NCBI GenBank assembly: GCA_019246215.1
Contig: JAFAQT010000032.1
Location: 1 to 36,026 of the forward strand
Length of the DNA stretch: 36,026 nt
Direction: 5' to 3'
Source: Verrucomicrobiota bacterium
GTDB taxonomy: Bacteria; Verrucomicrobiota; Verrucomicrobiia; Chthoniobacterales; JAFAMB01
In this document: one piece after another, positions 1 to 36,026 of the stretch
Numbering within the stretch: position 1 is the first letter of the stretch
Layout: the number at the start of each line of letters is the position of its first letter
Notes under the pieces: model-generated
Told to the model about the DNA's origin: nothing
Databases searched by the model: none
What the model saw: the letters and a program-made list of their open reading frames with translations, nothing else
Position numbers and translations under genes: made by a program

Positions 1-769
1 CGAGCATGCTCACGCTGCGCTCTTCGAGGGAACGAGAGAAGATTTTGCATGCGGGGAGAGCCTTTGGTGAACACGTACGCTGCTGCTCTTTAACCATGGA
101 GTATTTGAAGTGGAGAGAACTGGCGGAGACATCTAGACTATCGGCGCCGCCTTGTAAGCTGTAAATAAGCGCCGGTGAATAGACCGCTTTTGAACTTTAT
201 CAAGAGGTCTTCGAAAAGGTGCAGCGATTCTCGGAGGGGCAGACACTTCAGCGATGATGTTTGCCTCACTGCAATGAAAGTTGGCCCAAGGCGACATAGC
301 TGGTATGGAGGAGATGCGATCGGTGAGGGCGGCTCTGGGGCCAAGGCTAAACTGGACTGTCGGCCAGCTCCAGGCCGTTCGGCATGCTGCTCAGGGCGGC
401 AACTTGGCCAACCCGAACGGTTGAGCCCGCAAAGGAATCTCAAACTCCGGATGAACTCGGCCTACTGGGAGATCAAAGTCGATCTGACGTGAAGGTCGGA
501 TGGGTGTACAGGGTACGCGAAGCGAAATGAAGGATGAATAACGCGACTCCAGACTGGTCTGCCAGCGGCCGACAATCGTCAGAGCGGTGAGCACATCCCA
601 AAGCGATGGGGCGCAGGGGTGGTGAACGCATAATTCGAGTCGCGCTGCCGTAAGTTTACTTACTCGACCTATTTGAGGCTTCCCATACTGTTCCCGACGA
701 GTTACGGTTGCGTTTGTGTATGCACCGCGTCAGGTGTAAATAAATGATGTCTTCGATGCGAAAATAGTT
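1..769. other. Gene-free stretch, nothing recognised
   Basis: I recognise no gene here. The ORF track gives overlapping reading frames on both strands (about 175-492 plus and 138-443 minus), but their translations are arginine-, serine- and proline-rich, lack any motif I know and look like chance openings. The first 60-160 bases stay open in more than one frame, so the tail of an upstream gene cannot be excluded. I saw no tRNA-like T-loop or rRNA segment. The last part presumably holds the promoter of the ABC ATPase gene, but I could not pick convincing -10/-35 boxes. Confidence 0.5.
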
Positions 770-839
770 GCTCCCAGGCTCCGCACGGGAGCAGCGTTAG
801 GGACTCGGATGACTTTGTGTGAAGGGAGATTCGTCTCCC
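770..839 (+). promoter_or_regulatory. Two tandem hairpins in the leader of the ABC ATPase gene
   Basis: Two perfect 6-bp hairpins lie 40-110 bases upstream of the start codon. The first pairs GCTCCC (770-775) with GGGAGC (787-792). The second pairs GGGAGA (824-829) with TCTCCC (834-839) around a TTCG tetraloop. The arms are similar enough (CTCCC against GGGAG) that alternative cross-pairing is possible. No U-tract follows either, so they are not ordinary terminators. A leader role such as RNA stability or attenuation is inference. Confidence 0.4.
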
Positions 840-878
840 ACCTGAAAAAAGAATGACAAAAACCGAAAAACGAATGCC

Positions 879-2009
879 ATGAGTGATGAAGGTTCCGTAG
901 AAATCAAGGATTTGGTGAAGACCTATGTGGATGACCGGGGCCGCCCGACATTCACAGCAGTTAAAAATATCAGCCTGCACATCGACACCGGGGAGTTCAT
1001 GGTGCTTGTTGGACCTTCCGGGTGCGGAAAGTCCACCACGCTCCGTATGGTCGCCGGTCTTGAAAAGATCACCAGTGGGACGATCTCGATCGGTGGTCGG
1101 GTCGTGAATGAACTTGAACCGAAAGATCGCGGTATTGCGATGGTGTTCCAGAACTATGCCCTGTACCCGCACATGACCCTGTTCAACAACATGGCGTTCG
1201 GCCTTCAATTGGCAAAGAAGAAGAAGGACTTCATTTCCGAAACCGTTGGACGAACTGCGAAGGCCCTCGGTCTTGATCATATGCTAGACCGCAAACCGAG
1301 TGCTCTCTCCGGCGGCCAGCGCCAGCGTGTTGCTCTGGGGCGAGCCATTGTGCGCAGTCCGAAAGTGTTTCTTTTCGACGAACCATTGTCCAACCTGGAC
1401 GCCAAGATGCGTGTGCAGATGCGCTCGGAGATTTCCAAGCTCCACGCTCAACTCGGTAACACGATGATTTACGTAACTCATGACCAGGTCGAGGCGATGA
1501 CCATGGGTGATCGCATCTGCGTTATGCGCGACGGTCTCATCATGCAGGTAGCCGATCCGCTAACTCTCTATCGGCAGCCCGAGAATCTTTTCGTTGCCGG
1601 GTTTATCGGCAGTCCGCCGATGAACCTCCTGAAGGGAAAAGTCCAACGGCGTAATGATGGCTTGTTCTTTGTGGAAGCGGGCGAGAAAAGCGCTTTAACG
1701 TTTCCTCTCAAAGCTCGCCTGGAACCCGTCGCCAACAAGTATGTCGATAAAGAGATCGTCTTTGGTATTCGTCCGGAGCACATCACTAACGAACCCAAGG
1801 AGGGGTCCAGCGTCCCCGTTACTTTGACTGTTGATATTTCCGAACCGATGGGTTCGGAGTCCCTTGTGTACCTCAAGACGGGTACAGGTAACTTGATCGC
1901 CCGAATTCACGGCGAACATCTATTCCATTTGGGTGAACAACTCACCGTGCAGTTTGAATTGGAAAAGGTCTCCTTGTTTGATGTTGAAACTGAAAAAGTG
2001 ATTCGATAA
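879..2009 (+). CDS. ABC transporter ATP-binding protein, sugar-import (MalK/UgpC/MsmK) type
   Basis: This is a 376-residue ATPase of the kind that powers carbohydrate or glycerol-phosphate importers from the cytoplasmic face. All nucleotide-binding motifs are present: Walker [10 protein letters not shown] at about 45-53, the Q-loop glutamine near 91, the signature LSGGQRQ at 143-149, Walker B VFLFDEP at 163-169 and the switch histidine at 201. The following 170 residues match the OB-fold/TOBE regulatory region of MalK-type subunits (for example FIGSPPMN and FGIRPEH). Length is normal for the family. No permease or solute-binding gene lies nearby, so it is an orphan subunit here and may serve several transporters, as MsmK-type ATPases are known to do. 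The ATG at 879 lacks a strong ribosome-binding site. The exact substrate cannot be told. Confidence 0.93.
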
Positions 2010-2041
2010 GTCCCACGCCCCCAAGCTTTTAAATGCTTTCG

Positions 2042-2081
2042 CTGGAGAACTCCTCCGGATCGCCCGGAATGAGTTCTCCAG
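2042..2081 (+). terminator. Rho-independent terminator after the ABC ATPase gene
   Basis: An 11-bp perfect inverted repeat, CTGGAGAACTC (2042-2052) and GAGTTCTCCAG (2071-2081), encloses a second nested stem TCCGG/CCGGA. The T-rich run GTTGGTTGTTTGT follows. It sits 32 bases after the ABC ATPase stop codon, so it probably ends that transcript. Confidence 0.8.
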
Positions 2082-2108
2082 GTTGGTTGTTTGTATCCAA
2101 GAGTTCTT

Positions 2109-2450
2109 ATGAATGCTGATTATTGGGAGAAAAGGACGGTTTTGATTCGGGACGCCGCAGTCCGCATGTTATCCCTGTCCGGGTCCGAAGAAGTCGATTA
2201 TTGGCGCAACGAGCTTAAGTCGAATCGCAGAAACAGCCGCGAAATTGAGCTTATGACCTGGGTAGAGAAAGCCGTGACGCTTCGAGGGCGCGCGCATTAC
2301 GGGGGCATGAACGAAGTCGCTGAATATGTTTTCCAGTTTAATCGTTCTTCAGAAGGAAAGCTTTTGAAGTGTGGTGCGATCGCATTTTCTAAGTCAGAGG
2401 ATGGGGCGCTGGCGAGGCAGGTGATCGATAGATACGTGGCTCATACCTGA
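2109..2450 (+). CDS. Small hypothetical protein
   Basis: This is a 113-residue protein I do not recognise. It is rich in charged residues and looks helical and cytoplasmic, with no signal peptide or membrane segment. I chose the ATG at 2109 (MNADYWEKRTVL) over the TTG at 2091 in the ORF track, because the TTG falls in the tail of the preceding terminator. No clear Shine-Dalgarno is visible for either. The composition is protein-like (mixed hydrophobic and charged positions, no long low-complexity run), which favours a real gene, but no motif supports a function. It stands alone between a terminator and a repeat-like stretch. Confidence 0.55.
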   Translation: MNADYWEKRTVLIRDAAVRMLSLSGSEEVDYWRNELKSNRRNSREIELMTWVEKAVTLRGRAHYGGMNEVAEYVFQFNRSSEGKLLKCGAIAFSKSEDGALARQVIDRYVAHT

Positions 2451-2773
2451 TCTCCCCAACCCCAAAGGAATAGATCTTTGGAACTCTACGCCGGGGTTCC
2501 TGGGTGGCTCGGCTGCGCGTCCTCTTGGAGGGAAAACTTCTCCGAGACCAAAAGGAGTAGCATAGTCCCTCGCAGGCTTCCCAATCGGTCCGCGCCGCGG
2601 GAGCAGCCGCTGTCGGCCGACTTTACGCGAGCTGCAATGGTAACTATAGAGAGCAGGAATGTAGCTGAAGCTCATTACACCGTGCGTCGCCGCGCCGACC
2701 CGGTCGCCGCGCCGATCCGTTTCAGCTAATTTGCGCTGGATTGCGCACGCGGTCTTTATTTATCTTTTTTGCG
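2451..2773. repeat. Non-coding stretch resembling a dispersed repeat
   Basis: No convincing gene lies here, although both strands stay open (2478-2729 plus, 2394-2675 minus). Two related words, CCCCAAAGGAATAGA (2460-2474) and ACCAAAAGGAGTAGCA (2548-2563), sit in the first part. Translation gives phrases such as ATPFGLG and NPGVEF. From memory, similar phrases recur in spurious ORFs over dispersed repeats of planctomycete and verrucomicrobial genomes. The repeat interpretation is inference from these words only. Confidence 0.3.
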
Positions 2774-3178
2774 GTGAGCCTTCCCACACGGTTTGATCAT
2801 TGCGTTGTCCACGTTTCAGACTGGAAGCGGTCAAATGCGTTTTATCGCGATGTCATCGGAGTCGAGCTTATCGAAAAAGATGGACGTTGGGCGTATCGCT
2901 TTGAAAATGCGCAATTGAATCTGCACGGCCCGGGCGTTCAGGCAAACCCTTTAGCAAAGATTCCGGTTCCACCGGGCGGAAGTGATCTTTGTTTCGAATG
3001 GTCAGGCCGGATCGACGAGGCGGTGGACCATCTTAAAATGCATGCCGTCGAGATCGAAATTGGGCCGGTGCAGCGGTCTGGAGCCCGAGGTAAAGGCGTC
3101 TCGATTTACTTTCGAGATCCGGACGGATCCCTTTTGGAGTTTATTTCGTACAGCAGCTATCCTGCAAAAACGACCTAG
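2774..3178 (+). CDS. VOC-fold (glyoxalase/bleomycin-resistance type) protein
   Basis: This 134-residue protein has the vicinal oxygen chelate pattern. It opens with FDHCVVHVSDWKRSNAFYRD, continues through the RFENAQLNLHGPG strand pair, and ends with the second half-module YFRDPDGSLLEFISY. The metal-ligand positions are plausible: a histidine near the start, a histidine in NLHGPG and a glutamate in LLEF. Members bind a divalent metal and act as isomerases, ring-opening dioxygenases or resistance proteins, so the substrate cannot be assigned. I chose GTG 2774 (MSLPTRFDHC) rather than TTG 2741, because the extra residues are hydrophobic filler and family members start just before the FDH strand. 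It is followed after 6 bases by a PEBP gene, probably in the same transcript. Confidence 0.8.
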   Translation: MSLPTRFDHCVVHVSDWKRSNAFYRDVIGVELIEKDGRWAYRFENAQLNLHGPGVQANPLAKIPVPPGGSDLCFEWSGRIDEAVDHLKMHAVEIEIGPVQRSGARGKGVSIYFRDPDGSLLEFISYSSYPAKTT

Positions 3179-3184
3179 GGAACC

Positions 3185-3739
3185 GTGAAACCTCTTTTCA
3201 TTGCGCTCAGTTGTTTTCTGGCCCTCGGCGCTTTTTCATCCGCCGAGGGCGGAGAATTTCGTCTGGTAAGCCCTGAGTGGCACGATGGAGGGACAGTGCC
3301 GCAGGAAAATGTGTTCAACGGATCCGGATGCGGTGGGACAAACATTTCGCCAGAGCTCCATTGGTCGGGGGCCCCGGCAGGTACTAAGAGCTTTGCCATC
3401 ACGATGGTTGATCCCGACGCTCCGGCTCCGGGAGGTTGGTGGCATTGGGTCGTGTGGAATATCTCTGAGACGGTCTCGGGGTTACCTGCAGGCGCTGGCA
3501 ACAAAGGTTCAAGAGCTTTGCCGATCGGCAGCGTTCAATGCAAAAATGACTATGGCGAACTTGGGTATGGCGGCCCGTGTCCACCGCAGGGCACAACCCA
3601 TCGTTACCTGCTCAGAATCTACGCGCTCCGTATTCCGAAATTATCTCCTGCCTCGGATAAGGATTCTGCGAAAGTGGCAAGATTGATCGAGGAACATTCT
3701 ATCGGGGTCGCGCAGTTGACTGTCAAGTTTGGTCGATAA
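3185..3739 (+). CDS. Secreted YbhB/YbcL-family (PEBP / Raf-kinase-inhibitor-like) protein
   Basis: This is a 184-residue protein with a signal peptide of about 20 residues (hydrophobic FIALSCFLALGAF, likely cut after FSSA), so it should be periplasmic or outer-membrane associated. The mature part carries the phosphatidylethanolamine-binding protein signatures: SPELHWSGAPAGTKSFAI, the DPDAPAPGGWWHWVVWNI ligand-site segment, and GYGGPCPPQGTTHRYLLRIYAL. Length is standard for bacterial YbhB-like proteins. The start is GTG at 3185, with GGGA a few bases upstream. The biochemical role of bacterial members is not established, although small-molecule or phospholipid binding is the usual proposal. 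Confidence 0.9.
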   Translation: MKPLFIALSCFLALGAFSSAEGGEFRLVSPEWHDGGTVPQENVFNGSGCGGTNISPELHWSGAPAGTKSFAITMVDPDAPAPGGWWHWVVWNISETVSGLPAGAGNKGSRALPIGSVQCKNDYGELGYGGPCPPQGTTHRYLLRIYALRIPKLSPASDKDSAKVARLIEEHSIGVAQLTVKFGR

Positions 3740-3883
3740 GCCTTGCCCCTTCTTTGAATTGAAAGGAGTTGCAAGAATCCGGAGTTCGGGTTCCGGAGTG
3801 AGTTTGCCGCACTCCATCCGATAGCAGGGTGAGGGCGGAGTCTCTCTATCTCTGATATCTGCGTAATCTGTGCTGCGCCTCGA

Positions 3884-4903
3884 TCAGCTCTTCTTCGTCC
3901 GGATCACGATTTCAACGCGGCGATTGAGTTGCTGTTCTTCAACTGACCGATCAGCAGGCACGATGAGGCGGGTCTTGCCGTAACCCTGTGTCTGGATTCG
4001 ATCCGGCTCGATACTCATGTTTTCGACCAGCCATCCCTTTACCGTTTCAGCTCGACGTTGGCTTAAGTCCAGATTGTAGCGGTCGCTACCGAAAGAATCC
4101 GTGTGTCCTTCGACCTTGAAAATCGCTTGAGGATTCGCCTGGATCAAACGCCCCAACTTCTGAAGACTTGCGGTCGCTCCTGGCCGCAAGATCGCCGAGT
4201 CGTAATCAAACAGAAGATCGGTCGGCATGAGGATCGGCGCCGTGCCGCTGCCGAGTTGTCCTGAACCGGCTAGCAATGCATCGAGGTTGCTGAACCCAGC
4301 CGGAACACCAGCGTTCCCAGAAATTGTCGTATCAGCAACATCTTGATTGTCAGTTCTACCCGGATTTTTCTTGTTTCCGGTCGCGATCTTTGGTCGAGAA
4401 GTCGGCACATCCGGCTTATCCGAAAGCAGTTGCTGTCGCACTTCGCTGAGTTCTTTATCAAGCGCGACGGCGCTTTCAACTTTTGCTTTGGCTGCCGCTT
4501 TCTGCGCGGATTGGGTGTCGACGCTTGGCTTCTCCTTAAGTCCAGAAACTTCGGGCGAACTCACCTCGGGTGTGGCACGGAATTCCTGTATATCCTTTTC
4601 GAATGAACCATCAAACTGGGTCAGATTTTTAATCGTGCCCAAGTCGACCGCCGATTTGCCAGGTTTTTCCGCCAGCTTGGAATCGGATTCCAGCAGTTTC
4701 TGGTCAACTTGCAGGCGGCCGATATTAAATGACCTCGGAACGAGCCGCGGGGTATCGGCGGGCACGAATCGATCGAGGGTTTTCTGGGAGAAAAAGTATA
4801 ACAACGCGCAGTGAAACACAAAAGAGAGTGCGATTGCGGGTAGAAACCAATGCTTCAGCGATACCGCGCTGTCTGCGATCAAGTCTTCCGAATAGTCCGC
4901 CAT
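3884..4903 (-). CDS. Membrane-anchored OmpA-domain protein
   Basis: This is a 339-residue protein with one N-terminal transmembrane segment (about 20-38, LPAIALSFVFHCALLYFF). A long, charged, probably disordered or coiled linker spans about 40-225, and a C-terminal OmpA-like peptidoglycan-binding domain spans about 227-339. The domain shows LLFDYDSAILRPGA, VEGHTDSFGSDRYNLDLSQRRA with the diaminopimelate-contacting Asp and Arg, and the closing NRRVEIVI. The architecture resembles inner-membrane-anchored proteins that reach the cell wall, such as MotB, TolR or Pal-like scaffolds. I used ATG 4903 (MADYSEDL); the longer ORF would need TTG 4942. It is divergent from glyS, with about 160 bases between the starts. 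The role is probably envelope tethering, partner unknown. Confidence 0.87.
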   Translation of the reverse strand: MADYSEDLIADSAVSLKHWFLPAIALSFVFHCALLYFFSQKTLDRFVPADTPRLVPRSFNIGRLQVDQKLLESDSKLAEKPGKSAVDLGTIKNLTQFDGSFEKDIQEFRATPEVSSPEVSGLKEKPSVDTQSAQKAAAKAKVESAVALDKELSEVRQQLLSDKPDVPTSRPKIATGNKKNPGRTDNQDVADTTISGNAGVPAGFSNLDALLAGSGQLGSGTAPILMPTDLLFDYDSAILRPGATASLQKLGRLIQANPQAIFKVEGHTDSFGSDRYNLDLSQRRAETVKGWLVENMSIEPDRIQTQGYGKTRLIVPADRSVEEQQLNRRVEIVIRTKKS

Positions 4904-5064
4904 AAAACTGGCGAGTATACAATCAAGAGGGACGAAGGACAATCAATGAGCGCTACAGCCGCACAAAGCGGTCTGTCCCCCCTGGTACCGTTCCTATCGC
5001 CGGCACGGCGTCCAAGTTTTTCGTTGACCTTCGCGCGCGTTCGCTGATTTTCGGTCTCTGCACT

Positions 5065-6429
5065 ATGGCCCAAGACCGATCCGCTTCTGAACGAATGGAT
5101 AAAATTGTCAGCCTGTGCAAACGGCGGGGTTTCATTTTTCAATCCAGTGAAATTTATGGCGGGTTGAACGGATTTTGGGATTACGGGCCCCTTGGTACGG
5201 AGTTAAAGCGCAACCTTAAGGATTTCTGGTGGCGCCGAATGGTCCGAGAGCGCGACGACGTCGTTGGGATGGATGGGTCGATCCTGATGAACCGGCAAGT
5301 CTGGGTCGCGAGTGGTCACGAGGAAACTTTCAGCGATCCCATGGTGGACTGTCGCGTCTGCAAGTCGCGGCTCCGGGCGGATCAATTGCAGGAAAAGGAC
5401 GGGCGCAAACAGTGTACGATTTGCGGCAGCTTTGACTTGACTGAGCCTCGGGCGTTTAACCTAATGTTCAAGACCTACGTTGGAGCGACCGAGGACGATT
5501 CCGCCGTCACTTATCTGCGTCCGGAAACCGCACAGGCCATTTTTGTTCAGTTCAAAAATATCCTCGACATCTCGCGGAAGAAGCTGCCGTTCGGGATTGC
5601 GCAGTTGGGCAAAGCCTTTCGCAACGAGATCAACCCGCGGAATTTCACTTTTCGTTCCCGCGAATTCGAACAGATGGAGCTGGAATATTTTTGCCGTCCC
5701 GAGCAGGGTGCCGAGCTTCTCGAGTACTGGTTGAACGAGCGCCTGAAGTTTTATTCGGACATTGGGATCATGTCCAATCTCCTGCACGTTCACAAGATCC
5801 CGCCCGAAGAACGCGCCCATTATTCCAAGGGGACATACGATATCGAATTCGAGTTCCCGTTCGGAATCCAGGAATTGGAGGGCGTGGCATATCGCACAGA
5901 CTACGATCTAACACAGCATCAAAAGGCCACTGGCAAATCCCTGGAGTATTTCGATGAGGAATCAAAACTACGCTTTATCCCTCACGTTGTTGAACCCAGT
6001 GCTGGTGTAGATCGCACAATGCTGGCTTTGATCTGCGCTGCGTTTGATGAGGAGCAAGTGACCGATGAAAAAGGTAAGACGGAGACGCGTACTCTGCTTC
6101 GGTTTCATCCGCGGGTGGCCCCAATCAAATGCGGAGTTTTCCCTTTGCTGAAGAATAACGAACGGCTTGTCCGCCAGGCTTCGGAAATTGTCGATCTGCT
6201 CCGCCCGCATATGATGGTCTTTTATGACGAGTCAGGTGCGATTGGCAGACGCTATCGCCGGCAGGACGAGGCTGGCACCCCATTCGGCGTGACGGTCGAT
6301 TTCGATACCATCGGAGAAAACGAACCTTCAAAAGAAGGCACCGTGACAATTCGGGAGCGAGATTCGATGAAACAGCAAAGGATCGGGGTTGGGGAAATAA
6401 AGTCGTTTCTGATGGAAAACATCAATTGA
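5065..6429 (+). CDS. glyS: Glycyl-tRNA synthetase, single-chain class II type
   Basis: This 454-residue enzyme charges tRNA-Gly. It is the homodimeric (GlyQS, eukaryote/Gram-positive-like) form, not the alpha2beta2 bacterial form. Visible motifs are the N-terminal CKRRGFIFQSSEIYGG and FWDYGPLGTELK, the class II motif 2 segment FRNEINPRNFTFRSREFEQ (about 186-203), and motif 3 GVDRTMLAL at about 314-322. A C-terminal anticodon-binding domain follows from about 350. Two CxxC pairs, CRVC (96-99) and CTIC (117-120), form a probable zinc ribbon inserted in the catalytic domain. The start ATG 5065 has a weak upstream signal, and ATG 5095 is an alternative. A downstream OmpA-domain gene follows after 54 bases and may be co-transcribed. 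Confidence 0.97.
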   Translation: MAQDRSASERMDKIVSLCKRRGFIFQSSEIYGGLNGFWDYGPLGTELKRNLKDFWWRRMVRERDDVVGMDGSILMNRQVWVASGHEETFSDPMVDCRVCKSRLRADQLQEKDGRKQCTICGSFDLTEPRAFNLMFKTYVGATEDDSAVTYLRPETAQAIFVQFKNILDISRKKLPFGIAQLGKAFRNEINPRNFTFRSREFEQMELEYFCRPEQGAELLEYWLNERLKFYSDIGIMSNLLHVHKIPPEERAHYSKGTYDIEFEFPFGIQELEGVAYRTDYDLTQHQKATGKSLEYFDEESKLRFIPHVVEPSAGVDRTMLALICAAFDEEQVTDEKGKTETRTLLRFHPRVAPIKCGVFPLLKNNERLVRQASEIVDLLRPHMMVFYDESGAIGRRYRRQDEAGTPFGVTVDFDTIGENEPSKEGTVTIRERDSMKQQRIGVGEIKSFLMENIN

Positions 6430-6434
6430 AGAGA

Positions 6435-6459
6435 GGCGGAAGGCGTACACGCTTTCGCC
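6435..6459 (+). other. Intercistronic hairpin between glyS and the OmpA-domain gene
   Basis: GGCG...GCGT pairs with ACGC...CGCC across a two-base loop with a small internal mismatch, 6 bases after the glyS stop. No U-tract follows, so it is more likely an RNA-processing or stability hairpin than a terminator. The function is inferred. Confidence 0.3.
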
Positions 6460-6483
6460 GAACCTGTACCCAAGAGAAATTAA

Positions 6484-7221
6484 ATGACTCTGGAGAAAAG
6501 ATCATTCAAAACCCCGGTGGGTGTTTGGGTGATCGTCGGAATGTCCGGTGTTTTTGTCCTTGGAGGAATAGGGATCAGCGCTTTCATCGTTTGGAAATCG
6601 ATGGGGGGTAAACATCTCGTACCCCTAACGAACTCCGCTCTCGGCGAAAAAGCTGTGCCGGTCGCGAGTATGTCGCGGTTATCCGAGGGAGAAGTCGGAG
6701 TGGAACACCCGAAGCCAAATCCGGCGATCAAAGATGCTGAAGCCCCGTCGTCGTTGATTAACGATCGAGCCGACGAAGAGCGGATGCGGCGAGAGGTCTT
6801 GAAACGGATCGACCTCATGAAAGCTTTGACCGAGATGGACAAAGACAGGTTGTATGCGCAAGTCGAGCGCGCCCGCGGCTTCAGAAAAATGGCAACCATC
6901 CCTTTCGCTCAAAACAGGATGATCGCTGGAGCGGCTCAAGTGGACGAGTTAATCAAATGCCTGAAAGCTCCGGAATTGCAGAAGCTTCTGGCCGATCCAA
7001 CCGTTGCATTGATCATGGTCGGGTATGCTGACAAAAAAGGGGATGAGACCAAAAATTTGGATATTTCCCGAAGCAGGGCGGAGAGCGTGGTAAAAGCGAT
7101 CAAAGAAAGGATGGACCTTGTGAACGTGATCCACGCGGTGGGAATGGGTAGCCAGGATATTTTTGATCGATCGAATCTCGAAAGAAACCGGGTGGTCGAG
7201 GTATGGGCGGTGCAACCGTAG
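6484..7221 (+). CDS. Membrane-anchored OmpA-domain protein (second copy)
   Basis: This is a 245-residue protein. A short cytoplasmic start is followed by one transmembrane helix (about 12-37), a charged linker, a probable coiled-coil (about 95-130) and a C-terminal OmpA-like domain (about 140-243). The domain is recognisable from VALIMVGYADKKGDETKNLD, ISRSRAESVVKAI and the closing ERNRVVEVWAV. GYAD takes the place of the usual GHTD, so one residue of the peptidoglycan-contact motif is changed. The protein lies 54 bases after glyS on the same strand. With the divergent OmpA protein on the other side, glyS is bracketed by two cell-wall-tethering proteins of the same layout. The partner is unknown. 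Confidence 0.8.
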   Translation: MTLEKRSFKTPVGVWVIVGMSGVFVLGGIGISAFIVWKSMGGKHLVPLTNSALGEKAVPVASMSRLSEGEVGVEHPKPNPAIKDAEAPSSLINDRADEERMRREVLKRIDLMKALTEMDKDRLYAQVERARGFRKMATIPFAQNRMIAGAAQVDELIKCLKAPELQKLLADPTVALIMVGYADKKGDETKNLDISRSRAESVVKAIKERMDLVNVIHAVGMGSQDIFDRSNLERNRVVEVWAVQP

Positions 7222-7298
7222 CTAAGCTGGTGCTTTCAGTCGTATGTACAGGAGTTCACGCCTATAGGCCTGCCCGGCTCGGGTGATCATACCTGAAC

Positions 7299-8180
7299 CT
7301 ATTCGGCCAGAAATCTCCGGGCTACGACCTCGCGATGGCCGGAAGCAAGAGAGCATGCCATCAAATTAACTCGTGTAATATTGGTGCGGATCCGATCGAT
7401 ATAGCGGTTTCTGCCATGCGAATCATCCAGGATTCTGTAAACGCCCTTCCACTCCTGCTCGAGCATGCGCGTGACGTATCCGCTGTAAAATTTTTCCGTC
7501 CCCCGCAGAAGATCGAGAAGGCTTTTGTGGACCGCAAAACTCGCTTTTTGAAGTCGCGAAAAGGCCGCAGCCTCGCGGAATTCCAGGTACAATCCTGCCA
7601 ATCGTTCCGGGTAGTCTTCAGCGGCCATCTGTCCGAGCATATCTCCGGTGCCGACCAAGGCGCCGATTAACCACTCGCGCGGGTCGCGAAATGGAAGTTC
7701 GTCCATGCAGACGGAGATTGCCGTGGCGCAGATCGCATTCTGGATCTGGCGAAGCTCGTCACCAGTAAAGCCAAAGGAAGGCAGGAGATCCCAGGCGTGA
7801 AAACAACTCCGACCAACGTGGATGGCTGAGTATTTAGCGCCGGAGCCGTCGATATCATTGCGACGTTTCAGGTAGCCGGTGTCATGAAGAATACTAGCGG
7901 CGATGGCCAATTCCCAATCGCGCTGTTTCAGCGAAGTCATAAAAGGGTTTCGCCGGTGGGCAGCCAGCAGGTCGACGACAGCGGCTGTCGCCTGCATCGT
8001 GTGTTCAAAATCGTGAAACGCCGTATCGCACGGCTGGAACTCCGGAGTTTTTCCGTGAAACAGGTCGAATGAAAACGTGATTAAAGCATGGGGGAGGCTC
8101 GTTCTAGTTTCCCCAAAGGCTTCTTGCAAAACCCGATGAATGAGTTCGGTAGTGGCAAAATAGCTCTGCGGATGAAACAT
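7299..8180 (-). CDS. HD-domain metal-dependent phosphohydrolase
   Basis: This is a 293-residue cytoplasmic protein with the HD-superfamily metal ligands. HDFEH (H56 and H60) is followed by the LHDTGY core (H99, D100), a further histidine near 121 and D180 in GTGDMLGQ. The H-x3-H pair before the HD dyad, and the later Asp, recall the layout of class I cyclic-nucleotide phosphodiesterases. Sequence alone does not prove that activity, and nucleotidase or other phosphohydrolase activity is equally possible. There is no membrane or sensor domain. It is transcribed convergently with the preceding OmpA gene and divergently from a small plus-strand transcript candidate. Confidence 0.82.
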   Translation of the reverse strand: MFHPQSYFATTELIHRVLQEAFGETRTSLPHALITFSFDLFHGKTPEFQPCDTAFHDFEHTMQATAAVVDLLAAHRRNPFMTSLKQRDWELAIAASILHDTGYLKRRNDIDGSGAKYSAIHVGRSCFHAWDLLPSFGFTGDELRQIQNAICATAISVCMDELPFRDPREWLIGALVGTGDMLGQMAAEDYPERLAGLYLEFREAAAFSRLQKASFAVHKSLLDLLRGTEKFYSGYVTRMLEQEWKGVYRILDDSHGRNRYIDRIRTNITRVNLMACSLASGHREVVARRFLAE

Positions 8181-8241
8181 CTTATTGGATGCTAATCACG
8201 GTTCATCTTAGGCGGAAGGAGAGCAACACAAAAATGCGCGA

Positions 8242-8370
8242 ATGTCTCAATCTACAAGCATTTTAGGCATTATGATTTCTCGATCAATCCGGCGCCAAAG
8301 TGGGCGATTTTTTTGCGTTCTTGAAAAAAATCAGTTGATGAAGCGTCAACCGCTGAATATCGTTTTCTGA
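8242..8370 (+). CDS. Candidate 42-residue small protein, or a small RNA
   Basis: This small reading frame starts MSQSTSILGIMISRSIRRQ and ends LNIVF. It is basic and too short for the ORF track. Its TGA directly abuts the strong terminator at 8370-8418. An AAGGAGAG ribosome-binding-like site at 8216-8223 is closer to another ATG at 8234, which would give only a 10-residue peptide. The unit may therefore be a leader peptide, a small protein (from ATG 8242 or 8272), or a non-coding RNA with accidental frames. The protein is not one I recognise. What supports a transcript is the isolated plus-strand terminator: no other plus-strand gene lies between 7221 and it. Confidence 0.3.
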   Translation: MSQSTSILGIMISRSIRRQSGRFFCVLEKNQLMKRQPLNIVF

Positions 8371-8418
8371 CCAGCTCGATTGGCCCCCAGAACGTGTTCC
8401 CCCTCTGATCGAGCTGGT
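8370..8418 (+). terminator. Rho-independent terminator, plus-strand orientation
   Basis: A perfect 11-bp inverted repeat, ACCAGCTCGAT (8370-8380) and ATCGAGCTGGT (8408-8418), is followed at once by TTTTGTTTTTC. On the minus strand no U-tract follows, so the signal serves plus-strand transcription even though both neighbouring large genes are on the minus strand. It could still act weakly for the ligase gene that ends at 8427. Confidence 0.78.
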
Positions 8419-8426
8419 TTTGTTTT

Positions 8427-9788
8427 TCAGCTTCGGCGTAGTTTTCCATTTGGAGTACGCGCCAGGCTTTTCACAACCTGAAAGCGTCTCGGCACCTTGC
8501 GCGCATCGATTCTCTGGAGAAGCAATTCGGTGAGCTGTTCTGCCGTTCCGGGAGAGCCGACAATTTCTGCTGAAAGGGTCTGAGAGTTGGAATCAAGGAA
8601 AACACGACTTTCTTCAATGCCGGGCAAAGTGTTGAGAATAGTTTCGACTTCTTCGCAAAAAAATTGGACCCCGTTGACCTGTAGCCGGTTCTTTCCTCGA
8701 CCCGCTAAAAAAAGGTATCCATCTGCATCAGCCCGCGCGAAATCACCAGTTGCATAGCCGTATTGTTGCAACAACCCGCTAAGCGGTCGCCAAGGCGCAA
8801 GGTAAGCATTCAGCAGTCCGGGTCCTTTGATCTGGAGTTCGCCAAGCTCGCCTGGCTGGACCGGTTTTCCGTGTTCTCCCACTAAAGTGACCGCGTAAGC
8901 CGGCATTGGGAGCCCGACTGATCCAAGTTTATCCGGTCTGGTATTGATGGTCAGAAGACCGACTTCAATGATACCCAAAGCTGGATTCAGATCTTTTTGA
9001 AAACGCTCACTGAAATCGAGAGCCAGTCGGGGCGACAGAGGCGAGGCGGTCGAGATGGCGAGCCGCAAAGAATCGAGCGATCCAATTTCTGAGTGGGTTA
9101 GCGCCTGATAGAAATCCGGAGAGCCATAAGTCACGGTAGGGCACCACCGCCGGCTACTCGTCCGCCAGTATTCCCGCTCTGAGATGACGAGGATCGTCGC
9201 GCCTCGGGAAAGATAAAGAAGGATCGAGACGATGAAGTGGTCGGCCATCGGGAGTGCAAACCAGATCCGATCGGTGGAGTCGATCTGCAACACCTCATTC
9301 GCAGCGTTTAAACGATCGATGATTGCCTGTTGTCCCAAGAGAATCCCCTTGCGACGTCCTGTGCTCCCAGAGGTGAAACGAATATATGCCGGGGCGCACG
9401 CGCGAAAGTCCTCGTCGTTCTGACCGTCAAGGGGTTGCGCATATGGTAGCCGCGACAAACGTCGGTTGCGATGATACAACCAATGCAGCCGGGCTGCTTT
9501 AATCAGAGATTCCTTTTCTTGCCGGGGCAGGAAAGTCGCGATCGGGACGAGGCAAAGACCCGCTGCCAAAATTCCCAAGGCCGATATCAGGAAACCCGCG
9601 CCCTCGGCCAGGATCAGACCGCATCTTTCGCCTTGCCGGCATCCGCGTTTGATCAATCCAGCCGCCACCTTGTCAGCGTGATCAATGAGCTGCCGGTAGG
9701 TTATGTTGTCGCCCTGCTCAGCGTCTGAGAAGGCCAGTTGGTCGGGTTGCGTTTCGGATTTTTGACGAATTAGGGTGAAAATATCCAC
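8427..9788 (-). CDS. Adenylate-forming acyl-CoA synthetase/ligase family protein
   Basis: This is a 453-residue class I adenylate-forming enzyme (AMP-binding superfamily). It activates a carboxylic acid as acyl-AMP. Visible motifs are the phosphate loop FTSGSTGRRKG (about 138-148), GIIEVG at the position of the usual YGxTE, ATGDFARADADGYLFLAGRGKNR (A7-A8) and the terminal TPNGKLRR with the catalytic lysine at 449. It is somewhat shorter than typical acyl-CoA ligases (500 residues or more), mainly in the N-terminal half. The substrate is unknown: fatty, aryl or amino acids are all possible, and no carrier-protein or polyketide genes are nearby. It is divergent from proB, with a gap of only about 70 bases between the starts. 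Confidence 0.85.
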   Translation of the reverse strand: MDIFTLIRQKSETQPDQLAFSDAEQGDNITYRQLIDHADKVAAGLIKRGCRQGERCGLILAEGAGFLISALGILAAGLCLVPIATFLPRQEKESLIKAARLHWLYHRNRRLSRLPYAQPLDGQNDEDFRACAPAYIRFTSGSTGRRKGILLGQQAIIDRLNAANEVLQIDSTDRIWFALPMADHFIVSILLYLSRGATILVISEREYWRTSSRRWCPTVTYGSPDFYQALTHSEIGSLDSLRLAISTASPLSPRLALDFSERFQKDLNPALGIIEVGLLTINTRPDKLGSVGLPMPAYAVTLVGEHGKPVQPGELGELQIKGPGLLNAYLAPWRPLSGLLQQYGYATGDFARADADGYLFLAGRGKNRLQVNGVQFFCEEVETILNTLPGIEESRVFLDSNSQTLSAEIVGSPGTAEQLTELLLQRIDARKVPRRFQVVKSLARTPNGKLRRS

Positions 9789-9861
9789 GCGGATTCCTTC
9801 ACATATCTATCAGCTGGTACTGGCATTCTGGTCAACTCGTGACGATATATACGAGCTTCGT

Positions 9862-10629
9862 ATGTCAGATAAAAGGAAGCGCATCGTTATCAAGTTTGGG
9901 ACGGGAATCCTCACGAAATCTTCCGGCAACGCGTTGAACCCCAGGCAGCTGCGGCGTTTGACCGGCGAAGTTGCCGACGTGGTTCGCGCTGGTCATCAGT
10001 GCCTCCTTGTGAGCAGTGGAGCGGTCGGCGCCGGATTAAGGCTGATGGGCTTATCGGAGCGACCAAACGATCTTCCCTCAATCCAAGCCTGTGCGGCGAT
10101 TGGACAATCTCGGCTGATGCAGCTTTACGAGACATTGTTTCAAAGACACGGTTTTCATGTGGCCCAGTTATTGTTGAGCCATCAGGATATCGATAGCCGC
10201 ACCAGGTACCAGAACGCAAGGAACACCTTGGAGCGACTGCTGCGCTTTCGAAATGTCGTTCCGATCATTAATGAAAATGATTCGGTGGCGGTCGAAGAAC
10301 TTCGACTTGGCGATAATGATCGCCTCTCGGCGGAGGTCGCGATCCTTGCTCAGGCGGATTTGCTCTTGATCCTGACCAGCGTGGAGGGTTTGCTGGATGA
10401 AAAGAATAGACTGGTCGCGAAAGTTACTGATATTGATGCGGTCGCTCACTTAGCGAGCGAAACAATCGGGATTTACTCCAGGGGAGGTATGGTGACGAAG
10501 CTTCAAGCGGCAAAGTTGGCTTTTCAAGCTGGAATTCCCAGCGTGATAGGGAGCGGGTTCGAACCCGGGATCATCTCGGCGGCCGTGGCTGGAAAAGCGG
10601 TGGGCACCCAGGTTTTGGCAAACACATGA
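9862..10629 (+). CDS. proB: Glutamate 5-kinase, short form without PUA domain
   Basis: This 255-residue amino-acid kinase phosphorylates glutamate to gamma-glutamyl phosphate, the first step of proline synthesis. It shows KFGTG (11-15), SSGAVGAG (51-58), INEND (136-140), GDND (150-153) and GGMVTKLQAA (208-217). The protein ends right after the kinase domain, whereas E. coli-type ProB carries an extra C-terminal PUA domain. I moved the start from 9775 to ATG 9862 (MSDKRKRIVIKFG). The longer ORF would overlap the divergent ligase gene, and the added residues match nothing in the family. It overlaps proA by 4 bases (ATGA), so the two are translationally coupled. Confidence 0.95.
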   Translation: MSDKRKRIVIKFGTGILTKSSGNALNPRQLRRLTGEVADVVRAGHQCLLVSSGAVGAGLRLMGLSERPNDLPSIQACAAIGQSRLMQLYETLFQRHGFHVAQLLLSHQDIDSRTRYQNARNTLERLLRFRNVVPIINENDSVAVEELRLGDNDRLSAEVAILAQADLLLILTSVEGLLDEKNRLVAKVTDIDAVAHLASETIGIYSRGGMVTKLQAAKLAFQAGIPSVIGSGFEPGIISAAVAGKAVGTQVLANT

Positions 10630-11891
10630 CACTGAGCCTTTCAGAACTGCTTGAGCAGATCGGGCAGCAAGCGGCTTCATCGAGCCGTATCCTAGCTCAG
10701 GCTACCACCGCTGAGAAGAACGCAGCTTTGCTCGCGATCGCCTGTCGAATCGAGCAGAGCGCTCAGACGATTCTCGCGGCAAACGAAGCCGATCTAGGAG
10801 CCGGGTCGAAGAGCGGCTTGAGTTCCGCGATGCTGGATCGAGCCCGCCTGGATGCGAAGAGGATTCAAAAGATAGCCGATAGCGTCCGTGAAGTCGTTCA
10901 GTTGACGGATCCGGTCGGAGAAGTTTTGAAACAGTGGTCGCGTCCGAACCGACTTAAGATCTCGAAGAGACGAGTGCCCATCGGAGTCATTGGTATTATT
11001 TACGAGTCTCGCCCAAACGTGACGAGCGACGCAGCTGCACTTTGTCTAAAAACCGGCAACGCCGTAATTCTGCGAGGTGGATCTGAGGCAATCCGGTCGA
11101 ACATGGCTCTGGCGGAAGCGATCAGTATGGGATGCAGTGATGCCGGCTTACCGGAGCACTCGGTTCAGCTTGTGCCCAGTACCGAGAGGGCCGCCGTCAC
11201 GCTGATGGTGCAACTTGATCGATACATTCATCTGATCATTCCGAGGGGCGGCAGGTCATTGATCGAGACAGTGACATCTGCAGCACGGATTCCGGTCATC
11301 AAACATTTCGATGGAATCTGTGCCGCGTATGTGGATCGAGCGGCAAACCTTCGGATGGCCGAGCAAATTGTGCTCAACGCGAAATGTCAGCGGCCAAGCG
11401 TTTGCAATGCCATTGAGACCATGCTGGTCCACGAAGCCGTCGCCCAGAAGTTTCTTCCGGACTGCGCCGATAAATTGTGGGAGCGTGGTGTCGAGCTCCG
11501 AGGCGATCCGTTGACCCGGCAAATCCTGGGGCCTAGGGTAGTTCCTGCGACCGAGGAAGATTGGAAAACGGAGTATCTCGATTTAATTCTCGCAATTAAA
11601 ACGGTGGGCGGTCTGGAGGAAGCAGTCAAACACATTGAAACCTATGGTTCGCACCATAGCGACGCAATCATCACCGATGATTGTGCTGTTGCTCAGAAGT
11701 TCCTGAACCAGGTCGATTCTGCGGCCGTTTTTTGGAATGCTTCGACTAGGTTCAATGATGGAGGCGAGTTCGGTTTTGGAGCTGAGATAGGGATCAGCAC
11801 GGATCGACTCCACGCCCGTGGTCCGATGGGTCTCGAAGAATTGACCAGCTACAAATTCGTGGTTGAAGGCACCGGGCAGGTTCGAGACTGA
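10626..11891 (+). CDS. proA: Gamma-glutamyl phosphate reductase
   Basis: This 421-residue NADPH-dependent aldehyde-dehydrogenase-type enzyme reduces gamma-glutamyl phosphate to glutamate semialdehyde, the second step of proline synthesis. Characteristic segments are GVIGIIYESRPNVTSDAA (about 119-137), KTGNAVILRGG (about 142-152), IPRGG, and NAKCQRPSVCNAIE with the catalytic cysteine at about 260. The late part SSTRFNDGGEFGFGAEIG-like motif reads ASTRFNDGGEFGFGAE here. Length is typical. The start codon lies inside the end of proB (ATGA overlap). Confidence 0.97.
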   Translation: MTLSLSELLEQIGQQAASSSRILAQATTAEKNAALLAIACRIEQSAQTILAANEADLGAGSKSGLSSAMLDRARLDAKRIQKIADSVREVVQLTDPVGEVLKQWSRPNRLKISKRRVPIGVIGIIYESRPNVTSDAAALCLKTGNAVILRGGSEAIRSNMALAEAISMGCSDAGLPEHSVQLVPSTERAAVTLMVQLDRYIHLIIPRGGRSLIETVTSAARIPVIKHFDGICAAYVDRAANLRMAEQIVLNAKCQRPSVCNAIETMLVHEAVAQKFLPDCADKLWERGVELRGDPLTRQILGPRVVPATEEDWKTEYLDLILAIKTVGGLEEAVKHIETYGSHHSDAIITDDCAVAQKFLNQVDSAAVFWNASTRFNDGGEFGFGAEIGISTDRLHARGPMGLEELTSYKFVVEGTGQVRD

Positions 11892-11907
11892 AACAGGAAT
11901 TCAGGAA

Positions 11908-11923
11908 CTCAGGAGTTGCAGAA
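11908..11923 (+). repeat. Copy of a 16-bp dispersed repeat
   Basis: CTCAGGAGTTGCAGAA occurs 16 bases after proA. Near-identical copies lie upstream of queA: GTCAGGAGTCGCAGGA at 33789-33804, and CTCAGGAGTAGCAGAA on the minus strand at 33882-33897. All copies are intergenic. Confidence 0.45.
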
Positions 11924-11981
11924 CGGACTTTCATATCGCGCCGGCTTAAAGGTGGTGCGGCCTTTCCGGATTTGCTGATCT

Positions 11982-12009
11982 GGGGGAATCACCGTTGTTG
12001 AGTTCCCCC
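11982..12009 (+). terminator. Stem-loop, possible terminator of proBA
   Basis: GGGGGAA (11982-11988) pairs perfectly with TTCCCCC (12003-12009). The stem extends by TCA/TGA with one bulged base around a 7-base loop. The downstream sequence GTTCGATATTTTCCC is only moderately T-rich. It is placed 90 bases after proA and well upstream of the dcw promoter region, which fits transcript separation. The rest of the 11892-12177 gap holds no gene that I can support. Confidence 0.5.
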
Positions 12010-12177
12010 GTTCGATATTTTCCCTGCAGCAGGAGCCTCTTTTTCTTCTGCAACGCTTGGGTCCCGAACTGCTGAAAACAGCCGGTTGACACTTAATCCA
12101 CCGAGCCTGCTGCGCGCCGGGGTCGGGAGATCCTGAGGATTGATCAAGCAAATATTTGCGTTTCGGTGCGAATTCTA

Positions 12178-12207
12178 TTGACTGTAATGGGGTAAGAAGG
12201 GTAAAAG
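12178..12207 (+). promoter_or_regulatory. Candidate promoter of the dcw cluster
   Basis: TTGACT (12178-12183) is close to the -35 consensus. An 18-base spacer leads to TAAAAG (12202-12207), a modest -10 match. The -10 region and expected start site lie inside the TGG-box array described next, a layout that suits repression. Confidence 0.4.
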
Positions 12208-12232
12208 TGGGGCGTTGTGGATTAGAATGGTT
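12188..12232 (+). promoter_or_regulatory. Probable MraZ operator: five TGG-type boxes at 10-bp spacing
   Basis: TGGGG (12188), AGGGT (12198), TGGGG (12208), TGGAT (12218) and TGGTT (12228) start exactly 10 bases apart, each followed by a 5-base spacer. MraZ of other bacteria binds direct TGGGN repeats with 5-base spacers just upstream of its own gene. The array ends 20 bases before the mraZ start and covers the candidate -10 box, so autorepression of the whole cluster is the likely outcome. The last two boxes are degenerate. Confidence 0.72.
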
Positions 12233-12252
12233 TATCAGGCCATGGTTTCCGT

Positions 12253-12708
12253 ATGGAATCGCCCCAGGGGGTGCAGTCGATATTTACCGGTGAGTTCCGG
12301 CACGCGATGGACGCGAAAAACCGCGTCACCATTCCGTCGCGATGGCGTCGGGGCGAGATAGACGAGTTCTTTGCCATTCCGAATCTGAAGGGGGGATTTA
12401 TGATGGTCATGCCCCCTGGGGAGTTTACGCGGTTGGCTGAAAAGGTGGAGCACGACCTAAGCTTGAAGCCGGAAGAGCGTACTAAGTTTTTGCGCCAATT
12501 CTCTTCTAAGGCGCAGCACGTTACCGGGGACAAGCAGGGAAGGATTGTGCTGCCGGACGAGCAATGCAAATTGCTGAAACTGCAAAGTGAGGTAGTGCTC
12601 GTTGGCAACTACTTCAGGTTTGAAATCTGGGATCCGGAGACGTGGCAAAAAGCCACAGAGGAGGACGGCCCAACGTTCAGTTATTTGCTAGAGAGGATTG
12701 GCATTTAG
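12253..12708 (+). CDS. mraZ: Transcriptional regulator MraZ
   Basis: This 151-residue first gene of the dcw cluster carries two SpoVT/AbrB-like half-domains. The first is GEFRHAMDAKNRVTIPSRWR at about 13-32. The second, KQGRIVLPDEQCKLL, lies at about 93-107. MraZ forms a ring-shaped oligomer that binds TGGG repeats ahead of its own gene and usually represses the cluster. The invariant-looking DAKGR of most homologues is DAKNR here, a Gly-to-Asn change. The ATG at 12253 has no visible Shine-Dalgarno sequence. A GTG at 12271 would start closer to the family's usual beginning. rsmH starts 57 bases after its stop. Confidence 0.94.
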   Translation: MESPQGVQSIFTGEFRHAMDAKNRVTIPSRWRRGEIDEFFAIPNLKGGFMMVMPPGEFTRLAEKVEHDLSLKPEERTKFLRQFSSKAQHVTGDKQGRIVLPDEQCKLLKLQSEVVLVGNYFRFEIWDPETWQKATEEDGPTFSYLLERIGI

Positions 12709-12765
12709 AGGATCAGCGGAGTTGGCGGAAATTGTCGAAGTCGACTGACCTAACCGAAGAGGAAG

Positions 12766-13746
12766 ATGATTTCGTTCATAGACGAAGAATACATGCCACG
12801 CGACATAGAGAGCACCGGAGCTTGTTTTCACCGACCCGTTCTGCTGCGCGAGATCGTTATGGCACTGCAGCCGGGGGCGGGCAAAATCGTCCTGGACGCG
12901 ACGGTGGGGGGCGGTGGCCACTCCTTGGCGTTGCTGAAAGCGGGTGCTTCCGTGATAGCTTGCGATCAAGATCCTGAGGCCCTGGAAGAAGCTTCCAAAA
13001 GGCTCGCTGGTTATTCGAACCGGACGCGTTTTGTAGAATCGAATTTTGCAGATGTGGACGAGTGGTTATCCGGGGCGGGCGTCGAGGAATTGGATGGCAT
13101 TCTTCTTGATCTGGGTCTTTCTTCCCACCAGATCGATACTCCGTCGCGAGGTTTTAGCTTTTTGGGGAACGGGCCGCTGGATATGCGGATGGGGCCACAT
13201 ATCCAGCGGACAGCAGCCGATCTGGTGAACCGGAGCTCCCAGGAGGAACTCGCAAGAATATTCTTTGAATTCGGAGAGGAACCCGCGGGACGGCGATTGG
13301 CAGCACACCTGGTGAGGGTGCGCGGCAGGGCACCGATTCTGACAACGAGCGATCTGGTGAAGGCAGTCGAATCGGTGATCCCCAAGCGAGGCCCAAAACA
13401 TCCTGCCACAAAAGTCTTCCAGGCGCTCCGGATAGCGGTCAACGACGAGCTGGCCGTTTTGGAACGAGCGCTGCGCAGCTTAAGTGTCCGAGTAAAAGGG
13501 GGAGGCCGGATGGCCGTGATTGCCTTTCACTCCTTAGAAGATCGGATCGTAAAGTTTTTTTTCAGGGACATTAGTCAGGAATGGATCGACAGACCGGAGT
13601 GGCCGCAACCGCAGAGAAATCCTGCGTACGCATTTCGGTTGATCACGGCTCGGCCGATCGAGCCGAGCGAGGAAGAAGTTCGGCAAAACTCACGCGCTCG
13701 TAGTGCGAAACTGCGGGTAGTTGAAAGGATCAGGAATGAATCGTAA
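12766..13746 (+). CDS. rsmH: 16S rRNA (cytosine-1402-N4)-methyltransferase
   Basis: This 326-residue SAM-dependent enzyme N4-methylates C1402 in the decoding centre of 16S rRNA. Clear signatures are FHRPVLLREIV, the SAM loop DATVGGGGHS, DQDPEAL, LDLGLSSHQID, the RGFSF...GPLDMRM segment, and late AFHSLEDRIVKFFF. The start ATG 12766 has AAGAGG only 3 bases upstream, while ATG 12793 is an alternative without a better signal. The 3' end overlaps ftsL by 11 bases. Confidence 0.96.
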   Translation: MISFIDEEYMPRDIESTGACFHRPVLLREIVMALQPGAGKIVLDATVGGGGHSLALLKAGASVIACDQDPEALEEASKRLAGYSNRTRFVESNFADVDEWLSGAGVEELDGILLDLGLSSHQIDTPSRGFSFLGNGPLDMRMGPHIQRTAADLVNRSSQEELARIFFEFGEEPAGRRLAAHLVRVRGRAPILTTSDLVKAVESVIPKRGPKHPATKVFQALRIAVNDELAVLERALRSLSVRVKGGGRMAVIAFHSLEDRIVKFFFRDISQEWIDRPEWPQPQRNPAYAFRLITARPIEPSEEEVRQNSRARSAKLRVVERIRNES

Positions 13747-14101
13747 CCGCAGGAACATCACACATTCTATTAAGGTTGCTTCTATTTTTAAAGTAGTTGT
13801 TAGCACAGCAATTCTGGCCGGAGCCGGATTGTCTTATGTTTATTTGAAGAATCAGCTCCAGCAGTATGGAGAGATTCAACGACGATTGGAGCACGAACTC
13901 ACTGAAATCCGAACTGCCAGCGAGGCGGTCCGTGTGCAAATCACTCAGCTAAGTTCTCGGGCTGTTCTGGAGAAAAAGCTGGCCAAAAATTCGCTCGGCC
14001 TCGTGCCGATAGCGAGTGATCAAATCGTTCGCCTTAACCAGCGCCACGATGGCATCGGGGATGAACTGAAAGTCGTCTCCAATCGCGGTTTTAATCAATG
14101 A
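13736..14101 (+). CDS. ftsL: FtsL-like cell-division protein
   Basis: This is a 121-residue bitopic protein with a basic cytoplasmic start, one transmembrane helix (about 18-38) and a heptad-like coiled-coil of about 40 residues (LQQYGEIQRRLEHELTEI and onward). FtsL pairs with a DivIC/FtsB protein and FtsQ to activate FtsWI at the septum. Sequence conservation in this family is very low, so the call rests on size, topology and position between rsmH and ftsI. The ATG at 13736 has a good AAAGGA site 7 bases upstream, which is why I prefer it to the TTG at 13721. It overlaps rsmH by 11 bases and ftsI by 4 (ATGA). Confidence 0.85.
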   Translation: MNRNRRNITHSIKVASIFKVVVSTAILAGAGLSYVYLKNQLQQYGEIQRRLEHELTEIRTASEAVRVQITQLSSRAVLEKKLAKNSLGLVPIASDQIVRLNQRHDGIGDELKVVSNRGFNQ

Positions 14102-15876
14102 GGTGGAATGCGCAAGCGCGTGCCGTCACGGTCTGTTTTGGATTGGTCGGCCTGTTCAGCGTCTTCTCGGTCCGTCTGATCGATCTACAGATCCTACAGC
14201 ACGAGAAGTTCACCACGCTTGCGGCGGAAAAACACAATCACAAACAGATCATCTATGCCAGACGCGGCATCATCCGAGACGCTCACAACGAGCCTCTCGC
14301 CGAAAACATTCCGGTCAAGACCGTTGTTGCAGACGCATCGCATATTAGGGATGCGGGGGCTCTGGCAGCGGCAATCGCGGATAAGCTTGAAATGGATCCG
14401 CGCGACCTCGCGGATCAGCTGAGCCAGAGCGGAAAAGGCAGCAAACACCTTGTTCTGAAGACGCAGATTCCCGAGCAGACGGCCGAAAGAATCAAGGAAT
14501 CTCTTTGGACGTCAAACTTGCGCGGAATTTATTTTGACCAGGATTTTGTTCGTGTCTATCCGAACGGGCAGATGCTTTCACAGGTGATCGGGTTTGTGGA
14601 TCACGACCATAAGGGAACAATGGGGATTGAACGTACAATGCAGGATTTTCTGCAAGGTCGGGATGGTTCTCGCTATATTGAGACGGACCGAACCGGGAAA
14701 GAGCTGGTGCCCTATCGCGGGCAGGAAAGTCCGGCCAAAGATGGTTGCGATGTCAAGCTGACTATTGATCTAGGCCTGCAGAATATCGTCGAATCTGAAC
14801 TGGACGGGGCCTGCGCGGAGTTCAGACCGAAAGACGCCACGGTGATCATGATGCGGCCGCAAACTGGGGAAATCCTGGCCATGGCTAGCCGTCCCTCGTT
14901 TGATCCCAACAAACCAGGAGAGGCCGCTCCGGAGCAGGAAAAAAATCGGTCGGTAGTGGATATGGTCGAGCCTGGTTCGACATTCAAGATTGTAACGACC
15001 TCGGCCGTCCTCCAAGAAAAACTTGTGACGCCGGACACAGCAGTTTTCTGCGAAAATGGACATTTTCAATATGCGGGACGTGTCCTGCGGGACGCGCATC
15101 CGATGGGTGTTCTGACGGTGCACCAGGTATTGATGAAATCGAGCAACATCGGTGTCGCCAAACTGGCTCTGCAACTCGGCGAATCGAAGCTGTACGAGTA
15201 TATCCGTCGATTTGGGTTTGGGCAGAGAACTGGCGTCACGTTGAGCGGCGAGATCCCTGGCCTCATCAATCCGCCTTACCGCTGGAGCAAACTCGATATC
15301 ACTCGAATTCCCATGGGTCAGTCGGTGGCTGTGACTCCCTTACAATTGGTGACCGCGATGTCCTGTATTGCGAACGGGGGGAAGTTGATGAAGCCAATGA
15401 TCGTCTCGGATATCACGGACCCGGATGGGCGGCCAGTGGCGAATTTCACTCCTGAAACGGTGCGTCAGGTCATTTCCGCCGAAACCGCTCGCAAAATCAC
15501 CTCGGCACTCAAAGACGTAGTCACTAAGCAGGGAACTGCTCAAAAGGCTGAAGTGCCCGGATTCCGAGTTGCAGGAAAGACTGGAACCGCACAAAAGGTT
15601 GATCCGAGAGGAGGCTATATGTCCGGCAGGTATGTGACTTCGTTCGTCGGATTCATGCCGGCAGACGATCCGAAATTCACGTTGCTCGTGCTGCTGGACG
15701 ATCCGACGATGAAAGAAGGAGCAGCATTTGGCGGAGTTGTCGCAGGTCCAGTTTTCGCGAGGATCGCGGGGAAAGCGGCGCGTTATCTTGATTTGCGGCC
15801 CACGGAGGAAATTCCTACCCAGCCAGGTGCGAATGGATTGAAAAAAGTGGCGTTATCCACCAGGAATCGCGATTAG
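14098..15876 (+). CDS. ftsI: Septal peptidoglycan transpeptidase (class B penicillin-binding protein 3, FtsI)
   Basis: This is a 592-residue class B PBP with an N-terminal membrane anchor (about 8-30), a pedestal domain opening with the family's RRGIIRD segment, and a transpeptidase domain from about 240. The active-site triad is intact: SxxK as STFK (294-297), SxN as SSN (348-350) and KTG (494-496). There are no PASTA repeats, unlike some Gram-positive homologues. It cross-links septal peptidoglycan made by its partner FtsW, encoded 6 kb downstream in the same cluster. The start overlaps ftsL by ATGA, and murE begins 10 bases after its stop. Confidence 0.95.
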   Translation: MRWNAQARAVTVCFGLVGLFSVFSVRLIDLQILQHEKFTTLAAEKHNHKQIIYARRGIIRDAHNEPLAENIPVKTVVADASHIRDAGALAAAIADKLEMDPRDLADQLSQSGKGSKHLVLKTQIPEQTAERIKESLWTSNLRGIYFDQDFVRVYPNGQMLSQVIGFVDHDHKGTMGIERTMQDFLQGRDGSRYIETDRTGKELVPYRGQESPAKDGCDVKLTIDLGLQNIVESELDGACAEFRPKDATVIMMRPQTGEILAMASRPSFDPNKPGEAAPEQEKNRSVVDMVEPGSTFKIVTTSAVLQEKLVTPDTAVFCENGHFQYAGRVLRDAHPMGVLTVHQVLMKSSNIGVAKLALQLGESKLYEYIRRFGFGQRTGVTLSGEIPGLINPPYRWSKLDITRIPMGQSVAVTPLQLVTAMSCIANGGKLMKPMIVSDITDPDGRPVANFTPETVRQVISAETARKITSALKDVVTKQGTAQKAEVPGFRVAGKTGTAQKVDPRGGYMSGRYVTSFVGFMPADDPKFTLLVLLDDPTMKEGAAFGGVVAGPVFARIAGKAARYLDLRPTEEIPTQPGANGLKKVALSTRNRD

Positions 15877-15886
15877 TCCAGGCAGC

Positions 15887-17377
15887 ATGCAATTGGCAGA
15901 TCTAATTCAAGGGCTGAGCGTGAAATCGATTCATGGATCGATTGATCGAGAGGTAACGGGGATCCGGTATGATTCACGCCGGGTAACCTCTGGCAATCTA
16001 TTTGTAGCCGTGCGGGGCGCCTCCTTCGACGGGCATTCGTTCATCGAACAAGCTGTCGGCCAAGGCGCTGTTGCGGTAGTCGAAGAGCAGCCGGCTCTTT
16101 CTCATCGTGCGACAGCCATCGTTGTCCCGGATTCACGCGAGGCCCTCGCCCAATTGGCCGCCACGTTTTTTGGTTATCCCTCTCGCAATTTAAGAATGAT
16201 TGGCGTGACCGGAACCAACGGCAAGAGCACCACGACCTTTCTGATCAAGCACTTGCTCGAGCGTGCAAATCAATCAACGGGCCTCATAGGCACCGTGCAA
16301 TACGAGGTTGGCCAACGTCTCCTGCCCGCGCCGCGGACCACCCCCGAATCGCTCGATCTGCAGGAACTCCTGAGTCAGTGCGTCTCCGCCGGTTGCAGAA
16401 ATGTCGTCGTCGAAGTCTCATCCCACGCACTAAGTCAGGGTCGCGCAAACCAAATGGAGTTTGATGTCGGCGCTTTCACGAATTTGACGCGGGACCATTT
16501 GGATTTTCACCATGGAATGAAGGGTTACTTTGAAGCGAAGGCTCGCTTGTTCGAGAGCCTGCGGAAGAACCGAAACAAGGAAGGAAAAGCCGTCATCAAT
16601 GTCGACGATCCGTACGGGCAGCAGCTGGTCGCACGGTTTGGCAAAGATCTTCCGATAATCACCTATGGAATGGGCGCGAGAGCGGAATTTCGCGCCAGTG
16701 ATTTCAAGGTGGAGATGAATGGAACTTCCTATTGCTTGGATGCGAAGGACAAGAGTTATTTTGTGCGTCTTCCATTAATCGGGAGGTTTAATATTTACAA
16801 TTCGCTCGCCGCATTAGCGGCAGCCAATGCGGTGGGTCTGGATCTACGGACCGCGGTGCTCGCACTCGCCAAAGCGCCCCAGATTCCCGGGCGCCTCGAG
16901 GCTGTGCCGGCAAAGCGGAAGTTTCAGGTATTTGTCGACTACGCGCACACCGATGATGCATTGATGAACGTCGTCAAAACCTGTCGCGATCTGAATCCAA
17001 ACCGGTTGATCCTTGTCTTCGGATGCGGCGGAAACAGGGACAAAACAAAGCGTCCTTTGATGGGCTCTGTTGCAGACCAATTCGCCGACTACGCGTTCAT
17101 CACCTCAGACAATCCGCGAAAGGAGGATCCGGAGTCGATCATTCGCGATGTTGAAGCCGGGTTCAAAAATAAGAACTACGAAAAGATTGTCGATCGGAAA
17201 GAGGCGATTGGGCGGGCGATCGCGATGGCCCAGCCAAGAGATATTGTTTTGATCGCCGGGAAAGGCCATGAAAAATTTCAGGAATTTGGCGATCACATCG
17301 TCCCGTTTGACGATGTTGAGATAGCCGGTCGGGTATTGGAGGAACATCCGGTGGAGTTGTCAAGGCATGGATCCTAG
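15887..17377 (+). CDS. murE: UDP-MurNAc-L-Ala-D-Glu:meso-diaminopimelate ligase
   Basis: This 496-residue Mur ligase adds the third amino acid of the peptidoglycan stem in the cytoplasm, using ATP. It has an N-terminal UDP-substrate domain (YDSRRVTSGNLFVA), the ATP loop GTNGKST (109-115), and the VEVSSHALSQGR and FTNLTRDHLDFH segments. The C-terminal domain has DNPRKEDP near 410. The DNPR motif is the known mark of meso-diaminopimelate, rather than lysine, specificity, so this organism's cell wall should be of the DAP type. Its 3' end overlaps murF by 11 bases. Confidence 0.96.
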   Translation: MQLADLIQGLSVKSIHGSIDREVTGIRYDSRRVTSGNLFVAVRGASFDGHSFIEQAVGQGAVAVVEEQPALSHRATAIVVPDSREALAQLAATFFGYPSRNLRMIGVTGTNGKSTTTFLIKHLLERANQSTGLIGTVQYEVGQRLLPAPRTTPESLDLQELLSQCVSAGCRNVVVEVSSHALSQGRANQMEFDVGAFTNLTRDHLDFHHGMKGYFEAKARLFESLRKNRNKEGKAVINVDDPYGQQLVARFGKDLPIITYGMGARAEFRASDFKVEMNGTSYCLDAKDKSYFVRLPLIGRFNIYNSLAALAAANAVGLDLRTAVLALAKAPQIPGRLEAVPAKRKFQVFVDYAHTDDALMNVVKTCRDLNPNRLILVFGCGGNRDKTKRPLMGSVADQFADYAFITSDNPRKEDPESIIRDVEAGFKNKNYEKIVDRKEAIGRAIAMAQPRDIVLIAGKGHEKFQEFGDHIVPFDDVEIAGRVLEEHPVELSRHGS

Positions 17378-18755
17378 GACACTTGAACAAATCGCAGCGC
17401 TCGTGGGTGGCCAACTCCACGGACCCGGCCACGGCAAAGTGACGAGGGTGGTCACCGATTCGCGGTTGATTCGGGCCGGCGAATTTTTTGTGGCCCTTTG
17501 TGGTCCACAGTTTGACGGACACACTTTCTTACCGGCGGTTAAAGAGGCGGCGGCAGTCGGTGCCTTGGTGAGCGACTTGAATCTCCATCTTGACGGGTTC
17601 ACCCAAATCGTGGTGCCGGATACCCTCGCCGCCCTGCAGCGACTTGCTCGTGCCTACCGAACTGAGCTTCCACTCAAGGCAATCGGGGTGACTGGAAGCA
17701 GTGGCAAAACCAGTACGAAAGAGATGATCGCCTCGGTGCTCAGGGAAAGATTTGCCGTAGCCAAGACGATTGGAAATTATAATAACCATATAGGATTACC
17801 TCTGACGGTTCTCGGGGCGAGCAGCGCGGACGACTTCGGTGTCTTCGAAATGGGCATGAATCACGCAGGCGAACTCGCGCCGCTTTGTGAAATTGCTCAG
17901 CCGGACGCTTCAGTCATTGTCAATATCGGTACGGCTCATCTTGGTCATCTTTATACCCGCGACGCGATCGCGGCGGAAAAAGCCGTTGTTGCTGAGGCCA
18001 CTGCCTCAGGGGGCTTCGTTGTCCTCAATGCCGATGACGATTTTACGGACTGGATCGCCGCACGCTGCAAAGCACGCGTTGTTCTGGCAGGGTTAAATCG
18101 AGGGCAAGTTAAGGCGCAGAACATTCATGAGTCCGCTAAGGGCGCGACCTTTACGTTGATCCATCAGCAAGAGTCAACTCAGGTTGTGCTGCCGGTGCAT
18201 GGTGAACATATGGTCGCCAATGCCTGCATGGCTGCTGCTGTCGGCCTCCAATTCGGACTGACGCTCGAAGAATGTGCTGCCGGGTTGGCAAAGACTGCGA
18301 TTCCCGGGAACAGGCTTAAAATACAAAATATCGGGCCGCTCCTAGTGATCAACGATGCTTACAACGCGAATCCCGATTCGATGTTGGCAGCACTGAAAGC
18401 CGCGACTCAATTAACGGTCCAAGGCCGACGAGTAGCGGCTCTTGGCCGGATGGGAGAGCTTGGAAAAGAATCTGAAGCGGCTCATCGGCGAGTGGGAAGA
18501 GCTGTCGCGGAGTTCGAATTCGACTATCTGGTGACTGTCGGGGATGAAGCTCGGTTGACCGCGGATTCTGCGAGTTCTGCCGGTCTAAAATCTGTCGATC
18601 GGACCGACACCCATGAGCAAGCGATCGAAGCACTGCTCAACTACCTGGAACCCGGTGATCTACTGCTGGTAAAAGGGAGTCTTTCCTCCGCGATGGATCG
18701 TGTTGTCCATGGACTTGGAGCAGTTTTCGATCAAGCCAAGTGGAGGTCGCCGTGA
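17367..18755 (+). CDS. murF: UDP-MurNAc-tripeptide:D-Ala-D-Ala ligase
   Basis: This is a 462-residue Mur ligase that adds the D-Ala-D-Ala dipeptide to make UDP-MurNAc-pentapeptide. Recognisable parts are DSRLIRAGEFFVAL in the N-domain, the ATP loop GSSGKTST (110-117), TIGNYNNHIGLPLT, FEMGMNHAGE and NDAYNANPDSM. Length is typical. It overlaps murE by 11 bases and mraY by one base (TGATG), so its expression is tied to both neighbours. The D-Ala-D-Ala donor is made by ddl downstream in the same cluster. Confidence 0.96.
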   Translation: MDPRTLEQIAALVGGQLHGPGHGKVTRVVTDSRLIRAGEFFVALCGPQFDGHTFLPAVKEAAAVGALVSDLNLHLDGFTQIVVPDTLAALQRLARAYRTELPLKAIGVTGSSGKTSTKEMIASVLRERFAVAKTIGNYNNHIGLPLTVLGASSADDFGVFEMGMNHAGELAPLCEIAQPDASVIVNIGTAHLGHLYTRDAIAAEKAVVAEATASGGFVVLNADDDFTDWIAARCKARVVLAGLNRGQVKAQNIHESAKGATFTLIHQQESTQVVLPVHGEHMVANACMAAAVGLQFGLTLEECAAGLAKTAIPGNRLKIQNIGPLLVINDAYNANPDSMLAALKAATQLTVQGRRVAALGRMGELGKESEAAHRRVGRAVAEFEFDYLVTVGDEARLTADSASSAGLKSVDRTDTHEQAIEALLNYLEPGDLLLVKGSLSSAMDRVVHGLGAVFDQAKWRSP

Positions 18756-19864
18756 TGTTCTATTTGTATTACCTGAGCCAGGGACCGAACGCTATCGCCG
18801 GAGGATTCAACGTCTTCCAGTATGTCTCGTTTCGAGCGGTATGCGCCGCGATCACGGCCTTCCTACTTTGTCTTGTATTTGGGAATTGGTTGATCCGTAA
18901 GTTAACATCCCTCAAATTCGGACAGCCGATTCGAACGGCGGACGAGGTCCACCGCCTTTTTGAACTGCACGGCGCCAAGAAGGGGACTCCTACGATGGGT
19001 GGAGTATTCTTCATGGGCTCAGTCGTAGTTTCCACTATCATCTGGGCGCGACCGGATAACGGCTTCATCTGGCTCTGTCTCTTCACGATTATTTTTACTG
19101 CTGGCCTCGGATTCGTGGATGATTATATCAAAGTTACCAGGAAAAAATCGGATGGTGTCCCGGGCCGGACCAAATTGATCTGTCAATTTATCCTGGCGGC
19201 AATCGTGACCGCGTTTTTCTTGCTGAATCCCTCGCTTGAGGTGCAGGCCAAGGAACTTTATATCCCTTTTTTTAAAGAGCCGATCATTGCCAATCTCGGG
19301 TGGTTCACGCTCGTGTTCTTTGCGATCGTGATTGTGGGAACGTCAAATGCCGTGAATTTGACCGATGGCCTGGATGGACTTGCGACTGGCTGCACCGTGA
19401 CTGTGGCTTCTACCTACGCGATTCTGGCTTACGCCGCCGGGAACATCGCGGTAGCAACCTATCTGGACCTGCCCTTTTATCGTCAGAGCGAGGAACTAAC
19501 GATCCTTTGCACCGCGCTTGCTGGCGCAGGTCTCGGGTTTCTATGGTTTAACTGTCACCCTGCGAAAGTATTCATGGGTGATACCGGATCGCTCTCGATC
19601 GGAGGGACCTTGGGTGTGGTAGCCATCTGCTGTAAACAAGAGCTCCTTCTCATTGTGATCGGAGGAATTTTTGTGATCGAGGCGCTCTCAGTGATTCTTC
19701 AGGTGCTGAGCTTTAAGCTTACAGGCAAACGGATTCTTCTCATGTCTCCGTTACACCATCATTTCGAACTCAAGGGCTGGAAAGAGAATACAGTGATCGT
19801 CCGGTTCTGGATCATGTCTCTGATGTTTGCGTTTCTGGGACTGGCCACCTTGAAATTGCGATGA
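18755..19864 (+). CDS. mraY: Phospho-MurNAc-pentapeptide transferase (lipid I synthase)
   Basis: This 369-residue polytopic membrane enzyme transfers phospho-MurNAc-pentapeptide to undecaprenyl phosphate, giving lipid I. Signatures are KKGTPTMGGVFF, the aspartate pair FVDDYIKV, NLTDGLDGLATG, GDTGSLSIGG and SPLHHHFELKGW. About ten hydrophobic helices are visible. I moved the start from GTG 18740 to ATG 18755, which has GGAGG 9 bases upstream and overlaps the murF stop by one base. Its stop overlaps murD (ATGA). Confidence 0.97.
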   Translation: MFYLYYLSQGPNAIAGGFNVFQYVSFRAVCAAITAFLLCLVFGNWLIRKLTSLKFGQPIRTADEVHRLFELHGAKKGTPTMGGVFFMGSVVVSTIIWARPDNGFIWLCLFTIIFTAGLGFVDDYIKVTRKKSDGVPGRTKLICQFILAAIVTAFFLLNPSLEVQAKELYIPFFKEPIIANLGWFTLVFFAIVIVGTSNAVNLTDGLDGLATGCTVTVASTYAILAYAAGNIAVATYLDLPFYRQSEELTILCTALAGAGLGFLWFNCHPAKVFMGDTGSLSIGGTLGVVAICCKQELLLIVIGGIFVIEALSVILQVLSFKLTGKRILLMSPLHHHFELKGWKENTVIVRFWIMSLMFAFLGLATLKLR

Positions 19865-21177
19865 AGTTCGACCGCAGACGAGCAGCCGTTTTAGGGATGG
19901 GGGCCAGCGGAGAAGCCGCTGCCCGGCTGCTACATAGTCGAGGCGCTAACGTTACGGTCTTTGATAGTGGGAAACCGGAGGCGCAAAGAATTCGGCTCCT
20001 GCAAGATCTTGGAATTTCAACCATCGTCGGCGAAGCAGCTGAGAGGGCAAAGGCCGATTACGAAATGACGATATTGAGCCCTGGGATTGATCCCGCGGTG
20101 CCACTCGTAGAGAACTTTCGCCGCCAGGGCGCAACGTTCATCGGAGAACTCGAGCTTGCATTCCGCTTCTGTGAGCGTCCCGTCATCGCGATCACAGGTA
20201 CGAACGGCAAGACGACTACCACCCAGCTGATTGAATCCATCTTAAATGGGGCAGGTCATCGCACAGTCGCCTGTGGAAACATAGGATTGCCGTTTGCCGA
20301 AGCAGTTCAGCGGCAGGCTGAGTTTGACTTCTTCACGGTGGAAGTTAGCTCTTTTCAATTGGAGACAATTTCTTCGTTTCGTCCGGATGTAGCTGTCTGG
20401 CTGAACCTCTCTCCGGATCATCTGGATCGTTATCCGAATATGGCCGAGTACCGGACAGCAAAATTGCGAATCTTTGAAAATCAAAGATCAATCGACTATG
20501 CGATAACGAACTACTCGGACGATTTACCCGGCATTGTCGCCACACGAGTTACGTTCAGCGCCTACTCGAATAGTGCTGACTTCATTCTGGATGGAGACAC
20601 AATTTGCTTTCGGAACGAACCGCTTCTCAGGATGGCAGAGACGCATCTGTCCGGAATTCATAATGCCGAGAACCTGATGGCTGCGCTGGGCGCCGCGCAG
20701 GCCCTGAAGGTCCCCTTCGAGAAGGCGAAATGTGGGCTGACAAAATATCGGCTTCCCCCGCACCGCTGCGAGAAAGTTGGAGAAATCGACGGGGTGAGTT
20801 TCATCAACGACTCAAAAGCAACTAATCTGGATGCACTGGCCAAAGCGTTGGAATCGCAGCCCAGACCGATCGTCTTGATTGCGGGCGGAAAAGACAAAGG
20901 GTTCGAATTCGATGCGCTCGCCGGGTTGGTTCACGCCAAGGTGAAGTACGCCGTTTTAATAGGGGAAATGGCCGATCGAATATTTCGGACCTGGTCGGAG
21001 GTTGCCCCATGTTCACGTGCAAAAACGCTGCAAGCGGCGATCGATCGGGCACGACGGCACAGTCTCCCGGGAGATGTGGTGCTTTTCTCGCCGGGGACCT
21101 CTTCATTCGACATGTTTCAAAACTATGCCGATCGCGGTAATCAGTTCCGCGAAATCATTCAGGAGTTAGCCAGGTGA
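19861..21177 (+). CDS. murD: UDP-MurNAc-L-alanine:D-glutamate ligase
   Basis: This 438-residue cytoplasmic Mur ligase adds D-glutamate to UDP-MurNAc-L-Ala. It begins with the dinucleotide-like GMGASGEAAARLL. It also carries the ILSPGIDP segment, the ATP loop GTNGKTTT at about 118-125, VEVSSFQLE, NLSPDHLDRY, the late HRCEKVGEIDG, and NDSKATN. Length and order of motifs are normal. It is joined to mraY and to the following LysM gene by 4-base overlaps. Confidence 0.96.
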   Translation: MKFDRRRAAVLGMGASGEAAARLLHSRGANVTVFDSGKPEAQRIRLLQDLGISTIVGEAAERAKADYEMTILSPGIDPAVPLVENFRRQGATFIGELELAFRFCERPVIAITGTNGKTTTTQLIESILNGAGHRTVACGNIGLPFAEAVQRQAEFDFFTVEVSSFQLETISSFRPDVAVWLNLSPDHLDRYPNMAEYRTAKLRIFENQRSIDYAITNYSDDLPGIVATRVTFSAYSNSADFILDGDTICFRNEPLLRMAETHLSGIHNAENLMAALGAAQALKVPFEKAKCGLTKYRLPPHRCEKVGEIDGVSFINDSKATNLDALAKALESQPRPIVLIAGGKDKGFEFDALAGLVHAKVKYAVLIGEMADRIFRTWSEVAPCSRAKTLQAAIDRARRHSLPGDVVLFSPGTSSFDMFQNYADRGNQFREIIQELAR

Positions 21178-21734
21178 GAATCATAAGAAGACCTCTCAGA
21201 GTACCGTCAAGGAAAAAGCTTCGAGCAGCCGCGCATCGGTCCCCAGCAAAATACACCGAAGAAGACTATGCTGCTGAGGAGCCTAACGTAAAATTATCGC
21301 GGGCGTTCGTGGTCGTTCTGTTGCTTCACGTTGTCGCCGTGGGTGGAATCTTCGCGTTCAGCGCGCTTAAGGACCATCAAACAGGGAGCTCAACGGGAAA
21401 ACCGGAATCAGCCGGGCAAAAGCCTCCGACAACCCAAAGCAACGCCGGCCGGGAATCAGGAACGGCGGACAAACCTGCCGGCAAAGCGGTCCCGGCGGAG
21501 GTGCAAAAAATTGTGGATTCTTCACACGTCCCAGGGAACAGCAGCGCAAAGTCTCAGAGTAGTGGCATCGCACAGGAGGCCGGAGAATCCGCGAGAGTAT
21601 ACGTTGTCCAAAGAGGAGATTCGCCCGCGGCGATCGCGAAGAAATTCAAAGTTAGTTATGCGGATTTGTTAAGGACGAACAATATAGAAGATCCTAAGAG
21701 GCTGCAGATAGGCCAAAAGTTAGTGATCCCGTGA
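21174..21734 (+). CDS. Membrane-anchored LysM-domain protein within the dcw cluster
   Basis: This is a 186-residue protein with a basic cytoplasmic tail, one transmembrane helix (about 43-65), a Gly/Ser/Pro/Lys-rich linker (about 70-138) and a C-terminal LysM domain (about 142-186, YVVQRGDSPAAIAKKFKVSY ... LQIGQKLVIP). LysM binds the N-acetylglucosamine parts of peptidoglycan, so the protein should tether the inner membrane to the wall or sense it. It starts at GTG inside the murD stop codon and lies before ftsW. It is not part of the canonical dcw set, so its placement suggests a division or septal-wall role. That role is inference. Confidence 0.87.
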   Translation: MRIIRRPLRVPSRKKLRAAAHRSPAKYTEEDYAAEEPNVKLSRAFVVVLLLHVVAVGGIFAFSALKDHQTGSSTGKPESAGQKPPTTQSNAGRESGTADKPAGKAVPAEVQKIVDSSHVPGNSSAKSQSSGIAQEAGESARVYVVQRGDSPAAIAKKFKVSYADLLRTNNIEDPKRLQIGQKLVIP

Positions 21735-21767
21735 AGTGTGTTACTCACGGAGGCAACCACGCGGTCC

Positions 21768-22913
21768 ATGCATAGACAGAGCGCATATATACTGGTGCTG
21801 GCAGTTGCTGTACTGGTCACTATCGGACTGGTGATGCTTTACAGCACGGGCGCTTTCGCTCCCGACAGTCACGGCGACCAGTTCAATTTCCTGAAGAAAC
21901 AGGGCTTCTGGCTGGGCGTAGGATTTGTTTTTTCCATTCTATTCGCGCTGCTCGACTATCATCGATTGGAGAAGGGCTGGTTCGCATTGTTTCCGATCGC
22001 ATTAGGGTTGTTAACTCTCTGCTTCATTCGTCCGATCGGCATGAGAATCAATGGTTCGTGGCGTTGGATTCATGCGGGACCAGTGACGTTTCAACCTTCG
22101 GAACTGGCCAAACTGGTTGCGATTATTTTTGTGGCGTGGTGGTTCTCCAAATTTGAGACGAAATGCAAACGGATCCTCATGGGGCTGATCTTCCCGGTTG
22201 CAGTGGTAGCGACGCTTCTGGTGCCGATTGTGTTGGAGACCGATCTAGGAACGACGCTGCTGATCGGCGCAACAGTTCTTCTCATCATGTTCGTCGCTGG
22301 GGCCAGTCCGAAATATCTGGGGCCATTAGTGATCGCCAGTGTCGCTGCTCTCGTTGGGATTGCTTGGCACATCTCTCAACGGCAGGGTCGAATTCTGGCG
22401 TTTCTGCATCCCGATCAATACCAGGAGAAAGAAGGTCATCAACAATGGATGGGATTGATCGCCTTCGGTTCCGGAGGCGTGGAAGGTCTCGGTCTGGGGA
22501 ATGGACGACAAAAAATGCTCTACTTACCTTATGCACACACCGATTTTATCTTTCCGGTGATCGGCGAAGAGCTGGGGTTGCGGGTGACACTCGTGGTGGT
22601 GTTTTGTTACCTCTTAATTGTGACATCCGGAATACTCATTGCGCTAAACGCCAAGGACCGATTTGGGATGTTGCTTGGATTTGGTTGTACGGCGATCCTG
22701 GGTTTGCAAGCCGCAATCAATGTTGGCGTAACCACTTCTTTGTTCCCGAACAAAGGGCTTCCGCTGCCGTTTATCAGCTATGGCGGCTCGAATATCTTTT
22801 TTTGCCTGATTTGCATCGGAATCCTGGTCAACATTTACAGGCAAGGCAAAGAAGACGAAACGACTGGAAATACTAAGATGACGGTTCGAATCAGGCATGT
22901 TTCCCGAATCTAG
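21768..22913 (+). CDS. ftsW: Peptidoglycan glycosyltransferase FtsW (SEDS family)
   Basis: This is a 381-residue polytopic protein of the SEDS family, which polymerises lipid II into septal glycan together with FtsI. Seen are about ten hydrophobic helices, the GSWRWIHAGPVTFQPSELAK segment, ETDLGTTLLI with the conserved Asp, FPVIGEELG, and the late PFISYGGSN. I chose ATG 21768 over GTG 21738; a GGAGG lies 12 bases before it, a rather long spacing. It starts 33 bases after the LysM gene, and murG follows after 12 bases. Confidence 0.95.
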   Translation: MHRQSAYILVLAVAVLVTIGLVMLYSTGAFAPDSHGDQFNFLKKQGFWLGVGFVFSILFALLDYHRLEKGWFALFPIALGLLTLCFIRPIGMRINGSWRWIHAGPVTFQPSELAKLVAIIFVAWWFSKFETKCKRILMGLIFPVAVVATLLVPIVLETDLGTTLLIGATVLLIMFVAGASPKYLGPLVIASVAALVGIAWHISQRQGRILAFLHPDQYQEKEGHQQWMGLIAFGSGGVEGLGLGNGRQKMLYLPYAHTDFIFPVIGEELGLRVTLVVVFCYLLIVTSGILIALNAKDRFGMLLGFGCTAILGLQAAINVGVTTSLFPNKGLPLPFISYGGSNIFFCLICIGILVNIYRQGKEDETTGNTKMTVRIRHVSRI

Positions 22914-22925
22914 CCGTTCCTTCTG

Positions 22926-24011
22926 ATGAAAGTCGCAATCGCATGTGGAGGAACGGGCGGACACCTGTTCCCCGGTCTGGCCGTCGCCGAGGTTTTGCGG
23001 AATCGGGGGCATGAGATCCTGCTGCTCATTTCCGAAAAGCAGATAGACGCAGTCGCGGTCGGGGACCGAAAAGAGTTCCGCATTCAGAAGATTCCCGCTG
23101 TCGGCCTGACAAAGGTGGTTTCGATCCAGTTTTTCTTGTTCATCGCGAAGTTCATGAGTGGATTGGTAGACTGCCTGCGTACTTATGGTTCGTTCAAGCC
23201 GGATGCTGTTCTTGGTATGGGGGGGTTCACATCTACCGGACCGATTCTGGCCGGTCGTATAACCGGTCTGCCGACGTTTATCCACGAAGCAAACGCGATT
23301 CCGGGCAAAGCAAATCGGCTGAATGCTTTTCTCTCGAAACAGGTCCTGCTCGGATTCGAGGAGTGTGCGCGCTATTTTCCGAACAAGGCAGTTGAAGTTA
23401 CCGGCACGCCTATTCGCGACAGTCTGCGAGCTCCGGTGGATCGCAGCCGGGCTTTGAGGAATATGCGCCTGAAGAGCGGCTTGCGGACCGTCCTGGTGAT
23501 GGGTGGGAGCCAGGGAGCACATGGCATCAACGAAGCGGTAATAACGGTTCTATCCCGGTTCGTAGAGAAAGAAGTTCAGTTCATCCATCTAACCGGAAAA
23601 CAAGATGAAAACTATGTCTACGAATGTTATCAAAAGGAAGGGATCCCCGCTTTCGTTAGTGCTTTTTACGATCGAATGGAGGAGGCATATAGCGTTGCAG
23701 ACCTGGCGTTAGCCAGGGCTGGAGCCGCCAGCTTGACCGAACTCTCTTACTTCGGTTTACCAACAATCTTGATTCCGTATCCGTTTGCGGCGGAAAATCA
23801 TCAACTTATCAATGCCGAAATTTTTGCGAGACATCGAGTCGCTGAAGTATTAGAAGAGTCGCGTGTCAACGAAGACACCCTGGGCTCATTGATAGAACAT
23901 TTTTTAAATAATGGAGCGACGGTGCACCGTCCTACTGTGCAAACTCAAGCGCCCGGATCGGACACAGCCGCAAATAGGATTGTTGAAATCATCGAGAAAT
24001 TCCGCAAATGA
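22926..24011 (+). CDS. murG: UDP-GlcNAc:lipid I N-acetylglucosaminyltransferase
   Basis: This is a 361-residue GT-B glycosyltransferase at the inner face of the membrane. It converts lipid I to lipid II. It opens with the glycine-rich GGTGGHLFPGLAVAEVL. It has HEANAIPGKANR, a second glycine-rich loop MGGSQGAHGINEA, the donor-site ARAGAASLTELSYFG, and IPYPFAAENHQ. Length is typical. Its stop overlaps the start of murC-murB (ATGA). Confidence 0.97.
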   Translation: MKVAIACGGTGGHLFPGLAVAEVLRNRGHEILLLISEKQIDAVAVGDRKEFRIQKIPAVGLTKVVSIQFFLFIAKFMSGLVDCLRTYGSFKPDAVLGMGGFTSTGPILAGRITGLPTFIHEANAIPGKANRLNAFLSKQVLLGFEECARYFPNKAVEVTGTPIRDSLRAPVDRSRALRNMRLKSGLRTVLVMGGSQGAHGINEAVITVLSRFVEKEVQFIHLTGKQDENYVYECYQKEGIPAFVSAFYDRMEEAYSVADLALARAGAASLTELSYFGLPTILIPYPFAAENHQLINAEIFARHRVAEVLEESRVNEDTLGSLIEHFLNNGATVHRPTVQTQAPGSDTAANRIVEIIEKFRK

Positions 24012-26305
24012 CGTTTGATCTGCCAAAGAAACTTGCCGAATTTCTTCTGAGACATCCGAAGCGGATTCATCTGATAGGAGTCGCGGGCTCCGGAATGAGC
24101 GGGATCGCCGGGCTATTGTTAGCGCTTGGTCATCGCGTGAGCGGATGCGATCGGGTGAGTACATTGGAAACAAGGCGGCTCGAGACACTGGGCCTGAAAT
24201 TTTATCTTCCCCAAACAGAGGAGACGGTTCGTGGCGCCGAATTGGTAGTCTATTCTTCTGCGATCCGAAGCGGGAACCCCGCCTTCGACGAGGCGATCAG
24301 GTTGGGAATTCCCATCGTGCGGCGCGCGGAAGCGTTAGCCGCCATGATGCAATTTAAAAAAGGAATCGTCGTTGCCGGAATGCACGGTAAGACGACGACC
24401 GCCTCGATGACGGCTCACGTCTTGCGAGTGGGCGGGCTTAACCCTTCCCACTATGTGGGCGCCGAGATTCCGATTCTTGGCACTAATGCGCATTGGGAGC
24501 AGACTGGAGACTATCTTGTCGCAGAAGGAGACGAAAGCGACGGAACTCTGCGCATCTATCCTGCTGAGCACGCAATCATCCTAAATATTGAAGAGGAACA
24601 TCTCGATTATTATTCCAACCTTACCGCCATAGAGCAGGTGTTTAACCGGTTCATCGACCAGATCAGCGGCAAAGTCGTCTATTGCGACGATGATCCGCAC
24701 GCTGCACGTCTTTGTTCCACGCGTCCGAATTCCATCTCATACGGGAAAACCGATCGAGCCCTTTACCAATATCGGAATTTTGCTGGTGGCCCGTGCGGAT
24801 CGCGTTTTGAAGTCTGGAGAGCAGACCGATGTCTTGGGAGTTTAGCCCTCGGGGTCCCGGGTGCACACAACGTTAGTAATGCCTTGGGAGCTGTGGCGCT
24901 TGCCACGGAAATGGGGGTGCCGTTCTGCAAGATCGCGGAAGCGCTCGATTCTTTCCGTGGAGCCAGGAGAAGATTCGAGATCAGAATGCAAACCGTCGAC
25001 TACACCGTGGTGGACGATTACGGTCACCATCCAACGGAGATAAAAGCAACGCTCGAGACGGCCCGGTCGCTGCAGTGCAAGCGGCTAATTGTGATGTTTC
25101 AGCCACATCGTTATTCCAGAACCAAGGCGCTCCAGAAGGAGTTCGGTTCGTCGTTCAATCTGGCAGATCTGGTGTACGTGACAGATATTTACGCCGCCAA
25201 TGAAGCGCCGATCCCCGGACTTTCCGGCAACACGATTGTCGCCGCGCTCAGGGCACATAATCATCACGCCGCCGTGTATGTGCCGAAACGAAGCATGCTG
25301 CATCGGGAGGTCGGACGGATCGCGGGGTCGGGAGATTTGATACTGAGTCTTGGAGCGGGAGATATTCACGAAGAAGCCACCAAGCTGATCAAGGATCTGG
25401 AGATATCCGTGCAACTCCGAGAGGTAATGGGCGCCGGAGAAGTGAGATTGTACGAGCCACTTTCCAGACACACGACGCTCCGGGCAGGCGGTCCAGCTCA
25501 ATTTTGGGTAGAGCCTGAAACCCGGGGCGGATTAGCGAATGTTTTGGAATTTTGTGCTGTAAATCGGTTGCCGGTCATGTTCATTGGTCGCGGTTCAAAC
25601 CTTTTGGTCCGTGATGGCGGGATCGCCGGCGTTGTTATTCATTTAAACCGTGGAGATTTTGTGGAGCTCACTGTGAATGGCCTCGAGATTCATGCGGGTG
25701 CGGGTGTTCGGCTCAAGCAACTCGCTGCTGCGGCGCGCAATGCGGGGATTGGCGGGCTCGAGTGGATGGAAGGGATCCCCGGCAGTGTGGGCGGCAGCCT
25801 TCGGATGAACGCCGGAGCGATGGGGTGCGAAACGTTCGAAAAAGTTGTTAGTGTGCAGGTTGTCAGTTCCCGGGGCGAGTTCGAGACGCTCCTTGCCGCC
25901 GAGATGCAGGTTCAATATCGCAGTGTTCCAATGTTGCGGGAGCGGTACGCCGTTTCCGCCATCTTTCGCGGAGAGGAAGCTAGTTTGGAGGCGATTGACC
26001 GAAAACTAATCGAGTCGAGTCACAAACGAAAAACAACCCAGCCGATCGCCGCCAGCGCGGGTTGCATCTTCAAAAATCCGCGCAAAAGCCCCGCAGGCAA
26101 GCTCCTTGAAGAATTGGGGGTGAAGAATCGGCGAGTGGGAGCAGCGCGTGTTTCGGAAGTCCACGGGAACTTCATCGTGAATGATGGCGGTGCGCGTGCC
26201 GAAGAAATTCTTCGGTTAATCGCCGAGATCCAATCCCTAGTCAAGGAACGGCTAGGAATCGATTTAGAAACTGAACTGCAGATTGTCGGGATGGATGATG
26301 AATAG
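24008..26305 (+). CDS. murC-murB: Bifunctional MurC-MurB fusion
   Basis: This is a 765-residue single reading frame joining two peptidoglycan enzymes. Residues about 1-465 are MurC (UDP-MurNAc:L-alanine ligase): IGVAGSGMSGIAGLLLALGH, the ATP loop GMHGKTTT (124-131), EGDESDGTL, and DDYGHHPTEI. Residues about 480-765 are MurB (UDP-enolpyruvyl-GlcNAc reductase, FAD-dependent): RHTTLRAGGPAQFW, FIGRGSNLLVRDGG, GIPGSVGGSLRMNAGA, and SAGCIFKNP, with cysteine where E. coli has the proton-donor serine. No stop or frameshift separates the halves, and both look complete. Fusing them couples formation of UDP-MurNAc with addition of its first amino acid. Confidence 0.95.
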   Translation: MTFDLPKKLAEFLLRHPKRIHLIGVAGSGMSGIAGLLLALGHRVSGCDRVSTLETRRLETLGLKFYLPQTEETVRGAELVVYSSAIRSGNPAFDEAIRLGIPIVRRAEALAAMMQFKKGIVVAGMHGKTTTASMTAHVLRVGGLNPSHYVGAEIPILGTNAHWEQTGDYLVAEGDESDGTLRIYPAEHAIILNIEEEHLDYYSNLTAIEQVFNRFIDQISGKVVYCDDDPHAARLCSTRPNSISYGKTDRALYQYRNFAGGPCGSRFEVWRADRCLGSLALGVPGAHNVSNALGAVALATEMGVPFCKIAEALDSFRGARRRFEIRMQTVDYTVVDDYGHHPTEIKATLETARSLQCKRLIVMFQPHRYSRTKALQKEFGSSFNLADLVYVTDIYAANEAPIPGLSGNTIVAALRAHNHHAAVYVPKRSMLHREVGRIAGSGDLILSLGAGDIHEEATKLIKDLEISVQLREVMGAGEVRLYEPLSRHTTLRAGGPAQFWVEPETRGGLANVLEFCAVNRLPVMFIGRGSNLLVRDGGIAGVVIHLNRGDFVELTVNGLEIHAGAGVRLKQLAAAARNAGIGGLEWMEGIPGSVGGSLRMNAGAMGCETFEKVVSVQVVSSRGEFETLLAAEMQVQYRSVPMLRERYAVSAIFRGEEASLEAIDRKLIESSHKRKTTQPIAASAGCIFKNPRKSPAGKLLEELGVKNRRVGAARVSEVHGNFIVNDGGARAEEILRLIAEIQSLVKERLGIDLETELQIVGMDDE

Positions 26306-27227
26306 CTTTTTATTCGGCAAGAAAATCGCGGTCTTGTGTGGAGGACCAAGCTCGGAACGCGAGGTTTCGCTCCGTTCCGGATCTGCGGTGGCAAATGCGT
26401 TGCGATCTTTGGGAGCGGAGGCCTTTGAGATCGATGTTTTAGATGATAATCTTCACTTACCTGCTGGAACAGATTTGGCGTTTAATGCCCTGCACGGTAC
26501 TTTTGGCGAGGATGGCACCATCCAGTCAATTCTAGATGAGAAAGGGGTCCCTTATACCGGTGAGGGCGAAGTGTCCAGCCGATTAGCTTTTGACAAAATT
26601 GAGAGTAAGAGACGTTTTGTGGAGTGCGGCGTACCAACCGCTCCCTACGTTACTCTGCAAAACGGAGAGATTCCTGATCTCCCGCTTCCGTACGTCGTGA
26701 AAGTGCCCTGTCAGGGATCAAGCGTCGGCGTCTATATGGTAAAATCGATCGCAGAGCGGGACGCCGCACTGCAACAGGCATTCGCACAGGCTAATACGAT
26801 TTTGGCCGAAGCTTTTATCGCCGGTCGCGAACTGACGGTCGGAATCCTCGGCGAAACCGCATTGCCCATCATCGAGATCCGCCCACGCGGGGGATTTTAC
26901 AGTTACGAGAATAAGTACACATGGACGAACCGCGGCGGTGCGGCCGAACACGAATGCCCCGCTCTTCTGAGCCGCTGGGAAAAAAAAAGGGTCGAATCAG
27001 TCGCCCTGGCTGCGCATCGGTCGCTGAGGTTGGAAATATATTCGAGAGTTGATTTGATCCTGGATGCAAACCGAGAGCCTCAGGTGCTGGAAGTGAACAC
27101 AATTCCCGGTATGACCGAAACAAGCTTGTTACCCGAGGCTGCCGCGGCTGCCGATATTTCCATGTCACACCTCTGTGAGTGCATCGTCCGATTGTCGTTG
27201 GAAAGGAGGCTGGCAAGCAAGCGATGA
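26295..27227 (+). CDS. ddl: D-alanine:D-alanine ligase
   Basis: This 310-residue ATP-grasp enzyme makes the D-Ala-D-Ala dipeptide used by MurF. It shows CGGPSSEREVSLRSG at the start, NALHGTFGEDGTIQ, KVPCQGSSVGV, the GRELTVGIL segment, and EVNTIPGMTE near the C-terminus with the metal-binding Glu and Asn. The length is normal. The ORF track begins at TTG 26283; I use ATG 26295 (ATG 26298 is equally possible). It overlaps the end of murC-murB by 11 bases, and its stop overlaps ftsQ (ATGA). Confidence 0.95.
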   Translation: MMNSFLFGKKIAVLCGGPSSEREVSLRSGSAVANALRSLGAEAFEIDVLDDNLHLPAGTDLAFNALHGTFGEDGTIQSILDEKGVPYTGEGEVSSRLAFDKIESKRRFVECGVPTAPYVTLQNGEIPDLPLPYVVKVPCQGSSVGVYMVKSIAERDAALQQAFAQANTILAEAFIAGRELTVGILGETALPIIEIRPRGGFYSYENKYTWTNRGGAAEHECPALLSRWEKKRVESVALAAHRSLRLEIYSRVDLILDANREPQVLEVNTIPGMTETSLLPEAAAAADISMSHLCECIVRLSLERRLASKR

Positions 27228-28444
27228 TCATTCAGAAGAGGATGCGCAAAGGAAATAAACGCGCCTCTACCGCCCGGCAGCGCAAGAGCCAGCATCTTCT
27301 CGATGTTAAGGTCCGCGCGAAAAAAGTGGCTGCACGGCGCATCCAGCGGGTCTTGCTGACGATGTGCGGTTTTATTTTGATCACCTCAATGCTTGGTGGG
27401 ATCGCTTTTGGAGCGAAACGGATTTTCAATGCCCTGTTCTTTGCCAATGCCGATTACGCGTTGCAAGCAATTGAAGTGACATCGGATGGCAACTTGACTC
27501 GTGAAGCGATTTTACGCGCGGCGGATGTGGTCGAAGGGAAAAATATTTTTTCTATCAGTCTTCCTGAAGTGCAGGAAAGACTTGCTGCTTTGCCACAGGT
27601 CGAGGAGAGCCGCATCCAGAGGGTTCTTCCTAATAAATTAGTGATTTCAGTCCAGGAACGGCGGCCGGTGGCATGGGTGGTACCACCGGACACGAATCTT
27701 AATTCGTTTAATTTTGAAAGCGCCTATCTTGTTGATCAGCGCGGGATCCTTTTAAAGACCAAATCCCTGGCTGCGGAATACCTCGGGCTGCCGTTGATTG
27801 TCGGTGTCGACACTTCGAATTGCCAGGCAGGCCAACCCTTGGCACAGGACGACGTCAAGGCCGCGCTGGATCTGATTCGCGCTTCGGCGGAGATTTTGCA
27901 GGGCCGTTTCCAAATTCAAACTATTGACGTTTCAAAAAGCTATTGCCTGACGGTCACGGACAAACAGCACGCGAGCGTTGCCTTCGGAACAGATGATATC
28001 GAATCGCAACTGCACCGTTTAGGAATCCTGCTGAATTATTGCGATAAAAATAGTCGTGAACTGCGGACTGTGAATCTGATGGCGCAGCGGAATGTGCCGG
28101 TGACGTTTGTGCAGGAGACCCAATCGACGGCTCCTAACGGGCCGGCGGGTGGCTCCTCAGTGGGACCGAGTTCAGGTGAGACTCCGCATGCGGAGATTGA
28201 CTTAAAACCCGGGTCGACGAACGAAGGCGCATCCCTGCAGTCGGATCAATCAAAGAGCACCTCACAGCCAAATGGATCAAAATTACAAGAAAAGAAACTT
28301 CAACAAAAACGGGAGCACACCAGATTGAAGTCGTTCAGAGAGGGGCGATCCTCGGGTCCTCCGCCTGCGGGGCAGGAGGGGAGGCAATCTTCGCCTCCGG
28401 TTCGGCGTGCACTCCCTTTAGAGACGACTCGATTGAATGGCTAG
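27224..28444 (+). CDS. ftsQ: Cell-division protein FtsQ with extended C-terminal tail
   Basis: This is a 406-residue bitopic protein. A very basic cytoplasmic region (1-41) precedes one transmembrane helix (about 42-63) and a POTRA domain (about 80-147, LQAIEVTSDGNLTREAILRA ... LPNKLVISVQERRPVAW). The FtsQ/DivIB beta domain runs to about 295. FtsQ links early Z-ring proteins to FtsL, FtsB and FtsWI. The last 110 residues or so are low-complexity, rich in Ser, Pro, Gly, Gln and Lys, beyond the usual end of FtsQ. The start ATG 27224 overlaps the ddl stop; GGAGG is about 13 bases upstream. The 3' end overlaps ftsA by 8 bases. Confidence 0.9.
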   Translation: MIIQKRMRKGNKRASTARQRKSQHLLDVKVRAKKVAARRIQRVLLTMCGFILITSMLGGIAFGAKRIFNALFFANADYALQAIEVTSDGNLTREAILRAADVVEGKNIFSISLPEVQERLAALPQVEESRIQRVLPNKLVISVQERRPVAWVVPPDTNLNSFNFESAYLVDQRGILLKTKSLAAEYLGLPLIVGVDTSNCQAGQPLAQDDVKAALDLIRASAEILQGRFQIQTIDVSKSYCLTVTDKQHASVAFGTDDIESQLHRLGILLNYCDKNSRELRTVNLMAQRNVPVTFVQETQSTAPNGPAGGSSVGPSSGETPHAEIDLKPGSTNEGASLQSDQSKSTSQPNGSKLQEKKLQQKREHTRLKSFREGRSSGPPPAGQEGRQSSPPVRRALPLETTRLNG

Positions 28445-29654
28445 AGACAACATCTTTGTAGGCCTTGAGATTGGCACCTCAAAAATCTGCGCAGTTGTCG
28501 CGGAGGCGCGGAGCGATGGAACGCTGAAGGTCGTTGGTGTGGGAAGTGTCCCCGCGCGCGGCGTACGTAAGGGCGAGATCGTCGATTTTGAAACCGCAAA
28601 GAGGTGTGTCCACGACGCAATCGTAGACGCCGAAGAGAAGAGCGACGTAGAAATCAGCGAAGTTTATCTAGGGATTACCGGGAGTCATATTCGAAGTTTC
28701 AACAATCGTGGCGTGGTGGTTCTCGAAGAAGGAAGAGAAGAGATCGACGAGCAAGACCTGGACGACGTCCGCACCAATGCGCGGGAAGTCAGTTTGCCGA
28801 TGGAAGATTGCATCCTCCATACGATCATCCAGCATTATTATGTAGACGGGCAAGACGGAGTTCTTAACCCGGTCGGCTTGCTCGGAAAGAAGCTGGAGGC
28901 GGATTTTCATATCGTTTATGGAATCCGCACACGAATCCAAAACGCGATCCGCTGTGTGAAGGAATTGGAACTCGAACCGGCGGACGTGATCATCAACTCT
29001 TTGGCCACTGCCCAGGCCGTTTTGGAGAAAAACCAAAAACAATTGGGAGCGATCGTGATCGATATTGGCGGTGGAACGACCGATTTTGTTGTTTATGTCG
29101 ACGGCGCCGTGAAGCAGAGCGGAGTCCTCTCCATTGGAGGTGACCACATCACGAACGATATCTCCATTGGGCTGAAAATCCCCTCGGCACGCGCTGAAAA
29201 ACTCAAGGTTGACGAAGGGAACGTTACCCTCGGAACAGCATTTCCGGGCGAAACAATTTTACTCAAGGACGAAACAGGCTTTGCCGGCAGGGAAATAGAA
29301 AGAGAGCCATTGAATCAGATCATTCACGAACGCCTGCGTGAAGCTCTGGAGATCGTCAAGCGGCAGATCGAGGCGGATCAAAATCTCCATTACGTTGGAG
29401 CAGGAGTATTCATTACCGGAGGCTGCAGCCAGATTCGGGGGCTCGAACATCTCGCGTCCGACATTTTTGGAATGCCGGTGACCATGGCTCATGCGCTGCC
29501 GATGGCCGGAGTGACATCCGCGTTCGAGAATCCGCAGTTCTCAACTGCGCTGGGTTTAGTGAAGTACGCGCACCTGGTGCAGATAGACAGGCCCGCTTCC
29601 GGCGGCCTTATTCGGAACGCGTTTCAGAAAATCAAAGGAATTTTTCGAAATTAA
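28437..29654 (+). CDS. ftsA: Cell-division actin homologue FtsA
   Basis: This is a 405-residue actin-fold ATPase that anchors FtsZ filaments to the membrane. It has the phosphate-1 loop GLEIGTSKICAVVAE, the 1C-domain region FETAKRCVHDAI ... VEISEVYLGITG, the phosphate-2 loop VIDIGGGTTDFVVY, and the adenosine motif FITGGCSQIRGL. The C-terminus, IRNAFQKIKGIFRN, is an amphipathic helix of the kind FtsA uses for membrane binding. Length is typical. ftsZ follows 9 bases after its stop. Confidence 0.96.
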   Translation: MARDNIFVGLEIGTSKICAVVAEARSDGTLKVVGVGSVPARGVRKGEIVDFETAKRCVHDAIVDAEEKSDVEISEVYLGITGSHIRSFNNRGVVVLEEGREEIDEQDLDDVRTNAREVSLPMEDCILHTIIQHYYVDGQDGVLNPVGLLGKKLEADFHIVYGIRTRIQNAIRCVKELELEPADVIINSLATAQAVLEKNQKQLGAIVIDIGGGTTDFVVYVDGAVKQSGVLSIGGDHITNDISIGLKIPSARAEKLKVDEGNVTLGTAFPGETILLKDETGFAGREIEREPLNQIIHERLREALEIVKRQIEADQNLHYVGAGVFITGGCSQIRGLEHLASDIFGMPVTMAHALPMAGVTSAFENPQFSTALGLVKYAHLVQIDRPASGGLIRNAFQKIKGIFRN

Positions 29655-29663
29655 TCCAGCAAT

Positions 29664-31055
29664 ATGGTGCAGCTAAATCGACAGTATGATCGAGCGAATA
29701 ATTCGGGCGAACCAATCCACGTGAAAGTGGTTGGAGTTGGCGGCGCAGGCTCCAACATCCTGGATCGCGTGATGCTTGACGGCATTGAAGCGGCGGAATT
29801 GGTAGCCATTAACACGGATGTTCAGTCGCTCACGGCGTCTGTGGCGGCTCATAAGGTGCAGCTTGGTCGAAATCTCACACGCGGTCTTGGTTCCGGTGGT
29901 GACCCCGAACTCGGTTATGCTGCTGCCGAAGAAGCAACAGACGACATTCGGTCTGTCCTGCAAGGGGGGACCGTCGTTTTCTTGTGTGCCGGTTTGGGCG
30001 GCGGGACTGGATCCGGGGCGGGGCCATTGGTCGCTCAAGTTGCAAAAGAGGAAAATGCCTTGGTGCTGGCGTTTGCGGCTGTCCCTTTCAGTTTCGAAGG
30101 ACGCCGGCGCTGCGCACAGGCAGAGGAAAGTCTGACCCGATTGCGCGCGGTGTGCGACGCGGTAGTTTGTTTCGAGAATGATCGCATGGCAGAAATCACC
30201 CTGCCCCGGATGGGAATCCACGAGGCGTTCGCCGCGGCCGATCTTACCGTTTCGCAAAGTATTCGTTCCGTGGCTGCTCTCCTTCAGCGCCCTGGGCTGT
30301 TGCACATCGGGTTTGACGACGTTTGCGCTGTGCTGCGGAACGGAGATGCGCGCGCCCTTTTTGGGTACGGAGAGGCAGATGGTGAAAACCGCGCGCATGA
30401 CGCGCTGGCTAAAGCACTTAAGAGCCCTTTGATGAACCGCGGCGCGCTGCTGGAGAACGCTTTTCACGCCATCGTTCACATCTGCGGCGGTCCCAATATT
30501 ACCCTGGGCGAAGTTCAAATCATCATGGAAGAGCTTAATCGGCACATTAATGATCAGACCCAGCTTTTTATGGGGATCGGCATTGAGACCCGCATGGGGA
30601 ACCGTCTTTCTGTGTCCGTTCTAAGCTCTCTGGGCAATGGCTTGGGAAAACCGATCGCTCAATTCCGCCAAAGAGCGGTCTATCCGGTCGAACCTCTACC
30701 GCAACCGAATGTCAAACCGGAACCTTGGAAGCCCGCTGCAGTTTCCGAGCTCCCTCCTAAAGCGGCTGCGCAGGAGCAGGCGGGTGCAATTGGCTACGCC
30801 CCGGAGCGAGGCGAAGAAGAATTGATGCTGTCTAGCACCCAATCCGAAACCCATAAGCCCGCGCAAACTCGTCCCCCCGCGAAATTGGACGCGAAATCGC
30901 AAACGGGGAGCGCGAAGAAGGTCGAAGCGAAACAGGAGATATTACAGTTCGAGCCGGTTTCACGCGGTCGCTTTGAGAAGAGCGAACCCACGATCATTGA
31001 TGGTCAGGACCTGGACATTCCAACCTTCCTGCGAAAGAATGTCAGAATCAGGTAG
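29664..31055 (+). CDS. ftsZ: Cell-division tubulin homologue FtsZ, with divergent T7 loop
   Basis: This is a 463-residue GTPase that forms the Z-ring. The GTP site has GVGGAGSN (24-31), NTD (50-52), GGGTGSG (112-118, usually GGGTGTG) and FEGRRR. The C-terminal tail carries the conserved peptide DIPTFLRKN, used to bind FtsA. The T7 synergy loop, usually NVDFADV, reads HIGFDDV (214-220). The Asn and the first catalytic Asp are replaced by His and Gly, and only the second Asp (D219) is kept. A Pro/Ala/Lys-rich linker of about 110 residues joins body and tail. It ends the dcw cluster and is convergent with aguA. Confidence 0.95.
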   Translation: MVQLNRQYDRANNSGEPIHVKVVGVGGAGSNILDRVMLDGIEAAELVAINTDVQSLTASVAAHKVQLGRNLTRGLGSGGDPELGYAAAEEATDDIRSVLQGGTVVFLCAGLGGGTGSGAGPLVAQVAKEENALVLAFAAVPFSFEGRRRCAQAEESLTRLRAVCDAVVCFENDRMAEITLPRMGIHEAFAAADLTVSQSIRSVAALLQRPGLLHIGFDDVCAVLRNGDARALFGYGEADGENRAHDALAKALKSPLMNRGALLENAFHAIVHICGGPNITLGEVQIIMEELNRHINDQTQLFMGIGIETRMGNRLSVSVLSSLGNGLGKPIAQFRQRAVYPVEPLPQPNVKPEPWKPAAVSELPPKAAAQEQAGAIGYAPERGEEELMLSSTQSETHKPAQTRPPAKLDAKSQTGSAKKVEAKQEILQFEPVSRGRFEKSEPTIIDGQDLDIPTFLRKNVRIR

Positions 31056-31099
31056 GATTTTTAGGATGAAATCTCCGCCGGATCGAAGCTTAAATTAAA

Positions 31100-32143
31100 T
31101 TAAACCGCCGGTTGCTGTTGGGTCAGGCAATGAAAAGCGCCAAGACCCCAGATCAGTTCTGTACAATCGATTGGCAAGACCCTGCGACCCGGGAAGCAAT
31201 GCTGAAGAGTTTCGTGCGCCTGTTTGTCATTTGGTGAAGAGAACACGGGCAAAAGGATCACCTTGTTGGCGATGTAAAAATTCGCGTAGCTTGCTGGAAG
31301 GCGGCGGCCTTCCTTATCCACTCTCGGCGGCATCGGAAGCGTACGTACTTCGAGCGAGGTACCGTTCTCGGCTTTCATCGTTTTGAGTAACCCTAGGTTC
31401 GCCAGCAACGGTTCGAAATTTGGATCTTTTGGGTCCTCCTCAATAGCTGTCAGAACGGTTGTCTGGCCGACGAACCTGCTAATGTCGTCGATATGCCCAT
31501 CCGTGTCGTCACCTTCGATGCCGTCACCTAACCAGAGAATGTTGGTGACCTGCAAATAATCACGCAGAGATCTTTCGATCTCGTATTTTGATTTTCCAGG
31601 GTTGCGATTGGGGTTAAGAAGACAGGATCCGGTTGTCAGCAGACTTCCGGTGCCATTAACGTCAAACGAACCGCCTTCCATGACCAATCCGGGAGAGTAT
31701 ACAGGCAGGCGAAGATGTGCTGCGACCCGGGTCGGGACTACCTCATCGAGATCAAAGGGAGGGTATTTGCCGCCCCAGGCATTGTAATCCCAATCCACGA
31801 TAGCGAGCTGCGGGTCGCTGTCGCGTTTAATGAAGATCGGGCCGTGATCGCGGCACCATGGTTCGTTAGTAGGGATTTGAAAATACTCAACGTGACTCGT
31901 GTCGATATCCTTCAGCAATAAACGCACATGGCGTTCGTGATCTTCATCATTCACATTTATTCTTACTTTTTCCGATTCACGTAGTGCGTCGACCAGCTGG
32001 ACGAATACCGGCATCACCTCGTCGTATGCATCGGGGAAACTGATTCCCTCCCGTCGCGGCCAAGAGAGCCACGTCGCTTCGTGCGGTTCCCATTCGGCCG
32101 GCAGGCGATATCCCTGTGCCGCTGGACAATTCTCAGTAAACAT
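31100..32143 (-). CDS. aguA: Agmatine deiminase
   Basis: This 347-residue enzyme converts agmatine to N-carbamoylputrescine and ammonia. It belongs to the Porphyromonas-type peptidyl-arginine deiminase fold. Features include RLPAEWEPHEATWLSWP at the start, PWCRDHGPIF, DWDYNAWGGKYPP, VMEGGSFDVNGTG, the GDDTDGHIDD active-site histidine region, and GLGAFHCLTQQQP with the catalytic cysteine near the C-terminus. Length is typical. It lies 74 bases downstream of aguB on the same strand, so the two make an operon for putrescine synthesis from agmatine. Confidence 0.95.
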   Translation of the reverse strand: MFTENCPAAQGYRLPAEWEPHEATWLSWPRREGISFPDAYDEVMPVFVQLVDALRESEKVRINVNDEDHERHVRLLLKDIDTSHVEYFQIPTNEPWCRDHGPIFIKRDSDPQLAIVDWDYNAWGGKYPPFDLDEVVPTRVAAHLRLPVYSPGLVMEGGSFDVNGTGSLLTTGSCLLNPNRNPGKSKYEIERSLRDYLQVTNILWLGDGIEGDDTDGHIDDISRFVGQTTVLTAIEEDPKDPNFEPLLANLGLLKTMKAENGTSLEVRTLPMPPRVDKEGRRLPASYANFYIANKVILLPVFSSPNDKQAHETLQHCFPGRRVLPIDCTELIWGLGAFHCLTQQQPAV

Positions 32144-32217
32144 CTTCCCTGGCGTGCTCCCGGGCTTCTCCTCTAATCTGTGGAAGGTACTCTGCGCTCA
32201 AAACTGCGGTTGTTCTA

Positions 32218-33090
32218 TCAATCGATGTAACGCTTGCTTATTTCTGCATATGCGTCGACGCGACGATCTCGGAGGAAGGGCCAATGGTTTCGCTGCAGCT
32301 CCAATTCGCCGAGATCAATCTCCGTCACCAGGGTTTCTTCCTTGTCCACGGAGCCCTTTTCAATGATCTGTCCTGACGGATTCGCGACAAAGCTCTGTCC
32401 CCAGAATTCAATGCCGTCTCCTCCGGCAGGCGCTTCATGCCCTGTTCTATTCGATACCGCCACGTAACATCCGTTTGCGATCGCGTGGGATCGCTGAATC
32501 GTTTCCCAGGCCGAATACTGCCGCTCGCCATAAACTTTCTTCTCCCTGGGATGCCACCCGATCGCAGTTGGGTAGAAAAGGATTTCGGCACCGCTGAGTG
32601 CCGTCAGCCTGGCACCTTCCGGATACCATTGGTCCCAACAAATCAGTACTCCTATTGTTGCGAACTTTGTCTTCCAGGATTTGAATCCGAGATCACCGGG
32701 GGCGAAATAGAATTTCTCATAAAAGAGCGGATCGTCCGGGATATGCATTTTCCGATACTTGCCTATGCAACTGCCGTCAGAATCGAGAATGGCGGCTGAA
32801 TTGTGGTAAAGCCCCGCCGCGCGCCTTTCAAAAATCGGGGCGATAATCACGACGCCGAGTTCTTTGGCGACTTTGCCCAAACGCATAGTGGTCGGCCCGG
32901 GAATTTCTTCTGCGAATCGAAAATATTCGTGGTCTTCGGTTTGGCAAAAGTAGATCGTGTTGAAAATTTCCTGGAGGCAAATAATGTTGGCACCCTCCGA
33001 AGCCGCGTTGCGGATCATTCGTTCCGCCTTGTCTACGTTTTCAAGGGGATTGACCGAACATCGCATCTGCACCAAGCCCAGTTTCAGCAT
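32218..33090 (-). CDS. aguB: N-carbamoylputrescine amidase
   Basis: This 290-residue nitrilase-superfamily enzyme hydrolyses N-carbamoylputrescine to putrescine, CO2 and ammonia. The Glu-Lys-Cys triad is visible as E41 (LQEIF), K114 (KYRKMHIPDD) and C151 (ICWDQWYPE). The segment LFYEKFYFAPGDLGFK and the end NHWPFLRDRRVDAY match this subfamily rather than general nitrilases. It is first in a two-gene unit with aguA. No arginine decarboxylase is seen in the window, so the source of agmatine lies elsewhere. Confidence 0.94.
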   Translation of the reverse strand: MLKLGLVQMRCSVNPLENVDKAERMIRNAASEGANIICLQEIFNTIYFCQTEDHEYFRFAEEIPGPTTMRLGKVAKELGVVIIAPIFERRAAGLYHNSAAILDSDGSCIGKYRKMHIPDDPLFYEKFYFAPGDLGFKSWKTKFATIGVLICWDQWYPEGARLTALSGAEILFYPTAIGWHPREKKVYGERQYSAWETIQRSHAIANGCYVAVSNRTGHEAPAGGDGIEFWGQSFVANPSGQIIEKGSVDKEETLVTEIDLGELELQRNHWPFLRDRRVDAYAEISKRYID

Positions 33091-33197
33091 GGAATCTATT
33101 AGGGTGAATCACCTGACCGCGCAAAGCGGTTGTTGTGAATTCTTTTACGATCAATTTCCCTTGGCTTCACGAGCGTTGCGACGGAGGATGCCATTAA

Positions 33198-33770
33198 ATG
33201 CTCAATGACATTCGGATTGTAATCCGTACGGCAAAAGGGGATATCCAGGCGACGCTCTTTCCTTCTAAGGCGCCGGTGACAGCTGCGAGTTTCCTGAATT
33301 TAGCGACTCGTAAGTTTTACGACGGACTCACTTTTCATCGTGTCGTCCCCCGGTTTGTCATCCAAGGTGGTGACCCGCTCGGGACCGGAAGCGGCGGTCC
33401 TGGTTACCATTTTGAAAATGAAGTGCACGACTCGTTGTCCCACGTCAAGGTTGGTGCAGTAGCGATGGCTAACGCCGGTCCGAATACCAACGGCAGCCAG
33501 TTTTACGTGACCATTAATCCCTTAAAACAGGAGCATGTAAAAATGCTGGATGGTAATTATTCGATTTTCGGACAGGTGACCAATGGACTGGACGTCGCCA
33601 CAAAAATCGTTCAAGGAGATAAAATCTATTCGATCGATGTTCTCGACTCGACTGAAGAATTGTTTGCGGAGCAGAAGACGCGCCTGAAACAGTGGAACAA
33701 GATCTTGGATCAAAAATTTGGGAAAAAGTTGAGCCCCGCCCCTCAGAATCAGCAGAAGCCGAATGCCTGA
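33198..33770 (+). CDS. Cyclophilin-type peptidyl-prolyl isomerase
   Basis: This is a 190-residue cyclophilin that accelerates cis-trans isomerisation of proline bonds. Core motifs are FHRVVPRFVIQGGDP (about 46-60, including the catalytic Arg), GSGGPGYHFENE, AMANAGPNTNGSQFYVT and FGQVTNGLDV. There is no signal peptide, so it is probably cytoplasmic. A charged C-terminal extension after about 155, ending in Pro/Gln-rich sequence, is unlike minimal cyclophilins. It stands between the divergent aguB and queA. Confidence 0.93.
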   Translation: MLNDIRIVIRTAKGDIQATLFPSKAPVTAASFLNLATRKFYDGLTFHRVVPRFVIQGGDPLGTGSGGPGYHFENEVHDSLSHVKVGAVAMANAGPNTNGSQFYVTINPLKQEHVKMLDGNYSIFGQVTNGLDVATKIVQGDKIYSIDVLDSTEELFAEQKTRLKQWNKILDQKFGKKLSPAPQNQQKPNA

Positions 33771-33788
33771 CTCCATTGGGCGGAGTAG

Positions 33789-33897
33789 GTCAGGAGTCGC
33801 AGGATAAATCTGATGATCTCAGCCTCCTTGAGAGTTGTGACCATTTGCCCTGGATGGCGCCACCCTGAGCTTTCATCTGGTTTCTGCTACTCCTGAG
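33789..33897. repeat. Inverted pair of a 16-bp dispersed repeat upstream of queA
   Basis: GTCAGGAGTCGCAGGA (33789-33804) and the reverse complement of CTCAGGAGTAGCAGAA (33882-33897) face each other across 77 bases. The second copy differs by one base from the copy after proA at 11908-11923. The pair could form a long stem in the queA leader, or mark a small mobile or REP-like element. Confidence 0.45.
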
Positions 33898-33917
33898 CTT
33901 CTGCATTTACTGCAATC

Positions 33918-34898
33918 ATGACTCTGCGCACAGCAGATTACGCCTATCAGCTTCCAGAGGATCTCGTCGCCCGTTACCCGACCGAACGGCGAGGTGAATC
34001 GAGAATGATGCTCCTTGAGCGCAAGGGCCAGCGAATCACCCATCTCCACTTCCGCGATTTGGTCGAATTGCTGGGACCGAAGGAGTTAGTCGTCTTAAAC
34101 AACACAAGAGTTATTCCAGCTCGGATCCGATTTCCTGATCAAAAGGCGGAAATGCTTCTGTTCGAGCAAATCGATCCTTTCACCTGGCGATGCCTTGTCC
34201 GGCCGGGGAGATCTTTTAGCCTGGGGCGAAGCTTTTCGATCCTTGGTCATCGAGCTGAAATCGTTCAAATTGGAGAGGAAGGGGATCGTCTGATCCGATT
34301 CGATCAATTGATTGATCTCGATGAAATCGGAGAGATACCGCTTCCTCCTTATATTGATCGCGCACCGGAGGCCTTTGATCGTGAACGATATCAAACCGTC
34401 TTTGCTTCGCGAAATGGGGCGATTGCGGCGCCGACTGCGGGGTTACATTTCACGCCGGAACTGCTGGGCCAGATTCCTCACGAATTTGTCACGCTTCACG
34501 TGGGTGTTGGAACATTCAGACCCGTCAAAGTCGCAGATATCACTCGCCATAAAATGCATGACGAAGCGTTCGAACTGACAGCCGCCGCTGCGGAGAGGAT
34601 TCAGTCGGCCGAAGACATCTTGGCGGTAGGGACAACGACCGTGCGGACCTTGGAAACTCTGATGCAGCGCTTTTGTAAGATACGGCCAGGCAACGGCGTG
34701 GCTGACCTTTTTATCTATCCGCCGTTCGAGTTCAGGAGGGTGCAATCGTTGCTGACTAACTTCCATCTCCCGCAATCAACTCTTTTGATGTTAGTCTCGG
34801 CATTTGCCGGCCGCGAGTTCATCTTGGAAGCGTATCGGGAAGCGGTCAAGGAGCGGTACCGTTTTTTCAGTTACGGTGATTGCATGCTGATCCGATAA
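33918..34898 (+). CDS. queA: S-adenosylmethionine:tRNA ribosyltransferase-isomerase
   Basis: This 326-residue enzyme transfers and isomerises the ribosyl group of SAM onto preQ1 in tRNA, giving epoxyqueuosine. Family signatures are YQLPEDLVARYPTERR at the start, VLNNTRVIPARI, PLPPYIDR, YQTVFA, AAPTAGLHFTPELL, HVGVGTFRPVK, and the closing FSYGDCMLI. It is slightly shorter than the usual 340-360 residues, mainly in the middle domain. No other queuosine genes are nearby. A repeat array starts within about 60 bases of its stop. Confidence 0.96.
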   Translation: MTLRTADYAYQLPEDLVARYPTERRGESRMMLLERKGQRITHLHFRDLVELLGPKELVVLNNTRVIPARIRFPDQKAEMLLFEQIDPFTWRCLVRPGRSFSLGRSFSILGHRAEIVQIGEEGDRLIRFDQLIDLDEIGEIPLPPYIDRAPEAFDRERYQTVFASRNGAIAAPTAGLHFTPELLGQIPHEFVTLHVGVGTFRPVKVADITRHKMHDEAFELTAAAAERIQSAEDILAVGTTTVRTLETLMQRFCKIRPGNGVADLFIYPPFEFRRVQSLLTNFHLPQSTLLMLVSAFAGREFILEAYREAVKERYRFFSYGDCMLIR

Positions 34899-34956
34899 AT
34901 CCGAATCTCTTCCGGGTCAGCGCCGGCTGCGAGGACAACAAACCGGAGAAGAGGAC

Positions 34957-35363
34957 AAGAACCCGGGGCGACAAGAACCTGGGGGACAGGTCAAAGGGAG
35001 ACAAGAACCTCGGGGGGGCAGGTCAGATGCGGGTCCCGGAATCAGGGACAGGGGTCAGATCATAGCCGGGAGACAGGTGAAATCTCGAGGATCTAAAATC
35101 CTCTAGTCAGAGCGGTGACCCTGGAATCATGCCCGAGCCAACATCTGCCCTCTTATGTGAGATTCTTTTTCAGCCGCGGACAGCTCTGCAAACCAACATC
35201 AACATTGACCTGTCCCTTTCGGCGTCTCCCCGTCTTTCGCAGTCGGGTCTCAGGCCAAATGCTACGGTAAAACCCAAAGGCGACGGTGAAAAGGGACCCG
35301 CAGTCAGGCAAGAACCTGGGGGAGGCAAGAACCTGGGGGACAGGTCAAGGCAAGAACCTGGGG
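34957..35363 (+). repeat. Six scattered copies of AAGAACCTGGGG
   Basis: The word AAGAACCTGGGG, exact or with one change, occurs at about 34957, 34973, 35003, 35310, 35327 and 35352. It is often followed directly by GACAGGTC. The copies cluster on the left flanks of units A and B, as if the left end had been partly duplicated several times. Confidence 0.7.
34983..35216. repeat. Inverted-repeat-bounded element, unit A
   Basis: About 234 bp run from GGGACAGGTCAAAG to CATTGACCTGTCCC, which are inverted copies with one mismatch. The interior includes a short hairpin GAGGAT/ATCCTC (about 35088-35104) and the phrases AGCGGTGACC and ATCTGCCCTCTTATGTGAGA. It is clearly homologous to unit B. No gene lies inside, so it fits a MITE- or REP-like non-autonomous element. 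Confidence 0.7.
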
Positions 35364-35553
35364 ACAGGTCAAATGCGGGGCCCGGAATCAGGGACAGGTC
35401 AGGTCATAGCCGGGAGACAGGTGAAATCTCGAGGATCTAAAATTCTCTAGTCCCAGCGGTGACCGTGGAAAGATCAACATCTGCCCTATTATGTGAGATT
35501 CTTTTTCAGCCTCGGACAGCTCTGGAAACCGACATCAACATTTGACCTGTCCC
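35361..35553. repeat. Inverted-repeat-bounded element, unit B
   Basis: This 193-bp element is bounded by a perfect 14-bp inverted pair: GGGACAGGTCAAAT (35361-35374) and ATTTGACCTGTCCC (35540-35553). Its interior matches unit A nearly base for base from GCCGGGAGACAGGTGAAATC to the right end, with few substitutions. No coding potential is seen. Confidence 0.78.
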
Positions 35554-35586
35554 TTTCGGCGTCGGTCGTCCCTTTCGGCGTCGGTC
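35549..35586 (+). repeat. 19-bp perfect tandem duplication at the right end of unit B
   Basis: GTCCCTTTCGGCGTCGGTC is present twice in direct contact (35549-35567 and 35568-35586). The same CCCTTTCGGC follows the right end of units A and C. The second copy abuts the transposase fragment. Confidence 0.8.
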
Positions 35587-35588
35587 CC

Positions 35589-35703
35589 AATATGCTCGAA
35601 CGGCTTAACCGGGAACTTAAGCGCCGCGACCCATGTCATCCGAATCTTTCCCGATGAGCAGAGTACCCTGCGGCTGATCCGGGCGCTCGCGGTCGAAATT
35701 CAC
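35589..35703 (+). pseudogene. Fragment of IS256-family (mutator-type) transposase C-terminus
   Basis: Translation gives NMLERLNRELKRR, then, after one extra base near 35628, THVIRIFPDEQSTLRLIRAL and onward to AVEIH. This matches the C-terminal region of IS256-type transposases, where NMLERLNRE(L/I)KRRTRV-RIFP is characteristic. Only about 38 of roughly 400 residues remain, the frame is broken, and both ends run straight into the surrounding short repeats. It is a dead remnant, not a working gene. The ORF at 35542-35835 is this fragment plus flanking repeat sequence. Confidence 0.8.
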
Positions 35704-35704
35704 G

Positions 35705-35759
35705 GCCCGAAGTCAGGGGACAGCACGGCCCGAAGTCAGGGGAGCCCGAAGTCAGGGGA
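35705..35759 (+). repeat. Three tandem copies of GCCCGAAGTCAGGGGA
   Basis: Exact 16-bp copies lie at 35705-35720, 35728-35743 and 35744-35759. The last two touch, and the third runs into GACAGGTC. They begin directly after the transposase fragment, which suggests that the same family of ends was repeatedly added on this side. Confidence 0.8.
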
Positions 35760-35865
35760 CAGGTCGGATATCGGGGCGCAGGTGCGAGATCTGGTGGATG
35801 GTCCGAAATCCTCTTACCGCTGGACATTTATATAGCTGCGGGAACAACGCTACGCTATAGCCTCG

Positions 35866-36015
35866 GGGACAGGTCAAATCACGCGCAGCTAAATCCTCGA
35901 GTTCAGCGGTAATCATGAAGGTGGCTGAGCCGATTTCTGCCCTCTTATCTAGGGAGACCGGTTTTCAATCCCCGCAGACAGGTTTGCGAGTGGAGATCAA
36001 CATTTGACCTGTCCC
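35866..36015. repeat. Inverted-repeat-bounded element, unit C (shorter, diverged)
   Basis: This 150-bp element is bounded by the same perfect 14-bp pair, GGGACAGGTCAAAT (35866-35879) and ATTTGACCTGTCCC (36002-36015). The interior is a diverged relative of units A and B, sharing in order CTAAA-TCCTC, CAGCGGT, TCTGCCCTCTTAT and GATCAACATTTGACC. No ORF of interest lies inside. Between units B and C, apart from the transposase fragment and the 16-bp repeats, about 100 bases (35762-35865) hold nothing I recognise. Confidence 0.75.
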
Positions 36016-36026
36016 TTTCGGCTGTC

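Follow-up and report, generated by a model that had tools for sequence, protein, structure and literature searches.

The FtsZ protein encoded in the window, a 36,026-nucleotide stretch of DNA from a Verrucomicrobiota bacterium, does not have the NxDxxD motif of canonical FtsZ in its T7 loop but an alternative that is itself conserved, (H/R/K/other)-x-G-(F/L)-D-(D/E). The altered loop is a fixed state, beyond chance, of a clade made up of the window's order with families f15 and f35, and the clade rather than the window gene is the unit of interest. An earlier note on this DNA had described the loop as having lost catalytic residues. Its account of the residues, the alignment and the rest of the protein stands, but the window gene is only one of many that share the change. 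The canonical residues are indeed gone; throughout the main part of the clade, however, Gly209 (E. coli numbering) never varies and D211 rarely does, a pattern suggesting a conserved replacement motif.

Table 1. Positions in the window of ftsZ, its upstream neighbors and the FtsZ elements discussed in the text
Feature	Position	Strand	Remarks
ftsQ	27179..28444	+	
ftsA	28437..29654	+	immediately 5' of ftsZ
ftsZ	29664..31055	+	463 aa; only FtsZ/tubulin homologue found in genome
Tubulin signature GGGTGSG (T4 loop)	29997..30017	+	intact
Arg149 (E. coli R142, S. aureus R143)	30108..30110	+	R in 131/131 clade sequences
T7 (synergy) loop and start of helix H8, GLLHIGFDDV, residues 211-220	30294..30323	+	
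His214 (place of E. coli Asn207; S. aureus N208, K+ ligand)	30303..30305	+	
Gly216 (place of E. coli Asp209; S. aureus D210, catalytic swinging Asp)	30309..30311	+	
Asp218 (place of E. coli Ala211)	30315..30317	+	D in 108/117 clade sequences
Asp219 (retained counterpart of E. coli Asp212)	30318..30320	+	D/E in 116/117
C-terminal conserved peptide DLDIPTFLRKNVRIR (FtsA-binding tail)	31008..31052	+	

The dcw cluster of the window, in the order mraW, ftsI, murE, murF, mraY, murD, ftsW, murG, murC-murB fusion, ddl, ftsQ, ftsA and ftsZ, is intact and otherwise ordinary. Within it, murC and murB form one fused open reading frame of 765 amino acids (window 24008-26305), and the same fusion is described for Verrucomicrobium spinosum. 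Beyond ftsZ, a gene of the peptidyl-arginine/agmatine deiminase family (31100-33090) is present on the opposite (-) strand and adjoins a carbon-nitrogen hydrolase, the usual pair for putrescine formation from agmatine.

The translated FtsZ matched the Pfam families Tubulin (PF00091; 1.6e-41, 143 bits) and FtsZ_C (PF12327; 2.5e-16, 60 bits), both above cut-off. An AlphaFold model showed the FtsZ fold, the best Foldseek matches all being FtsZ with target TM-scores mostly of 0.85-0.92. The T4 signature agrees with the FtsZ pattern GGGTG(S/T)G, and the C-terminal DLDIPTFLRK corresponds to the FtsA-binding peptide YLDIPAFLRK of E. coli. The remaining motifs of the GTP site (NTD, GGGTGSG, FEGxxR and ENDR) and the tail DLDIPTFLR were all found, in agreement with the earlier description of both as intact. 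With the canonical FtsZ proteins of E. coli, Staphylococcus aureus and Bacillus subtilis the window protein thus has in common the fold, the T1-T6 nucleotide site, the FtsA-binding tail and the dcw position. By contrast, the T7 loop reads HxGxDD where these proteins have NxDxxD.

Comparison of GLMNVDFADV of E. coli with GLLHIGFDDV of the window revealed the changes N207H, D209G and A211D with D212 kept (E. coli numbering, as used hereafter for the clade), the last Asp alone of NxDxxD being retained in HIGFDD. The loop aligned without gaps to E. coli FtsZ in two alignments and to the sequences GLINLDFADV and GLINVDFADV of solved FtsZ structures. A misplaced loop was thereby ruled out, and the first reading of HIGFDDV (Asn to His, first Asp to Gly, second Asp kept) was confirmed, as was the shifted Asp at 218, which occupies the place of E. 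coli A211. In the AlphaFold model T7 is located between helices H7 (185-208) and H8 (217-225), at a mean local confidence of 62-88, with Gly216 directly preceding H8 and D218 and D219 in its first turn.

No second FtsZ or tubulin was found in the window genome (3.81 Mb, 443 contigs, 95.9% complete), which gave a single match and no second divergent paralogue beside a canonical FtsZ. The single-contig relatives G423 and G284 likewise contain one tubulin-family gene each. A canonical second FtsZ doing the work, raised at the outset as an observation that would overturn the interpretation, was ruled out by these genome searches.

FtsZ sequences were sampled from the window's order (197 genomes searched), from the same class and phylum, from named genome contigs and from family f35, and the canonical baseline beyond Verrucomicrobiota was taken from solved structures and papers. 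The clade set (n = 131) comprises the order together with f15, which is presumably Akkermansia-like, and f35; two f2 genomes and one f13 genome of the order, which also lack D209, were left out of it because their FtsZ aligns poorly. Exclusion of f6, f7, f9 and f11 gave a main-part set of 117. D209 was present in 0/131 clade sequences (G 124, T 4, A 1, N 1, S 1). In the main part, Gly209 was found in 117/117 sequences and, with redundancy reduced to 80% identity, in 49/49; within the 305-column core it is one of the columns that never vary. Position 212 was D or E in 116 of the 117, and position 207 was basic in 98 (R 46, H 28 and K 24, with N 9 and other residues 10). D211 was present in 108/117 (92%), as against A211 in 21 of the 30 sequences outside the clade; this outside set, drawn from other families of the class and phylum and restricted to those with well-aligning FtsZ, had N207 in 29, D209 in 25 and D212 in 29. 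Across the whole clade set R142 was retained in 131/131, and position 45 was D in 127 and E in 4. Many deeper Verrucomicrobiota families vary at 207, 209 and 212, and T7 is therefore labile across the phylum. The D209-less clade also has Glu for Pro before ND(R/K) (ENDRM; E. coli column 164; 86% of the set reduced to 80% identity) and Met168 (E. coli numbering), columns 164 and 168 being fixed differently from other families.

In a tree of 83 FtsZ sequences from which columns 205-214 (T7) had been left out, a branch supported at 100/99 set the 54 rows from these families, all of them D209-less, apart from the others; D209 occurred in 0/54 rows inside the clade versus 26/29 outside. NxDxxD was most simply replaced once, in the common ancestor of the order, f15 and f35. 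Inside the clade, an 11-row group (f6, f7 and f9) is without D211, and a 43-row group (support 98/91) mostly has it. Because the outgroups carry A, N or S at 211, the sequence of events is most simply read as D209 being lost first and D211 gained later. The gain most likely took place on the branch leading to the larger subclade, and on this simplest reading D211 reverted in the V. spinosum line.

All four GGN codons are in use for Gly209 (GGG 29, GGC 29, GGT 19, GGA 14), indicating conservation at the level of the protein residue. The core dN/dS against the nearest relative was 0.055 (dN 0.031, dS 0.57), other pairs being near or past saturation at synonymous sites. The alternative motif is under strong purifying selection and not in decay. 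Whether G209 is coupled to D211 or to a basic residue 207 was tested with correction for the tree, on 4 independent pairs (p = 1); with so few independent changes, no such coupling is claimed. Coupling between residue 47, the second contact of the K+ ion, and residue 207 was also considered and rejected as not clean, f15 having R47 with N207 mostly kept and the order mostly Q47 with H or R at 207.

Both internal sequencing primers given by Yee et al. for V. spinosum ftsZ (PMC1845146) matched locus L277 exactly in genome G423, a single contig of 8.2 Mb with one tubulin-family gene. The T7 loop encoded there reads GIVRMGIADL (RMGIAD), with N207R, D209G, Ala at 211 and D212 kept. V. spinosum divides by binary fission, and its ftsZ is essential by transposon sequencing (PMC12283558). 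An FtsZ without N207 and D209 can therefore serve as an essential division protein, and NxDxxD is typical of FtsZ yet not essential for membership of the family. The V. spinosum protein (VerFtsZ; PMC1845146) belongs to the same clade as the window protein and resembles it in the absence of N207 and D209 and the retention of D212; it differs in having Arg at 207, Ala at 211 and Arg at 47 and a far longer C-terminal linker (677 versus 466 amino acids, stop to stop). The expectation that the window FtsZ is probably functional is judged to be right, and altered GTPase activity or filament dynamics are plausible.

A reciprocal change was found elsewhere in the phylum. In families f21, f24, f46 and f48, which are presumably Opitutus-like, N207 and D209 are kept, and position 212 is T, A, G or S in 13/13 sequences (loci L170-L177, L182, L188, L189 and L216). 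These families form one clade (support 100/100), and in two of its genomes, G273 and G279, each a single contig, the D212-less FtsZ is the sole tubulin-family gene. Placement of this group as sister of the D209-less clade gave an AU p of 0.43, the data fitting either placement. Other unusual proteins were also observed. Family f20 (L250, L252, L254 and L257; genomes of 2.2-2.5 Mb) has FtsZ-like proteins with a scrambled T7, e.g. PFDSTN, in which the Pfam Tubulin domain is still matched but the FtsZ C-terminal domain of Pfam is not. Genome G313 (family f39) has two FtsZ-type genes, L208 and L209, both without N207 and D209 by alignment. The f35 genomes G303 and G315 contain, besides the altered FtsZ, four and two more strong tubulin-domain genes, respectively, in adjacent pairs; these pairs are probably BtubA/BtubB, so the two genomes are likely Prosthecobacter.

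In filaments of S. aureus FtsZ, D210 (D209 in E. coli) swings and so places the attacking water, which D213 (D212) holds together with R143 of the adjoining subunit; a K+ ion in T7 is bound by N208 (N207) and locked in by Q48 of the neighbor. Each of the substitutions D210N, N208L and D213N prevents assembly (PMC8936486). We favor, with slightly less than even confidence, the interpretation that the alternative motif replaced NxDxxD once and supports a working, polymerizing GTPase by means of D/E212 and D211, often with a basic residue 207 in the role of K+. The attacking water would be held by D/E212, and D211, at the start of H8, would restore the lost acidic charge and handle the water together with D/E212; Arg142 and D45 of the neighboring subunit are kept. 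A basic residue at 207 (H, R or K) may take the place of the K+-holding Asn or of the ion itself, with a parallel in P-loop NTPases, for which Arg/Lys fingers and K+ ions are alternatives (PMC6310460). If so, hydrolysis should depend less on K+, which has a ten-fold effect in S. aureus FtsZ, and would probably be slower; other FtsZ proteins turn over a few GTP per min (PMC6528577). D211 is not obligatory, since V. spinosum-type FtsZ has A or S at 211, and replacement of K+ is not general, since most of f15 has N at 207 and S, P, A or Q is found there in others. Counting against the proposal, the S. aureus substitutions D210N and N208L abolish assembly. The positions altered in the clade are those changed in these mutants and in E. 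coli D209A and D212G; the laboratory single mutants fail in assembly or complementation, whereas the changes in the clade are natural, combined and fixed.

The chief rival to this mechanism is that clade FtsZ polymerizes with GTP but shows very slow or almost no hydrolysis, the ring serving mainly as a scaffold turned over by other means. Two of the three catalytic side chains of T7 are missing, and single mutants there abolish assembly in S. aureus; moreover, E. coli FtsZ D212G, which fails to complement, can support growth once genomic suppressors are present (PMC5405962), and division by a T7-impaired FtsZ is thus possible in cells with an adapted background. A scaffold, however, would have no obvious need for the conservation of D45 and R142, which serve hydrolysis or Mg binding on the nucleotide side, or of an acidic residue 212, and we regard this rival as serious though rather unlikely. 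Somewhat less likely still is that D/E212 catalyzes alone, with Gly209 and D211 merely re-capping the start of H8 and playing no chemical role. The modeled H8 starts at 217, with Gly216 as cap and D218 and D219 in the first turn, where acids stabilize a helix, and Ala at 211 in V. spinosum agrees with this. In tubulin, Asn and Asp are retained at the positions of 207 and 209, and Glu254 falls at that of 212. As the catalytic acidic residue of the T7 loop of α-tubulin (PMC13394414), Glu254 is comparable with the acidic 212 found here. An absolutely invariant Gly209 is nevertheless hard to reconcile with capping, since capping residues usually vary.

The two remaining explanations are very improbable. 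A divergent second FtsZ of CPR bacteria branches with Verrucomicrobiota (PMC9871819). Verrucomicrobial FtsZ has already been described as fast-evolving and among the most divergent (PMC9871819; PMC2474590), as might be expected of a decaying protein that is no longer important, but a pseudogene or relaxed constraint was ruled out by the invariant Gly209, the dN/dS value, the intact dcw cluster and the essentiality of ftsZ in V. spinosum (PMC12283558). Misalignment, sequencing error or an overlooked canonical FtsZ found no positive support; a missed gene is formally possible in a 443-contig assembly at 95.9%, but the T7 loop is of one type in 131 clade sequences, and the two single-contig relatives have no further tubulin-family gene.

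Yee et al. (2007) mark eight unusual positions of V. spinosum FtsZ in a figure and leave T7 undiscussed in the text (PMC1845146). A literature search, the coverage of which did not extend to Pilhofer 2007 and 2008, which could mention T7, found no report of a fixed loss of D209 or D212. N207, D209 and D212 count as conserved catalytic residues, at which changes made in the laboratory stop assembly or division. In nature, a large clade with single-copy FtsZ has fixed such changes, another clade has the reciprocal one, and the textbook catalytic loop of FtsZ has a working alternative. The canonical motif is accordingly a poor guide to FtsZ function or to the action of T7-directed inhibitors. Since the first clade has a genetically tractable member in V. 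spinosum, the pair of clades makes it possible to test directly which T7 residue carries out the chemistry, what K+ contributes and whether division needs GTP turnover. Tentatively, and as a possibility well short of even, essential division in the clade would run on a rebuilt FtsZ active site, in which the water-positioning Asp is gone, an acid stands two residues into H8 and a basic side chain replaces K+, a neighboring lineage having dispensed instead with D212. If this is true, FtsZ catalysis would have at least two natural alternatives to NxDxxD.
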